DNA of 64,000 nucleotides, from assembly GCA_033816765.1 (NCBI GenBank), contig CM066287.1:992001-1056000 (forward strand). Reading direction: 5' to 3'. Shown piece after piece: positions 1 to 64,000 of the stretch (position 1 is the first letter of the stretch; every line of letters starts with the position of its first letter). The notes under the pieces are model-generated. The model had not been told where the DNA came from and did no database searches. It saw nothing but the letters and a program-made list of their open reading frames with translations. Position numbers and translations under genes: made by a program. This DNA is from Nothopassalora personata. Its lineage: Eukaryota; Ascomycota; Dothideomycetes; Mycosphaerellales; Mycosphaerellaceae.

Positions 1-700
1 GAGAAACACCGAAAACGGAAACTCGAAAAATTTTCTACAACTACAACGAGTTTAAGATAAAACTCGATAATCTATACGGGATACTAAACGAGGAGGTATA
101 TACCGACCGACATATCCGACAACTTCGATAGACTACTTCTATAGCGCTATACGCCTTAGAATTCTAAGGATATACCGCTAACCTAGAATAGAACGACGTA
201 GTATTACGATCGTAGTTCTACCTCGGGCTAAAGAACAACGTTAAAGCCGAACTATCCCGAAACGCTAGCGTTACGACGCTAGAGGCGATAATTAAGGTAG
301 TAAAGGAGATTAACAAAAGGCTCTAGGATTTAAGGTACGACCGATTCGTATAACCTAGATACTAGAGACCCGCTACGGGCGGAAGAGGGGGCTTTAAGGC
401 TAGAAGTTAGGACCCTAATAGTTACGAGGATCTAATAGAATTAGACGTAACGGAACGTAGGATAGGAAGGGGGCTAAAGAGTAAAGGTTCTACCTACTAC
501 GTATATAGCGAGCAAGGCTACTTTATAAGAAACTATAAGAAGAAGAATATAGTTAGCCGCGAGTTTAACGTAATAATTCGCGAAGAGAATATATACCGGG
601 TATACGAGAATTTCCTCTCGAAATCTAACTAGGTTAGAAACGACCCGACGAGGCATTAAACAGCGGCTTCTTAATTTAATAACCTAGGACATAGAAGTTA
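1..700 (+). pseudogene. RIP-decayed gypsy-type gag remnant (element I)
   Basis: No long frame survives, but translating across TAG/TAA shows a gag-like stretch ending in a zinc-knuckle relic near 490-540, where the expected cysteines read as tyrosine or similar (the pattern left by TGY to TAY). It runs in from the left edge. After the knuckle about 150 bases look like a gag tail. No protease, reverse transcriptase or integrase follows before the antisense ORF relic and the LTR at 1347. Either pol was deleted or this copy is a non-autonomous gag-plus-antisense derivative. The family assignment rests on the LTR, which matches the solo LTRs at 11170 and 13835. Confidence 0.55.
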
Positions 701-759
701 ATATTACGACATAGACAAATAACTACTAAATACTAGACAACTTACCCGACTACGTAACC

Positions 760-1250
760 CGAAGAATTACCCGAAGGACCCGACTACGAGAACGGAGACC
801 TGACGCCGGTAGACTAGAGGTTAGCCTCTAACTCCTTAAGAGTAGAGGGGTTACTATCCTCCTCCGACACCTCTTACGCTATATACCGCAATTTCTCGTC
901 CGCGCGGCGGCTATTCTTAGAGAGAACTCGCTCGTTTCTCGTAATCTAGGATTAGAGCGCGGCGAGCTATTTAAGTAGGGAGTTACGGGCTTTTCGATCC
1001 GCTTCTAGCCTAGTAGCTAGTTCCTCCGCTGTCCGGTTAAGCGCCTCCTAGGAGGTAGTAACGTAGGACCTACCTATACGGACGTAGTAGGCATAAGAAG
1101 ACAACATCCTTAGATCGGAAGAGTATTAGTAGGACCGTTTTAGACGACGACAAGTATTATAAGTAAGGGACAAGAGTAGGCTACGAATCCGCTAAGATAC
1201 GAGTAATAAGAGCCTTACGAGAAAGGGTAGATTTAGAAGACATCATTTAG
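760..1250 (-). pseudogene. Decayed antisense Zn2Cys6/coiled-coil ORF of element I
   Basis: On the minus strand the frame shows six positions spaced C-x2-C-x6-C-x11-C-x2-C-x6-C, the Zn(II)2Cys6 pattern. Their codons lie at 1161-1159, 1152-1150, 1131-1129, 1095-1093, 1086-1084 and 1065-1063. Only the second is still TGT. The other five are TAT or TAC, exactly what RIP makes of TGT/TGC. Downstream (about 1060-760) the frame reads as an Arg/Glu/Leu-rich coiled coil broken by TAG codons and includes a RADE string also found in the intact antisense ORF of gypsy C at 57824-58384. Same position (between gag/pol and the 3' LTR) and same orientation as there. That it encoded a DNA-binding protein is inference. 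Confidence 0.6.
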
Positions 1251-1346
1251 AACTTAGGAAAGTTAGGAAAACGAAGGAGGGGTATTAATTATATAAGATA
1301 ACGACACGTAATTAATAGGGACATTAATCCTAGAGGAGGGAGGTAA

Positions 1347-1639
1347 TATTACGGACACGTTTATTTGCTACGAACAATAAGGGTTTATATAGGCTACGAG
1401 GCAGTAGGACTAAGGCTAAATAACTTAGAATTAGGACTAAGGCTAAGCGACTTAGATTAGTTACGCTAAGACATAGCACTATATAGACGACGCTCTTTTG
1501 TAAGTAGATAGGAGCCTCGTGCTTAACTTATTTTAAGTATACACTATATACTATTTAGGACTACTACCTTCTTAACGAGTTTAAGACATCTCTATAAAGA
1601 TCTAAGCCCGGTTAGGATAACGTATAGCGGTTCCTAACA
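1347..1639 (+). repeat. 3' LTR of element I, RIP-decayed
   Basis: Begins TATTACGGAC (from TGTTACGGAC) right after a purine-rich tract (GAGGAGGGAGG) and ends TTCCTAACA. It matches the undecayed solo LTRs at 11170-11504 and 13835-14182, sharing a block around the TATA-like TATATAG at 1480-1486 and the ACGACGCT that follows. The left partner LTR lies outside the window. Confidence 0.75.
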
Positions 1640-1939
1640 CTACTACCTATAAGCCTAGTAATAGCTTTATTAGAGTATTCTTAAGTAAGAATAATAATAA
1701 GCAGTATATATAGTGCTTATATAAGCATACTAACGCGAACTACTATAAGTAGTATCTAGAGAAGAATCCTAAGAACAAGTCTAAGAAGGGTAGAGAGACC
1801 CTAAAGGATAGGGTAAAGAAGGTAAAGGCTAGTAAGTCCTCTAAGAAGAGGATTACTATAGCAATTAATAACTAGTTAGACATATTATCTAATTAGGACT
1901 ATAGCTCTAATAGTAATAGCGACTAGAGATAACTATATA
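1640..1939 (+). pseudogene. Decayed copia gag fragment with zinc-knuckle relic
   Basis: A lysine-rich stretch with a relic of the copia-type CCHC knuckle (C..C..TNAN..) near 1695-1750, followed by KNKSKK-type residues and interrupted by TAG codons. It is bounded on the left by the element I LTR and on the right by the gypsy-1 5' LTR. No protease or integrase is attached here. Confidence 0.45.
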
Positions 1940-2100
1940 TGTAAGGGGCGGGCCCCTGTTTCTTAGCATAGGCTGCGCCTATACGTACGGATTGCTTTCC
2001 GACACCTTTTCTTCGGATAGCATATAACTTCCCCTTTCTTCTATATCGAACTTATTATAAACTTTATAGAACTTTAGTATATACGTCGTTCACCCGTAAA
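1940..2100 (+). repeat. Gypsy-1 5' LTR
   Basis: 161 bp, collinear with 8559-8720 and with the reverse complement of 11516-11677. Differences are mostly C/T or G/A, as RIP produces. Confidence 0.85.
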
Positions 2101-2149
2101 ATTAAGTTCGATCTATTCGAATTAGCTAGGCACCTACTATTAAAGAGAC

Positions 2150-3420
2150 GGGATACGTAATAACGTCGCCGGGTAGCGAGAACCCCGGGACTAGTGCCCC
2201 GAATAAAAACTTCCAACTTATGCTATAGTAACTGTACTAGCGATAGGAAGAGATATAAGCCGAGTTAATTACAACGCGCGCCGCTTTAAAAGAATCGGAA
2301 GACGCTCGACGTTAGTTAACACCTATAGTCTCGCTACTAGTTTATAACGAGACGACTACTAGTAACCTAATAAGACAGCTACTATAGACGCTAAACGCCG
2401 CCGCGCCCTCGCCGCGCACCGGAGAAGAACCGTCGGGTCCTAGAGGTTAGAACCCCCCTTCCTAGGACGGTAAGGTAGAGACATTCCGCGATTACTTCTT
2501 AAGGTTAAAGAGCTCTTTTAGGGTGCAATCCGCCCTAAAACCGACGCCCTCTAAGGAGTATTACTAGGACGCAATTAACGACACCTTACTAGCAAGAGAG
2601 CGTACTAGGATACGGCACTTCTAGGATAAGGGAGACGGCGAACTTAGGAAGGATCCCGTTACTTTCTTTACGTAACTCGAGAAAGTCTTCGGTAATAGCA
2701 ACGAGCGCGCTAAGGCCCTAGAGTAGCTTACTAAGATTAAACATACGAACGGTTAACCTTAGTACGATTACTAGATAAAATTCGACGGACTCCTACTAAG
2801 CGCCGGCGGAGAGAACTAGAGCGACGACGCGAAGATTAGTTACTTACGTAACACCTTCTCGAACCCCGTTTAGATATATACGGCGGCTATACTAAAGAAG
2901 GAGGACTACTACGAGTTTACGGGAGAGGTCGAACGGATTATAACTAACCTCGAGGACACGGACTAGTTTAAAATAGCCTATAAGAGGTAGAAGGATAATA
3001 ATAAGGACTCTAGTACGACCGCTATAGTTACTACCCGTTCTTTTACGAGAGCGGCTAGTAGCTAGGTTAATGCCGATAGTAACACTATTATAGTACTAAC
3101 CCGGATAAGCGGAGGCCGCTCTAGAAGTCGTAAAGATCGGAAGGAGGATAAAGGGAGGTAGAGAGTAAAATAGGTAGACACCGCGGAGAGGGATCGTAGG
3201 CGCTAAGAATAGCTCTACTTCCGCTATAGAGCGAGCGGATATCGAGTAAAGAAATGCCCGTACGCCGTAGTAGTTAATCCTACTAGGATTAATGCGGCCT
3301 CGGTCGCGCCAATCCTAGAGGACGACGGGTTTAAGTCGGATCCCGAAGAGATAGGAAAAGACTAGCTCCTAGTCGAAAGCTAGAACTAGGAGATAAAGAA
3401 GCACTAGTAAAGGGGTAGAA
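2150..3420 (+). pseudogene. Gypsy-1 gag, decayed
   Basis: Translation through stops gives a gag-like helical region followed by a zinc-knuckle relic at about 3215-3260 (F-R-Y-R-x4-Y-x4-C-P, from C-x2-C-x4-H-x4-C). Many TAG codons and CpA depletion. The gag frame leads into the frameshift relic at 3353-3392 and pol continues in the -1 frame. Confidence 0.7.
3353..3392 (+). promoter_or_regulatory. Relic -1 frameshift signal of gypsy-1
   Basis: AGGAAAA at 3353-3359 follows a T, so TGGGAAAA mutated by RIP would give exactly this. GGA-AAA are codons in the frame of the gag zinc knuckle (codon starts divisible by 3). After a 6-nt spacer, CTCCTAGT (3366-3373) and ACTAGGAG (3385-3392) form a perfect 8-bp stem with an 11-nt loop. 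Reverse-transcriptase codons (for example at 4331) are in the -1 frame, as the model requires. Confidence 0.65.
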
Positions 3421-3429
3421 CGTAGTTAA

Positions 3430-6400
3430 GAGTTCTATAAATAGGAATCTTATATATACCGACGTACTCCTAAACGAAAGTTACGGAACGTTTACCCTTA
3501 TCAATAAAGGATATATATACTACGCTATAATTAACGGAGACCTAGCAAAAGATCTCGGTCTTACGTATGTTAGTAACGAGAGCCGTAAGGCTATAGGGTT
3601 TACGAAGGCGATACGGAACTCGATCGAAGGAGTAGTCGCCTTCCGTATAGAAACTGCCGGGATCTACTAGGTAGTTTATGCTTACGTCGTGCCTAATCTA
3701 GACTTCCCTATAATCCTAGGGAACCCGTAGAAGGCGTATAACTAGATCCGGACTACGCCTAAAAAGCGCCGGTACTACTATAGCTTAGTAAAGAAATAGG
3801 TACCCGAAGGACGCAACTACGAAGAACACGAATCGGGTAAGCGTTTCGCTACGATTGCCGCGGCAACCGTAGAAGATATTAAGAAAGCCCTTAGTAAGAA
3901 GGAGCCGCCTACGCGAGAGGAACTTAAGAAGGGCTTACCTCTAGAACTTTAGGATATATTACCGCTGTTTTCTACTAGGGAAGCTAATAAACTAGCTCCG
4001 TACCGCGGCGACCTTAACTATAAGATTGAGATACGGACGAAAGCCGACGGAAGCCCGGAACTATTACCCTAGGGACCGCTCTATAGCATGTCTAAAGACG
4101 AGCTACTTATCCTCCGGAAGTTACTAACGGAACTATAGCGTAAGGGTTATATTCGCCCTTCTACCTTAGAAGCGGCGGCTCCCGTCTTGTTCGTAAGGAA
4201 GCACGGGGGAGGACTTAGGTTTTACTATAATTATAGAGTATTAAACTCGATTACTAAGTAGGACCGTTATCCGCTACTATTAATCCCGGAAACTATTCGG
4301 AACCTAACGGGCGCTAGATAGATTACGAAGGTTAACGTTATTACCGTATTCTACTACCTTCGGATAGCTCGAGGCGAAGAGTATAAGACGGCTTTTCGAA
4401 CTAGATTCGGTCTTTAGGAGTAGCTAGTATGTCCGTTCGGTTTGTCCGGGGCCCCTATAACATTCTAGCGGTACATTAATAGTTTATTACGGGACTACCT
4501 AGACGACTTTACCTCGGTCTACGCTAACGACGTCGTTATTTACTCCGACGGAACAAAAAAGGACTATTTCTAGAAGGTTCATATCGTGCTCTAGAAGCTT
4601 TAGGACGGAGGCCTTTTCCTAGATCTAGGGAAGTATAAGTTTATAAAGAAGAAGGTTAAGTACCTCGGGTTTATTATATATGCCGACGGGATAGGAGTAG
4701 GACCCGACCCCGAGAAGGTAGCAGTAGTAAAGGACTAGAAGGCACTAGTTACCTAGAAGGAAGTACGGCGTTTCTTAGGCTTCGCGAACTACTACCGGAT
4801 ATTTATTCTAAACTATTCGAAGCTCGCCGAGCTCTTAACGTCGCTAACCGGCAAGAATAAGGTGTTTTCCTAGGGAGATCGTTAGGCTAATACGTTTAAG
4901 TCCCTAAAGGATAAGTACTATAAAGTACTAGTTTTAGCCTACTAGAACCCGGAGCTCCCTACCTTTTTAGAGACGGACTATAGCGGCTTTACGCTTAGAG
5001 GCGCCCTCCTATAAGAAAAGGACGGAGTCGTAAAACTAGTAGGATTCTACTCGAAGAAGCTTAATAAGGCTAAGATTAACTACGACATTTACGATAAGGA
5101 GATGCTCGCGGTAGTGTCCTATCTTAAGGAATAGGCTCCCGAGATAAAAACATATAGGCCCTTTATAATCTAGACGGACTACAAGAACCTAGAATACTTT
5201 ATAACGAAGAGACAGCTTTCCGAACGGTAGATCCGGTAGGTTAAGGAAGTTGTAAAATTCTAGTTTTTACTAGTATATAGGCCGGGCACCGAGGCGATTG
5301 TGCCGGACGCCCTTTCTCGAAGGGAGTAGGACATACTTAGGTAGGACGACAAGTTATTACGGTATCGTAGGTTTCTTAAACCGGACATCGTAAAGAATTA
5401 GCCGGGCTCGAGGGTAGTAGACATTAGCTCGACTATAAAGGTTTCGTTAGTACAAATCTTAGCTACGTAGTTCGAAGGACTATCCGCTATAGAAGAGGCG
5501 GATTTACCGGGCGTACTATAGGGACCCTTCTAAGACTAAGAGCTAAACGACCTCTAGGAAAGAACTATCGAGAAGGACAGCACGTTCTAAGCGGTACACC
5601 GCGCGATTAAGGTAGGAGCGCGTTTACTTCCTAGCGAGGTAAAACTTAAGGTATAAGTAGGTAACTATAGTATCGACCGTAACGGGTATCTTCGCTACCG
5701 CGGTAGGATTTAGGTACCTAGAGCTCCTAGTTCTACGGAGTCCGACTATAAGGAGGCGGACATAGCGATTCTATAGAACAACACCCTTCGAACTAAGCTA
5801 ATCTAATCTGTGCACGATTTACCGGTATACGGCCACCCTAGCCGGGACTCTATAGTATTAATACTAAGTCGTAACTTCTACTAGCCCCTATAGTCTAAGT
5901 ACGTAAGGCAGTTCTTAAGGAACTATAACTACTACGGTAGGAATAAGGTATAGAGAGAATAAAAACACGGCCTCCTATAACCCTTACCGGTCCCCGACCG
6001 ATTCTTCTAGGAGATCTCGATAGATTTCATAACGGACATACCCGAGTCGTAAGGGAACACTTACCTCTAGGTAATTAAGGATCGACTAAGCAAGACCGTC
6101 GTTTTAGAAGCGATGCCTACTATAAAAGCCGAGGACTACGCTAAAAGGTTCTTAGACTACTAAGTAAGATACTACGGCCTCCCTTAAGCTATTACGAGTA
6201 ACCGGGGTACTAACTAGACGAGTACCTTCTAGAGGACCTTCTATCGTTTAACCGGTATAAAACAGAGGCTTAGCTCCGCCTACTACCTATAAACCGACGG
6301 AGGCCCGGAACGGTTAAACTAGGAAGTCTAGGCTTACCTTCGTAACTACATTAACTATAAGTAGTCCGACTAGAAACGCTAGCTCCCTACGGCGCAACTT

Positions 6401-7110
6401 GCTCTAAACGCGCGGTATTACGCTAGGCTAGGAATAAGCCCCTTCTTCGCGGTACACGGATACGAGGTACTATTACCCGTTTAGTTATAACCGGATCTAG
6501 AGACCTCTTAGTTAGACGCCGCGTAACGGGTAACGCTATTCGTAGAAAGGATGTAAAAGATCACGGACCTATATTAGGCGAGTATAGCGGAAGCCGCCTA
6601 AAAATAGGAGGACTACGCTAACCGGGACAGGAAGCCCGTACTAATCTATCGTGTAGGCGACAAAGTTTAGCTAGATCTACGTAACTATGTTACTATACGA
6701 CTAAAGAAAAGCCTCGACTATAGACACGCGAAGTATACGGTAGTAGAAGTAATCTTACCGTTGTCTATACGCTTATCTAAGATCCCCGACGGGATCTACC
6801 CGGTCTTCTATCCTAACTTACTACGACCTATAAGCTAAGACCCCTTACCTAGATAGGAGATCGATAATAAACAGCCGGACCCTATTATAATTTAGTCTTA
6901 CGAAGAGTAGTAGGTAGAAGAGATCCTTTACGCTAGAACTAAGGTTAGAGGTAGAGGCCGAGTACGCGAAGTCCTAGTAAAATAGACCGGATACTATAAG
7001 CCTATATAGGAACTATTAGGGTACCTCGCGGACATAGCGGCCGCGGATAACTTCGAGAGGAGATATAGTAACCTAATAACACATAACGGACCGAAGGAGG
7101 CATAGGATAC
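3430..7110 (+). pseudogene. Gypsy-1 pol (PR-RT-RNase H-IN-chromodomain), decayed
   Basis: The order of relics is standard for chromoviruses: protease near 3500-3720, reverse transcriptase about 4170-4720 with a degraded YxDD box near 4525-4560, RNase H about 4960-5300, integrase about 5800-6500 (HHCC relic near 5890-5945 and a D..E core to about 6320), and a chromodomain-like tail about 6890-7060. Dozens of in-frame TAG/TAA. Not functional. Confidence 0.75.
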
Positions 7111-8558
7111 AAATAGAAGGGGGAGAAGGCGAAGAGGTAAGGATTACTAGGGATTTAGCGTAGACATAGGCGTTTAGGAAAAGGTAGGCGTTCTTTTAGG
7201 TTAGGGAGTCTTTTTAGGAGATAGAGATAAGTAAGAAGGTATAGGTAAGTTTAAGAGCGTTTTATTTTAGCGGCGTCTGCCGTAAAAGTAGCGGAGCCCG
7301 ATCCCTTTCGAGATAGCTATATACTATAATAGCCCGGTCGCGGCCCGCGCGAAAGACGAGGGTACCCGAAGGCTAGCTAGTAGAAGCCGAGACCTAACGC
7401 ACGCGGCGCTAGCCTAGCTAGAGGTCGCGTAGGGCGCCCCCGGGACTAAGAGGTCGGTTAGCAATAGTTTTATAACGGGGCCCGTAGTATATACGTCTAC
7501 CTAAAGGTAAGCTAAGCATTAGCTATAGTGCCTATAACCTTAGCGGCGACCGTACTAAAAGAATTGGTAAGCGCGTATAAAGAGGCGGGGGCCGTAGAAA
7601 CTTACCGGGAGAGTATACTAGTACGCTAGAGGGGCTTTAAAGCCTTCTAGGCTTTAAGGACGGCGCGGAGCTTAGTACGAGCGTCGTCGCTAAAAGACCG
7701 TAAGCCGGTAGAAAAGTCGCGGAGTACGCTAGGGAGAATGCTTACGCGCGGTTCTAGTTAGTAGCGCGGGTCTACTTAGTATAGGCGGCGTAGGCGAGCT
7801 CCGGCCTAAAACGCGCGGTTAGCGATGATTTTCCCTCGGGGTCCGCGCGGTATATATATGTCCTCGCAATACTTGCGATTAGTGTTATAGGCCTAGTATA
7901 CGCGCGCGGTTACGCCCTAACGATAATTAGCGGACCCCGATAAGAATAGGACGAGGACCGGTACTTACATACTAGGAGACGTAGTCTACGCTAGTAGAGG
8001 CGTAGGGAACGTAGTAGATGCGGCGTTAGGCCATTTTATACTAGGCTCCGGTTAGAATATTTCGGTCTCCTTAGGAATTTATTTGGACTTACTTAGTAGT
8101 ATTGATAGGAGATGTAGTAGTAGTAGTTTCTATTTACGGGATGCTATTAGTATCTATCGAAACCCGTAAGGAAAATGTCGTCTCCCTAAGCGGTAGATAT
8201 AAGATGCGCGAATATGCCCCTAAGGCTAGAGACGCTTAGCTAGGGGGAGGGGGAGGGGCGACTTACGCGTACGGTAGGTAATAAGAAAAAGAAAGAGAAG
8301 GAAAAAAGAGAACGAGAACCTAAAGATATGTTCTAGGCTCCTATTGTTTATATATAACAATAGCTATTGTTACTTAGTAGACAATAGTAAACCTTACACT
8401 TACCTAGGTAATAATACTTCGTCTCGGCGTCGGCGGGGCTAGACAATAAGGAAGAGAAGCTCGGGCACTTCCTATTACGAGCCTAACAAAACACCTAGGA
8501 CAATAGGCTCTAGGGCGGAGCTATAACTAGGGGCGGCGGAGGAGGAAGGGGGGGGTAG
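7111..8558. other. Gypsy-1 post-pol region with possible antisense ORF relic
   Basis: About 1.45 kb between the pol end and the 3' LTR, long for this family type. No sense frame is recognisable. On the minus strand near 7898-7500 there is a fairly open Arg/Leu-rich frame that starts with a C-x2-C-x6-C half-motif, counting TAY as former TGY (codons at 7898-7896, 7889-7887, 7868-7866). I could not find the second half of a Zn2Cys6 cluster. Bases 7985-8558 are repeated in reverse at 11678-12254. Confidence 0.35.
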
Positions 8559-8720
8559 TATAAGGGGCGGGCCCCTATTTCTTAGCATAGGCTACGCCTA
8601 TACGTTCGGATTGCTTTCCGACACCTTTTCTTCGGATAGCGTATAACTTCCCCTTTCTTCTATATCAAACTTATTATAAACTTTATAGAACTTTAGTGTA
8701 TACGTCGTTTACCCGTAATA
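8559..8720 (+). repeat. Gypsy-1 3' LTR
   Basis: 162 bp copy of 1940-2100, preceded by a purine-rich tract (GGAGGAAGGGGGGGGTAG) that would serve as polypurine tract. Confidence 0.85.
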
Positions 8721-9617
8721 ATAGTGTTATTAACTCGCTTCTAGCGTATATAGCGCTTTATAAGGCATATAAATGCCCTTATGTTTATAGTAAGGGTCCT
8801 TAGGGTTATCCTAGGAATATCTTAGGAAGGTAATCTTATTATCTAGGACAGCATTCTTATTACTAGTAGTAAGCTAGGAGCTCTTAATAGTCTATCCTAT
8901 CTACTCCCCCTAAGCGACCTACTTGCCTATAGGGATTTAGTATTATATATTCTATAGGAAATCCTTATTAAAAGTTATATAGGGGGTATAGGCTATCTTA
9001 TAGACCTATTTACCCTTCTCCTACTATAGCTTCTATAGTAGGTAGTTAGTTAATAAACTACCCTAGAATCCTATATGCTACTATATGTCCGCTCTTACGG
9101 AGAACTTCTTAGACTTAGTGTAATTGTCGTTATATTTATATACTTTATATCTAAACCTTCTTATATTTCTTAAGTCTATCTCTTTAATATTAATGCCTAG
9201 GTCCTTTTTAAAGTCCTTCTATAGTACATTCTTTATTATTAAGTTAAAGAGGCGGTTTGTAATAGAGTATACAAAATCTATAGCTAGGGGCTAGAGGTTC
9301 TATAGTAAGCTAGAGTCTATAAGCATAGCTCTAGCCTTATTAATAATAACTTTATTAGAAGCTTTAGCAATTCTATTTTGCTTAGGAGTGTATAGTAATA
9401 CAAAGTCCTATCTAATCCCTTTATATTAGGTATATATTCTAAGTTTAATGTTATTAAACTCCTCTCTACTATCTAAGAACTAGATCTTAGGTGTCTTCTT
9501 ATAGTAGTTCTATATTATTATAAGCTAAGTTTTAATTAATGCTAGAGTATTACTCTTCTTTAAAAGTAGTAAGTACTATCTTATCCTAGTTTTAGTATAT
9601 ATAAGCATAAGGCAATA
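8721..9617 (-). pseudogene. Decayed copia pol piece (integrase), minus strand
   Basis: On the minus strand near 9400-9280 the frame reads like the end of a copia integrase core (a YTP-x-QN..A..N string with the catalytic-Glu region, then a KARAML string). Near 9180-9000 it reads like the integrase C-terminal GKR/PR-x2-GYLVGY region. Stops and AT-rich drift mark RIP. It continues beyond the inserted 773-bp element at 10417-11164. No RT is visible in this piece. Confidence 0.6.
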
Positions 9618-10416
9618 TACGTAACTATTATTGATTGATTATTTGATTGATTATTCCATTAACGTGCTATTTGAGTCAAAGACTATGCAACACGGGTCTC
9701 GAGAACGAGACCAAAATTTGAGAGAAGGAGAAAAGCCCCGTCGTACCCCGGACGTAAAAACTCCTTAAAAGATGCGAGCAACGCTCGCTATTCGAACCGT
9801 AAATCGAATATATTGCGGCGTAGTACGCGCGTACCCGGTAGTCGTGTCTTGTCGAGAATTGCGGTTTGTCGCCTTGCCCCGGGCGAGACAAGTTTTGCGC
9901 CCGTGTCTCGTTCTTGTTTTAAAAAGCCAAGCCGGCCGTACCCGTACGCACCGAGCAAAATCCCAAGAAACACCCGTTGCCTCTGTTTCAATCCAGTCGC
10001 GTTCTCCGGTCTCGAGTGTAGCTCCTCGGTCGCAGTGGCCTCGCTGTCGTCCCCCCCTCGGCCTCTCTTGGTTCCAGCCGTGCAGTATACGTGGTTTGCG
10101 CCCCTAAACGCCTCTCTTGGTTCCAGCCGGCAGTTTACGTGGTTTGCCGGGACGACAGGTAGACAGCGCCTTCGTTGTTCGAGCGACGTGTACGCTATGT
10201 ACGTCGCTTTCCCTTCTCGCAGTTCCGGAGTTCTTGTTTGTAGATTTTGAGCGTATCTCGTTCGTTCGGTTCGTCCGACCTGTCTTTTCTTGTTTCGAGT
10301 CGAGTAGGCTTGTATTTTTCGAGAGAGAGAGTCTTAGTTTCTCTTCGTCGTAACGAAGATACTTACGTCGTCCGCCGCGTGAAGGCGCTCTCTATAGGAC
10401 GACTACGTAACTATTA
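9618..10416 (-). mobile_element. 773-bp LINE-tailed non-autonomous element, copy 1 (with 13-bp TSD)
   Basis: The element is 9631-10403, with its 3' tail (ATTGATTG repeats on the plus strand, so TCAATCAA on its own strand) at 9631. It is flanked by a perfect 13-bp duplication TACGTAACTATTA at 9618-9630 and 10404-10416. It is undecayed although it sits in a RIP-decayed copia. It has no coding potential I recognise; small frames up to 145 codons lie on the strand opposite to its 3' tail and resemble nothing. The last 80 bases match the 3' end of the LINE at 27974-33411; the rest does not. It contains two imperfect copies of a roughly 48-bp unit. Confidence 0.8.
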
Positions 10417-11164
10417 TAAGAGACTAGAGTAATTAGACTAATTAGGTTAGTATAGATTTTATCTAATGCTTCTAGTATAGGTCTCCTAGGGATTCTTAAA
10501 ACAACTCTATATAACCTTATAAGCTTATAAGTCTTATAATGTCCTAACTCTATAGTATTAATATCTTCTAGGCCCTTTACTACTTCTTTTATAGTATTAA
10601 GCAGTATACTTCTAATATGCCTAAGCCTTTAATGCTATCTAACTATATTAGTTCTTAGCTTAGTAAATATAAGAGTAGCAAGTGCTTTTAACACTAATCT
10701 GTCTTTATTCTTCCTAGAGCCCCTCTTTACCCTAAGGTTCCTAAAGACAATAATATTCTTTATTATCTTAATATAGCCTATAGGCTTGTCCTTCTAGAAT
10801 AGCATTTTAGATAGTCTATCTAGGTAAACTCTATATTTCTTATATAGGAGTTCTATAGAGATTAGTGTTATATCTAACTCTAGAGAGTAAAGTATATTAC
10901 GAAGGAGGAGGGTAGTCTCTTAACTAAGATAGTTCTTTATAACCTAGTCTAATTCTCCTTTAATTATAAGGAATCCTTACCTAACGGCCTATAAGAAGTA
11001 TATAGGCCTAAGTCTTAGCCTAACATTTTAAAGGTCTATAAGATTATTATAGATATAGGAGGATATACCTATATTATAGACTTTGTCTATTAATATTAGG
11101 TTTAATATAGTAGCTACTATACTTCCTATATATACTAGTTATATAACTACAATAGCTACTCTAG
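10417..11164 (-). pseudogene. Decayed copia piece, minus strand (upstream part of the 8721 fragment)
   Basis: AT-rich, stop-riddled sequence contiguous with 8721-9617 once the 773-bp element and one TSD copy are removed. Minus-strand reading suggests protease or integrase-N-terminal material, but no motif is strong enough to name. Confidence 0.4.
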
Positions 11165-11509
11165 ACCTCTGTTACGGACACGTCCATTCGCTACGAACAA
11201 CAAGGGCTCATGCAGGCTGCGAGGCAGCAGGACTGAGGGTGGACGACTCAGATCGAGACTGAGGCTGAACGACTCAGATCGAGACTGAGGCTGAGCGACT
11301 CAGATCAGTCACGCCAAGACATGGCACTATATAGACGACGCTTCTTTACGAGTAGATAGGAGCCTCGTGCTCAACTCAAATCAACACTCTTGTGTTAAGT
11401 TGCAACCTTGTAGTGAACTCTCGTTCACACTACTTTAGAGACATATCGAGGATCGACACTTCCTAGGCCACCCACGTGACGAGGGACAAGGCCCAACCGC
11501 AACAACCTC
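11165..11509 (+). repeat. Solo LTR, element I family, undecayed
   Basis: The LTR is 11170-11504 (335 bp), TGTTACGGAC to CGCAACA, flanked by a perfect 5-bp TSD ACCTC at 11165-11169 and 11505-11509. TATA-like TATATAG at 11328-11334 lies in the block shared with 1347-1639 and 13835-14182. A solo LTR with an intact TSD implies LTR-LTR recombination after a full insertion. CpA and TpG are kept, so it is younger than its surroundings. Confidence 0.85.
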
Positions 11510-11515
11510 CTATAT

Positions 11516-12254
11516 TGTTACGGGTGAACGACGTATATACTAAAGTTCTATAAAGTTTGTAATAAGTTCGATATAGAAGAAAGGGGAAGTTATACGCTGT
11601 CCGAAGAAAAGGTGTCGGAAAGCAATCCGAACGTATAGGCGTAGCCTATGCTAAGAAACAGGGGCCCGCCCCTTATACTACCCCCACCCCTTCCTCCTCC
11701 GCCGCCCCTAGTTATAGCTCCGCCCTAGAGCCTATTGTCCTAGGTGTTTTGTTAGGCTCGTAATAGGAAGTGCCCGAGCTTCTCTTCCTTATTGTCTAGC
11801 CCCGCCGACGCCGAGACGAAGTATTGTTACCTAGGTAAGTGTAAGGTTTACTATTGTCTACTAAGTAACAATAGCTATTGTTACATGTAAATAATAGGAG
11901 CCTAGAACATATCTTTAGGTTCTCGTTCTCTTTTTTTTCTTCTCTTTCTTTTTCTTATTACCTACCGTACGCGTAAGTCGCCCCTCCCCCTCCCCCTAGC
12001 TAAGCGTCTCTAGCCTTAGGGGTATATTCGCGTATCTTATGTCTACCGCTTAGGGAGACGACATTTTCCTTACGGGTTCCGATAGATACTAATAGCATGC
12101 CGTAAATAGAAACTACTACTACTACATCTCCTACTAATACTACTAAGTAAGTCCGAATAAATTCCTAAGGAGACCGAAACATTCTAACCGGAGCCTAGTA
12201 CAAAATGGCCTAACGCCGCATCTACTACGTCCCCTACGCCTCTACTAGCGTAGA
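11516..12254 (-). mobile_element. 3' fragment of a second gypsy-1 copy, inverted
   Basis: The reverse complement matches 7985-8720: the 3' internal region plus the LTR (LTR at 11516-11677, TGTTACGGGTG to CCTTATA). It is less mutated than the copy at 8559-8720. It is cut at 12254, where the 773-bp element begins; the rest of gypsy-1 is absent. Confidence 0.8.
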
Positions 12255-13022
12255 GTCGTCCTATAGAGAGCGCCTTCACGCGGCGGACGACGTAAGTATC
12301 TTCGTTACGACGAAGAGAAACTAAGACTCTCTCTCTCGAAAAATACAAGCCTACTCGACTCGAAACAAGAAAAGACAGGTCGGACGAACCGAACGAACGA
12401 GATACGCTCAAAATCTACAAACAAGAACTCCGGAACTGCGAGAAGGGAAAGCGACGTACATAGCGTACACGTCGCTCGAACAACGAAGGCGCTGTCTACC
12501 TGTCGTCCCGGCAAACCACGTAAACTGCCGGCTGGAACCAAGAGAGGCGTTTAGGGGCGCAAACCACGTATACTGCACGGCTGGAACCAAGAGAGGCCGA
12601 GGGGGGGACGACAGCGAGGCCACTGCGACCGAGGAGCTACACTCGAGACCGGAGAACGCGACTGGATTGAAACAGAGGCAACGGGTGTTTCTTGGGATTT
12701 TGCTCGGTGCGTACGGGTACGGCCGGCTTGGCTTTTTAAAACAAGAACGAGACACGGGCGCAAAACTTGTCTCGCCCGGGGCAAGGCGACAAACCGCAAT
12801 TCTCGACAAGACACGACTACCGGGTACGCGCGTACTACGCCGCAATATATTCGATTTACGGTTCGAATAGCGAGCGTTGCTCGCATCTTTTAAGGAGTTT
12901 TTACGTCCGGGGTACGACGGGGCTTTTCTCCTTCTCTCAAATTTTGGTCTCGTTCTCGAGACCCGTGTTGCATAGTCTTTGACTCAAATAGCACGTTAAT
13001 GGAATAATCAATCAATCAATAA
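12255..13022 (+). mobile_element. 773-bp LINE-tailed non-autonomous element, copy 2
   Basis: Near-identical inverted copy of 9631-10403, starting at the same 5' base (GTCGTCC...), so both copies are probably full length. The 3' end carries the shared tail: hairpin GGTCTCG/CGAGACC (12946-12952 with 12957-12963), then CGTG...CACG enclosing AGTC/GACT, then AATCAATCAATCAAT. No TSD: the left flank is gypsy-1 and the right flank copia, so one side was rearranged after insertion. A GGTTCGAAT string near 12861 resembles a pol III B box, but no A box was found. Confidence 0.75.
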
Positions 13023-13829
13023 CCTAAAACATAAAGGGCTTCGTAATAAGACTCCCCTAACTAAGGTTAGTCTTAGGGAGAGTATATAATAGAAGATTTA
13101 TATCTACTATTTAGAGATATATCCCCCTAGCTCTAGGAACAATCTCCTATAGAGTATACCTAGCTCTAGGAACAATCTCCTATAGAGTATACCTAGCTCT
13201 AGGAACAATCTCCTATAGAGTATAAGCCTTAGACTTCTCCTTAGTCTAAAGAGCTACAACATAAAGATATAGCCCTAGCTGTATAAGAAGACCCTAATTA
13301 GGCTATAATACTATTCTACCCTACCCTATATATTAGTAAGAGGAAGAGAGATAGGACTTATAAGCCTATAAAGACTAAATAAGCTAAGGTCTATCCTAAG
13401 CTAATAAGGAGAAGTTTAAGACAGAATAGATCTAATTATAATTATAGCAAACTTAAGAAAGTATTTGCTATATTAGCTATAGATAATATAAAGAAAGGGA
13501 AGATTATAGATCCTACTACCCTAACTAAAGCATTAAACAGACCTAATAGAGCTAAATAGATTAAGGCAATTAGAAAGGAATTTAACTCCTTAGAAGACAT
13601 AGAATATATTATATAGATCCTATTATAGAAAGTCCCTAAGGGCAGGAAACTACTTATAGGAAAATAGGTCCTATACTATAAGTATCTTCCTAATAGGTCT
13701 ATTAAGAAGCGTAGAGCTAGATAGGTAGCTAAGGGATTTACCTAAAAGCAAGGTATAGACTATATTAAGACCTTTACTCTAACCCTAAGGCTACTAACAA
13801 GCAGAATTCTCCTAGCCCTATATATAGTT
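13023..13829 (+). pseudogene. Decayed copia pol piece (RT N-terminal part)
   Basis: Near 13610-13760 the frame, read through stops, shows the start of a copia reverse transcriptase (VPKGRKLLIGKWV..Y.KY, then ARxVAKGFT). It is interrupted by the solo LTR at 13835 and resumes at 14188. A short three-fold repeat of a roughly 40-bp unit (CTAGCTCTAGGAACAATCTCC) lies at about 13130-13220. Confidence 0.6.
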
Positions 13830-14187
13830 CTTAGTGTTAGGAACCGCTGTACGTTATCACAACTCGGGCTTGGATCTTTGCAGGGATGTCTCAATCAGTT
13901 ATGAAGGTAGTGGTTCCAAACAGTATATGGTGTATACTTAAAATGAGTTGAGCACGAGGCTCCTATCTACTCGTAAAGAAGCGTCGTCTATATAGTGCCA
14001 TGTCTTGGCGTGATCTGTCCTGCTCTGCCCTGAGCGAGTCTGATCAACTGATCAAGAGTGATCAGGACCGATCAGTCCTGATCGCTCTGTCACGTGACTC
14101 CCCAGGCATCCATGTCTGCAGCTTCGTCTGGTTTCCTGCTCCGTTGTCCAACCATTTGCACCGATAACACTGTTCCGTAACACTTAG
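13830..14187 (-). repeat. Solo LTR, element I family, inside decayed copia
   Basis: The LTR is 13835-14182 (348 bp) with TGTTAGGAAC/GTTCCGTAACA termini, flanked by the perfect TSD CTTAG (13830-13834, 14183-14187). The family core block is on the minus strand, including TATATAG at 13988-13994. It contains GATCA-rich inverted repeats around 14035-14090. Undecayed. Confidence 0.85.
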
Positions 14188-15441
14188 CTAGAAGAGGAGA
14201 CAGATTAATATTAAAATAGTATTTATAAACCCTAATATTAACAGACCTTTATATATTAAACTACTAGAAGGCGTAGAGCTTATTAAGAAAGACCTATCTA
14301 ATAAAGTCCTAGAAATTAAGAAGGGACTTTATAGACTAAAATAAGCTATAAACCTCTAGTACTATAATACTAAGGAAGCTCTAGAAGAATTAGGCCTAAA
14401 GAGACTCGATTCTAATATATATCTCTTTTAGGGGGAGAATCTTTTAGTTCTCCTATATATAGATAACTTTTAAATCTTTAGTAATACTAATTAGAAGATT
14501 AACAAGTTTATTGCTAGGCTAAAGAATAAGTACTCTATTGAAACATACATACTAACCTTTTCCTAGGCATATAACTAAAGAGTAAAAAGAATAGAGATCT
14601 CTATATCTTCTAAAAGCACTATACTTTAGAGAAACTTTAGAAATATAGCCTAGACTTAGCTAAAAGTATTAAGTATCCCCTTAACTACCTATATAAAGCT
14701 TATAAAGAGCAATATAATATATAGGATTATAATTTATTTAACATATTAATTAGGGAACTCTAGTACCTAGCTAACTAGACGAGGCTAGATATCTCCTATA
14801 CAATAAACTACTTAGCTAAATTCTTAGCTAATCCTTTAGTAGAGCATATTACTATAGCAAAGTATGTTTAGAGATACATTGCTAGAATAATTAATAAGTG
14901 CCTAATCTTTAGAAAGACACAATCCCTAAAGCTAGAGATCTATATAGACTCTAATTTCTCTAGAGATCTAATAGGTAGATTAACCTTAGGACTCCTAGTT
15001 AAAATAGCTAGAGGTCCTATAATCTAGAAGTCTAACCTATAGAAAGAGATAGTGCTATTAAGCACTAAAGCAGAGTATATAGCCTTAACTAAATGCTATA
15101 GGGAAGTAATATAGTTAAGAAATCTACTCTATAAAACCTAGAAAATAACTAATTATAAGGCTTAAGCCTTTAAGATCTTTGTAGATAACTAGTCTACTAT
15201 TAAGCTAGTTAGAGATTACACTAACTATAAAAGAACTAAATATATTAGGCTTAGGAACCACTTTTGTAGATAGGTTTATAAAGAAGGCTTAATTGTAGTT
15301 AAGTACATTCCTACTACATAGCAGCTTATAGATTAGCTTACAAAGCTAAAGTTACTAAACTATATTCTCTAAGGGAGGTTTCTAGGAGTTAACTACACTT
15401 TTTTTGTATATAGCAAGATCTTTATTTATTTACAAGTATTT
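14188..15441 (+). pseudogene. Decayed copia RT/RNase H piece and 3' end
   Basis: Continues the frame of 13023-13829. It shows relics of the copia LNxxI..PLYI.LLEG block, KGLYRLKQA..L near 14320-14360, an LLYIDNF relic of the YVDD box near 14450-14475, and RNase H to about 15340 ending in H.IPTT. A purine tract (AAGGGAGG) near 15372 precedes the presumed 3' LTR start, which gypsy A interrupts at 15442. Confidence 0.65.
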
Positions 15442-15634
15442 TGTCACAAGCAGGTGCAAGCACGTGGTCGGATAAGGTACAAGTCGAATAGATAGCTATC
15501 TAAGAGAGGCGCGGAGAGCGCGAGATACTTAAGGGAGCGCCAAGCCGATTAGTCAGCGGCTTAGTCAGCGGCGCGCTTGTGGTGCCCACGCACGTGCGCG
15601 CGGATCGAGGTGAATGGGCGCCGGTACGGTGACA
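15442..15634 (-). repeat. Gypsy A 3' LTR
   Basis: TG...CA bounded, 193 bp. The same LTR in RIP-mutated form is at 33447-33659. The pol frame ends inside it. Confidence 0.85.
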
Positions 15635-18600
15635 CTACCCCCCCCTCTGAGAGTGCGCTCCGGAGCACTCTGTCCTCTCCTATCCATCGTATCCATCATT
15701 GCCTTCGCGAACTTCTCGTCGTCTATCAACTCATCATCCGTCACAGTGTCGACTTCCTCGTCCTCCGCGTAACCATCTATGACGCTACGTAACGCAGGCA
15801 GACTTTCGCGGCGACACGGCGCAGCAGCCTCAGCTACTGTCCGGACGGTGTCTTTCTCGGTGTGTGTACCCAGCTCTTCACACAGGTACCCTGTGCCGTA
15901 GTGACTCGCGCCATCCAGGCGGCTACACACTGCGATCTGATGCGCATCAGCTTCACTGTCGTCATGACTCGCGCCAATCAGCAGATCCACTCCTGTTACT
16001 TGGTCTGTTTGTCGAGAAAGATCGTCATCGCGACGCGTATCGCTCTCTTTCTCACAAGTCCTGAGTCCAGGTCCCACCGGCATCAGAGCCATCGCTGCTG
16101 CATTGAGTGCTGAGTCACGCGCCAGTCGCATGCCCGTGGCATCCTCATTGGCAACCCAGTCTGCAGGAGGTTGAAAACCAGGTGGTCTGGTTGCTCGAGG
16201 ATGGTTATGGTGAAAGTCGGCGACAGAGGCGGCGGCTGTCTCAATGACCTGGCCCGCAGCTTCATAGGATGGTTCTAGGTATCCAACGTACTTCACCAAG
16301 TACTCATAATATGGCTCCTTCACACCACCTCTAGGTGTTCTTCCTCTCGGCCATCTCTTCTTGCAATCCAACACCTCCTCCACTTCCCAAAAGTCGGGCT
16401 CGGCTGGGTTGGTTTCGTGTTGTTCGTCGTCCACGATTCGTATCGGTGGAGGCGCAGGTTGTACTTGCCCTTCGACTGGAGGATGAACCGGTGCTAGAAG
16501 GTGTGAGTGGAAGCGGTTGTCAATATTCATAGTGGGCGGCAGTTCCACTTTATAGGTGTTCCCCGGCAGCACCTCCGTGATCACGTGCGGACCTGACCAC
16601 TTCACGTCCAACTTCCTAGACGGTCTCTCCATCTCCCAGTTCTCGGTGCTCACCCATACCTCGTTACCTTCGACGTATCGTGGTGCTGGTGTACGGTTTT
16701 GGTTTGCGTATTCGGCTTGGACGGCTTGGGCGAGGGCCATTTGCTGTCGTAGGAACTCCTGCATGTCATGCATCTTTCTTGCGAACCTGTCTGCTGACTC
16801 CGCGTCGAGTCGTTGCCTGTGTGGCATAAGTGGCATTGGGAGCTCGAGGTGGAGCTCGGAAAAGCGTGGGTTACGTCCTGTGTTGGCGTAGAACGGTGAT
16901 ACCCCTGTTGTAGCTGATACGGCGTTGTTAGCAGTAAACTCGGCCAACGGGGCCCAATCCGGCCAGTCATCCTGAGCGTAATTGACGAACATGCGGAGGT
17001 ACTGTTCCATCACCTTGTTCGTGTTCTCCGACTGGCCGTCCGTCTCCGGGTGATATGAAGATGAGAGCTTCTGGTTGATGCCTAGGAGGGCACAGATCCT
17101 TCGCCAAAAGGCCGATACCCATTGCGTGCCGCGATCTGAGACGATGGACTTGGGAAGCCCATGTCTGCTGAACACGTACTTCAAGAACACCAAGGCACAA
17201 TGTTCGGCGGTCATCGAGAGGACAGGAATGATGTGTCTTTCCTTGGTAAGGCGGCATGTGACCGTCATGATGTTCTCGTATGTTCGTCCATCCACCGCAC
17301 TCTTCCCCTCCGGCAGTTTGACGACGAAGTCGACAGCAATGTCTTCCCATGCGCCGAATGGTACAGGCAACGGCTTCAACAGTCCAGGGTACTGGATGTT
17401 GGTGCTCTTGTTCGTGTGGCAAGTGCGACAAGCTCGGACGTATTTCTTGACAAAACGAGCCATGCCTGGCCAAGTATAATTGCGAGCAACGAGTTCGTAA
17501 GTCTTTTCATCTCCCATGTGGCCCGCTGCGGCATGGTCATGGAAAGCTTGCACGATGCGAGTGCGCACCGGCACTTCTCCTTCATCAAGGGCATCTTCTG
17601 ACTCTGGTGGAACGAACAGGCTGTATCCGCCATAGATGTTCTTGATGTATATCATTCCCCCAACTGGCACTGCATGACGGTCGTCGATACGATGTTTTCG
17701 TAGCAGCGTGCATGGCTCATCGCGTTCCAGTTGTTGGACGGCCTCCTCTGCTTCTGGCTGCGCATACAATTCTCGGATGGCGGTGGTGAGCGGAGTCACG
17801 ACGTCGTTGGCGGAGGCGCTAAGGACTCTCGTGGAGGACAGATTCAGAACCCGGTCTGGCCCAAGCAATATCTGATGTTGTTGCTGATTGCGCGGATCAG
17901 TAAGATCGCCAGGCACAGGAAGGTCCTGTGAGCGCCGTGTGAGACTGTCCGGCTTCGTGCCTTGTACGCCTGGTCGGTACACTATCTTGAAGAAGAATTG
18001 GGACAGGAACTCGGCCCACCTAGCTTGCCTTCGGTTAAGCTGTTTCGTACTCATGAACCATTCAAGGTTCTTGTGATCAGAATACACGAGAGTAGGCTTG
18101 TCCTCTGCAGAGTCGGGGTCTGGCAGATTCTCGTAGTCGTCAGTGCCGTACTCGTTGACGGTTAGCTCCGGGCGCCATTCTTCGAAAGCTTGTACGATCG
18201 CCAAAAGCTCCTTGTCATAGATGTCGTAATTGCACTGTTGCGGATCCATCTTCTTGGACATGTATGCGATCGGATGAAGTACGCCATTCTCATCTCGTTG
18301 AGAAAGGACTGCTGCGGTCACGTAATCCGAGGCATCTGTTTCGAGAATCGTTTCTCTTCCTGGATAGAAGTGCTTCAGTGTAGGGGCGTCGATGAATGCC
18401 TGTTTCAGCGCGTCGAATGCTCGTTGGCACGACTCTGACCATTCCCATGGTACGTTCTTGCGCGTGAGTTTGGTCATGGGCAAACAGATCTTGCTAAAGT
18501 CTTTGATGAACCGCCGATAGAAGTTGGCAAACCCCGTGAACGACAAAATATCGGTAACGTTGGCGGGAGTAGGCCAGTTCTTCACGCATTCGATCTTGGC

Positions 18601-20679
18601 TGGATCCATTTTGATGCCTTCGTTCGTAATAATCACGCCAAGATATGTGGTCTCATGTCTGAAGAACTCGCACTTGTCGATGTCGAGCTGCAGTCCAGCA
18701 GCGTCGAGCTTTCTCAGAACCTTTAGCACATGTTGGACGTGCTCTTCCCTGGTTTTGCTGAATACAAGTGCATCATCCAGGTAGCATGATACGAAGTCAT
18801 CCAAGAACTCCCTCAGAGTGTCGTTAATGAAGGATTGGAATGTTCCTGGCGCATTGCATAATCCAAAGGGCATAACCACGCATTCGAACTGCCCATACCT
18901 AGTAGTGAATGCCGTTTTCCATTCATCCCCTGCTGCAATGCGGATACGGTTGAATGCTGCAATGACATCCAGCTTAGTGAACCATTGCGCGCCTGCAATG
19001 CGGTCTAGCGTTTCCTGAAAGAGAGGGATTGGGTACCTGCTCTTTGTGGTCAGCGCGTTCAGTGCACGATAGTCGACACAAACGCGGAGTCCTCCGCCTG
19101 GTTTCTTTACTATCAGAACAGGTGCTGCTGCTGGTGACACACTGCGCTGGATGAAGCCTTTTTCGAGCTGGTCATCGACCCATTTTTTAATGACCTCGTT
19201 TTCCCGAGCGGAGAAGGAGTATGGTCTTCGAAACGGAGGGGTTTGACCGTTCTTCAGTTTGATCTCGTGGTCCACACCTGGTCTCCTTGGTGGCACCTTG
19301 TCTGCCTCCTTGCGGCTGAACAGTCTGGCCATTTCTCGGAATTCAACCGGCAGCAAAGGGGTAGGATCTTGGTCTTTGTCTTTGCCGTTCATGAATCGCT
19401 GATAGTCGTCGGCTGACACGGCAGATGCATTGAGTTGTCGCTGGGTGTAATCACCCGGGGACTTCTCCAATCTGTCCATGTTCTCCTGAGTGTTGGAGTC
19501 CACCAACATCGCAGCCGTGCCTCCTCTTACGGGCTTAGCTCGCATGCCGAATGCCTTCAGCGCACAAGCTGAGAGGGGATCGCGAGCGACTTGTTTGTCA
19601 AGGTCTTCTTTCGGATCAAACATCCACATCATATGAATTTCACAGCCTTGCCTGCGACTCATTCGCCTAAGCGCCTCTGCCGTGATGGGTTTGATATCGA
19701 TCTCGGGTTCTTCTGGCATAGGCTTCGGCGCCTTCTTGGTGTGTCGAGCCGGACGCTTCAGAGTGTCAGGACCATCAGCAGGTAATGGCTTACGGGCGTG
19801 GTGTGATGCTTCCAGTTCTTCTTCAAGGTCTACTGCATGCCGCATGGCTGCCTTCGTGTTGTGTGTCTCCTGAACCACAGCTGGGACGGGTTCATCTTCA
19901 TCCTCTACGTAAGGTCGTACGTAGTTAGCGAAGTTGGATCTGGAGGGTTCGAGCACTGGCATTTCGGTCTGCAGGATGCACACCGGCGTGGTTCCTTTGT
20001 CGTTGATAGACTGCACGCATACGGGTTCAGTGCTCCTCAAGCAGTTGGCGCGGCAATAGGCTGAGAACAGAGTCATGGTTCCTGACGCATAGTGGAACAC
20101 AGGCTGATGCTCGTCGTGCCAGGGTCGGCCGAGGACTACATCATATTCCAGTGATGCGCAGTAACCAGACCTTGTCTCCACGTGGTCGCCGATCTGGATC
20201 TGTGCCGTTGTTCTGTGAGTGATTAGGTCACTAGCAGGTTGGCCGTCTGCTAACATCAGCCCCATGGGGTTGGGCAGTTGTATCATATCAAGGTTATTTC
20301 TGCGCGCAAAGTCGATGTCGAAGTACGTAGAGTTAGCACCATCATCATGAAAGGTTTGAGCAGGGATCTTTCCATTCACTGTGCATGGCATAACCAAATG
20401 AGAAGCTATCACTGGATTGTGTTCATCTACAGAGTGGTTTGCAGCCAGCAGGGAGTGTGCCGATATGCTCAAAACCTTGCCTCTCTCAGGAGGTCCTTGC
20501 TCATGTTCATGCTCTTGTACTCGTGACTCGTGCGGTCCACTGTGTGTTGCGCTCACAGAGTGGACTAGGCGTTTCCCGCGCCGCCGTTGTTGTTGGCATT
20601 GCCACCACCATTGCGACGGTTGTTGCTTGGGTTGTAACCTGGTGCGAAAGGACGGCGGGCAACATCGCGCAGTGGACAC
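15565..20679 (-). CDS. pol: Gypsy A Pol polyprotein (PR-RT-RNase H-IN-chromodomain)
   Basis: 1704-codon open frame in the -1 frame relative to gag, probably translated only by frameshifting at 20571-20577, so its first codons are not a true start. Retropepsin near residue 111 has D-D-G-A instead of D-S/T-G-A. RT about 480-690 has YLDD near 633. RNase H about 750-900. Integrase has an HHCC finger near 1055-1090, then the D, D and E of the core (VDFV, SDRGTQ, HPETDGQSEN). A chromodomain-like segment lies near 1430-1500. About 190 further residues, acidic and ending with a TMDRR string, run across the polypurine tract into the LTR, where the stop lies. All catalytic boxes other than the protease look intact. 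Confidence 0.9.
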   Translation of the reverse strand: MSTARCCPPSFRTRLQPKQQPSQWWWQCQQQRRRGKRLVHSVSATHSGPHESRVQEHEHEQGPPERGKVLSISAHSLLAANHSVDEHNPVIASHLVMPCTVNGKIPAQTFHDDGANSTYFDIDFARRNNLDMIQLPNPMGLMLADGQPASDLITHRTTAQIQIGDHVETRSGYCASLEYDVVLGRPWHDEHQPVFHYASGTMTLFSAYCRANCLRSTEPVCVQSINDKGTTPVCILQTEMPVLEPSRSNFANYVRPYVEDEDEPVPAVVQETHNTKAAMRHAVDLEEELEASHHARKPLPADGPDTLKRPARHTKKAPKPMPEEPEIDIKPITAEALRRMSRRQGCEIHMMWMFDPKEDLDKQVARDPLSACALKAFGMRAKPVRGGTAAMLVDSNTQENMDRLEKSPGDYTQRQLNASAVSADDYQRFMNGKDKDQDPTPLLPVEFREMARLFSRKEADKVPPRRPGVDHEIKLKNGQTPPFRRPYSFSARENEVIKKWVDDQLEKGFIQRSVSPAAAPVLIVKKPGGGLRVCVDYRALNALTTKSRYPIPLFQETLDRIAGAQWFTKLDVIAAFNRIRIAAGDEWKTAFTTRYGQFECVVMPFGLCNAPGTFQSFINDTLREFLDDFVSCYLDDALVFSKTREEHVQHVLKVLRKLDAAGLQLDIDKCEFFRHETTYLGVIITNEGIKMDPAKIECVKNWPTPANVTDILSFTGFANFYRRFIKDFSKICLPMTKLTRKNVPWEWSESCQRAFDALKQAFIDAPTLKHFYPGRETILETDASDYVTAAVLSQRDENGVLHPIAYMSKKMDPQQCNYDIYDKELLAIVQAFEEWRPELTVNEYGTDDYENLPDPDSAEDKPTLVYSDHKNLEWFMSTKQLNRRQARWAEFLSQFFFKIVYRPGVQGTKPDSLTRRSQDLPVPGDLTDPRNQQQHQILLGPDRVLNLSSTRVLSASANDVVTPLTTAIRELYAQPEAEEAVQQLERDEPCTLLRKHRIDDRHAVPVGGMIYIKNIYGGYSLFVPPESEDALDEGEVPVRTRIVQAFHDHAAAGHMGDEKTYELVARNYTWPGMARFVKKYVRACRTCHTNKSTNIQYPGLLKPLPVPFGAWEDIAVDFVVKLPEGKSAVDGRTYENIMTVTCRLTKERHIIPVLSMTAEHCALVFLKYVFSRHGLPKSIVSDRGTQWVSAFWRRICALLGINQKLSSSYHPETDGQSENTNKVMEQYLRMFVNYAQDDWPDWAPLAEFTANNAVSATTGVSPFYANTGRNPRFSELHLELPMPLMPHRQRLDAESADRFARKMHDMQEFLRQQMALAQAVQAEYANQNRTPAPRYVEGNEVWVSTENWEMERPSRKLDVKWSGPHVITEVLPGNTYKVELPPTMNIDNRFHSHLLAPVHPPVEGQVQPAPPPIRIVDDEQHETNPAEPDFWEVEEVLDCKKRWPRGRTPRGGVKEPYYEYLVKYVGYLEPSYEAAGQVIETAAASVADFHHNHPRATRPPGFQPPADWVANEDATGMRLARDSALNAAAMALMPVGPGLRTCEKESDTRRDDDLSRQTDQVTGVDLLIGASHDDSEADAHQIAVCSRLDGASHYGTGYLCEELGTHTEKDTVRTVAEAAAPCRRESLPALRSVIDGYAEDEEVDTVTDDELIDDEKFAKAMMDTMDRRGQSAPERTLRGGGSVTVPAPIHLDPRARAWAPQARR
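20535..20577 (-). promoter_or_regulatory. -1 ribosomal frameshift signal of gypsy A
   Basis: Minus-strand heptamer G-GGA-AAC at 20577-20571, with GGA and AAC being gag codons just before the gag stop (TAG, 20567-20565). A 5-nt spacer is followed by a 12-bp stem with one mismatch (20565-20554 with 20546-20535, GTCCACTCTGTG against CACACAGTGGAC) and a 7-nt loop. Slipping back one base gives GGG AAA CGC and enters the pol frame directly. The layout matches the canonical X-XXY-YYZ plus hairpin model. Confidence 0.85.
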
Positions 20680-22026
20680 TGGTCTGTGTCAACGCGGCGG
20701 TGTCCCTCTTCTTCGCACTTCAGACACCGATTCTGGTCGATGCATTCTTGGGCTCGAGTCGCATCCAGAGGCTGGATGTGCTGATACTGCTGAGGACGGT
20801 CAGCCCACTTGGTCTTAGCATTCGGGTTGGTAGTGGTGTTCGTGTTGCCTCCACCGCTCGAAGTGCTATCCTTCTTGTCATCGCCACCCTTGGTGTTCTT
20901 CTTGTCACCTTGGGTCTTGTTGCTGGTCTTGCCGTGCTTAAGGTCGTAGGCTTCAAACTTGTCCTCGTAATCGTACAGTGCTGAGACAACTTGTTCGAGA
21001 GTCATCTTGGCCGTATCCTCGTTCATAATGCGGTTGTCGTAGCGCGCATTCAGCTTGCGGAGTAAGAAGTCCTTCTCGAGCTTCTTCTCCTCGGCGCCGT
21101 TGTCCAGATTGACGATGTCGGCGTTCTCGCGGAAGGATGGGTAGAAGTCGCTGAACTTCTCCTTGTCGCCTTGCTGAAGAGTGTTGAGCTTGGTCATGGC
21201 GTTGGCGTGGGCGTTGCGGGTGCCGTAGCGCTTAGCCAGATCCTCCATCATCTCATCAACGGAGGCATACTGGGTAGTTGTGCCATCCGTGGACTTGGTG
21301 AGACTAGGAATCTTTGAGTCGACATATGTCCAAGCGCCGTTCTTCAGCCAGCTCTGGACGTTTTGAAGGGAGTCCTTTACTGTACGGTACTTGGATGCTT
21401 GCAGCTTAGCTTCAGCAGCACGCTGCCATTCTTGAAACTTGATGTCGTCGCTCTTCGGGTTGAACTTGGTAGGGGCCTTCGGTTCGGTAGAAGACTTGAT
21501 GCCGGTAGTCATGTTGGCATCATATGTGGTGTATGCCGAGATGGGGTTGCCATCTGAGTCCGTCTTCTTACTAGCCCTCTCGCGACTACCGCTCTTGCGA
21601 CTGTTCTTGCGGTTCTTGTCCTTGTCACCATCCTCGTCGTCCGAAGAGTCAGACGAATCAGGATCTCCGTTGTTCTTCGTGGGCTTGCCGGACTTCTGAG
21701 GCTTGTTTGGCTTGCCGCCATTCTGGCGACGCTCCAGCGACTCTTCGGACTCCGTTCTCTGCGGAGGTGGGTCCTGTTTCTCCTTGGACCGCCCTCGTTC
21801 CTTCTTTTGCTTCTCGAGCTCAGCAATGCGTTCCTCGGCAGCTACAAGCTTGGCCTCAGCTGCCTTGCACTGGGTGCGGTACAGCTTCTTAGCTTCCGTG
21901 GCCTTGGCCGTATCAGCCTTGGCTTGGATAAGTTCATCGGGGTCGACGTTGATGGTGTTATCGTGCTTTGCGATCTCCTCCTTCAACTTGGTGATTTCCT
22001 CCTTGAGAGTGGTGTTCTCCGCTTGT
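20565..22026 (-). CDS. gag: Gypsy A Gag (5' end missing in gap)
   Basis: At least 487 codons, open to the edge of the N gap, so the true start is not in the sequence; the first visible 20 codons are already coiled coil. From the N side: long Glu/Lys/Ala coiled coil, a Ser/Asp/Lys-rich linker, a retrotransposon gag core (W.R..E.KLQ...Y.TV..SLQ), a Gly/Asn-rich stretch and a zinc knuckle C-x2-C-x4-H-x6-C encoded near 20690-20740, then a Asn/Gly-rich tail ending at TAG. Structural protein of the virus-like particle; the knuckle should bind the RNA. The last 115 bases overlap the pol frame. Confidence 0.85.
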
Positions 22027-22126
22027 NNNNNNNNNNNNNNNNNNNNNNNNNNNNNNNNNNNNNNNNNNNNNNNNNNNNNNNNNNNNNNNNNNNNNNNNNN
22101 NNNNNNNNNNNNNNNNNNNNNNNNNN
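22027..22126. other. Assembly gap (100 N)
   Basis: Exactly 100 N, a common placeholder for a gap of unknown size. It separates two oppositely oriented copies of the gypsy A family, so the true sequence probably contains the missing 5' ends of both. Confidence 0.95.
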
Positions 22127-22146
22127 AGCTACGTAACTACGTGTAG
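22127..22146 (+). pseudogene. Decayed gypsy A copy, part 1 (integrase sliver left of copia)
   Basis: These 20 bases plus 26182 onward read through as the integrase string LRNYV*LGIARFVK, matching ARNYTWPGMARFVK of intact gypsy A. This shows that the copia element split this decayed integrase. The 5' part of the copy is hidden by the gap. Confidence 0.8.
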
Positions 22147-22284
22147 CAGATAATGTGAGTAGATTGATGTATTGAGAAGGATCTACGAGAATGCGAAGAA
22201 CAGCTAGCTATAAGAAAGTGCAAGAAAGCGCGCTAGTGGCTTGGCATCCAAAGAACTGCTGGGACACAGCCAGCCAGCATCAAG
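22147..22284 (-). repeat. Copia 3' LTR
   Basis: 138 bp, identical to 26039-26176. The truncated pol frame ends inside it at 22233. Confidence 0.85.
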
Positions 22285-25200
22285 TCACCCCCATGCCGAG
22301 GCTCTAGGTGCTTGAAACAGGTGTATAGCATACGCAGAGTGGATGGCTTCACCACTGCTGCATACGTGTCGTCGTAGTCACCTTCACGTTGTGTGTCACC
22401 ACGGACTACCCAGCGTGCCTTGAAGCGGCTGATCTTGCCATTGGCATCAAGCTTGATAGCATAGACCCATCTGCCACGCAGCACACGTGTGCCAGTTGGC
22501 AGTGTTGTCTTGTCCTTGTACAGCCATGTCTCGTATTGCTCGAGACTGGCGAATTCAGCTTCTTCGGCTGCACGCCACTCGGCGTGTTGTGGTGTTGCCA
22601 TTGCGGCCTTGTGGCTCTTCGGTATGAGCACCGTTGCTGGATCTGGCCAGTCGGTTGCTGCCATGAAAGCAGTCACAGTCGCATGTGGCATCTCAGCAAG
22701 TTGCTTGCGGGTCGTCTTGCTGAGTGAGTGACACAGGGCCCTACGCTGCTTGCGGTTGGCTTCATATTGATAGCCGTTCAATGGGTCTCGAACTTCCGCA
22801 GGAGGGCGACGATTGCGCTGTGGCCGACCTGATGGCGTAGGTGGCACAGGTTGCCGAGCTGGCTGTGCCGGAGGTGTCGTGAAGTCGTCTTCATCGTCAT
22901 CCTCAACAGAAGGTCTCGGAGGTGTTGTTGGTTGCACTTCCGGAAAGTCGTCAGGCGTCTCATCTTGATAGGAGTCCACTACTTCCTGTGAAAGGTCCTC
23001 ATCCGACTGCTCGAGTGGTGAGTCCGCTGGACGGTCGATGACGGTGATGTTCTTCGGTGCTGTAACACCCCCAGAATCACCACCCCCAGGAGTCACACCG
23101 CGCTCAGCACCTGCTCGCCGTAGTCCTGTCTTGCGGTTGCGCTCCACTGGAAAGATGTCTTCTCGAGTGATGAGCTCGTCGTCTTGATCTTGCTCAGTCT
23201 CAGAGTCACCGTCTTGGGCTGCCATAGGGTCGTTGCCCTCGATGAATTGAACGTCCTTGGTTCTGAACACTCTATGCGCCTTAGCAACATAGGCACGGTA
23301 GATGGTGCGGCTTTCGTATCCAACAAGCTTGCCCTGCAACGAGCGGGCGTCAAACTTCTCACCGCGACCGACGTTATGGTCGTACACGAAGGCGCGGCAG
23401 CCGTATGCTTTGAGGTGTGACAGGGAAGGCTTCACTGGTTGAGTGCCCTGCCAAGCGTTGATAACTTCTAGTGGTGACAGGCCCTTGATTGCTGCACTTG
23501 GTGTCAAGTTAAGAAGATAGACCGAAGCTTTCACTGCTTCTGGCCATAGGCTAGGTGGAAGGCCAGCGTCGATGAGCAGCTTACGTGCCATGACACAAAC
23601 GATGTGGTTGCTGACTTCCGCACCACCATTCTGCTCTGAAGAATGAGGTGCTGTGACTTGAAGAGCGAAGCCCTCATCGCGTGAGAGCTGCGTGAGTGAG
23701 TGTCCTCCATATTCGCCACCCCCATCTATGCGGAAGATCACAATTGCTGTGCCATATTGTGTCTTCACATGACGGTGGACCACTCGAATATGCTGCGCAG
23801 CACCGTCCTTCTGTGCGGAAGCGAATACTGTGCGTTGTAGGCTGGCCAGGCAGGTGAATAGCGTGAAGTAACGCTCCTTGCCAATGCCAAGGTTGCGGAC
23901 CGTGACAACATCCACAGCAACAATATAGTATGGTGTTGTTGGCCGCACCATCGGAATGCGGTTGTAGACCTTGTGACCCATCCCCTTACGACAGGGGATG
24001 CACTCGCGTGGGTGCTTGCTGAGGTCGCTATCACTGTTGCCAACAATGGTGATGCGCTTGTCGTTGTGAAGCTGCAGCAACTTGCGGCTGTGGATGTGTC
24101 CAAGTCGGCGGTGCCACAGGTCTCCTGTAGCAGCTGTCGATGGCTCGACCTTGGACGAAGTGAGGGCTGTCGCTGAGTCCTTCATCTTCAAGAATGGCAG
24201 TCCATTGTGGGTGTAGCAGTGTGCCACCGTACGCGCAGCAGTCCCCTTTGTGAATAGGATCTGCTCGTCGTTGCGATAATAGACACCCTTGCGGCGAAGA
24301 GCCTCTGTCGAAATCAGATTGGCTGCAAGGCCTGGTACGTACAACACCTGTGAGAAGCCAGTGATGCCGCATCCATACAGATCCAGTTGGACGATGCCAC
24401 AAGCTGTAGCAGTGATGGTGCCACTGCCTGTCTTGATAAGAACAGTGCAGGGCCGGTAGTCCATCATATTGCTCAGCTTGTTTGTCATGTGAGAAGTGCA
24501 GCCAGAGTCCACAACCCAGTCGGTGTTGCTCTTCGCTGCAAGCAGCGCTGAGGTGTCTTGAATGATGTCGTCCTGGCCCACAGTCATATACATGCTGTGA
24601 GAGCCGTTGAATGGAGTCATCAAGTCCTCGAAGTTGGTAGCGCCGTGAGCCGCAAACTGTGCGGTCTCAGTGTGCTGTGCGTCAGTGGTGTTGTTGACTT
24701 GCTGACGCTGTTGTTGATTGCCCTGCTGCTTCTTCTTCCAGGTAGCAGGTGCAAGCTCAGGGTGTAGGTTCCAGCAACCAGCTGGTTGGTGAGTGGTCAT
24801 GCCACAACCACTGCAGGGGTCGTATTGAGGCTTCTGCTGTTGGTTGTTGTTGCCACCACCATTCTGATTACCACCACGAGCGCCGTTGCCGTTGCCGCGG
24901 CCTCCACGACCTCCTCGTCCGCCGCGTCCGTTACCACGTGGTGCGCCGCCGCCGCGAGGGGTGTTGCCGTTGCCCTGTGGGTTGGCAGGGTTGGCGTTGT
25001 TTTGTTGCTTCACTGCGAGATTGGCTGACTCGGACTGTTGCGCAGTCGCCTCATCAAGCAGATCACTGATCACCTTGTCGAGTGTGATAGTGGTACTGTC
25101 CTCGATCTTTCCAGTAAGCTGCCTCATCTGTTCACGCTTTGAGGACGCGAATGTTGGGAAGTATGGTGAGATCTGATACAGGAAGCGGAAGAGAGCTTGA

Positions 25201-25826
25201 GCCTTTGATATGGCTAACTCGGTGTTCTTGAGGTTGGCCAGCTTCGACTGATATTGCTGGCAGAACTTGTCAAGGTTGGAGCCACCATATGTGTGTGACT
25301 CGAAGTCCAGGTACAACGAGTACTCTTCGGACTTGCCAGTTTGACCGTATGTGGACTTCAGATGGTCCCATAGGTCTTCCGGTTGTTGGTAGGCTTTGCA
25401 GTTGTCTGCAATAGACTGACTGCAGTTAGCAATAATGAGGGCGCGGGCTTGATACTTCTTTGCCTCCCATGCCTCGATACGCTCTTCGAGTTCATAGTCT
25501 TCCTCATTCTTGCGCTTCGTGGGCTTCGGCTTGAGGGCAGTCTTGTCGACAAACCCCCATAGCAGGTCACCTCGCAGGACTGACTGTAACATATCAGCCC
25601 ATCTCGAGTAGTCGTCCTTGCCTTGAAGTTTGGAGACACCAGGGGTGCCGTTGTTGTTACGGCCGACCATGTTGCTAAAGCCGCGAGTTGATACAGCAGG
25701 CTTCTTGGTCTTTCGGGTAGCAGCCGACTCGGTCTGCTGTTGTTGCTGGCTCGGAGTGGCGACAGACTGCTGCGCCAGCGGTATTTCGAGTCCAGTGAGG
25801 TCAGTGTTGTTACCGTCAGTATCCAT
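22233..25826 (-). CDS. Copia Gag-Pol polyprotein truncated in reverse transcriptase
   Basis: 1197 codons from a good ATG. Gag-like N-terminal region to about 330, with a Gly/Asn/Arg-rich segment, then zinc knuckle C-x2-C-x4-H-x4-C near 337-350. Protease VDSGCTSHM near 437. Integrase HHCC near 572-615, first catalytic D near 641 (VAVDVV), second D in FRIDGGGEYG near 700, catalytic E in the NGGAE string near 735. After an acidic Pro-rich linker the RT begins (RFKARWVVRGD, near 1125) but stops at about residue 1170, where the frame runs into the 3' LTR and ends. RT palm and RNase H are missing. Full copia polyproteins are usually 1300-1500 residues. Integrase and protease look intact, so it may be mobilised in trans. 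Confidence 0.9.
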   Translation of the reverse strand: MDTDGNNTDLTGLEIPLAQQSVATPSQQQQQTESAATRKTKKPAVSTRGFSNMVGRNNNGTPGVSKLQGKDDYSRWADMLQSVLRGDLLWGFVDKTALKPKPTKRKNEEDYELEERIEAWEAKKYQARALIIANCSQSIADNCKAYQQPEDLWDHLKSTYGQTGKSEEYSLYLDFESHTYGGSNLDKFCQQYQSKLANLKNTELAISKAQALFRFLYQISPYFPTFASSKREQMRQLTGKIEDSTTITLDKVISDLLDEATAQQSESANLAVKQQNNANPANPQGNGNTPRGGGAPRGNGRGGRGGRGGRGNGNGARGGNQNGGGNNNQQQKPQYDPCSGCGMTTHQPAGCWNLHPELAPATWKKKQQGNQQQRQQVNNTTDAQHTETAQFAAHGATNFEDLMTPFNGSHSMYMTVGQDDIIQDTSALLAAKSNTDWVVDSGCTSHMTNKLSNMMDYRPCTVLIKTGSGTITATACGIVQLDLYGCGITGFSQVLYVPGLAANLISTEALRRKGVYYRNDEQILFTKGTAARTVAHCYTHNGLPFLKMKDSATALTSSKVEPSTAATGDLWHRRLGHIHSRKLLQLHNDKRITIVGNSDSDLSKHPRECIPCRKGMGHKVYNRIPMVRPTTPYYIVAVDVVTVRNLGIGKERYFTLFTCLASLQRTVFASAQKDGAAQHIRVVHRHVKTQYGTAIVIFRIDGGGEYGGHSLTQLSRDEGFALQVTAPHSSEQNGGAEVSNHIVCVMARKLLIDAGLPPSLWPEAVKASVYLLNLTPSAAIKGLSPLEVINAWQGTQPVKPSLSHLKAYGCRAFVYDHNVGRGEKFDARSLQGKLVGYESRTIYRAYVAKAHRVFRTKDVQFIEGNDPMAAQDGDSETEQDQDDELITREDIFPVERNRKTGLRRAGAERGVTPGGGDSGGVTAPKNITVIDRPADSPLEQSDEDLSQEVVDSYQDETPDDFPEVQPTTPPRPSVEDDDEDDFTTPPAQPARQPVPPTPSGRPQRNRRPPAEVRDPLNGYQYEANRKQRRALCHSLSKTTRKQLAEMPHATVTAFMAATDWPDPATVLIPKSHKAAMATPQHAEWRAAEEAEFASLEQYETWLYKDKTTLPTGTRVLRGRWVYAIKLDANGKISRFKARWVVRGDTQREGDYDDTYAAVVKPSTLRMLYTCFKHLEPRHGGDLMLAGCVPAVLWMPSH

Positions 25827-26038
25827 ACACTGCAGAGCACCAACTAGGTGTCACTGCGATACTTGCCGCGTTGCCCACTGGGTCGCGACTTTGTCGTTTG
25901 CTATTTGCTGCAGTCGCGTTTTGTCGCAATCACCAACCAGGCGTTGTCGACATACACGCGATCAGCAGGATCACATACACACTATCAAGTGTCTTTCGGA
26001 GGTATGCGCGCAGTTGATAAGCGCGAGGGCGTCATAAC

Positions 26039-26176
26039 CAGATAATGTGAGTAGATTGATGTATTGAGAAGGATCTACGAGAATGCGAAGAACAGCTAGC
26101 TATAAGAAAGTGCAAGAAAGCGCGCTAGTGGCTTGGCATCCAAAGAACTGCTGGGACACAGCCAGCCAGCATCAAG
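26039..26176 (-). repeat. Copia 5' LTR
   Basis: 138 bp, identical to the 3' LTR, implying a recent insertion. Confidence 0.85.
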
Positions 26177-27973
26177 TGTAGCTAGGTATAGCACGTTTCG
26201 TTAAGCACTATGTGCGAGCTTATAGGATATGCCGTACGAATAAGAGCACGAACATCTAGTACCTAGGACTACTAAAACCCCTACTAGTTCCCTTTATAGC
26301 ATAGGAGGATGTTACGATAGATTTCGTAACTTATCTACTACCGGGTAAGAGTACGCTAGATAGGCAAACCTATAAGGATGCCCTAACCGTTATATGTCGA
26401 CTAACTAAGGAGAAGCATATAATCCTAGTTTAGTTAATAACTATAGAACACACCGCTCTCGTGTACCTACGGTATGTGTTTAGTAGACATAGGCTCCTAA
26501 AGAGCATTGTCTCCGACCGTAGTACATAGTAGGTTTCCGCATTCTAGAGACGCCTCTACGTACTACTAGGAATTAAGTAGAAGCTCTTATTAGCTTACTA
26601 CCCTAAGACTAATGGATAGTTAGAGAATACGAATAAGGTAATAGAGCAGTATTAGCGCATGTTCGTTAACTACGCCTAGGATAACTAGCTAGATTAGACT
26701 CCCCTTACTAAGTTTATAGCGAATAACGTAGTATCGGCTACAATAGGTGTATTACCTTTCTATACTAACACTAGCCGTAACCTAAGGTTCTCTAAACTCG
26801 AACTCGATCTACTAATGCTACTAATGCCCTATAAGTAACGCTTAGATACTAAAGTAGTAAACCGCTTTATAGTAAAGATGCACGATATGTAGTAATATCT
26901 TCGCTAGTAGATAGCTCTCGCCTAAGCCGTGTAAGCTAAGTATACTAACTAGAACCGTACACTAGCGCCGCTCTATAAGGAAGGCGATAAGGTGTAGGTT
27001 AGTACCGAGAACTAGGCTATAGAGAGACCTTTACGAAAGATAGATGTTAGGTAGTTAGGCCCGCACGTAATTAAGGAGGTGCTTCTAAACAATGCCTATA
27101 AAGTGGACCTCCTACCTACTATAAATATCGATAACTACTTTTATTCGTATCTCCTTACACTAGTGCACCCGCTAGTCTAAGGACAAGTATAACCTACACC
27201 TCCGCCGATTCGCATTGTTAACGACGAATAGTACGCACCCGACGCGACACTAGCCGAGCCTAACTAGTAGGAAGTTAAGTAGATTCTCGACTGTAAGAAG
27301 AGGTAGCTACGTAGTAGAACACTAGCCGGAGGTAAGCAACCGTACTAGGAATATTTAGTGAAATATATTAGATACAATCGGCTATCCTATAAAGCTACGG
27401 ATTAGGTTATCGAGACTACCGCCGCCTCTATAGCCGACTTTTACTACAATTACCTACGAGCGACTAAACTACCTAGTTTTTAACTACCTATAGACTAGGT
27501 CGTAAATGAGAATGCTACAGGCATGCGCATAGCGCGTATAGATCCTAATGTAGTAGCGATAGCTCTAATACCGGCGGGACTAGACCTCTAGACTTGTAAG
27601 AAAGAGAGCGATACGCGTCGCGATAACGATCCTTCTCGATAAGTAGACCGAGTCCCGGAAGCTAAGCGCCTAAGTGGCGCGAGTCACGATAGTAGTAATA
27701 ATACCGATAGTTATTAGAACATAGCGTACAGCCGCCTAGATAGCGCGAGTTACTACGGTATAGGGCGCCTATACGACGAGCTTAGTATAACTACCGAGAA
27801 GGATACCGTCCGGACAGTAACTAAGGTTACTACGCCGTGTCGCCGTGGAGGCTTACCTACGTTAAGTAGTATTATAGATAGTTACGAGATGGACGTAATA
27901 GATAACGACCTAATAGATAATAAGACATTTATAATGGTAATAATAGATGTAAGAGGAAAGAGTACTCCGGAGC
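26177..27973 (+). pseudogene. Decayed gypsy A copy, part 2 (integrase to pol C-terminus)
   Basis: Reads collinearly with gypsy A Pol from integrase (YLGLLKPLLVPF near 26270, IVSDRST near 26510, NG*SENTNKVIEQY near 26620) through a chromodomain relic (about 27240-27470) into the acidic C-terminal tail (to about 27960). Trp, Gln and Cys codons have become stops or Tyr throughout. The LINE is inserted at 27974. Confidence 0.85.
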
Positions 27974-28319
27974 CATAGTCAGATCTCCTACTTATCTCTA
28001 CAGTCCTAATCGTCGTTAGTATCGCTCTCTTCTCATACGTACCTAATAAGTAGGCGAAGCGCACCCTTAGCGGCGGACTTCGGCGTGTTCGTCAAACACA
28101 CCGCATTCGAAAGCCCTTATCGAGAGCAATCCAACGATCTACAAAGCAGGTTGCTGCCCCAAAAACTAAGAGGTTTCTACCTCATTCAATTTGGAGCAGT
28201 TTGAAGTTCCCTTCTCCTGTCTTTCTAGCCCCGGCTGCGGACGACTTCCCCTCCCGGTTTAGCGCTCCCGAAGCCGAACCTGCAACTCAATTCCAACGTT
28301 ACTTCCTAAGGGAAGAGAA
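27974..28319 (+). promoter_or_regulatory. LINE 5' UTR, presumed internal promoter region
   Basis: 346 bases between the TSD and the ORF1 ATG. No conserved box is recognised. Non-LTR elements carry their promoter here; that role is inferred from the family. Confidence 0.4.
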
Positions 28320-29558
28320 ATGGACGAAGAACCGATCTTTAATCCCCTAGGGGACAAAGACCAACTCTCCGACCCTTCTACGCCAACCCAGCAATTTTCG
28401 AGCATCTTTCTTAACACGAATGAAGCGAACAAGATTATGCAAAGAAAATTTATCCCCGTTGTCGGTGCAAAAAGGCCAAGCCCGTTTGTCGAGACCGTAT
28501 CGGATACATCGCCGCTAAAGCGCTACGAAGCAGTACGAACGTCCCAATCTAACGCCTTAGAGGCCGAATCCAAGCTTAACGAAGCCTACCAATTGGTAAT
28601 CGACGCCGCCGCTCTAGCAAAGGGCGACCGAAAGAGGCAAGACAAGGTCCTCGAACTTGTAGGCCTCTTTAGGGCCTTCCGCGAAGACAAGGCACTCCCG
28701 ACGGCAACAGCAAAGATTGAGAAGCAGGTGTACGCCCTAGAAGGGTCAGTCGCTAAGCTTACGAAGCTTATCGACAACAGGAACAACCCTACCGGGACCC
28801 AAAAGGGCCAAAACCCAACTTTCGCAAGTATCCTCTCCGGAGGCGACCCGGCCGTCCGGACCCAAACTACGACACTACGCCAAAACTCCACCCCTCCGAC
28901 ACTAACCTCCTCCCAACCGAGGGTAGGTCAAACTACTACAAACGGAACCAAGACCGATAGTAGGAAGGCCTATAGAAAGAGGAACGGATGCCGGATCGTC
29001 TTCGGTATAGCAAACAATACTACCCCTCTCGACATAATCGCTACTCGCGATACGGTGAACCGGGCGTTCTCGGTAGCTAACCTATACCCCGGACACCCAA
29101 TTCTCCTTGGAACTCGCCTCTCGGAAAAAGGAAACCTCGTCCTAACACTACGGGACGAGAAAGCAAAGGAAATACTCGAAAAGAACCTTACTCTCCTTAG
29201 GACAATTGTCCCTGTCCTTCAAGTCCTCGAAGACAACTCTTGGCACAAAGTAGTTGTGCACGGAATCGACCCTATTGCCTTTAAAGAGGACGGACCGCAG
29301 AAGGTCGCCGCCGAGCTCGTAGCCTTTAACAAAGGCTTTAACCTCGCAAATACCCCTCTTTGGCTTACGAGCGAAGAAAAGCGCCTATCCCAAATGCAAG
29401 GTTCAATGCTACTCGCCTTTAAAACAAGCGAAGAAGCTACTAAGGCTAGGAAAGATGGCCTTTGGATCGGCGCAAAGCACCTAAGGGTGCAAAGAGCGTT
29501 ATCGAAAGAAGAGAGAGAAGAAAAACAGAAAGGAAAACTAGCCTCCCCCGGATGTTAG
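28320..29558 (+). CDS. LINE ORF1 protein (RNA-binding/chaperone type)
   Basis: 412 codons from ATG at 28320. Acidic/polar N terminus, a helical probably coiled-coil segment about 75-155, a Ser/Thr/Gln-rich linker to about 215, then a compact basic domain about 220-400 that could be RRM-like. Ends in a charged KEEREEKQKGK tail. The C-terminal CCHC knuckles found in many Tad/I-type ORF1 proteins are absent. It should coat element RNA in the ribonucleoprotein particle. The stop TAG at 29556-29558 overlaps the ORF2 start. Confidence 0.75.
   Translation: MDEEPIFNPLGDKDQLSDPSTPTQQFSSIFLNTNEANKIMQRKFIPVVGAKRPSPFVETVSDTSPLKRYEAVRTSQSNALEAESKLNEAYQLVIDAAALAKGDRKRQDKVLELVGLFRAFREDKALPTATAKIEKQVYALEGSVAKLTKLIDNRNNPTGTQKGQNPTFASILSGGDPAVRTQTTTLRQNSTPPTLTSSQPRVGQTTTNGTKTDSRKAYRKRNGCRIVFGIANNTTPLDIIATRDTVNRAFSVANLYPGHPILLGTRLSEKGNLVLTLRDEKAKEILEKNLTLLRTIVPVLQVLEDNSWHKVVVHGIDPIAFKEDGPQKVAAELVAFNKGFNLANTPLWLTSEEKRLSQMQGSMLLAFKTSEEATKARKDGLWIGAKHLRVQRALSKEEREEKQKGKLASPGC
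29552..29558 (+). promoter_or_regulatory. ORF1 stop / ORF2 start overlap (ATGTTAG)
   Basis: The ORF2 ATG at 29552-29554 sits two bases before the ORF1 TAG at 29556-29558. Such overlaps support termination-reinitiation in other bicistronic LINEs. The mechanism here is inferred. Confidence 0.55.
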
Positions 29559-32500
29559 TTACACCGTTACGTATCTTCCAAGCAAACCTAAACCGGAGCG
29601 CGGCAGCTACCGAGTCCCTACTCGAGCTAGCAATCCGCGAAAAGGCCGACATACTAGCAATCCAAGAGCCATGGCTTTTTATAGACGAAGAAAATAGTCT
29701 ACGAAGATCTATAGCTCATCCGGCCTTTACAACTCTACTACCGACTAGTACGTCGAGGATTCGCACCCTCTTCTATATTAGTAGACAAATCCAAGTCAAA
29801 ATTACTCCGGTTCAAAACAGGGACCCGGATTTTCAAGTAATATCCGCAAAGGACAAGAAGGGGAATTCGATCCAAATTGTTAATGTCTACAACGAAAAAG
29901 ATAGCGAGAATGTCTGGACGAACGAAAGAGCCCTATACCAATTTACGCCGGCAACAAATACGGTGTTACTCGGCGACTTTAATATACGACACCCGTCGTG
30001 GGATCCATACGGAAAGGATAATAGCTTACGAGCTTTAACCTTTATTAACTGGATTGAAGCAAACAACTTCTCTCTAAGAAATACCCCGAATATAGGAACC
30101 TTCTACCGAGTACACCTAAATAACCCGAGTGTCCTAGACCTTACCTTTACAAAAGGTAGGTTATCTAACTCGGAGATAAACTGGCGTACGCTAGAGACCG
30201 GATCCGACCACCTAGCGATCTCTCTAGACATTAGAGGAAGTAATACTTCCTCTCTACCCCTACCCCCTCCTAGCGATAGACTACGCTTCGACACGTCTAA
30301 AGCAGATTGGAAAGGCTTTTCTCAAGTACTAAAGGATCGGAAAGTAGATCTAGAAGGTATAGAAGACCTAGACCTACTAGCGAGCACCTTCTCCGACATT
30401 ATATCTACCGCGGCTAAACTATATATCCCTAAACTTAGGGTAGTAGCTAAGTCTAAACCGTGGTGGACGCCGGAACTTAAAGAACTTCGTAAACAAACAT
30501 CTCGCGAACGTCGAAAATTAGCTAGCCCCCTAGCATCTACTCTACGCACCGATAAAGAAGCGTACCTAGGCGCAAGGAATAAATACTTCCTAGCTATCAA
30601 AAACGCTAAGCGAGACCATTGGAACAAGTTCCTCCAAAAGACCGATCTTACGTCGGTCTATAAGGCCTTCTCCTATACAAAAGTAGGAGGGAACAGTCTA
30701 ATCCCGACTATAAACGGACAGGACACATTTAAGGGAAAATGCGAGGCCCTCCGGGGAACGCTATTCCCTTCTCCACCTCCGGATAACCCCCTAGACCCCT
30801 CCTGGGATAACTATCCTATAGGGGACTGGGACTGGGACCGAATACAATTAGAAGAACTGCAATCGGCATGTAGTTCCTCGAAAGTAAAAGGTAAAACCCC
30901 AGGCCCGGATGGTATAACCCAAGCAATAATTCAACGCGCATTTCAAGCTATTCCAGACGCCTTTCTTAAGGTCTACGGCTCGCTATTAAACGAAGGGTAC
31001 CACCCTAAGTGCTGGCGAGTAGCGATTGGATTTACTCTTGCAAAACCAGGGAAGCCCGACTACTCGATTCCTAAGGCATATAGGATAATAGCCCTCCTTA
31101 ACTGTCTAGGGAAAGTAAGCGAGAGAATACTAGCGAAAAGACTCGGAGCTCTAGCCGATACCGGCCCGTTACTTCACGACTCGCAAATGGGCGGCAGAAC
31201 TAAACGTTCGGCCGTAGACACAGCCCTCCTCCTAACCGACTTTGTCGAAAGGAACCGAGTAAAAGGAAAGAAGACAAGCGTAGCCTTTCTAGACGTTAAA
31301 GGAGCCTTCGACCACGTAGCGAAGAACCGCCTCCTAAGAACACTAATTAAGCTACGACTCCCCTACTCGGTTATAAGGTGGGCTAAGTCCTTCCTCGAAG
31401 AACGGAGGATTCAACTATCCTTTAACGGACAAATAGAAGAGACCACGGACGTTGAGACAGGCGTACCGCAAGGTAGTCCAATCTCGCCGATTTTATTTCT
31501 TATCTATATAAGGGATCTTTTTACGGACATTAAAACCGTAACTCCCTTATCCTACATCGACGATATTGGACTCCTAGTTGCATCGACTAGCCTTAAGAAG
31601 AACGCAAAGACCCTCGAGAAAGAGGTTAAGCTCTTAACAAAGAAAGGAGCCAAACAAGCGATAGAATTTGACCTCGCTAAAACCGAGCTCCTACACTTCG
31701 CAAAAGGCAAAGGACACGATAGTTCTATTACCCTACCAAGCGGGGAAGTTATTAAACCCGCGACAAAGGCCGTACGATGGCTAGGGATCTGGTTTGATAC
31801 CTATCTTACCTTTAAAGAACATATTCAAATCCGAGCAACTAAGGCACTTGCCTCCTTCTACAGGATGAACCGCCTAGCGAATATAGGGAATGGGTTAAGC
31901 ACTCGCTCCCTACGCACACTATACCTTTCTTGCGTTACTACCGTAGCCGACTACGGGGCGCCGGTTTGGTGGAAATCGAGGAGAGCTATTACCCCCCTAG
32001 AGGCTATACACGGAAAAGGCATTCGTAAAGTCCTAGGGGTCTTCCGTACTACTCCTACCGAGCCTGCCGAGAGAGAAGCAAACCTCCTTACCCCTCGAAT
32101 TCGCCTAGAACGCCAGGTCCTCAAATATAGCTTAAGGCTAAAGAAGCTTCCCGAAGACAACCCGATTGCTAGGGCCCTAAGTAGTACTATCCCAATAGCT
32201 ACGAAAAGGGTATTAGAGACGGGCTACGAGCTTTTACCGCCTAAAGAAGGCTCCAAACTCCAGGGGATCCAAAGAAGACTAGAGACCTTTAAGTCGCTTA
32301 GTATAACCGACAAGTCGCTTAGTATAACCGACGAAGATTACCTTACCGACCTAGTAGCTAAGGCTACTAGAGACCGATTTTACAAGGCAAAGACTAAGAA
32401 GGAGCACGGCCCGAACAGCTACTTCTCTCGGTTTCAATATGAAGAATACCTCCAGCTGCAAATACAATGCGAGAGGGCTACCTCGAGCGCCTACTACTCC

Positions 32501-32782
32501 TTACGTTTAGGACACGGTTTCTTCCGCGACTACCTTTACCGGTTCCACAAAACAGACGACGATAGATGCCGCTGCGGCCAAAAAGAGACTCCAATTCACC
32601 TCCTCCAAGGATGTCGTCTATATACCGAAGTTAGGACTAGAAAACTAAGGGTAGCGGCCTTCCCTATTCTCTTCCTATCTATCGAAGGACAGCAAGAGGT
32701 AATAGACTTTATCCGCACCACAGGTATCGCTACGCTAAAGTGGTACCGAGAGAGGAGAAGCGAACTAGAAGAGGTCGAATAG
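29552..32782 (+). CDS. LINE ORF2: AP-type endonuclease and reverse transcriptase
   Basis: I prefer the ATG at 29552 (1076 codons); an in-frame ATG at 29462 would overlap ORF1 by 97 bases. Endonuclease about 1-230 with ANLN, IQEPW, GDFNIRHPSW and SDHL strings, so the Asn, Glu, Asp and His catalytic set looks complete. RT about 440-720 with FLDVKGAFD near 578, GVPQGSPISP near 635 and YIDD near 667. C-terminal C-x-C-x7-H-x4-C knuckle near 1006-1021. No RNase H D-G-S motif is seen after RT, unlike many Tad elements. A small in-frame duplication (SLSITD twice) is at about 32291-32330. Nicks target DNA and copies the RNA by target-primed reverse transcription. Confidence 0.88.
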   Translation: MLVTPLRIFQANLNRSAAATESLLELAIREKADILAIQEPWLFIDEENSLRRSIAHPAFTTLLPTSTSRIRTLFYISRQIQVKITPVQNRDPDFQVISAKDKKGNSIQIVNVYNEKDSENVWTNERALYQFTPATNTVLLGDFNIRHPSWDPYGKDNSLRALTFINWIEANNFSLRNTPNIGTFYRVHLNNPSVLDLTFTKGRLSNSEINWRTLETGSDHLAISLDIRGSNTSSLPLPPPSDRLRFDTSKADWKGFSQVLKDRKVDLEGIEDLDLLASTFSDIISTAAKLYIPKLRVVAKSKPWWTPELKELRKQTSRERRKLASPLASTLRTDKEAYLGARNKYFLAIKNAKRDHWNKFLQKTDLTSVYKAFSYTKVGGNSLIPTINGQDTFKGKCEALRGTLFPSPPPDNPLDPSWDNYPIGDWDWDRIQLEELQSACSSSKVKGKTPGPDGITQAIIQRAFQAIPDAFLKVYGSLLNEGYHPKCWRVAIGFTLAKPGKPDYSIPKAYRIIALLNCLGKVSERILAKRLGALADTGPLLHDSQMGGRTKRSAVDTALLLTDFVERNRVKGKKTSVAFLDVKGAFDHVAKNRLLRTLIKLRLPYSVIRWAKSFLEERRIQLSFNGQIEETTDVETGVPQGSPISPILFLIYIRDLFTDIKTVTPLSYIDDIGLLVASTSLKKNAKTLEKEVKLLTKKGAKQAIEFDLAKTELLHFAKGKGHDSSITLPSGEVIKPATKAVRWLGIWFDTYLTFKEHIQIRATKALASFYRMNRLANIGNGLSTRSLRTLYLSCVTTVADYGAPVWWKSRRAITPLEAIHGKGIRKVLGVFRTTPTEPAEREANLLTPRIRLERQVLKYSLRLKKLPEDNPIARALSSTIPIATKRVLETGYELLPPKEGSKLQGIQRRLETFKSLSITDKSLSITDEDYLTDLVAKATRDRFYKAKTKKEHGPNSYFSRFQYEEYLQLQIQCERATSSAYYSLRLGHGFFRDYLYRFHKTDDDRCRCGQKETPIHLLQGCRLYTEVRTRKLRVAAFPILFLSIEGQQEVIDFIRTTGIATLKWYRERRSELEEVE

Positions 32783-32930
32783 CTACACTAGCTAAAGCCT
32801 TTGGCCCAATCGGGAAGGTACTAGGCTCATTTTGTGCGCCGCAACACGAGGATTCCAAAACTGGTCTCTTTTTTCGATACGACGTCTAGGGGATAAGTTA
32901 TCGCCGCCCAACGGTAGCGATTACGCAAGC

Positions 32931-32972
32931 CCAACGCCAACGCCAACGCCAACGCCAACGCCAACGCCAACG
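32931..32972 (+). repeat. (CCAACG)7 tandem repeat in LINE 3' UTR
   Basis: Seven exact CCAACG units followed by two degenerate CCAAGA/CCAAGA units. Confidence 0.9.
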
Positions 32973-33339
32973 CCAAGACCAAGACTTGGCGGGAGATTAC
33001 GAGACGTCCGGTCATCCGATTTTAACGATTAGTAGCTCGTTTTAAAGCTCCACTCCCGAAGAATACGATGGTAATAAGGGCGTAGCCCTAAGATCACGTG
33101 ACGCGGGATGTAGAAGGCGAAAGGAGCGAATTTCGTTACTTTTACGACACATAGGGCTTAGCCCTTAGCCTCTACGGCTATTTTCTTTGCGTATTTTGGG
33201 TTTTACGGCGTAAAAGGAGTACGGGAAAACCGCCGGGTCCCGTGAGGCAAGAAGGCCTCTACAATATCGCGAGGAAGGAACGCTGCTTACTTTTAGAGGT
33301 TTTTATTGCAAAAGGCTTTTCCTCTACTAACTAGAAAAT

Positions 33340-33411
33340 GGTAGGGCACCCTACCCGTGTTGCATAGTCTTAGACTCACATAGCACGTTAATGGAACAAT
33401 CAATCAATCAA
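33340..33411 (+). other. Structured 3' tail of the LINE
   Basis: Hairpin GGTAGGG/CCCTACC (33340-33346 with 33349-33355), then CGTG...CACG (33357-33388) enclosing AGTCT/AGACT, then TTAATGGAACAATCAATCAATCAA. The same layout, with a different first stem, ends both 773-bp elements. Probable recognition site for the LINE reverse transcriptase. Confidence 0.7.
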
Positions 33412-33659
33412 AGTACTCCGGAGCGCACTCTAAAAGGGGGGGGTAGTATTACCGTACCGGCGCCTAGTATTACCGTACCGGCGCCTATTATTCACTTAGA
33501 CCCGCGCGCACGTACGTAGACCCCGCGCGCGCCGCTAACTAAGCCGGCCCGAGGGCCTAGCGCTTATATATCTACCTCGCGCCCTCCGCGCCTCTCTTAG
33601 ATAGACCGTCTATTTAACTTATACCTTATCCGACTACGTGCTTACACCTACTTATAACA
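33412..33659 (+). pseudogene. Decayed gypsy A copy, part 3 (polypurine tract and 3' LTR)
   Basis: Polypurine tract at about 33433-33446, then the RIP-mutated LTR 33447-33659, collinear with the reverse complement of 15442-15634. The first 21 bases of the LTR (TATTACCGTACCGG...) are tandemly duplicated in this copy. Confidence 0.85.
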
Positions 33660-33765
33660 CTTTCCTAGTAAGGTGTTTCGGCGTATGTAGGTTCTAATAG
33701 CGAAACATAGAATACTAGGTAGATCTTTACATTCTTTAGTAGCCGCAGTCGGTAGTATCAACGAC
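33660..33765 (-). pseudogene. Fragment of a decayed gypsy C pol C-terminus
   Basis: The minus strand matches gypsy C near 57620-57690 (the FHVSRLEPADAETPCQ region), with RIP changes. Only about 100 bases, cut on both sides. Confidence 0.6.
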
Positions 33766-34470
33766 TAATAGGTTATATTAACCTTAGGTTTAAAGGGGAT
33801 CCCTTAGGTCTAACTTGCCCTAATTTTATTTAGGTTTAATTGGATATTTAGGTAAGCTAGTAGGACCTAGTATAGCTATTAAGATATATACTACGTAGTT
33901 AAGCATTGTAAGTATAGTATTAAGGTAATAATTTAATTATACCTCTCGAGTAGAGGGCATAGGGGATTAAGTCCGCTAATCCTCTTGTTTTATCTAGCTA
34001 CTACGCTGCTCGTCACGTGACCTGATTTCACGGTCCCGGGACCGGTAAATACCCCTACTTACATAAGCGCTGCTCTATACTACTACAACTCGGACAGGCC
34101 TATATAGGGTAGTTAGTAGACATTATTTTAGTAGTTAATAAGGGGGGTATTAAGTGTACACCCGGTAGCGTATTAGTATCTAGTTTATAAGGTTAAAATC
34201 ACGGTTTAAGGTCTAAGGTTCACGGTTAAGGTTATTACTTAAGGTTAAGGTTTAAGGTTAAGGTTTACGGTTAAGGTCGACTAAGGTCGAAAACACTTAA
34301 GGTCTAAGGTATTTAGTAACAGTTACGGTTACAAGGTCCTCTCAAGTAATAACTAGTATTAGCGCATTCTAAAGTAAGTACTACGTAATAATAGATACGG
34401 CTACATTACTAGAAAAACTTAGTACCTTTACCGACATAGGTAGAGGCTACGAACAGCCTATAAACCCTAC
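33766..34470 (+). other. 5' non-coding region of decayed gypsy D
   Basis: No gene. Holds a palindrome CGGTCCCGGGACCGG at 34031-34045 and a run of degenerate TTAAGG/TTTAAGG units at about 34190-34300. The 5' LTR boundary could not be set. Confidence 0.4.
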
Positions 34471-34474
34471 GAAA

Positions 34475-37138
34475 ATGGAAGGGGTCTATAGGGACTCTAC
34501 CCCTTATAAGGGGATAGAGGAATCGGAGGAAGGGGAAACACCTAAATCTAGTAAAGAAGGGAGAAGCGGAACTAACGCCGCTACATTAGGTATAGGTATA
34601 GAAACGAATAGTACAATTAGAATAGATACTATAACTGCCCTCTTTAGACGATTAGTAGTAGTAATAGAAAACGCTAGCCCTCGCTTTCTACCTCTAGGAG
34701 GTGCTAAGAATCCGTTCTTTAATAGCACTAATACTACTAAGTTCTAGGAGCGGTTTAGCGACCTAATAGACTAGTATCCGCCTCGGGCATCTATTAAGAA
34801 GGATAATTTCTAGGGTAGGTTTAAGCGCAATTACGAAACTACTATCCGGCGCGTAGTTATAAGACTACCTAGGTAGCTTACTAATAAGGTACGTTTTAGG
34901 AGGGCGTTCTTATTAGAGTTCTTAAGGTTTAACGCCTACTTAATATTAGGGAGTCGGGAATATCTTAAGGAGATTGTTAGGGCGTAGTAAGGTAAGAGGC
35001 CCGAAGAATAAGATGTAAAGGAATTTATCCGCCTATTTATATCCTTAAGTAACCTAATTAAACCTAAGGATTTAGATAATAGCTCTCGGAGTCGCCTCCT
35101 CCTTTAGGGATTACTAGAGGTAGTCGCGAAAGCGGTCTATAAGGCTTGCGGGCTTTACCTAAAGTAACCTAAGAAGTTTAGGGACTTTTAGAGGATCCTC
35201 GATAAAGCTACTAGTATCGTAGATAGTAAGGAGGGATAGAAAGCTATATATATAGATTTCCCTCTTACTTTACCTTAGCTACACCGCTTAGTTATAAAGT
35301 AAATGCCGCGCCTTAAGCCTAAGATTAACACGCTTAAGAAGGCTACCTCTAGGACTGTTATTAATAATAACCTAATCTAGAAGGTAGCTAAAATAAGCAT
35401 ACGTATATACTAGCGCGGTCGCGTCGCGGACGCGGGTACCTTCTACCCGAGCGAGAATTAACGCTCTATATAACCGGAGAGGCACGACCTAGATACTAAA
35501 CTGTAGGTTTACGTAATATAGCGTCCCCTATCGTAGAATTGCGAATAGTCTAAAGCGATAGATAGTTTTTACTACAACTGTAGCAGTTCGAAGCACTAGG
35601 CTAGTAATTATAGGGCGATAAGGTCCTTAATATCTCGGGGCTACGTATACCTTACCCCGAATAACTAGTAGTATCTAGGGAAAGAAGGCGACCTACGTCC
35701 TACTAAATTTAACTTTCGGAGGGACTATAGTAAACCGAAACTGCTCTATATGCTCCCTCTACTCGAAGAACATTATAGGCCGATTAAGTTTAATAACTAG
35801 TATAAGATTCCCGTACTACGTAAGTAATAGATAGGTAGGGACTATACTAGGGTAATAAAGGTTACGCCTCCTAATTATTCTAGGCCCCCTCCTAACTTTA
35901 GGTATTTAATAGAGTATAGCCCTTAGGACGTACAGTCTAGCTAAACGGAGAAGGCTACTAGAACATATTAGGTCTCATTCGGAGAAAGTGAAGCGGAGTA
36001 GGCGATCGACTTAGGCGAACTTAACGAGGTATCTACCTATCCTATATAGTCTAATAAAGTGAAAGGGAAGGCACCCGTAGGCATTCTAAAGAATCCGTAC
36101 CCGAGAACCCGGTCCTTAGCCTAGGATCTACGAGCCCGAGCTAAGGCTACTAAGAAAGTTCGCCTTTAATTAGAATAGGAGATCCGGTAAGCTAAGATTA
36201 ACTAGTAGGAGGTTAAAATAATTAACGAAGTTAGTACTTAAATAAGCGAAACTTAATTATTAGCTAAATCCGGGGTAACCCTAGGAAGGGGAAATAATAC
36301 CTAAGTGAATAGACTAGGGAACGATGCTAATAAAGGACTGCCTAAGGGTATGCCTATTAGTCCCGTGAACGCCCCCTTCGCGTAAAGGAAGCGTATGTAG
36401 AATGCTAAGACTATAAGGATTAATAACTACGTCCGACAATATAGTTTAGCTAGTAATAGCCCGGTTATAAAGGAAGAGGGTATTATCTACTAGATTGATT
36501 AGATCCTCTAGATAACGTTTCCTAATGTGAACGCCTAAGATTAGTTTCGATATAGTCGCTAGTTCGAAGCTACCCTCTTCGGTCGCGTTACTAACACTCC
36601 CGCTCTTTAGGAGAAGCTCGCTATAGTGCGACGTCTTATAGGAAAGGACCCTAAGGTTCGCACTAGACAAGTAGTCACTTATAAAGATAAACCTAAGTAT
36701 AATAAGGAGGTCTTCCGCGAAGATAGTTAGGCCTAGTATATCGGAGTGTATTTAACTATGCTTTACTCTAAAGGTGCGGTCCCTACTACTAAGCTATATA
36801 AGGACGTTAAGAAAATCGGGCTCTCTAGTATCCTTAACAACTTTACTATAGTCGCTAGTCCTTAGGTAGTAGCGGAGTTTAGGATAAATAAGAACTAGAT
36901 TAGGTACCTAATTAATAAGGGTTCCGAGGTAAATATTATCGGCTAGAGGAACGCTTATAGGTTTAGGTTACTAGTAATGTCGAGTACTTAGCTTACCTTT
37001 CGAGGTACTAGAGGGCGGGCCTAGTTTAAAGGTGTTATAGACAATTTAGATGTTTAGGTGTTTAGGGTTTACTACTAAGTAGACATGTTTATCTCCTCGG
37101 ATCTAAACTTACTAACAATCCTAGGACGTCCGTAGGCC
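34475..37138 (+). pseudogene. Gypsy D gag-protease, decayed
   Basis: An open stretch of 90 codons remains at 34475-34747; the rest is stop-ridden. Zinc-knuckle relic C-x2-C-x4-H-x4-C near 35570-35620 (first and last Cys now Tyr). The protease relic RYLINKGSEVNIIG (from the LIDtGAEVN type) near 36900-36945 is in the same frame as the knuckle, so protease belongs to the gag frame in this element. Confidence 0.65.
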
Positions 37139-37295
37139 TGTCACGAAGCGACACCAGGCACATGTGAATGGACCCTGCAGTGAAAGATCGGCCCGGAACA
37201 ACGTTGTTCCGGCGCATTTAAATAGCTCGCGCATCTCGCGCTCTTCTTCGTAGACTCGTATTGCAACTCGTCTACCACCTGCCCGTCACAAGGCC
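37134..37295. repeat. Solo LTR, separate family, undecayed
   Basis: The LTR is 37139-37290 (152 bp), TGTCACGAAGC to CCCGTCACA, with perfect TSD AGGCC (37134-37138, 37291-37295). No other copy in the window; orientation unknown. Confidence 0.8.
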
Positions 37296-37438
37296 CGTAA
37301 GGTACGGCTTACTGCCCGTAACTGCGATAACGGTTTATAGGAGGGGACTATTACTAGCCGTAAAGGTAAAAGTGTTATGTTTACTACCCTAGTTAGCTCG
37401 GATAGGTACAAGACCCTTTAAGAACTGTTAAAAGCGTC

Positions 37439-37480
37439 GGGAAATAGAAGGGTAGGTTAATTTACGGCACTTAACCTACC
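37439..37480 (+). promoter_or_regulatory. Relic -1 frameshift signal of gypsy D (pro-pol)
   Basis: G-GGA-AAT at 37439-37445 lies in the gag-protease frame once the solo LTR and its TSD (157 bases) are subtracted. A 5-nt spacer, then a perfect 10-bp stem GGTAGGTTAA/TTAACCTACC (37451-37460 with 37471-37480) with a 10-nt loop. RT codons downstream (for example 38525) are in the -1 frame. Confidence 0.7.
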
Positions 37481-38949
37481 AACTTACTAAAGCTAGATTT
37501 AATAAAATTAGTAAGGTTCTCGCACTATCTCGGAGAAACCTCGGGCTTTAATTTACCGGTCCCGGGACCGGCAAATAGCTATAGTAAGGAAAACGGGTAC
37601 GACTACGACACGACGTATCTATAGGAAGGTACGATGCATCTATAGGGACCCGGTAAGGCTCTAACGCCTAGTAACCATTTAGCTTACTTATTAGGATTGC
37701 TTAGGAGTACTAGAATAAAGGAACGAGTTGCAGAAATTAGAATAGGCGCGTTTAAGGGAGATTCTATTACTAACGTTTATTTAGTTTAAGGGGATTAGCC
37801 CTCCGAGATCTTAAGGCAATCTACATTAAATACTTAGGCACGGAAGTAACAAGTAGGCTAACATATAGCTAATATTAGGATGCCGTAGGTCTTTACGATG
37901 TATAAGCGTAAGGCGGATAAGAAGAAGCTAGTAGACGCGAGCGTTTACGAACGCCTAGAATTACGAGTTAAGGGAGATATAGAATAGAAGCGTAGGGCGC
38001 TATACCTAGAGTCTAAGATGCCTAAAGGACAAGGTCCGTTTAACGGGAAGTACTTAACTAAGAAATTCTTAAGTATTAAGCGAGGTAGCCGGATTACTCT
38101 AGAGCGGCTTACCTTAATTAAGGTTAGCATTAAGCTATTACTAATAGAAAGGGCCTTATTCAATAAGATGCTCTATAACCGGGAGGTAGTCCTCGCTTAG
38201 GATTTTAGTTATATAAGGCAAATTAGGCATAACGTTATGCTACCTTAGAAGATTAACACGGTCCCTTATAGGCTATAGTAGGCACGCCCTATCCGGTTAC
38301 ACCTAAGTCTTAGGGCGATTATTAAGCGCATAATTAGAGCCCGGATTAAGAACAACATCCTAGAATACTTATAAGGGGCATATTCTAATAGCTAGTTCCT
38401 AATCGTAAAGAAGGTTAATGCCTCTAGAAGCGATGTGCTATATCGGTTAATTAACTTAGCTATGCTCCTAAATAAGGTTACTATACGCGATGCTAACATT
38501 CTACCGTATACGGATAGCTTCTTAGAGGATTTTACCGGGTACCGAGTCGCTTCACTTATAGACCTATTTTTAGGTTATGATTAGATTACTTTAGATAAGT
38601 CCTACCGGGACTTAATAGCCTTTATAACCCCTCTTAGCCTAGTACGCAACACGACTCTACCTTAAGGAGCTACTAATTTAGTTACTTAGTTCGTACGTGC
38701 GGTAATAAAGATTCTACTTAATTATATCTCGCATCGAGCGAAGTCGTTTCTCGATAACATCGGTATTAAGGGACTAACTAAGGACTATAGGAATGTAGAA
38801 GTAGAGCCTAGGTTAAGGAAATAGGTCGTTAAGCACATTGTTTCCCTAGATCTAGTTCTTACTAACTTAGAAAGAGCTAGTACGGTGGTTACTAGGGGCA
38901 AATCCTAATAGTTATACGAAAAGCTTAAGATCGTTAGGTACTAATGTCT
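37481..38949 (+). pseudogene. Gypsy D reverse transcriptase region, decayed
   Basis: RT relic about 38380-38780: SWFLIVKKVN, YRLINLAMLLNKVTIRDANI, SLIDLFLGYD, TTLP*GATN and FLDNIGIKG, typical of a gypsy RT with FLDDI as catalytic box. A perfect 16-bp palindrome CCGGTCCCGGGACCGG lies at 37556-37571. Integrase is missing, cut at 38949. Confidence 0.7.
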
Positions 38950-39169
38950 TATTAGGTTTAGTATAACCTAATAATATTATAAGTTAAGAAGATAAGCTTA
39001 ATCGGGTTTATTCTCGGGCCGATAAGAAGTCGAGGGAGAGTAATGAAGCAGTAGCTGTCTTATCTTATAAAGGCTAAGTAGCAGTAAGGTAGAGGTTAGG
39101 TTATAGTATATTCTAAATAGTAATATTAAACAGTAAGTTGAACGTATCGAAGCCATAAGGGATTCTTAG
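38950..39169 (-). repeat. Decayed gypsy C 3' LTR, part 1 (left of gypsy B)
   Basis: The plus strand from TATTAGGTTT matches the reverse complement of the gypsy C LTR (58998 downward), with RIP changes, up to GGGATTCTTAG. It continues at 46475 after gypsy B. Confidence 0.8.
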
Positions 39170-39353
39170 TGTAAGGGCGCGCGTACCATAGGGTCCGAAT
39201 GAGATAGTTGTTGTTCTACGAAGCTACGAAAGAGGAGCGCGAGGCGCGGCGGATAGATAAAGCATCGCCAAGCCGCGCTAACCCGATGCGGAAGGTCCGA
39301 GGTTCCGCCGGGACGACGCATCGTCAGTGAAGGGTCGCGGGCTGCCCGTGACA
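39170..39353 (-). repeat. Gypsy B 3' LTR
   Basis: 184 bp, TGTAAGGGCG to GCCCGTGACA on the plus strand. The purine tract (minus GAGAGGGGGGGTAC) is just inside at 39354-39367. The pol frame ends inside it at 39278. Confidence 0.9.
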
Positions 39354-42300
39354 GTACCCCCCCTCTCAAAACTCGTCTCAGTCCTCTGAGCGTTCAGTCC
39401 ATTAACTCGCCTATCCATCGTCTTGTGCGGCCACTTATCACCCTTGCCTGTCGAACTCCATAATCGTGCAAACGTCCAATCGTCTTCAAGGTCGTCCTCC
39501 ATCTCTGTCACTACTGCTGCGGCTTGCGCATCAGACTCTGTTTGCTCATACTGCTGGCACGCCCAGGGCCTAAGCCCCTCTTCGGCGAACGCTCGCGTCT
39601 GATCCTTTTGACCAAGGTTGGGTATCAATGCAGGCTCTGCAGGGTTCGCTAGAACATCGGTACAACTGTCTGTTCTGTCGTAGAGCTGAGGGCGGCGGCT
39701 TGCACCGTGATCCTCAGTTGGGACGACGGACTTTCCTGTAACCTGATCATCGTAGCGGTGCGTAGTGAACATGCGCTGACCAGATTCTATCAGAGGCAAG
39801 GCTCGGCTAGGCTTATTTGTGGCGGTGTCTCTGTCGACCCTGATCGTGTTAAGTCCGAGCACCTCATTGACTGGAGACCAGTCAGATGGCGTTGCGAAGC
39901 CCTGAGGCGTGGGCAAATCCGGCCGGCTGTGGTGAAAGTCCGCAAGAGCGGCGGCTGCCCTCACAAACAGGTCCTCTGCAGGTTGCCAAGTCTCTCCGGC
40001 CTCCATATCCTGATAGCCAGTCCATCGCACCTTGTACCAAGTGTCCACCTTGCGCTTCTTTCCCTTCTTCACTTTGCCTGCGCGCTTCCGCGTGTACATG
40101 TCCAAGATCTTGTCCACCTCATATTCTGGTGCCGGGGCTGTGACTGTGACATCGGCGACTGCGTCAGCTGCAGTTGTGTCGGGTTCGATGGCCACTGGCG
40201 GCGGCGGTGCCAGGTGCTGTCCCTCGAGCGGTGGGAGATCGGGGTTGTCGGCTCGCTGTAACAGGGAGGTGTGGAAGCAATTATCGAGTCCGCTCAATGC
40301 ATCCGACAGGTTCAGCTTGTATGACAGCCTAGCGGGCATCACCTCCGTGATCTGGTACGGTCCTGCATATCTGCGGTCCAGCTTCTTGGATGGTCGAGTG
40401 GTGCGAATGTTCTTCGTGCTTAGATACACCCAGTCGCCAACCTTGTAGTCTGGTGGGATGCTTCGGTGCCTGTTTGCTGCTTCGGCTTGCAGCGCCTGTG
40501 ACATCCTCATGTTCTCTTGAAGATTGCGATGTAGCTCACAGATGCGTTTGGCGAAGGCTTCGGCTGACTTGCTGTCGAGTCGCTGAAGGGTTGTCATGTG
40601 TCGGTCCTTGCCTGCTTGCAAATCGATACGCTCGGTGAACTCTGGGTTATATCCAACATTGGCGTAGAACGGTGACACTCCAGTGGTCTCCGACACTCGG
40701 TTGTTAATAGCGAACTGCGCTAAGCACAGCCAGTCGGCCCAGTCGCTCTGTGCCTCATTCGTGAAGGTGCGTAAGTACTGTTCCATCTCTTGGTTAGTGC
40801 GTTCTGATTGCCCATCCGTTTCAGGGTGGTAGGAGGAACTCAGCTTCCTGCTGATGCGCAGCATCTTGCATAGGCGCTTCCAGAAAGTGGCGATGAACTG
40901 CTTTCCGCGATCAGACGTGATGGTTTCTGGGAGGCCATGCCGGGTGAACACGTGCTTTAAGAAAAGTCGCGCCGCGTTCTGCGCTGTCATCGCGCCGATG
41001 GGTATCAGTTCCACTTCCTTAGTGAGTCTGTCGGTGACTGTCATAACATTGGTGTAAGTCATGCCGTCGAGTTCGCTTGGTGGCAGGTCAACCACAAAGT
41101 CAACTGCGATGTGTTGCCAAGGTCGTTCTGGCACCGAAAGTGGGTGCAGTAATCCAGGTGGCTGGGTATGCACAGATTTCGTCGTGCGGCACCTGCGGCA
41201 ATTCGCGTTGTATCTGCGCACAGATCTAGCCAAACCAGGCCAGTAGAATTCACGTGCAACGAGCTCGTAGGTGCGGGCTCTGCCTGGGTGACCGGCCGCT
41301 GGGGTGTCATGGTTCATCTTGACTATCCGAGTGCGGAGCTTCTGGTCCTCTGGCACCCATAGACTCCAGTCATTATACTGGTTACGGACGTACAGCAGGT
41401 CCCCTTCGACCTTGCAGTGTACTGGATGCACCTTCGCTTTCTGAAGGAGTGCTGGGGTCTCGCCCTTCTGCAGGGCTCTGATAGCTGACTTCAGGTCTGC
41501 ATCCGCGGCATAAGCCATTGTCATTCTGTACTCGAGTTCGGCTTCCTGTTCCGTCTCGGATGCTGTCTGCGTCTGCGTGGACGGTATGAATTCGGTGGCC
41601 TCCGGGTTCAGGGCTTCCTCAATTGGTGCGGTAGGTGTGTTCTCAACAGGTGCAACATCCTCAGCCGCATCTTCGACAGTTGCGCGCATCGAGTCGATCT
41701 TAAGAAATCGCTCAGGCGGCAGCAACGTCTGATGCTGATGCTGATTTCGCGGATCGTCCACCCCCTGCGGAAGGTCCTGGCTGCGTCTCGTGAGGCTGTC
41801 AGGCTTTGTGCCTTGGACACCTGGTCGATAGACAATACGGAAGTTGAACTGGGACAGGAATTCGGCCCAACGTGCCTGGCGCCGATTCAGCTGCTTAGTG
41901 GTCATAAAGTACTCCAAGTTCTTGTGATCCGTGAACACCTTCACGGGTTCGATGGTGTCATCATCCGCCTCGCAGGCCAACTCCGGGCGCCATTCCTCGA
42001 AGGCCTTAATAATCGCTAGAAGCTCCTTGTCATAAATCTCATAGTTGCATTCCTGCGGGCTCAGCTTCTTTGAATAGAATGCTACAGGGTGAAGCACGCC
42101 TTCCTCGTCGTACTGAGAAAGCACTCCGGCGTTCACGAAATCTGATGAGTCCGTTTCGACTACTGTTTGCCTACCGGGCACATAGTGTGCGAGCATACCG
42201 GCTTTGCTGAATGCTGCCTTCAGAGCGTCAAATGCTGCTTGGCATGCTGGTGTCCAGTCAACCCTGCGATTCTTGTGATTACTAGGTCCATTTGACTTGG

Positions 42301-44080
42301 TCAATTCGGTCAGCGGCGCTGCGAGGCGTGAGAAGGCCTCGATGAACCGTCTGTAAAAGTTGGCGAATCCGAGGAACGCCTGCACATCCTTGAGGTTGGA
42401 AGGTGCTTCCCATGACTGGATACATTCAAGCTTCTCTGGGTCCATTTCGATGCCATCTGGGGTGATAATAAGTCCCAGGTACTTAACTCGCTGCTGGTGG
42501 AACTCGCACTTGTCGATGTCGACCGTCAGTCCGGCATCCCTCAATTTTGCTAGTACCTTGCGCACATGTTCGATGTGCTCCTCCAGTGTGTCGCTAAAAA
42601 TTAAAACGTCGTCCAGGTACGCGGAGACGAAGTCATCCAGGTGTTCTTGTAACACGCTGTTAATGTATGACTGAAACGACGCAGGGCCATTGCATAGGCC
42701 GAATGGTAACACAAGACATTCGTACACCCCATATCGTGTAGCGAATGCTGTAAGCCATTCGTGCCCTTCTGCAATGCGAAGCTTGTTGAAGGCTGCGACG
42801 ATGTCCAGCTTCGTGAAGTACCTCTTGCCGTGCATGCGGTTCAGTGTCTCTTGGATTAGCGGTATAGGGTACCTGTTCTTGATAGTGATCGCATTGAGTC
42901 CTCGGTAGTCGATGCACACGCGCAGTCCACCGCCTGGCTTTCTGACTACCAGTACTGGTGCCGGCGATTGGCTCGTCTTCTGTCCTGCTGGCCGGACTTT
43001 GCCTTGTTGCTCCTGTTCGGTGACCCACTTCTTGACTGCTTCATTCTCCTGAGGCGCCAGTCCGTAGGGCTTACGGTATGGCGGTTCTTGGGGCCCATCA
43101 GGCTTGATGTGAATTTCGTGGTCGATTCCAGGTCTGTGAGGAGGAAGTCCTTCATGGTCTTTCGCTGAGAATGCATCTACGAGATCATGGTATTCTGGTG
43201 GGAGCTTCTCCTTCGGGTTATGGTTGAACTCCTTGTTCAGGAACTGATCCAAGTCATCAGCTGCCATTGCGCTCAGCTTGATCTCACCATCGCCTTCTTC
43301 GTCCTCTTTGCCGGTAGATAGTATGTAGAAACATTCAGCGCCAGGTCGGTGCGCGTACATCTCGAAGGCGCGCTGCGTGACGCCTATACACTCGACTTCC
43401 TCATCATCGTCGTACAGGCCCATCGAGGATAGGTTCAGTTCTGCTTCTGCCCCTCCTGCCGTGAAGCTGCGATCATCGGTGAAGGGCTCTGGTCCATATT
43501 TCATTGCTTCCTTACGTTGTCGGTGTCGATGGTTCAGGGACTGGACTGTTGTCGATGTCTTGTTCTTAAGACAGTGACCAAAGCAGTAGTCTGATCTGAG
43601 TGCCACTTCACCGGTCTCCCAGAAGATGTTTGGGTTGTGCGTGCTCAGCCACGGCAGGCCCAGGACGATGTCGTATTCGAGGTCGGTTATGTAGCATAGC
43701 ATTTGCTCGTGATGACCGTCGATATCAACATCGACGAGGGCTACGTGCGTGATGCGACGTGCAGCAGCCTTACCATCCCCAAGGGTCAGGTTCTTGTTGC
43801 GCACAAGGGGTATCAAGGGTATTCTGTGTTTGCGTGTGAACTTCCAGTCGAGAAAGAGAGAGGTGGAAGCAGAGTCTACAAGGCCTCGTGCCTTCCCATG
43901 CTGTATCATTACTGGGAGTACTATGTGAGGGTGTACATCTGGTTGCTGCGGCTCCAATGCGCAGGCCGATATCTTCAGCTCCTCACCATAGTCTGTATCC
44001 GTGTCTTGCTCTTGCACTCTGTGTCTCTCAATCTCATGCTCTTTCTGTCCTTGGTTGTTCGGTTGACCACTGTCTGCCAC
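39278..44080 (-). CDS. pol: Gypsy B Pol polyprotein (PR-RT-RNase H-IN-chromodomain)
   Basis: 1600 open codons in the -1 frame of gag; the first codon at 44080 is GTG and probably not used, since ribosomes would enter by slipping at 44107-44101. Protease near residue 70 reads LVDSAST, with Ala where D-S/T-G has Gly. RT about 340-540 with YLDDVLIFS near 488. RNase H about 610-730 (DSSDFVNAGVLSQ, FTDHKNLEYF). Integrase HHCC near 930-965, core D in VDFVVDLP near 997, then SDRGKQF and HPETDGQSER. Chromodomain near 1317-1385. The last 190 residues are polar, include an acidic patch and TMDRR, and cross the polypurine tract into the LTR. Confidence 0.9.
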   Translation of the reverse strand: MADSGQPNNQGQKEHEIERHRVQEQDTDTDYGEELKISACALEPQQPDVHPHIVLPVMIQHGKARGLVDSASTSLFLDWKFTRKHRIPLIPLVRNKNLTLGDGKAAARRITHVALVDVDIDGHHEQMLCYITDLEYDIVLGLPWLSTHNPNIFWETGEVALRSDYCFGHCLKNKTSTTVQSLNHRHRQRKEAMKYGPEPFTDDRSFTAGGAEAELNLSSMGLYDDDEEVECIGVTQRAFEMYAHRPGAECFYILSTGKEDEEGDGEIKLSAMAADDLDQFLNKEFNHNPKEKLPPEYHDLVDAFSAKDHEGLPPHRPGIDHEIHIKPDGPQEPPYRKPYGLAPQENEAVKKWVTEQEQQGKVRPAGQKTSQSPAPVLVVRKPGGGLRVCIDYRGLNAITIKNRYPIPLIQETLNRMHGKRYFTKLDIVAAFNKLRIAEGHEWLTAFATRYGVYECLVLPFGLCNGPASFQSYINSVLQEHLDDFVSAYLDDVLIFSDTLEEHIEHVRKVLAKLRDAGLTVDIDKCEFHQQRVKYLGLIITPDGIEMDPEKLECIQSWEAPSNLKDVQAFLGFANFYRRFIEAFSRLAAPLTELTKSNGPSNHKNRRVDWTPACQAAFDALKAAFSKAGMLAHYVPGRQTVVETDSSDFVNAGVLSQYDEEGVLHPVAFYSKKLSPQECNYEIYDKELLAIIKAFEEWRPELACEADDDTIEPVKVFTDHKNLEYFMTTKQLNRRQARWAEFLSQFNFRIVYRPGVQGTKPDSLTRRSQDLPQGVDDPRNQHQHQTLLPPERFLKIDSMRATVEDAAEDVAPVENTPTAPIEEALNPEATEFIPSTQTQTASETEQEAELEYRMTMAYAADADLKSAIRALQKGETPALLQKAKVHPVHCKVEGDLLYVRNQYNDWSLWVPEDQKLRTRIVKMNHDTPAAGHPGRARTYELVAREFYWPGLARSVRRYNANCRRCRTTKSVHTQPPGLLHPLSVPERPWQHIAVDFVVDLPPSELDGMTYTNVMTVTDRLTKEVELIPIGAMTAQNAARLFLKHVFTRHGLPETITSDRGKQFIATFWKRLCKMLRISRKLSSSYHPETDGQSERTNQEMEQYLRTFTNEAQSDWADWLCLAQFAINNRVSETTGVSPFYANVGYNPEFTERIDLQAGKDRHMTTLQRLDSKSAEAFAKRICELHRNLQENMRMSQALQAEAANRHRSIPPDYKVGDWVYLSTKNIRTTRPSKKLDRRYAGPYQITEVMPARLSYKLNLSDALSGLDNCFHTSLLQRADNPDLPPLEGQHLAPPPPVAIEPDTTAADAVADVTVTAPAPEYEVDKILDMYTRKRAGKVKKGKKRKVDTWYKVRWTGYQDMEAGETWQPAEDLFVRAAAALADFHHSRPDLPTPQGFATPSDWSPVNEVLGLNTIRVDRDTATNKPSRALPLIESGQRMFTTHRYDDQVTGKSVVPTEDHGASRRPQLYDRTDSCTDVLANPAEPALIPNLGQKDQTRAFAEEGLRPWACQQYEQTESDAQAAAVVTEMEDDLEDDWTFARLWSSTGKGDKWPHKTMDRRVNGLNAQRTETSFERGGTVTGSPRPFTDDASSRRNLGPSASG

Positions 44081-44107
44081 GCTTAGGCAGTGGCCTCGCC
44101 ATTTCCC
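44067..44107 (-). promoter_or_regulatory. -1 ribosomal frameshift signal of gypsy B
   Basis: Minus-strand G-GGA-AAT at 44107-44101, with GGA and AAT being gag codons six codons before the gag TAA (44085-44083). A 7-nt spacer, then CCACT-GCC pairing with GGC-AGAC-AGTGG (5 bp, 4-nt bulge, 3 bp; loop TAAGCGT). The stop codon lies in the loop. Confidence 0.8.
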
Positions 44108-46116
44108 TGCCCGGCGGCCAGGGAACTGAGGTTGGTGTTGCCTCCGTTGTTGTTACGCGGGCGCGGTGGGCGATAGTCGCCGTCGTAGCCATACATCGGG
44201 CACTCGGTATTGCTGGATAAGTGGGGTCCGGTGCGGCATCGGTAGCACTTGCCCTGCTTCTTCAATTCCTCGCGACCCTCATAGTTGAGCGGTGGGAGGT
44301 CCCGAAGGTGAGCTGGCAAGTCTTCCTTCTTCTTGGTGCCTACGTACTGTGGTGGGCGCTGAACGACGGCGCCGGCAGCACCAGCGGCTGCAGCTGCAGC
44401 TGTGTTGCCCTGGTTCTGGTTGCCGTTGCCGTTGCCGTTCTGGTTGCCTCCTCCATTGCCGCGTGGGCGGTTGTTGTTCTCTTGAGGGTACAGCTGCTCG
44501 GTCTCGTAGAACTGCTCGTCCAGTGCAGTGCACTCTTCGATCACGTCCTGCATGCTGTTCAGACGTCGGTCCACCTCGCGGTCTCCGAAGGTCTTGATGT
44601 AGTAGCGCTTGTTGAGGCGTGTGCGGAACAGCATCAACTCGGTCTCGTCACTCCAGTCAACCCATGCCCTCAGCTTGGAATAGCGTGCGAAGAATGGGAC
44701 GAAGTTCTCCTTCTGAGCCTGTTTGCAGGTAGTGATGTCCACTGCAGCCTTGGTGGCCTCGTTGCGGACGCCGTACTGTCGAGTCATCCAGTCCAACAGT
44801 TCTTCGCCAGTCATGAACTCGTTGAAAGCCTGGTGCCCGGGGATGGGGATGCGAGGCTTCACAGTCTTCTGCACCTCACCGTCCGTCCATCCATACAGGA
44901 AGCGTAGGGCGTCCTGTTCAGTGCGGAACGTCGCGACTGTCAACTTCAGCAGGATGCTTGTGTACCAGCTGTCATAAGTCGGGTCGTCATCGTTCTTGAA
45001 CTTCTTTGGGTCAGGCACACCCTTGCCGATCTTCATGCTGCGGTCGAGGGTGGGGTCGATGTTGATGAGACGCTCCGGCAGGTCCACGAGAGGTGTCTGC
45101 TGCGTGCGGTTGCTGCGACCACCGCCTGACCGCTGCGTGCCTTGTGTGCCTTGGCGCTCATCACGACGTGGTCGGTCATGGTCACGACCACGGCGATCCC
45201 TGTCCTTGTCTCCATTGCCATCGTCATCATCGTCTCCTCCGCCACCTCCTCCTGCTGCCGCCTCACGGTACCGACGCTGGAGCACCTCGAGTGAGGTCTC
45301 GCGGGGTGGTGGTGATCGTGGGCGTGAGCGTGGGCGCGAGCGCGAACGACGTCCTCGTGCCTGGTCCTCTGCTGCTTGCAGACGGACCTTCAGGTCATCA
45401 ACCTCAGCTTGTAATGCCTGGCTCTTCTTCTTCTCCGAGTCGGTGATATCGGCGAACTGCTGACATAGCTCGTTCGCATCCTTGTACTTCTTCTCGACAG
45501 CCTTGAGTTTGAGGGTGTCGGCGTTCTTATTCTTAAGGTCCTGGGCCATCTTCGCGAGGGCGGTCTGTTCGGTCTTGAGCATCCCGTGGATGCGATCGTA
45601 CTCGGCATACAGCGTACGGTACTGCTTGTTCTGAAGTGCATTGGCGCGTTGCATCACATCGAGTTGTTGGCTAGATATGATGGCAGTGTTGAATCCTCGT
45701 AGCACGAAATCGTGGACGGTCTTCGGGTGTTCCTTGGTCAGTGTGGCCAGGTCTTCGGCGGTGATGTTCTGGAAGTCGGCGGCAGCGATGTGTTCGGCTT
45801 CGTCGTGTGAAATGAAGACTGGTGTGTCCTCCTCTTCTCCCACCCTGGGCTCGAAGAGTTCTGTGAAATCAAGCTCACCGTTCTGCTCCCTGTCTTGTGC
45901 TTTGTTCCATGCCTTGTCCAGCTCTTGCTGAAGCGCGACACCGGTGTCAACTGTGACTCGCCGAGTGTCGTCTCCTTGTGTCTGACTGTCGAAACTGGAG
46001 AGGTCGGGGAAAAGAGAGGTGCGCTTGCCTTGTGTCTGTGACTGCTGGGAAGTCATGTTGTTTCCTTCAACGCGGCCTGTTGCTGAGGCCTTTGGTGCGT
46101 TGGTTTCCTTGGGCAT
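44083..46116 (-). CDS. gag: Gypsy B Gag
   Basis: 677 codons from ATG at 46116. N-terminal Gln/Thr/Ser-rich part, coiled coil about 160-260, an Arg/Ser/Pro-rich segment about 265-300 followed by Gly/Asp/Arg-rich repeats, gag core about 380-560 (YDSWYTSILLKL, W.DGEVQKTV), an Asn/Gly/Gln- and Ala-rich linker, and zinc knuckle C-x2-C-x4-H-x6-C near 627. The Arg/Ser and Asp/Arg stretches may add RNA binding. Ends at TAA inside the frameshift hairpin. Confidence 0.88.
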   Translation of the reverse strand: MPKETNAPKASATGRVEGNNMTSQQSQTQGKRTSLFPDLSSFDSQTQGDDTRRVTVDTGVALQQELDKAWNKAQDREQNGELDFTELFEPRVGEEEDTPVFISHDEAEHIAAADFQNITAEDLATLTKEHPKTVHDFVLRGFNTAIISSQQLDVMQRANALQNKQYRTLYAEYDRIHGMLKTEQTALAKMAQDLKNKNADTLKLKAVEKKYKDANELCQQFADITDSEKKKSQALQAEVDDLKVRLQAAEDQARGRRSRSRPRSRPRSPPPRETSLEVLQRRYREAAAGGGGGGDDDDDGNGDKDRDRRGRDHDRPRRDERQGTQGTQRSGGGRSNRTQQTPLVDLPERLINIDPTLDRSMKIGKGVPDPKKFKNDDDPTYDSWYTSILLKLTVATFRTEQDALRFLYGWTDGEVQKTVKPRIPIPGHQAFNEFMTGEELLDWMTRQYGVRNEATKAAVDITTCKQAQKENFVPFFARYSKLRAWVDWSDETELMLFRTRLNKRYYIKTFGDREVDRRLNSMQDVIEECTALDEQFYETEQLYPQENNNRPRGNGGGNQNGNGNGNQNQGNTAAAAAAGAAGAVVQRPPQYVGTKKKEDLPAHLRDLPPLNYEGREELKKQGKCYRCRTGPHLSSNTECPMYGYDGDYRPPRPRNNNGGNTNLSSLAAGQGNGEATA

Positions 46117-46274
46117 CTGTTGCTTAGTGCCTTACCGTGTTCCGTGTTCTGAATCCGTTTGCCTCTGTTGCGATGTTGCGAGTCGCGAGTTCTGTATCTA
46201 CGCCGTGCGCTGTTCTGTGAGTCTGTTCCTGTTGTTACGCGTCCCTTACCTGGATCCGCGATCTGGGTAGGGAG

Positions 46275-46285
46275 GTAGAACAAAC
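46275..46285 (-). promoter_or_regulatory. Gypsy B primer-binding site, probably self-priming
   Basis: The bases just inside the 5' LTR (minus GTTTGTTCTAC) do not begin TGG. The 9-mer TTGTTCTAC (46283-46275) is the complement of GTAGAACAA in the LTR (minus 46335-46327), with a TTTATCT TATA-like box further upstream. This is the Tf1-type layout, where the 5' end of the transcript folds back as primer. Confidence 0.55.
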
Positions 46286-46469
46286 TGTAAGGGCGCGCGT
46301 ACCATAGGGTCCGAATGAGATAGTTGTTGTTCTACGAAGCTACGAAAGAGGAGCGCGAGGCGCGGCGGATAGATAAAGCATCGCCAAGCCGCGCTAACCC
46401 GATGCGGGAGGTCCGAGGTTCCGCCGGGACGACGCATCGTCAGTGAAGGGTCGCGGGCTGCCCGTGACA
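46286..46469 (-). repeat. Gypsy B 5' LTR
   Basis: 184 bp, one mismatch to the 3' LTR (GCGGGAGG versus GCGGAAGG). Confidence 0.9.
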
Positions 46470-46474
46470 CTTAG

Positions 46475-46729
46475 CGTTCCTAAATACAAAGGAGACTCGT
46501 ATGCTATCCGATGTTAGGCGTCCGTCTATCCATTCGACCGGTCGCCTAGTCGTGTAGTCGTGTACGTCTATACGCTACTTCTACGGTCGTGTTCGACCAT
46601 GCACTAAGCGCGCGGTCGTGCACGTAACCCGAACGTAGGGTCCCTTCCTCTTCCTAGCGATTAGTTCTTATCTTCTAATTCTTCCTCCCTATACCTCGTC
46701 CTATACCGTCCTTTATCCGAACCGTAACA
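46475..46729 (-). repeat. Decayed gypsy C 3' LTR, part 2 (right of gypsy B)
   Basis: Continues part 1 with GCGTTCCTAAATACAAAGGAG and ends CCGTAACA at 46729, the complement of the LTR start TGTTACGG, next to a polypurine tract (plus CTATCCCCCTT). Confidence 0.75.
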
Positions 46730-46806
46730 CTATCCCCCTTCCTACTAAAACTCGTCCTCGAGTTTTCTTTCTTCTCCTATAAGTTCTTCGTTTCCTTATT
46801 AAACCT

Positions 46807-46930
46807 AGTTATGTAGCTTAGTAGTTAGAGCGTTAGGGTATAACCTATATGTTAATAAATTCTCCTTACCTTTAGGCGAAGGTTCGTTAAAGGTATCCTA
46901 AGGTCGTAGGTTCGATTCCTACTCTAGCTA
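46807..46930 (+). tRNA. tRNA-like gene or pseudogene with intron, anticodon unresolved
   Basis: D-arm GCTT/GAGC (46816-46831), anticodon stem TTAGG/CCTAA (46833-46837 with 46897-46901), variable loop GGTC, T-arm GTAGG-TTCGATT-CCTAC (46906-46922), acceptor AGTTATG/TCTAGCT (46807-46813 with 46923-46929; one mismatch, two G-U type pairs). A and B boxes are recognisable. An intron of about 52 bases sits after the anticodon. The GCTTAG D-arm fits RIP of GCTCAG. It lies between pol and the 3' LTR of the decayed gypsy C copy, antisense to it. The anticodon reads ATA in the simplest fold, so damage is likely. Confidence 0.45.
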
Positions 46931-49900
46931 CTTTCTAGTAGATTAGTCTCTAGCGCGGGGGTTAGTCTACTAGACCGTTTTTTATACTCCTAGAGCCTTT
47001 ACTAACAGTTTCGTAGGTTTCTTTCTAGTTCCTAGGTATTTTCTAATTCGTCGTATCCTCTCCATTTAACAAGGTATCGCTAACCTTTCCTATTTAGGAT
47101 TCTTTCGACTTCGAATTCGTTTTCTACTTCCGGCTCGAAATGGAAGCTCTCCTAGTAAGGTGTCTCGGCGTCTACTAGTTCTAGCTTAGAGATGTAGAAG
47201 ACTAGGTAGATTTTAGCGTCTAGTAGTAGTCGTAGTCAATAGTTAACTAGTCCTACGACTTTGTCGATTAAAAATGGTCCGACCTTAACGTAATCCAGTT
47301 TCTTAGTCTATCTTCTTATTCTTAAGTTTTTTATAAGGAGATAGACCTTATCCCCCTCTTTTAGTAGAGGTGCTATTTTTCTTATGTCTTACCGTTATCG
47401 AGACAGTTTTTATTATGTATCTTCGATCGCCTTATGCGCTTCCTTATATACTTCCTTAAGAGTATCCGTCGTTACGATTGCTCTTTCGGCCTATAGGTAG
47501 GATCTAGGTATTCCGAATAGGTTAGGGTCCTTTCTAAAGTTCGTATAGAATGGCGTCGTTAAAGTTGTCTCTAATTTATAGTTGTTTAGTGCAATCTGCG
47601 CTATTGGCAGTAATGAAACCTAGTTGTCTTATGCATAATTGATGTAGTATCGTAGGTATTGTTCTAGCGTTTAATTCATCCTTTCGGTTTATCCGTCTAT
47701 TTCTGGATAATATACTATTAATAGCTTATGTTTAATTCCGATCGTTCCTATAAGCGTCTTCTAGTAATTTAATGTAAATAGCTTATCTCTATCCGTTATA
47801 AACGCTTAAGGGAATCCGTAGTATCGGATAAGTCTATCTAGTACGAGGTGTCCGAGCTACTCTACATTATATGTCTCTAATGTAGGAATGAAGTGTACGT
47901 ATTTCGTAAGTCTATTAACTATAACTAGTATTATGTCGTATAGTTGTTTCGTAACTTAATCTTTTAACGGTAGGAGTTTCGTAATAAAGTCTATTATAAC
48001 TTCGTCCTATGGTTTCGTCGGTAGTGTCCTAAACTGTAGGTAACCGTATTTTGCGTGTCTCGTAGCCTTGTTTCGTTAGTAGTGTACGCATTGTCTAATG
48101 TAGCGTAACACCTTAAGTCTTATCTATAGGGATGAGAAACTACGTTATATTAGGTCCATTGTCTTTAAAGTTCTAGGGTGTCTATAAGTTAGTCCGTCGT
48201 AATGTTATCGTATGCATTCTTCTTCTCGATCCTTTAGTACCTAGTATTTTCCTTACGATATAGGGAATTGTTCGTCCCTATCGCCTAATATCCGTACGAT
48301 ATTGTTAAATTCTCTTATGTTAGCGCTAAGACTTCCTTCGAGGTTTGTCTTTAGTACTTTATGCTACACTAGTTCTTTTCCTTCTATATAGTCGCTTCTT
48401 CGGCTTAGCGCGTCGGCGCGGCCATTCTCTCGTCCTAGAGTATACTTAATTTCGAACTTATACTGTCCTAGTAGCTCCGACTAGCGGGCTTGCCTTCGGG
48501 TAAGTTCTTTCGTCGTCGTAAAGTACGTAAGATTCTTATAATTAGAAAGAATCGTTAACTTCGGTAGGCCCTCGACATATACTCTCTAATGTTGTATAGT
48601 AGCAACAATAGCTAGAAGCTCTTTATTATAGATGTCGTAGTTCTGTTCCGCTATAGTTATTTTTCGGGAGTAATAGGCTACTAGGTGTCTCTACCCGTCG
48701 TATGTCTATGTTAGACACGCGCCTATTGCTATATTAGACGTATCGGTCTCGATGTGAACTTCCTTACTACTATCGAATAGTCGAAGCGTAGGGGCTAAAG
48801 CGCATTATTCCTTAAGTTTCTTAAACGCTTCAATTTGTTCCTTTCCCCATTTCTAGGTAACGTCTTTTCTCGTAAGTATCGTTATTAGTGCCGCTGTCTT
48901 TACGTAGTCCTTAATGAATTTCCGGTTATAATTCGCTAGTCTAAGGAATGATTGTACGTCCTTAACTGTTTTTAGTTCTAGCTATTCTCTAATTGACTAT
49001 ATCTTCGTAGGGTCGATCGTTATCCCTATAGTACTAATAATAAAGCCTAAGAATTTAACTTCTTTCTTATAGAATTCGCATTTCTCTAGTACCGTCTTAA
49101 ATCCTAAACGCGTAAGTCGTTCGAATACGTCCTAGACTTACTTTACGTAATTCTAAAGGGATCCTTTCGTTTAGACTAATATATCGTCTATGTAAGCGAT
49201 AACGCATACATCGAGTAGGTCTCTAAGTGTCTCGTTAATAAGGTCCTAATAGGATGCGGGTGCATTAGTTAATCCTATTAGTATAACTAAGAATTTGTAA
49301 AGTCCGTATCTTATTCTAAAAGCGGTTTTCCATTCTTCTCCTTCTACTATCCGTATAGCGTAGAAGGCATCTCGTAGGTTAATCTTCGTGTACTAGTCTA
49401 ATCCGGTTAATCTATCTTATACTTCTTCGATGTTAGGTAGCGGGTATCGGTTCTTAATCGTAATCTTATTTAACTTCCTATAGTCTTATACGAGTCGTAA
49501 CTTCCCGTTTGCTTTTAGAACGAACATATATAGAGTTCCTACACTTAAGGTGGATCTTCTTATCTATCCTTTAGCTAGCTTCTCCTTTAGCTATTCTCGT
49601 AGGGTCTATAGCTCTTTCTTAGACATTTAATATAGGGGTCCCTATAGAGGCTCTTTCCCTAGCTGAATGTTTATCTTATAATCCTATAGTTAGTGTTTAG
49701 GTAAGGCATCCTTACCTCTTTCCTCTTTGAAGAGTCGCGACTACTTACGATACTCCTTAGGAATACTTAACTCTAAGATGTTAGTATCCTTCGATAGTGC
49801 GTTACTTCTATTACTACTAGTGACTTCGTAACCCGGCGGCCCTACGCTAGTGTCTGTCCCGGTCGAAGGTAGTTCTTCTATCCTTCTAGTCGGCGTAAGC

Positions 49901-50363
49901 TATATCCTATTTAGCTGTCTCTTTACCTTATCTACTAGCGAACGCTACCGCTACGTAGGCTAAATGTCGATAACGCAGTCGCATTCCCTAAATGTAAGTA
50001 CTCCTCTTCTCTAATCGATTACTAGATTATGCTTTCTTAACTAAGGCATACCTAGTACGATGTTATAACTAGCTATATTAGTAACATCTAAGATAATCTC
50101 CTCGTAGTACCGTTAGATAGTAAGTGGTAGCGGTATCGTCTCGCGCTCTATACTAGGTAAGGATAATCCGTCTGCCGCGATTAATTCATAACCCTCTTTC
50201 TTCTTATAGGTAGCGATCCTATGTCTTGTAACAAATAATTCGGAGGTAAAGTTCCCGCTCGCTCCGGAATCTATTATAGTATCTATCTTATACCCGTTAA
50301 CGATAATCTTAGTTCGAAATACTATTATCGTTAGTAATGCTTAAGCCTTTTCTATATTGCATA

Positions 50364-50406
50364 ACTCCCTTCGGTCGCTTATTCCTAGGGAGTTAATCCT
50401 TTTCCC
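50364..50406 (-). promoter_or_regulatory. Conserved -1 frameshift signal in decayed gypsy C copy
   Basis: Minus-strand GGGAAAA at 50406-50400, then ACTCCC (50393-50388) and GGGAGT (50369-50364). Both heptamer and stem are unchanged from the intact element at 54442-54484, although surrounding codons carry RIP changes. Confidence 0.7.
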
Positions 50407-51390
50407 TATTCGTATGTAGAACGTCGTACTTCGTGTCTCGAGGCCTCCGCTTAAACCTAGCGCGAGCCTTTCTATATCCGTACCTACATTCGGTAACGTT
50501 CCTAGATCTTCTACGTTTCTAAGTAGAGTACGCGTACGTATTGCACTACGTTACGTAATTCATTCGATATAAATATTCCTAACGGTATAAGATATCCGGT
50601 TCCTATTATCCGGCTCCCTATCGGCGGTCGTTCTATAATAGCGGTTACTAAATTCTCGGTTGTTTCTATAAGTAGGTATCCCTAGGCTATGCCTCGTAGG
50701 GTGTCGAGTGTCTTATTAAACTTAATGGAGTATAGTATTCTTCGTCCGCTTATCTTAGGTAGGAATTCTCCGTGCCTTCTTTATAGGTGTACGATTATGT
50801 TATATAATTTCTTAGGTGCATTAATCGTGAAGGTTAGTTATTTGTTGTCGTCGTTAGTGTCGCTCTCTTCTCCTTCGGAGGAATCTTCTTCGCTTAATTC
50901 TTCCGGATCCTAATCTCCTTCGATAGTGTCTAGCCCGGTAGTTTCTTAACTTTCTTCCTATAGTTCTAGTAACTATAATCCGTTCCATCCTAGGTCCTAG
51001 TTTTCTTTGTCGCTTTTATCGTTATTAAAGTAGGATTCGTCGATGTCTACTTCTCGGAGCGTAGTGTTTTACCTATACGTCACTCCTAGGGTTCCTCTCG
51101 GTTACTAAGGCTAATACCCTACGCCTAATTTCGCGGCGTAGTAAACTTAACACGAGTCTTAGTAATAGAATCGCTAATAAAGGCTTCTATAACTATTTCA
51201 AGACTCGGATTCGATCTCGTAGTCGACTCTTCGTGTTATTATATTAAACTGTCGTAGTTAGTTCTTCGCATTAAATAGAATAACTACTATTTACTACCTA
51301 TAGTATCCTCCTCGTCCTTCTAAGGGGTCTAGGAGAGGCGTCGTGCTTCTATTACTAGCTCTCTCCCCTACTCTCCGAGTATAGTCGGTA

Positions 51391-51550
51391 TGTAAGGGGT
51401 AGCCTAGTAGCTAACCCTTATATATAGCCTTACATGTAACATACGGTCGCGACCGGCTACTAAGCCGCACGTAACACGTATACGTATACCTTACGACGCG
51501 CGATACGTCTTAAACAAAAGGCAAGAATTAGTTTATCTACGACTAGTAGG
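51391..51550 (+). repeat. Gypsy E 5' LTR, part 1 (decayed)
   Basis: Starts TGTAAGGGGT at 51391 and is interrupted by gypsy C at 51551. It resumes after the TSD and ends CCCTTAACA at 59039. Confidence 0.65.
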
Positions 51551-52155
51551 TGTTACGGATCGGATTGGGCCTGCAACCGCAAGCCAATCAGATACCTCAC
51601 AGTTAAGCGGGCGCAGCCGCTGCAAAGTGTGTTACGGATCGGATTGGGCCTGCAACCGCAAGCCAATCAGATACCTCACAGTTAAGCGGGCGCAGCCGCT
51701 GCAAAGTGTGTTACGGATCGGATTGGGCCTGCAACCGCAAGCCAATCAGATACCTCACAGTTAAGCGGGCGCAGCCGCTGCAAAGTGCTCTGCTGATCTG
51801 CTTGATCTGTCGAACAGATCAACAGATCAGAGCAGAGTACGACGCGAGACGATCTGCTGCTCTGTTTGATCTGTCGAACAGATCAACGGATCAAACAGAT
51901 CAAGACTATGAATCTCCTTTGTATTTAGGAGCGCTGAGAATCCCTTATGGCTTCGAGGCGTTCAACTCACTGTTCAATATCACTGTTTGGAATACACCAC
52001 AACCCAACCTCTGCCTCATTGTTTCTTGAGCCTTTGTAAGGTCAAGACACTACTGCTTCATCACTCTCCCTCAAACTTCCCATCGGCCCGAGAACAAACC
52101 CGATTGAGCTTGTCTTCTTGACTTGTGATATCATTAGGTTATACCAAACCTAACA
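51551..52155 (+). repeat. Gypsy C 5' LTR with three 79-bp tandem units
   Basis: The units start at 51551, 51630 and 51709, each beginning TGTTACGGATCGG, so each has CGG-AT-CGG. Then two GATCTG-rich near-perfect hairpins (about 51787-51838 and 51852-51902), a TATTTAGG TATA-like box near 51931, and the end CCTAACA. Confidence 0.9.
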
Positions 52156-52167
52156 GCTTTGAACGCC
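52156..52167 (+). promoter_or_regulatory. Gypsy C primer-binding site, probably self-priming
   Basis: GCTTTGAACGCC follows the LTR without TGG. TTGAACGCC (52159-52167) is the exact complement of GGCGTTCAA in the LTR (51958-51966), about 25 bases after the TATA-like box, where a transcript could start. Same layout as in gypsy B and as in Tf1-type self-priming. Confidence 0.55.
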
Positions 52168-52174
52168 CTCTACG

Positions 52175-53587
52175 ATGGGAGACCGACAGAGTGAACGGGG
52201 AACACCCGCCCCCAGTGAAGCAGGCAGAGCCCGACGACCTCAGACCGCAAACGATGCTATCAATGCCTTGGCTACTCATACAGGCAACGACACCCTCAAG
52301 GTTGGCAAGCCAGAATTCTACTATGGCGATCGAGACAAGTTCGACACTTGGGTTGCTCAGATGGATATGTACTTCTTGTTCAACTCCATGGCTGAGAACC
52401 TCAAGCCTGTTTTTGCCACTACCTTCCTGAGAGGACGAGCACAGCATTGGGTCAAACCCTTCCTTAGGACCTACCTGGACAGCAACGGCAACGACAACGC
52501 TAACGGGATCTTTACGTCTTACGGTCATCTCAAGAGCGCGATGAAGAGCGTCTTTGGCATCTCGAACGAGGTTGCTACTGCTGTACGCGTCATCCAACAT
52601 CTGACCCAGAAGACATCCACTGCCGACTACGCTGCCAAATTCCAGGAGTACGCCCAGCTTACTGATTGGGACGACGAAGCACTTCAAGTCATGTACCGGA
52701 GAGGATTGAAGGAGCATGTCAAGGATGAGTTAATGAGGGACGGTCGAAGGATCGATGACCTGGGATCTCTGGTCAAGGTCACGATCGATCTTGACGACAG
52801 ACTCTACGAGAGAGCTCTAGAGCGACGATACGACTCCAAAGTATCCGGAAGAGCCGGATTTACCCCAGGCTACGACAATCGTAACAAGGGCTTTAGCGAC
52901 AACTACAGTAAGCCCAGAAACAAGCCATACTACGGACCACAGCCAATGGAGCTCGACGTCACCGAAAGGGGTCGCAAGATCAGGAACAGCAAGGGGAACA
53001 GAAGACCCCCGAGCTCAGGAAAGGAAACACGAACCTGCTATGGATGTGGCAAACCTGGCCACCTAGCAAGGGACTGTCGCGGTAAGAATATGGTGCGCCG
53101 CGAACAGTTCAACACGATGCAACGACGAACTAGTAAACTTGAGAGCAGTGTCGGGTCTCCAGAAGACACCGACTATACTCAAGGAGTGGAGGAGAGAGCT
53201 AGCGAAGGAAGCACAGAGCCTCTCCTGGACCCCTCACAGGGACGAGGAGGATACCATGGGCAACAGATGACGGTTATTTCATCTGAATTGCGAAACCAAC
53301 CACAACAGTTCAACATGATGACACGAGGTCACACCAATTCCCCACGAGGACCTATACGAATGATCTTTCCAGACCACCCGGATGCGCAAGGAACCTGGGA
53401 ACAACTCACTACAGTAGTGAGGGAACGATTCCCAGAACACGCGCGACAACGACAAGCGTGGCTCGACATTACACATAAGATCCTACAGGTCATAGAGGAC
53501 TTCCCCAACGTAACGGAAGAACCCTACAGAAGTCAACGACGCGAACTCCTGACGTTCTATGAAGGAGCCCGCCAAGAAGTCCTATGA
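52175..53587 (+). CDS. gag: Gypsy C Gag
   Basis: 470 codons from ATG at 52175, 19 bases after the LTR. Retrotransposon gag core about 45-225 (KVGKPEFYYGDRDKFDTW, FLRGRAQHWV, F..YAQLTDWDD), basic linker, zinc knuckle C-x2-C-x4-H-x4-C near 288-301. The C-terminal part from residue 381 (second codon of a MMTR string at 53315) to the stop is absent from the decayed copy at 46730-51390. It stops at TGA 53585-53587, followed by CTG, a leaky UGA-C context, and the frame stays open for 293 further codons. Confidence 0.88.
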   Translation: MGDRQSERGTPAPSEAGRARRPQTANDAINALATHTGNDTLKVGKPEFYYGDRDKFDTWVAQMDMYFLFNSMAENLKPVFATTFLRGRAQHWVKPFLRTYLDSNGNDNANGIFTSYGHLKSAMKSVFGISNEVATAVRVIQHLTQKTSTADYAAKFQEYAQLTDWDDEALQVMYRRGLKEHVKDELMRDGRRIDDLGSLVKVTIDLDDRLYERALERRYDSKVSGRAGFTPGYDNRNKGFSDNYSKPRNKPYYGPQPMELDVTERGRKIRNSKGNRRPPSSGKETRTCYGCGKPGHLARDCRGKNMVRREQFNTMQRRTSKLESSVGSPEDTDYTQGVEERASEGSTEPLLDPSQGRGGYHGQQMTVISSELRNQPQQFNMMTRGHTNSPRGPIRMIFPDHPDAQGTWEQLTTVVRERFPEHARQRQAWLDITHKILQVIEDFPNVTEEPYRSQRRELLTFYEGARQEVL

Positions 53588-53611
53588 CTGGACCGAACAA
53601 GGGAATTTGGA

Positions 53612-54469
53612 ATGATGACAAGAAGAGTCGACTACGAGATCGAATCCGAATCTCGAAATGGTCACGGAAGCCTTCATTGGCGATTCTGTTACCAAGACTC
53701 GTGTCAGGTTCACTACTCCGCCAAGTTAGGAGCAGGGTATTGGCCTCAGCAGCCGCGAGGAACCCTGGGAGCGCAACACAGGCAGGATGCCAAGCTCCAG
53801 GAAGTGGACGTCGACGAATCCTGCTTCGACGACGAGGACAAGGAAAACCAGGACCCAGGATGGAACGGATCGTGGTCACCCGAACCACAGGAAGAAAGTC
53901 AAGAAACCACCGGGCTGGACAACATCCAAGAAGAACAGGATCCGGAAGAATCAAGCGACGAAGATTCCTCCGAAGGAGAAGAGAGCGACACCGACGACGA
54001 CAACGAAGTCCAAACGTTTACTATGGACGCACCAAAAATGATCTTCGAATTACTCGTACATGTAATTCGGAGAAGCGAAGAAGTCTTCCCAAAGATACAG
54101 CGACGACGCTACCTGCACCCAGAACAGTTCGATCTAATGCTCGACACGATGCGAGGGATGGTCTGGAGACACCCCATCGTGGAACACGACAACGATAGCG
54201 CCAAGATCGTACAGGAGCGACCACCCATTGGAAGCAAGATGACCGCATTTGGATACATCACGCCGTCAGGAATAACGATCACGAATGAACTTAGGAAGTC
54301 AGTTCAGCACGTGAAAGCACTCTACTCAGAAACGCAGAAGATCCAGGAACGCAACAACAGAGAAGCATGGAGACCAGGAGCTTCGCTACAGGTTCAAGCC
54401 GAAGCCTTGCGACACGAAATGCAACGTTCTACCCACGCATCGGGAAAAGGATCGACTCCCCAGGAATGA
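53612..54469 (+). CDS. Gypsy C in-phase pre-pol ORF (acidic gag extension)
   Basis: 285 codons in the same frame as gag, eight codons after its TGA. It could be reached by UGA readthrough or by reinitiation at ATGATG 53612. It has a Trp/Cys/His motif (LHWRFCYQDSCQVH), a strongly acidic stretch (about residues 65-135, rich in Glu, Asp and Ser), then a helical region with HPEQFDLMLDTMRG. No known enzyme signature. The decayed copy fuses this segment directly to gag, which argues it is part of Gag rather than a separate protein. It overlaps pol by 103 bases and carries the slippery site. Confidence 0.7.
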   Translation: MMTRRVDYEIESESRNGHGSLHWRFCYQDSCQVHYSAKLGAGYWPQQPRGTLGAQHRQDAKLQEVDVDESCFDDEDKENQDPGWNGSWSPEPQEESQETTGLDNIQEEQDPEESSDEDSSEGEESDTDDDNEVQTFTMDAPKMIFELLVHVIRRSEEVFPKIQRRRYLHPEQFDLMLDTMRGMVWRHPIVEHDNDSAKIVQERPPIGSKMTAFGYITPSGITITNELRKSVQHVKALYSETQKIQERNNREAWRPGASLQVQAEALRHEMQRSTHASGKGSTPQE

Positions 54470-57400
54470 GCGACCAAAGGGAGTTATGCAACACTACACA
54501 GGCTCAAGCATCAACAACAGTGTTTCGAACGAAGATTATCGTCAACGGGCAACGGACATATGCCATGATAGATTCCGGAGCGAGCGGGAACTTTGCCTCC
54601 GAATCATTTGTCAAACGACACGGATTAGCTACCCGAAGAAAGGAAGAGGGGTATGAATTGATCGCGGTAGACGGATCATCCTTACCCAGTGTGGAGCGCG
54701 AGACGATACCGCTGCCACTTGCAATCCAACAGCACCACGAGGAAATCACCTTGGATGTTACTGACATGGCCAGTCATGACATCGTACTTGGGATGCCTTG
54801 GTTGAGAAAGCACAACCCAGTAATCGACTGGAGAAGAGGAGTACTCAGGTTTGAACAATGCGATTGCGTTATCGACATTGAACCTACGCAGCGGCAGCGT
54901 TCGCTGGTAGATGAGGTAAGACAGCTAAATAGGATACAGCTTGCACCGACTAGAAGGACAGAAGAACCACCTTCGACTGGGATAGACACCGACTTGGGGC
55001 AGTTGGGTCATGACATCACCGGAACGGATGGAAGTAACGCACCATCGAAGAATACCAACATTTCGGAGTTGGATATTCCCAAAGAATATCGCAAGTGGTC
55101 GCGACTCTTTGAAGAGGAAAGAGGCAGGGACGCCTTACCTAAACACGCACCATGGGATCATAAGATAAACATTCAGCCAGGAAAAGAGCCTCCATGGGGA
55201 CCCCTATATCAAATGTCCGAAAAAGAGCTCCAGACCTTACGGGAATGGCTGAAGGAGAAGCTAGCGAAAGGTTGGATACAGCGGTCCACCTCAAGCGCAG
55301 GCGCTCCATGCATGTTCGTTCCAAAACCAAACGGGAAACTACGACTCGTACAAGACTACCGGAAGTTGAACGAGATCACGATCAAAAACCGATATCCGCT
55401 ACCGAACATCGAAGAAGCACAGGACAGATTAACCGGATCAGACTGGTACACCAAGATCGACCTACGAGATGCCTTCTACGCTATACGAATGGCGGAAGGA
55501 GAAGAATGGAAAACCGCTTTCAGAACACGATACGGACTATACGAGTTTAAGGTCATGCCAATGGGATTGACCAACGCACCCGCATCCTGCCAGGACCTTG
55601 TCAACGAAACACTTAGAGACCTACTCGACGTATGCGTCATCGCATATATGGACGACATACTGGTCTATACCAAAGGATCCCTCCAGGAGCACATCAAGCA
55701 AGTCCAGGACGTATTTGAACGGCTCACCGGAGCAGGGTTCAAGACAGCACCAGAGAAATGCGAGTTCCACAGGAAAGAAGTCAAATTCTTGGGCTTCATC
55801 ATCAGCACCACGGGGATCGCGATCGACCCTGCAAAGACACAATCGATCAGAGAATGGCCAGAACCAAAGTCAGTCAAGGACGTACAATCGTTCCTTGGAC
55901 TAGCCAACTACAACCGGAAATTCATCAAGGACTATTCGAAAACAGCAGCACCAATAACGATGCTTACGAGGAAAGACGTCAACTGGAAATGGGGAAAGGA
56001 ACAATCTGACGCGTTCCAACGACTCAAGGAGCAATGCGTGTCAGCCCCCACGCTTCGACTATTCGATGGTAGCAAGGAAGTCCACATCGAGACCGACGCG
56101 TCCGATATGGCAATAGGCGCATGTCTAACACAGACACACGATGGGAAGCGACACCCAGTAGCCTATTACTCCCGAAAAATGACCACGGCGGAACAGAACT
56201 ACGACATCCATGACAAGGAACTTCTAGCCATAGTTGCTGCCATGCAACATTGGAGAGTATACGTCGAAGGACCACCAAAGTTAACGATTCTATCAGACCA
56301 CAAGAATCTCACATACTTTACGACAACAAAGGAACTTACCCGAAGGCAAGCCCGCTGGTCGGAGCTGCTGGGACAGTACAAGTTCGAGATCAAATATACT
56401 CCAGGGACAGAGAACGGCCGCGCCGACGCGCTGAGCCGAAGAAGCGACTACATGGAAGGAAAAGAACCAGTGCAACACAAGATACTCAAGACAAACCCCG
56501 ACGGAAGTCTTAGTGCCAACACGAAAGAGTTCAACAACATCGTGCGGATACTACGCGACACAGAAGAACAATTCCCAATATCGCAAGGGAAATACCAAGT
56601 GCCAAAGGACCGAGAGGAAGAATGTATACGACAACATCACGACGATCCGCTGTACGGACACCCTGGAACAACGAAAACAGTGGACCTCATACAACGCAGC
56701 TTCTCATTTCCACAGATGAGACAAAAAGTGCTACGCTACGTCAAACGCTGTGTACACTGTCAACAGAACAAGGCTGCCCGACATGCAAAATACGGTCACC
56801 TTCAATTCAGGACTCCTCCTACGAAACCATGGGACGAAGTCACGATGGATTTCATCACCAAACTCCCCATCTCACGGGATCAAGTCACCGAACAACCCTA
56901 CGACATGATACTGGTCATGGTTGACAGACTTACAAAGTATACACACTTCATCGCAGCATCAGAGACATACACTGCAGAACAGCTCGGATACTTGATACTG
57001 GACAGGTTGATCCGATACCATGGATTCCCAGAAGTTTTCATCACGGACAGAGACAAGCTGTTCACTTCCAATTACTGGAAAACACTCATGGGAACAATCG
57101 GCATCAAACATAAACTGTCAACAGCCTACCATCCGGAGACCGACGGACAAACGGAAAGAGCAAATCAAACCTTGGAACAATATCTACGGCACTACATCAA
57201 CCATACACAAGACAATTGGGTTTCACTGCTGCCAATGGCACAGATTGCACTGAACAACCACAAATCAGAGACAACTTCTACGACGCCATTCTATGCGAAC
57301 TTTGGAAAGGATCCTAACCTGTTTGGAGAACCTGGATTCCACCCACAGGCCGAAAGAGCAATCGTGACGACGGATACTCTTAAGGAAGTGCACAAAGAAG

Positions 57401-57939
57401 CGCAAAAAGCGATCACGGATGCACAACATAAACTGTCTCACCAACGACAAGATGGCAGAAAAATGGCGCCTCTGCTTAAAGAGGGGGATAAGGTCTATCT
57501 CCTCACAAAAAACTTGAAAACAAGGAGACAGACCAAGAAGCTGGATCATGTCAAGGTCGGACCATTTTTCATTGACAGAATCGTCGGACCAGTCAACTAC
57601 CGCCTACGCCTACCACCCGACGCAAAGATCCACCCAGTCTTCCATGTTTCCAGGCTGGAACCCGCGGACGCCGAAACACCTTGCCAAGAGAACTTCCATT
57701 TCGAGCCGGAAGCAGAGAACGAATTCGAAGTCGAAAAAATCCTGAACAAGAAAGGTCAGCGATACCTTGTCAAGTGGAAAGGATACGACGAATCAGAAAA
57801 TACCTGGGAACCGAGAGAGAACCTCAAGAATTGCCGGGTGCTCCTGATGGAGTACCTCCGACACCAGAAGAAACCCGGAGCGAAGAAGGACCGTACAACC
57901 AGAAATCCGACGACACGTCGTATCCCTGATCGACCATGA
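54367..57939 (+). CDS. pol: Gypsy C Pol polyprotein (PR-RT-RNase H-IN-chromodomain)
   Basis: 1190 open codons. The in-frame ATG at 54367 is probably not the start; entry by -1 slip at 54442-54448 would begin at about residue 27. Protease AMIDSGASGNF near 68 is canonical. RT about 280-470 with YMDDILVYT near 426. RNase H about 560-680 (IETDASDMAIGACL, LSDHKNLTYF). Integrase HHCC near 755-800 (H-x3-H ... C-x2-C), core VTMDFITKLP near 828, ITDRDKLF near 893, HPETDGQTER near 925. Chromodomain FEVEKILNKKGQRYLVKWKG near 1118-1165. No long tail after the chromodomain, unlike gypsies A and B. Its 3' end overlaps the antisense ORF by 116 bases. Confidence 0.92.
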   Translation: METRSFATGSSRSLATRNATFYPRIGKRIDSPGMSDQRELCNTTQAQASTTVFRTKIIVNGQRTYAMIDSGASGNFASESFVKRHGLATRRKEEGYELIAVDGSSLPSVERETIPLPLAIQQHHEEITLDVTDMASHDIVLGMPWLRKHNPVIDWRRGVLRFEQCDCVIDIEPTQRQRSLVDEVRQLNRIQLAPTRRTEEPPSTGIDTDLGQLGHDITGTDGSNAPSKNTNISELDIPKEYRKWSRLFEEERGRDALPKHAPWDHKINIQPGKEPPWGPLYQMSEKELQTLREWLKEKLAKGWIQRSTSSAGAPCMFVPKPNGKLRLVQDYRKLNEITIKNRYPLPNIEEAQDRLTGSDWYTKIDLRDAFYAIRMAEGEEWKTAFRTRYGLYEFKVMPMGLTNAPASCQDLVNETLRDLLDVCVIAYMDDILVYTKGSLQEHIKQVQDVFERLTGAGFKTAPEKCEFHRKEVKFLGFIISTTGIAIDPAKTQSIREWPEPKSVKDVQSFLGLANYNRKFIKDYSKTAAPITMLTRKDVNWKWGKEQSDAFQRLKEQCVSAPTLRLFDGSKEVHIETDASDMAIGACLTQTHDGKRHPVAYYSRKMTTAEQNYDIHDKELLAIVAAMQHWRVYVEGPPKLTILSDHKNLTYFTTTKELTRRQARWSELLGQYKFEIKYTPGTENGRADALSRRSDYMEGKEPVQHKILKTNPDGSLSANTKEFNNIVRILRDTEEQFPISQGKYQVPKDREEECIRQHHDDPLYGHPGTTKTVDLIQRSFSFPQMRQKVLRYVKRCVHCQQNKAARHAKYGHLQFRTPPTKPWDEVTMDFITKLPISRDQVTEQPYDMILVMVDRLTKYTHFIAASETYTAEQLGYLILDRLIRYHGFPEVFITDRDKLFTSNYWKTLMGTIGIKHKLSTAYHPETDGQTERANQTLEQYLRHYINHTQDNWVSLLPMAQIALNNHKSETTSTTPFYANFGKDPNLFGEPGFHPQAERAIVTTDTLKEVHKEAQKAITDAQHKLSHQRQDGRKMAPLLKEGDKVYLLTKNLKTRRQTKKLDHVKVGPFFIDRIVGPVNYRLRLPPDAKIHPVFHVSRLEPADAETPCQENFHFEPEAENEFEVEKILNKKGQRYLVKWKGYDESENTWEPRENLKNCRVLLMEYLRHQKKPGAKKDRTTRNPTTRRIPDRP
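54442..54484 (+). promoter_or_regulatory. -1 ribosomal frameshift signal of gypsy C
   Basis: G-GGA-AAA at 54442-54448, in the frame of the acidic ORF (GGA starts at 54443). A 6-nt spacer, then ACTCCC (54455-54460) pairing with GGGAGT (54479-54484). A slip gives AGG ATC GAC, the pol frame. The upstream frame stops at 54467-54469, inside the loop. Confidence 0.8.
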
Positions 57940-58384
57940 GCCCCCAGGTGTTAGGAGACAGGTGAAAGTCCAGCGACTCCTGCTGCTCCAGCTCCGACAA
58001 GGCTGCGGACTCCACAGCAATGGCCTCGTCGGCTCTCTGATCCACGAGCTCCATTTGCTTCCGAAGCCGCTCCTCCTTTGCGTATGCAGTGTTCAGAGTC
58101 TCCCGAGCACGCTCTTGAGCCTCGCGGGCCTCCTTAATCTGCCTCTCCAACTTCTTCTTCTCACCGATCAGACGATCGAACTCGGAACGCGACACCTTCA
58201 CGTCACAACGAACGTTGCGACGCACACACTCGTTGCACCGCCCCGACGACACGTGTACCTTGCACACGCGCGAATGCGCTCGACAGTTGGAACAAGACCG
58301 AACCATTATCTCTCCAAAACTTTCGATCGTTTCTGCTAACTTGAGGCGACGAGAGGTGCTGGATGAAGATGACACCTTTGGCAT
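57824..58384 (-). CDS. Antisense Zn(II)2Cys6 coiled-coil protein of gypsy C
   Basis: 186 codons from ATG at 58384 on the strand opposite to gag-pol, 88 bases from the 3' LTR. Ser-rich start, then Cys31, 34, 41, 50, 53 and 60 in C-x2-C-x6-C-x8-C-x2-C-x6-C spacing with basic residues between, the signature of fungal binuclear zinc-cluster (Gal4-type) DNA-binding domains. A strongly heptad-like Glu/Arg/Lys/Ala helix follows at about 64-137, as in the dimerisation helices of that class. The last 50 residues are Gly/Ser-rich and overlap the pol end. No activation domain is recognised. By family analogy it would act in the nucleus as a dimeric DNA binder; its targets are unknown. A RIP-decayed counterpart lies at 760-1250. 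Confidence 0.8.
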   Translation of the reverse strand: MPKVSSSSSTSRRLKLAETIESFGEIMVRSCSNCRAHSRVCKVHVSSGRCNECVRRNVRCDVKVSRSEFDRLIGEKKKLERQIKEAREAQERARETLNTAYAKEERLRKQMELVDQRADEAIAVESAALSELEQQESLDFHLSPNTWGLMVDQGYDVSSDFWLYGPSSLRVSSGVGGTPSGAPGNS

Positions 58385-58472
58385 GATGAGAACATGGACA
58401 AAGAAACGACGACGGCCGAGGCAACAGAGTTATGACCTCAGCTCGTGGCGAGCTAGGCTAAGAGGGGGATGG
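58385..58472 (-). promoter_or_regulatory. Leader of the antisense ORF and sense polypurine tract
   Basis: 88 bases between the antisense ATG and the 3' LTR. The sense strand ends in the purine tract AAGAGGGGGATGG. Any antisense promoter must lie here or in the LTR. Confidence 0.4.
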
Positions 58473-58998
58473 TGTTACGGATCGGATTGGGCCTGCAACC
58501 GCAAGCCAATCAGATACCTCACAGTTAAGCGGGCGCAGCCGCTGCAAAGTGTGTTACGGATCGGATTGGGCCTGCAACCGCAAGCCAATCAGATACCTCA
58601 CAGTTAAGCGGGCGCAGCCGCTGCAAAGTGCTCTGCTGATCTGCTTGATCTGTCGAACAGATCAACAGATCAGAGCAGAGTACGACGCGAGACGATCTGC
58701 TGCTCTGTTTGATCTGTCGAACAGATCAACGGATCAAACAGATCAAGACTATGAATCTCCTTTGTATTTAGGAGCGCTGAGAATCCCTTATGGCTTCGAG
58801 GCGTTCAACTCACTGTTCAATATCACTGTTTGGAATACACCACAACCCAACCTCTGCCTCATTGTTTCTTGAGCCTTTGTAAGGTCAAGACACTACTGCT
58901 TCATCACTCTCCCTCAAACTTCCCATCGGCCCGAGAACAAACCCGATTGAGCTTGTCTTCTTGACTTGTGATATCATTAGGTTATACCAAACCTAACA
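58473..58998 (+). repeat. Gypsy C 3' LTR with two 79-bp tandem units
   Basis: Units start at 58473 and 58552. The rest is identical by eye to the 5' LTR. Confidence 0.9.
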
Positions 58999-59039
58999 GT
59001 AGGTCGTAGGCGTGCTATATATTACGACATCCCTTAACA
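58999..59039 (+). repeat. Gypsy E 5' LTR, part 2 (decayed)
   Basis: GTAGGTCGTAGG... to CCCTTAACA, the right end of the LTR begun at 51391 (about 195 bp when joined). Confidence 0.65.
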
Positions 59040-61800
59040 GTTCTAATTCTTCTCTTCGTTACAATCTATACACGCTATAGAGTCCGAACGCGACGATAGT
59101 AGCGCTACGCCTACGGCTCCCCTAAGCCCTAGGGCCTAGTAATAAGCGAGGCGTGTAGCCTTAGTCGTAAGGAGGGATGCCCTTCGGGTAGAGGTTAAGG
59201 AGAAGGGAATATAGAGGGAGATTAAACAGTTAGAGATCTTACGGGACGTAAGCGTGCTACCGGCGGACCCTTAGGGCGAATCCGGCGGAGAACTATCCCC
59301 TACTCCCCCTCCCCCTCCTCTATCTATAGTAACTGACGATAATATCGTAGCTCGAGGCGCGGTCGTATCGTATACGACACGTTTACGTCTTAAAGAACCT
59401 ACGCCTTTTAGAGGGGACTCGATTAAGAAAGTACGGGTATTCCTAAGGGAGCTCTCTCTTATCTTTACCCTCTTAGGCGGCACGTATACGACGAACGAGT
59501 TAAAGGTCCTATATAGGGTTATGTACCTAAGCGGAGAGGTAAGTAAGCGATAGTACGCTACCTATAGCGTCCTTAACCTTAAAGGGTATATATACTAGGA
59601 CTTTAAGGAGTTCTATCGAGACGCATACGGTAACCCTATAAACCGCATACTTAACGTAATATTAGAGTATAAGGCGGTGAAACAGAAGGATAACTAGATA
59701 GTACGTTAGTTTACGACTAAGCTAGATGTTATAAAGGATTAGTTAGGGGACTATACGGAGGCGTAACGCGTGTGATATATGCTCGCTAAGCTTACGCCTA
59801 GCCTACGGTCCGTAATCGTTAAGTTTTATAACATCCTAATAACTAGAGAGGAACTAGTAATCCTAGCTTCGCGCATTAAAAGCACGGAGCGTAGTAGCGG
59901 AGGGCACGACCGCGGGTAGTATAGTCGCCGTAGGCGAGAGACTAAGGGCGACTAAGGGCGAAGCGATCGTAGCTCGAAGTAGTAGAAGCATAGTTAGGCG
60001 TCGCGCGACCCGGGTACGAGTTACTAGCGGGACGCCGGCGGATCGTCTATAACCTTCGATAGGACTAAAGCGGAGTACTATAGATACTATAAGAAGGGTT
60101 ACATTAAGACGGATTGCCCGAATAGGCACCTATAGAAGGACCGTAACGCGTAAGCGGTTCGTAGGGTAGACGCTACGAAGGCTCTAACTAAGAAGGGTAG
60201 CAACTAGGGAAAAGGTAGAGGACTAGAAGTAGGTCGCTCCTAAGTCCGAGTTTTCCTAAAGTCGACCCTTTAAGGCGAGAAGATATATGTCTAGCGCGTT
60301 ACTTACGAGGCGCAGTCGAGACTAGTAAGGGCTTTCGCGAGGCTACGTTTCTCCTAGATAACTGTACGGATCTTAGCCTAGTGTCGTATAAGTATGTACT
60401 CCGACATTAAATGCAACCTATTAATAGGGTAAGGCTACCGAAGTTAGAGTCGTATACGCATAACTTAGGGTATTACTACGGCGCCTTTACGGTTCGGCTA
60501 CGACTCGCTAATAACGCGGGAGTAGAGCGCGTAAGTAACGCTATCTACTACGCGGTGCCTATAGGTAGGCCATTAGTAATTTTAGGTAGACCCTAGAGGT
60601 ACCGTAATCGGATCGTAAAGAGCGATTATAAGGACTAGTGGTTCTACGGCGCGGAGACGTATACGGTGAAGTAGCGTAGCGTAAGCGAGTTCCTTAAGGA
60701 TCTCGGCAACTTAGAGTAGGTGTATACTATAAGTGTTCGTACGGTTACTATAGCGTCCGACGAAGGAGAAGGCTTAAAATAGCCTAAAGAGTTCGCTAAC
60801 TTCCGAGATATGTACGTACCTAATAAGCGTACGAAGCGTAAGCTACCCGACGGGGTTAAGTATACGATTAATCTCGTTAAAGGAAAGAAACCCCCCTTTA
60901 AGCCGCTATACTATTAATCCATTACGGAGTTAGAGGCTTTAAAGAAGTATATCGCCGAGGCGATAGAGAAGGGCTAGATTAAGCAGTCCGTAAGCGAGGC
61001 GGGTACGCCTATCTTGTTCGTACTAAAGAAAGACGGCACCCTTAGGCTCTATGTAGACTATAGAGGCTTAAATAAGATTATAGTAAAGAACCGATACCCC
61101 CTACCCCTTATTAGCGAGACGCTAGATAGGCTATTAGGTTCTAGGTTCTTTACTATAATCGATTTAAAGGACGCCTACTATTATATCCCTATTAAGCGAG
61201 GCGATAAGTAGAAGACCACGTTTCGTACGCGATACGGACACTACGAGTACCTAGTAATGCCGTTCGGGTTAACTAACGCACTAGTAACCTTTTAAGGGTA
61301 TATTAATAAGGCGCTAACCGGCTTAGTTAATAACATTTACGTAGTCTACCTAGATAATATCCTTATCTATAGCGAGACGCGTAAGGTACACGTACGAGCC
61401 GTGCGCGAAGTACTTACGAGGCTACGGAAGTTTACTCTATTTGCAAACCCTAAGAAGTGTTACTTCTTCTAGGAGAGTGTAGAGTTCCTTAGGTTTGTCG
61501 TAAGCGCCGTAGGCGTGTCGATAGATAGGAGTAGGGTAGCCGCTATCGAGGAATAGCCTACACCTACGACCTTTTATAAGGTCTAGTCCTTCCTTAGGTT
61601 TTGCAACTTCTACCGGCGTTTTATAGAAGGATACTTAAGGGTCTACAAGCCCCTAACGGACCTACTAAAGGGATCTAAGAACGGTAAGAAGTAGGGCCCT
61701 CTTACGTAGACCTTAAGCAAAGAGTAGGCGTTCCGATAGCTTAAGGCCGGATTCTTAGGTGCACTAATACTTAGGTATGTTAAGTTAAGACCTTATAGGA
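59040..61800 (+). pseudogene. Gypsy E gag-pol, RIP-decayed and 3'-truncated
   Basis: Gag about 59100-60210 with a CCHC relic at 60076-60120 (C now Y in three of four positions). Protease region about 60300-60600. RT about 60900-61400, with [30 protein letters not shown] still open and a degraded YLDDILIYS box (YLDNILIYS) near 61350. The RNase H start is cut at about 61800, where decayed copia begins. Confidence 0.75.
60207..60247 (+). promoter_or_regulatory. Relic -1 frameshift signal of gypsy E
   Basis: G-GGA-AAA at 60207-60213 in the frame of the gag zinc knuckle (knuckle codon at 60076, GGA at 60208). RT codons (61014) are in the -1 frame. The downstream stem is weak: GGACT (60220-60224) with AGTCC (60243-60247). 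Confidence 0.5.
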
Positions 61801-64000
61801 TACGTAGTTAGTAGCGGAGTAGAGTAAGAGATCAATCTTTAACTAGCTAATAGCTATAGGGCATGTAGCAATATATTAGGAACTAATGTGTTAATTGTAT
61901 TAGATGTCTATCTAAGCTAAAGGGGAGAGAAGGTGTCTTCCGATAAGCTAAGTTATCGTAGATACCTTAGGCTATTAGATCATAACCTAACTGTTAGCTC
62001 CCCCTAAGATGCTATATCTTAACACTCCTACTTATCTTATATGGGAGGTTATAGTCTACTCTTCTCCTATTAGTAGTATCTAGACCTCTATAATAGGTTA
62101 AGCTAGCTTACAAACCTCTAGAAGTGTAGACTAGTCTTTAGCTTTATAAACCTATCTACGACTATCTTAGATGTTAGGGTGTACTTAATAGTAATAAGCC
62201 TTCTCTACTAAAGTTTCCTAATAGCATTATAGGCAATGTTAATGTACTTTAACTTGTTATAAACATGTGCATCCCTTACTAGGGTAAGGGCAGCTTAGTT
62301 GTTACCTCTTAATTGGACTAGTCTTAAGCTTAACATAGTCTCCTAGTTTCTAGTGATCCTTACTTAATAGGAACAGTCTCCTACTAACTCTAGATAGTCC
62401 ATCTCCCTTAGTAGTGAAGCTAGGAATTAGGATTGCTTTACACATGCATTTATAGCTATGTATTTAGCTTCTATTATGGATGTTACTATAGACTTTTGCT
62501 TCTTGCTTATCTAGGAGACTAGTGCCCTATAGAGGAAGAAGACATACCTAAGGATAGAGACTCTATCTACTTTGTCTATTGCATAATTAGAGTTATAGTA
62601 TCTAACTAGGCATCCTTCTCTATGCCTAGAGAAGACAAGGCTAAGATTAGGATATAATCTTAGATATCTTATAATCTTCTTTAAAGCCTTTATATAGTAG
62701 GCGGATAGGTTACTTATAAATGAGCTTATCCTTCCTAGGGCAAAAGCAATGTCTAGCCTTGTAATTGTTACTAGCTACATCTATGTACTATTAATACTCT
62801 AGTACTCTGCCTTATTATACCTCTTATCTATGTAGCTTAAAGGTTTAAGAGCCTTATAGCTGTCTATAGGTAAGTGTATAGGTGCTGCCTTCTTATGGTT
62901 TATCCCTATCTTAGTAAGGTTGTCCCTAACAAAGTGTCCCTAGTTAAGTTTTAGGATTCCTCTCCTCCTGTCCCTTATGACTCTTATGCTAAGGATCTTT
63001 TTAGGTTTACTAAGATCTTTAATCTTAAAGACTTTACTAAGTTCTCTTTTAAACTAGAGAACATCTATTAACTTTAGTATAGTAATTGGAATGTTATCTA
63101 CATGTATAAGAATTATAATCTCTTTTTCCTTATAAATAAGTAGGCATAGATCTACCTCTAACTATATAAATCTAATCTCTCTAAGCTTTAATACATAGAG
63201 TTAATTCCAATCTCTAGCTGCTTGCTTAAGTCTATATAAGCTTTTAAGGATCTTGAACACTATGTTTAGTAGAAGCTTAACTCCTAGTAGTAGTAACATA
63301 AAGATGTCTTTATAGAGGGTGCTTTCTATAAACGCATTGTTTACATCTACTTAGTGAAGATGGAGATCCTTCTTACACATAATAGCTATAAACACCCTAA
63401 GGGTGTCCTGTCTAACTATAGGCGCAAATGTCTCTATAAAGTCAACACTAAACTTCTATAAAAAGCCCCTTATAACTAGCCTAGCCTTAAACTTTTTAAT
63501 GGCTCTACTAATGCTTCTTTTAACATTAAAGACCTATCTTAACGTAACTAAGTTTGCTCCTTTTAGTAGAACAGCATTCTCCTAGGTGTTGTTGCTCTAT
63601 AGAGCATCTAGCTCCTTCTAGATTGCTTCCTTCTAAAGGTGTCCCTATTTCTTGTTATTTATAGCATCCTTGTAGGACTTTAGAATTAGGATCTCTTACT
63701 TATATATAATAACTTCTACAGTTGCTATAAAGGCCATCTCCTTAACTTCTTCTAGGAATTTACTATCCTATAGTACTGAATTATCTACTAATTGTATAGC
63801 TATAAAGAAAGCTTAGTAGTAAGTAGCAAGGTTCTCTAAGAGGTCTATTGCTTCTCCTACTTTAGTAGCTAGTTTAGGTATAGGGACTATAGATCTTAGG
63901 GCTTTCTATTTCTATTTATAGCCCTTAACATTATAGTTAGCCCTCCTCTTACTAAGGGATAATCTAAGAGTAGTTACTTGTGTCCTAGTAACATTCTTTT
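61801..64000 (-). pseudogene. Decayed copia pol (RT-RNase H), minus strand
   Basis: RIP-decayed minus-strand reading: SLYRLKQAARDWN at about 63245-63200, the RPDIAF-type and SLSYRE region about 62800-62690, and a late RNase H region about 62480-62400. A purine tract relic near 61990-62000 marks its 3' end. It runs off the right edge. Not functional. Confidence 0.6.

Follow-up and report, generated by a model that had tools for sequence, protein, structure and literature searches.

Why should a fungal retrotransposon carry, on the strand opposite to its own genes, a small protein that looks like a fungal transcription factor? The question is raised by an element in a stretch of 64,000 nucleotides of the Nothopassalora personata genome (here called the window), where an antisense open reading frame (aORF) with six regularly spaced cysteines is found between pol and the 3' LTR. 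The answer that we favour, with a probability of roughly 0.6, is that the aORF is a functional accessory gene: its dimerising zinc-cluster protein would bind the U3 region of its own element, set the transcription of that element, and be exchanged together with its binding sites as one module.

The element is a Ty3/gypsy retrotransposon with a chromodomain that spans 51551-58998 in window coordinates, and the sequence gives a target site duplication, GTAGG, at 51546-51550 on the left and 58999-59003 on the right. The 5' LTR (51551-52155, plus strand) and the 3' LTR (58473-58998, plus strand) share 526 identical bp and differ in the number of a 79-bp unit that takes in the LTR start, with three units in the former (51551-51787, in U3) and two in the latter (58473-58630). 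Among the 15 copies that carry the same aORF, called type A, the 3' LTR has two units in ten and one in five. A purine-rich stretch in the sequence before the 3' LTR (58460-58472, plus strand) is probably the polypurine tract. The pol ORF (54367-57939, plus strand, 1190 aa) encodes a protease and the RT, RNase H, integrase and C-terminal chromodomain of a chromovirus (Pfam RVT_1 3.9e-38, RT_RNaseH 3.2e-38, Integrase_H2C2 1.9e-18 and Chromo 2.5e-14), with rve at 30.3 bits against a cut-off of 32.6. The element had been described as intact, with the qualification that gag (52175-54469) is broken into two ORFs in different frames. The first (52175-53587, plus strand, 470 aa) has Retrotrans_gag and a CCHC knuckle, and the translation of the second (53612-54469, plus strand, 285 aa) matches the C-terminal part of a single 690-aa gag ORF in the relatives L049 and L061. 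Elsewhere in the window (44083-46116, minus strand), a 677-aa ORF resembles the gag of another LTR element.

The type A aORF (57824-58384, minus strand) starts with ATG, encodes 186 aa, and shares 116 bp with the pol ORF. Zn(II)2Cys6 proteins (Pfam PF00172) have the pattern C-x2-C-x6-C-x5-16-C-x2-C-x6-8-C, and the type A cysteines at residues 31, 34, 41, 50, 53 and 60 (58205-58294, minus strand) follow it exactly as C-x2-C-x6-C-x8-C-x2-C-x6-C. The perfect cluster that the sequence-only reading had placed between pol and the 3' LTR is thus there, and the long coiled coil that it saw after the cluster agrees with AlphaFold2, which predicts two short helices within the cluster and a single helix at residues 66-139 (57968-58189, minus strand; mean pLDDT 85.6, pTM 0.56). 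The C-terminal region (57827-57967, minus strand) is acidic and aromatic with few K/R. Six cysteines are present in all 18 aORF types of the genome, and the gap between Cys2 and Cys3 is 11-13 residues in types I, J, K, L, M, N and O. That the protein is of the zinc-cluster type, as had been proposed, is supported by the spacing; the structural matches are weak, the nine listed all being Zn2Cys6 proteins, and the curated cut-off of Pfam Zn_clus is not reached. Type A had no match to this model at E<=1, types E and G1 came to E 0.72 and 0.91, with scores of 10.4 and 10.1 bits where the cut-off asks for 21, and in the set A2 five of 55 members matched at E<=0.1, the best at 0.011. A CCHC-type nucleocapsid knuckle was rejected for the aORF, as its spacing does not fit and gag carries its own knuckle.

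One homologue invites quite another interpretation. P0138 of Cercospora beticola metavirus 1, which belongs to the aORF family by profile (E 4.1e-40), is named Env, and the aORF might accordingly be an Env-like or capsid-related accessory protein instead of a regulator. We find this very improbable, since the cysteine pattern and the structural neighbours are of the Zn2Cys6 type, the aORF is antisense to gag-pol, and the name Env was given by similarity only. P0138 also differs from the aORFs in that several of the six cysteines are missing. It comes from a 1247-nt RNA-seq contig with the P0138 ORF alone, so a separate aORF transcript is possible in a relative.

The identical aORF protein is encoded by 15 loci in the genome, the type A copies, and related aORFs occur at many further loci, either intact or interrupted by TAG/TAA stops such as RIP would leave; all locus counts are lower bounds, since no more than 150 candidates were scored in any one genome search. 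At least 18 intact lineages exist, and in the 18 types used for analysis N and O are a close pair and the others are not close. With a profile built from the first seven sequences, 68 public proteins were recovered, and with one from the long-loop types 89, with 2 in common and 155 in total. These homologues are mostly metagenomic and were recognised by protein sequence alone; the named sources are Paraphaeosphaeria, Pseudogymnoascus, Pyricularia, Lithohypha, Cryoendolithus, Cladosporium, Xanthoria, Rachicladosporium and Rostrohypoxylon, and two of the first 68 are entered in UniRef as 'Zn(2)-C6 fungal-type domain'. No aORF relative was found in viral_contigs. In the alignment of 75 sequences (the 68 public proteins and our seven), the six cysteine columns are all C in 72 of the 72 rows with a letter, rows which had been retrieved by a profile that itself contains the cysteines. 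A relaxed six-cysteine pattern is matched by 134 of the 155 public proteins and not by 21.

Third codon positions vary most, with differences at positions 1, 2 and 3 of 0.35, 0.27 and 0.58 pooled over ten pairs and of 0.07, 0.08 and 0.37 in the unsaturated close pair N-O. Estimates of dN/dS are 0.16 (G1-G2 and I-L), 0.23 (G1-G3) and 0.25 (A-C), at dS values of 1.5 to 1.9 that are near saturation. The base at -3 from the start codon is a purine in all 15 types compared (9 A, 6 G), and an upstream ATG lies within 60 nt of the start in seven of the 15. The sequence-only reading had named the lack of homologous antisense ORFs in other copies, or of purifying selection on the cysteines, as grounds for giving it up; many lineages of the ORF were found, and both the dN/dS of 0.16-0.25 and the conserved cysteines point to selection on the protein. 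A chance ORF is ruled out by the homologues, the cysteine conservation and the codon-position pattern, and from these comparisons we take the antisense ORF to be a real gene of the element.

Some of the decayed relatives deserve a remark of their own. The window contains a degraded relative of the type G aORFs at about 784-1158 (minus strand; genome C1:992784-993158), with 33% identity and 8 stops. Six equal-scoring, stop-bearing relatives at C1:5714137-5776189, three per strand with a spacing of about 10.8 kb in each half, form a large inverted arrangement. A stop-bearing relative of type L (80%) is present in fourteen copies that do not differ in score or in the number of stops. Most of these copies, which are perhaps subtelomeric duplications, lie on small contigs (C9, in its first 21 kb, C20, C21, C30, C31, C33, C34, C39 and C40).

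The exchange of aORF types between elements lies mostly beyond the window and was missed by the sequence-only reading. Besides the gag-pol elements, the genome holds a gag-only element with a gag of about 330 aa and, in the 9 kb around one copy, no ORF of at least 180 aa apart from the aORF. The genome has 121 or more copies of it with a gag protein identity of at least 98% (121 scored of 1033 candidates), and 81 of the 121 have an aORF in the expected place: E in 27, G1 in 26, G7 in 14, G3 in 7, G2 in 5 and G5 in 2. When 16 of the other 40 were fetched, 15 had further aORF types (H 5, I 4, L 3, J 2, one of them truncated, and K 1) and one had none. Types N and O are likewise on gag-only elements, and a single gag-only body carries at least 13 different aORF types. 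The gag-pol elements carry five: A, C, F, G4 and M. At C12:1355698-1367583, at least six gag-only units that carry the type G1 aORF follow one another every 2056 bp in a head-to-tail array.

Over the 1000 bp that precede the aORF, seven gag-only representatives have DNA identities of 94.5-99.3% to one another, while their aORF proteins are 23-63% identical. The pol ends of the gag-pol elements with A, C, F and M are 86.0-95.4% identical (DNA) and their aORFs 35-53%, and the gag-pol body with G4 is farther off, at 74-76% DNA identity. The tree of the 18 aORFs mixes gag-only and gag-pol elements and does not cluster by body type; at least four changes are needed on its starred branches, and 207 of 500 trials with shuffled labels needed no more than that. 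Simple divergence in place is ruled out because the gag DNA is 94-99% identical and the R region mostly 89-100%, whereas the aORF and the U3 are near the level of shuffled sequences. The low R-region values of type H (73-79%) are due to the fetched H sequence ending early, and those of type G5 (62-66%) reflect a true difference downstream of the TATA box.

In most pairs of different types on the same body, DNA identity stops at a distance of some 20-30 bp from the stop codon of the aORF, is absent across the aORF and the U3, and resumes some 30 bp before the TATA box, which reads GGCACTATATAG in gag-only elements. The non-identical block is interrupted by a short conserved stretch where the internal region ends and the LTR starts. 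From these borders, the exchanged block consists of the aORF and the upstream promoter region and leaves out the core promoter, R and U5, with G5 differing further downstream. In the window element, the variable U3 that differs between aORF types is found at 58481-58755 and contains CAGATCA seven times.

When aORF type and U3 type were assigned separately, they agreed in all 54 distinct loci whose aORF resembles its type to 90% or more (15 reference and 39 non-reference copies). The table behind this count has 100 rows; in 58 of them the aORF reaches this 90% likeness to a type, each time beside a U3 of the same type (58/58), and four duplicate rows were dropped (window/L015, L070/L078, L072/L080 and L073/L082). 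The remaining 42 comprise 32 without a U3 match, 8 of the same type and 2 from L083; types M, N and O were left out of the test. In one of the L083 rows, an H-like fragment of 32 residues stands next to a G7 U3, in a copy without an intact aORF. This copy (genome C7:938700-939900) is a gag-only element with a type G7 U3 and no antisense ORF of at least 100 aa, so the ORF may be supplied in trans. The overall similarity of the aORFs and that of the U3 regions show only a weak correlation, with r 0.19 (P 0.012) in general and r 0.24 (P 0.043) for gag-only elements.

Such a strict association could also be a mere consequence of closeness. The protein may be real and yet have nothing to do with the U3, if template switching at the conserved end of gag or pol and in the TATA-R region moves the aORF and the U3 jointly, and host factors bind the U3. 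The aORF and the LTR start are indeed only 73-155 bp apart in the 14 types with a located start (in G5 no TGTTACGG start was found, and the U3 region was therefore taken from the aORF), and enhancer repeats in U3 are common in LTR elements. Against this, the conserved stretch between the aORF and the U3 could separate the two, and yet no split intact copy was present among those examined. The Cys2-Cys3 loop is moreover the most variable, as described below, and we regard passive linkage as unlikely.

Most types of U3 hold repeated or palindromic motifs of their own. In types A, C, E, F, G2, G3, G5, H and I, nine of the 15 compared, the repetition of 7-mers in U3 exceeds all 500 dinucleotide shuffles, and in the others it was reached by 3 (G4), 6 (G7), 16 (G1), 24 (J), 79 (L) and 138 (K) of the 500. 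The words differ by type: A has seven copies of CAGATCA, C has six of ACTGATC, G3 has 18 of CGAGCAG, I has seven of AAGAGATC and H has four of CAGATCC, and some words are common to several types (GAGAGCA to E, F and I; CTGATCA to C and G7). In type A, the 6317 bp of internal sequence do not contain CAGATCA even once. The CGG triplets of GAL4 were our first guess for the sites; judged from the repeated words, which are GATC/GAGC-like, CGG was not taken as the main motif. A GAKCA core was picked after the data had been seen.

The U3 of types A, C, E, G7 and H also has palindromes with arms of 8-9 bp. In the window, the type A palindrome of 21 bp, TTGATCTGT-CGA-ACAGATCAA, is found twice in the 5' LTR (51802-51822, genome C1:1043802-1043822, and 51866-51886) and twice in the 3' LTR (58645-58665 and 58709-58729). 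It occurs 69 times in the genome. The 15 type A elements account for 60 of these, with two in every LTR; nine lie elsewhere, eight of them in pairs 64 bp apart. The reversed control sequence has no genomic occurrence.

Operator-like palindromes of this kind bring to mind the immunity regions of lambdoid phages, in which a near-constant body has an exchanged regulator and operator. By that analogy, the aORF protein could act in trans as a repressor, to hold down copy number or to keep related elements out, and the cassettes would escape one another's repression. The near-constant bodies of our elements follow the same pattern, and several types coexist, each in many near-identical copies. Copy numbers are high, however (15 for A, 27 gag-adjacent for E and 26 for G1), and the acidic and aromatic C-terminus suits activation better. 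We regard a repressor as improbable.

The U3 of G3, I and G5 contains repeat arrays, and these, together with the variable number of the 79-bp unit among type A 3' LTRs, would suit a different role, which had been mentioned from the sequence as countering host silencing. The protein would then bind dense repeats of its own element and remove or block repressive chromatin, and the cassette would diversify to escape the silencing of non-coding sequence. VANC is a precedent for this (PMC10398659). In our elements the motifs lie in a single block just upstream of the TATA box, like an upstream activating sequence, the C-terminus resembles an activation domain, and no link to VANC by sequence was seen, with no plant transposon family standing out when five types were scanned against Pfam. 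We therefore think of anti-silencing as improbable, on a par with passive linkage.

Two regions of the protein bear on the regulatory reading that we favour. In GAL4 the loop between Cys2 and Cys3 has lysines that contact DNA. In the six nearest pairs of aORFs with different motifs, 8 of 43 positions of this loop are identical versus 42 of 54 in the segment between Cys3 and Cys4 (Fisher P 4.9e-9; the pairs are not independent), and the loop is the less similar of the two in 26 of 31 within-group pairs. The last 50 residues of the aORFs have a K+R fraction of 0.024 versus 0.203 in the rest, W+F+Y of 0.089 versus 0.027, and an acidic fraction of 0.181; in type H, where the ORF runs on into gag antisense, the window of residues was shifted inward by hand. 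A C-terminus poor in K/R and rich in aromatics is also seen in 130 of the 155 public proteins. Few K/R with aromatic and acidic residues is the make-up of acidic activation domains, and by composition the C-terminus of the aORF resembles one.

Near-identical elements with many versions of the aORF, each with its own promoter sequence, look like carriers of an exchangeable cassette for self-control. We hypothesize that the U3 of the 3' LTR drives transcription of the aORF, antisense to gag-pol, that the protein dimerises by its coil, and that the dimer binds the repeated sites in the U3 of both LTRs. The bound protein would raise the transcription of gag(-pol) RNA, and perhaps its own as well; it would most likely be an activator and not a repressor or an anti-silencing factor. 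Gene and sites would form one module that is swapped as a block between near-identical gag-only and gag-pol elements, and a swap of the whole block would give the element a new private circuit, so that the genome keeps many parallel types of regulator and promoter. The earlier idea of a DNA-binding regulator that controls its own LTR gains indirect support from the matching types of aORF and U3, the type-specific motifs and the activation-domain-like C-terminus; for the choice of target sites, which had been mentioned as well, the single target site duplication offered no evidence.

Antisense ORFs as such are not new in LTR retrotransposons, being known from plants and from Boty (PMC7264820, PMC8365987). 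The belief that no such ORF was known in fungal gypsy elements is not borne out: the Boty-like Ty3/gypsy elements found in Botrytis cinerea have an antisense gene, brtn, reported by Zhao et al. in 2011 in Virology, as cited in PMC8365987, PMC7264820 and PMC4227169, and a similarity to BRTN is noted for Monilinia (PMC5987419). Like the aORF of the window, brtn is an extra antisense ORF in a fungal chromodomain gypsy element, and it is listed among the ORFs between pol and the 3' LTR (PMC7264820), which is also where the aORF is placed. The comparison is by description, and the passages that cite brtn mention neither a zinc cluster nor an exchange of types with a matched U3. In the open-licence literature we found no description of an antisense ORF of fungal LTR elements as a zinc-cluster protein, and no report of an exchange of aORF-U3 cassettes.

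The fungal Zn(II)2Cys6 factors (GAL4, LAC9, PPR1, HAP1 and Pho7) are alike in the six-cysteine cluster followed by a coil, with the weak structural matches described above, and unlike in that the aORF is under the Pfam threshold, has no long middle region of the host type, is encoded by an element, and goes with U3 motifs that, judged from the repeated words, are GATC/GAGC-like and not mainly CGG pairs. HBZ of HTLV-1 is a coiled-coil transcription regulator from an antisense gene near the 3' LTR, a likeness in position and kind for which we claim no sequence relation. The antisense aORFs of the plant elements Grande, RIRE2 and Retand are likewise near the 3' LTR, again with no sequence relation claimed, and a review describes the function of antisense accessory ORFs in LTR retrotransposons, those of plants included, as not known (PMC7264820). 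VANC of the Arabidopsis VANDAL DNA transposons, for which binding and demethylation are reported as shown by experiment, is an element-encoded protein that goes with diverging tandem motifs in the non-coding DNA of its own element (PMC5735166, PMC10398659). Our elements share the repeated short motifs in their own non-coding DNA, in the nine types with repetition beyond all shuffles, whereas VANC is a sense gene of a DNA transposon. VANC is not known to have a Zn2Cys6 cluster.

It is a more tentative thought, to which we would give somewhat less than even odds, that the LTR retrotransposons of this genome are split into regulatory compatibility groups, each set by an exchangeable zinc-cluster activator and its private U3 sites, and that bodies switch between groups by cassette swap in a lambdoid-like manner. 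If so, gag-only elements keep the regulator and drop pol, and each group would run its own transcription circuit. One gag-only body with its 13 or more pairs of aORF and U3 is in any case a natural experiment, which makes the function of an accessory ORF testable by setting proteins against promoters. If the pairs match, fungi would have regulators that are encoded by elements and evolve in parallel with their sites, a retrotransposon counterpart to the VANC proteins of plants and the immunity cassettes of phages, and a source of ready-made DNA-binding specificities.
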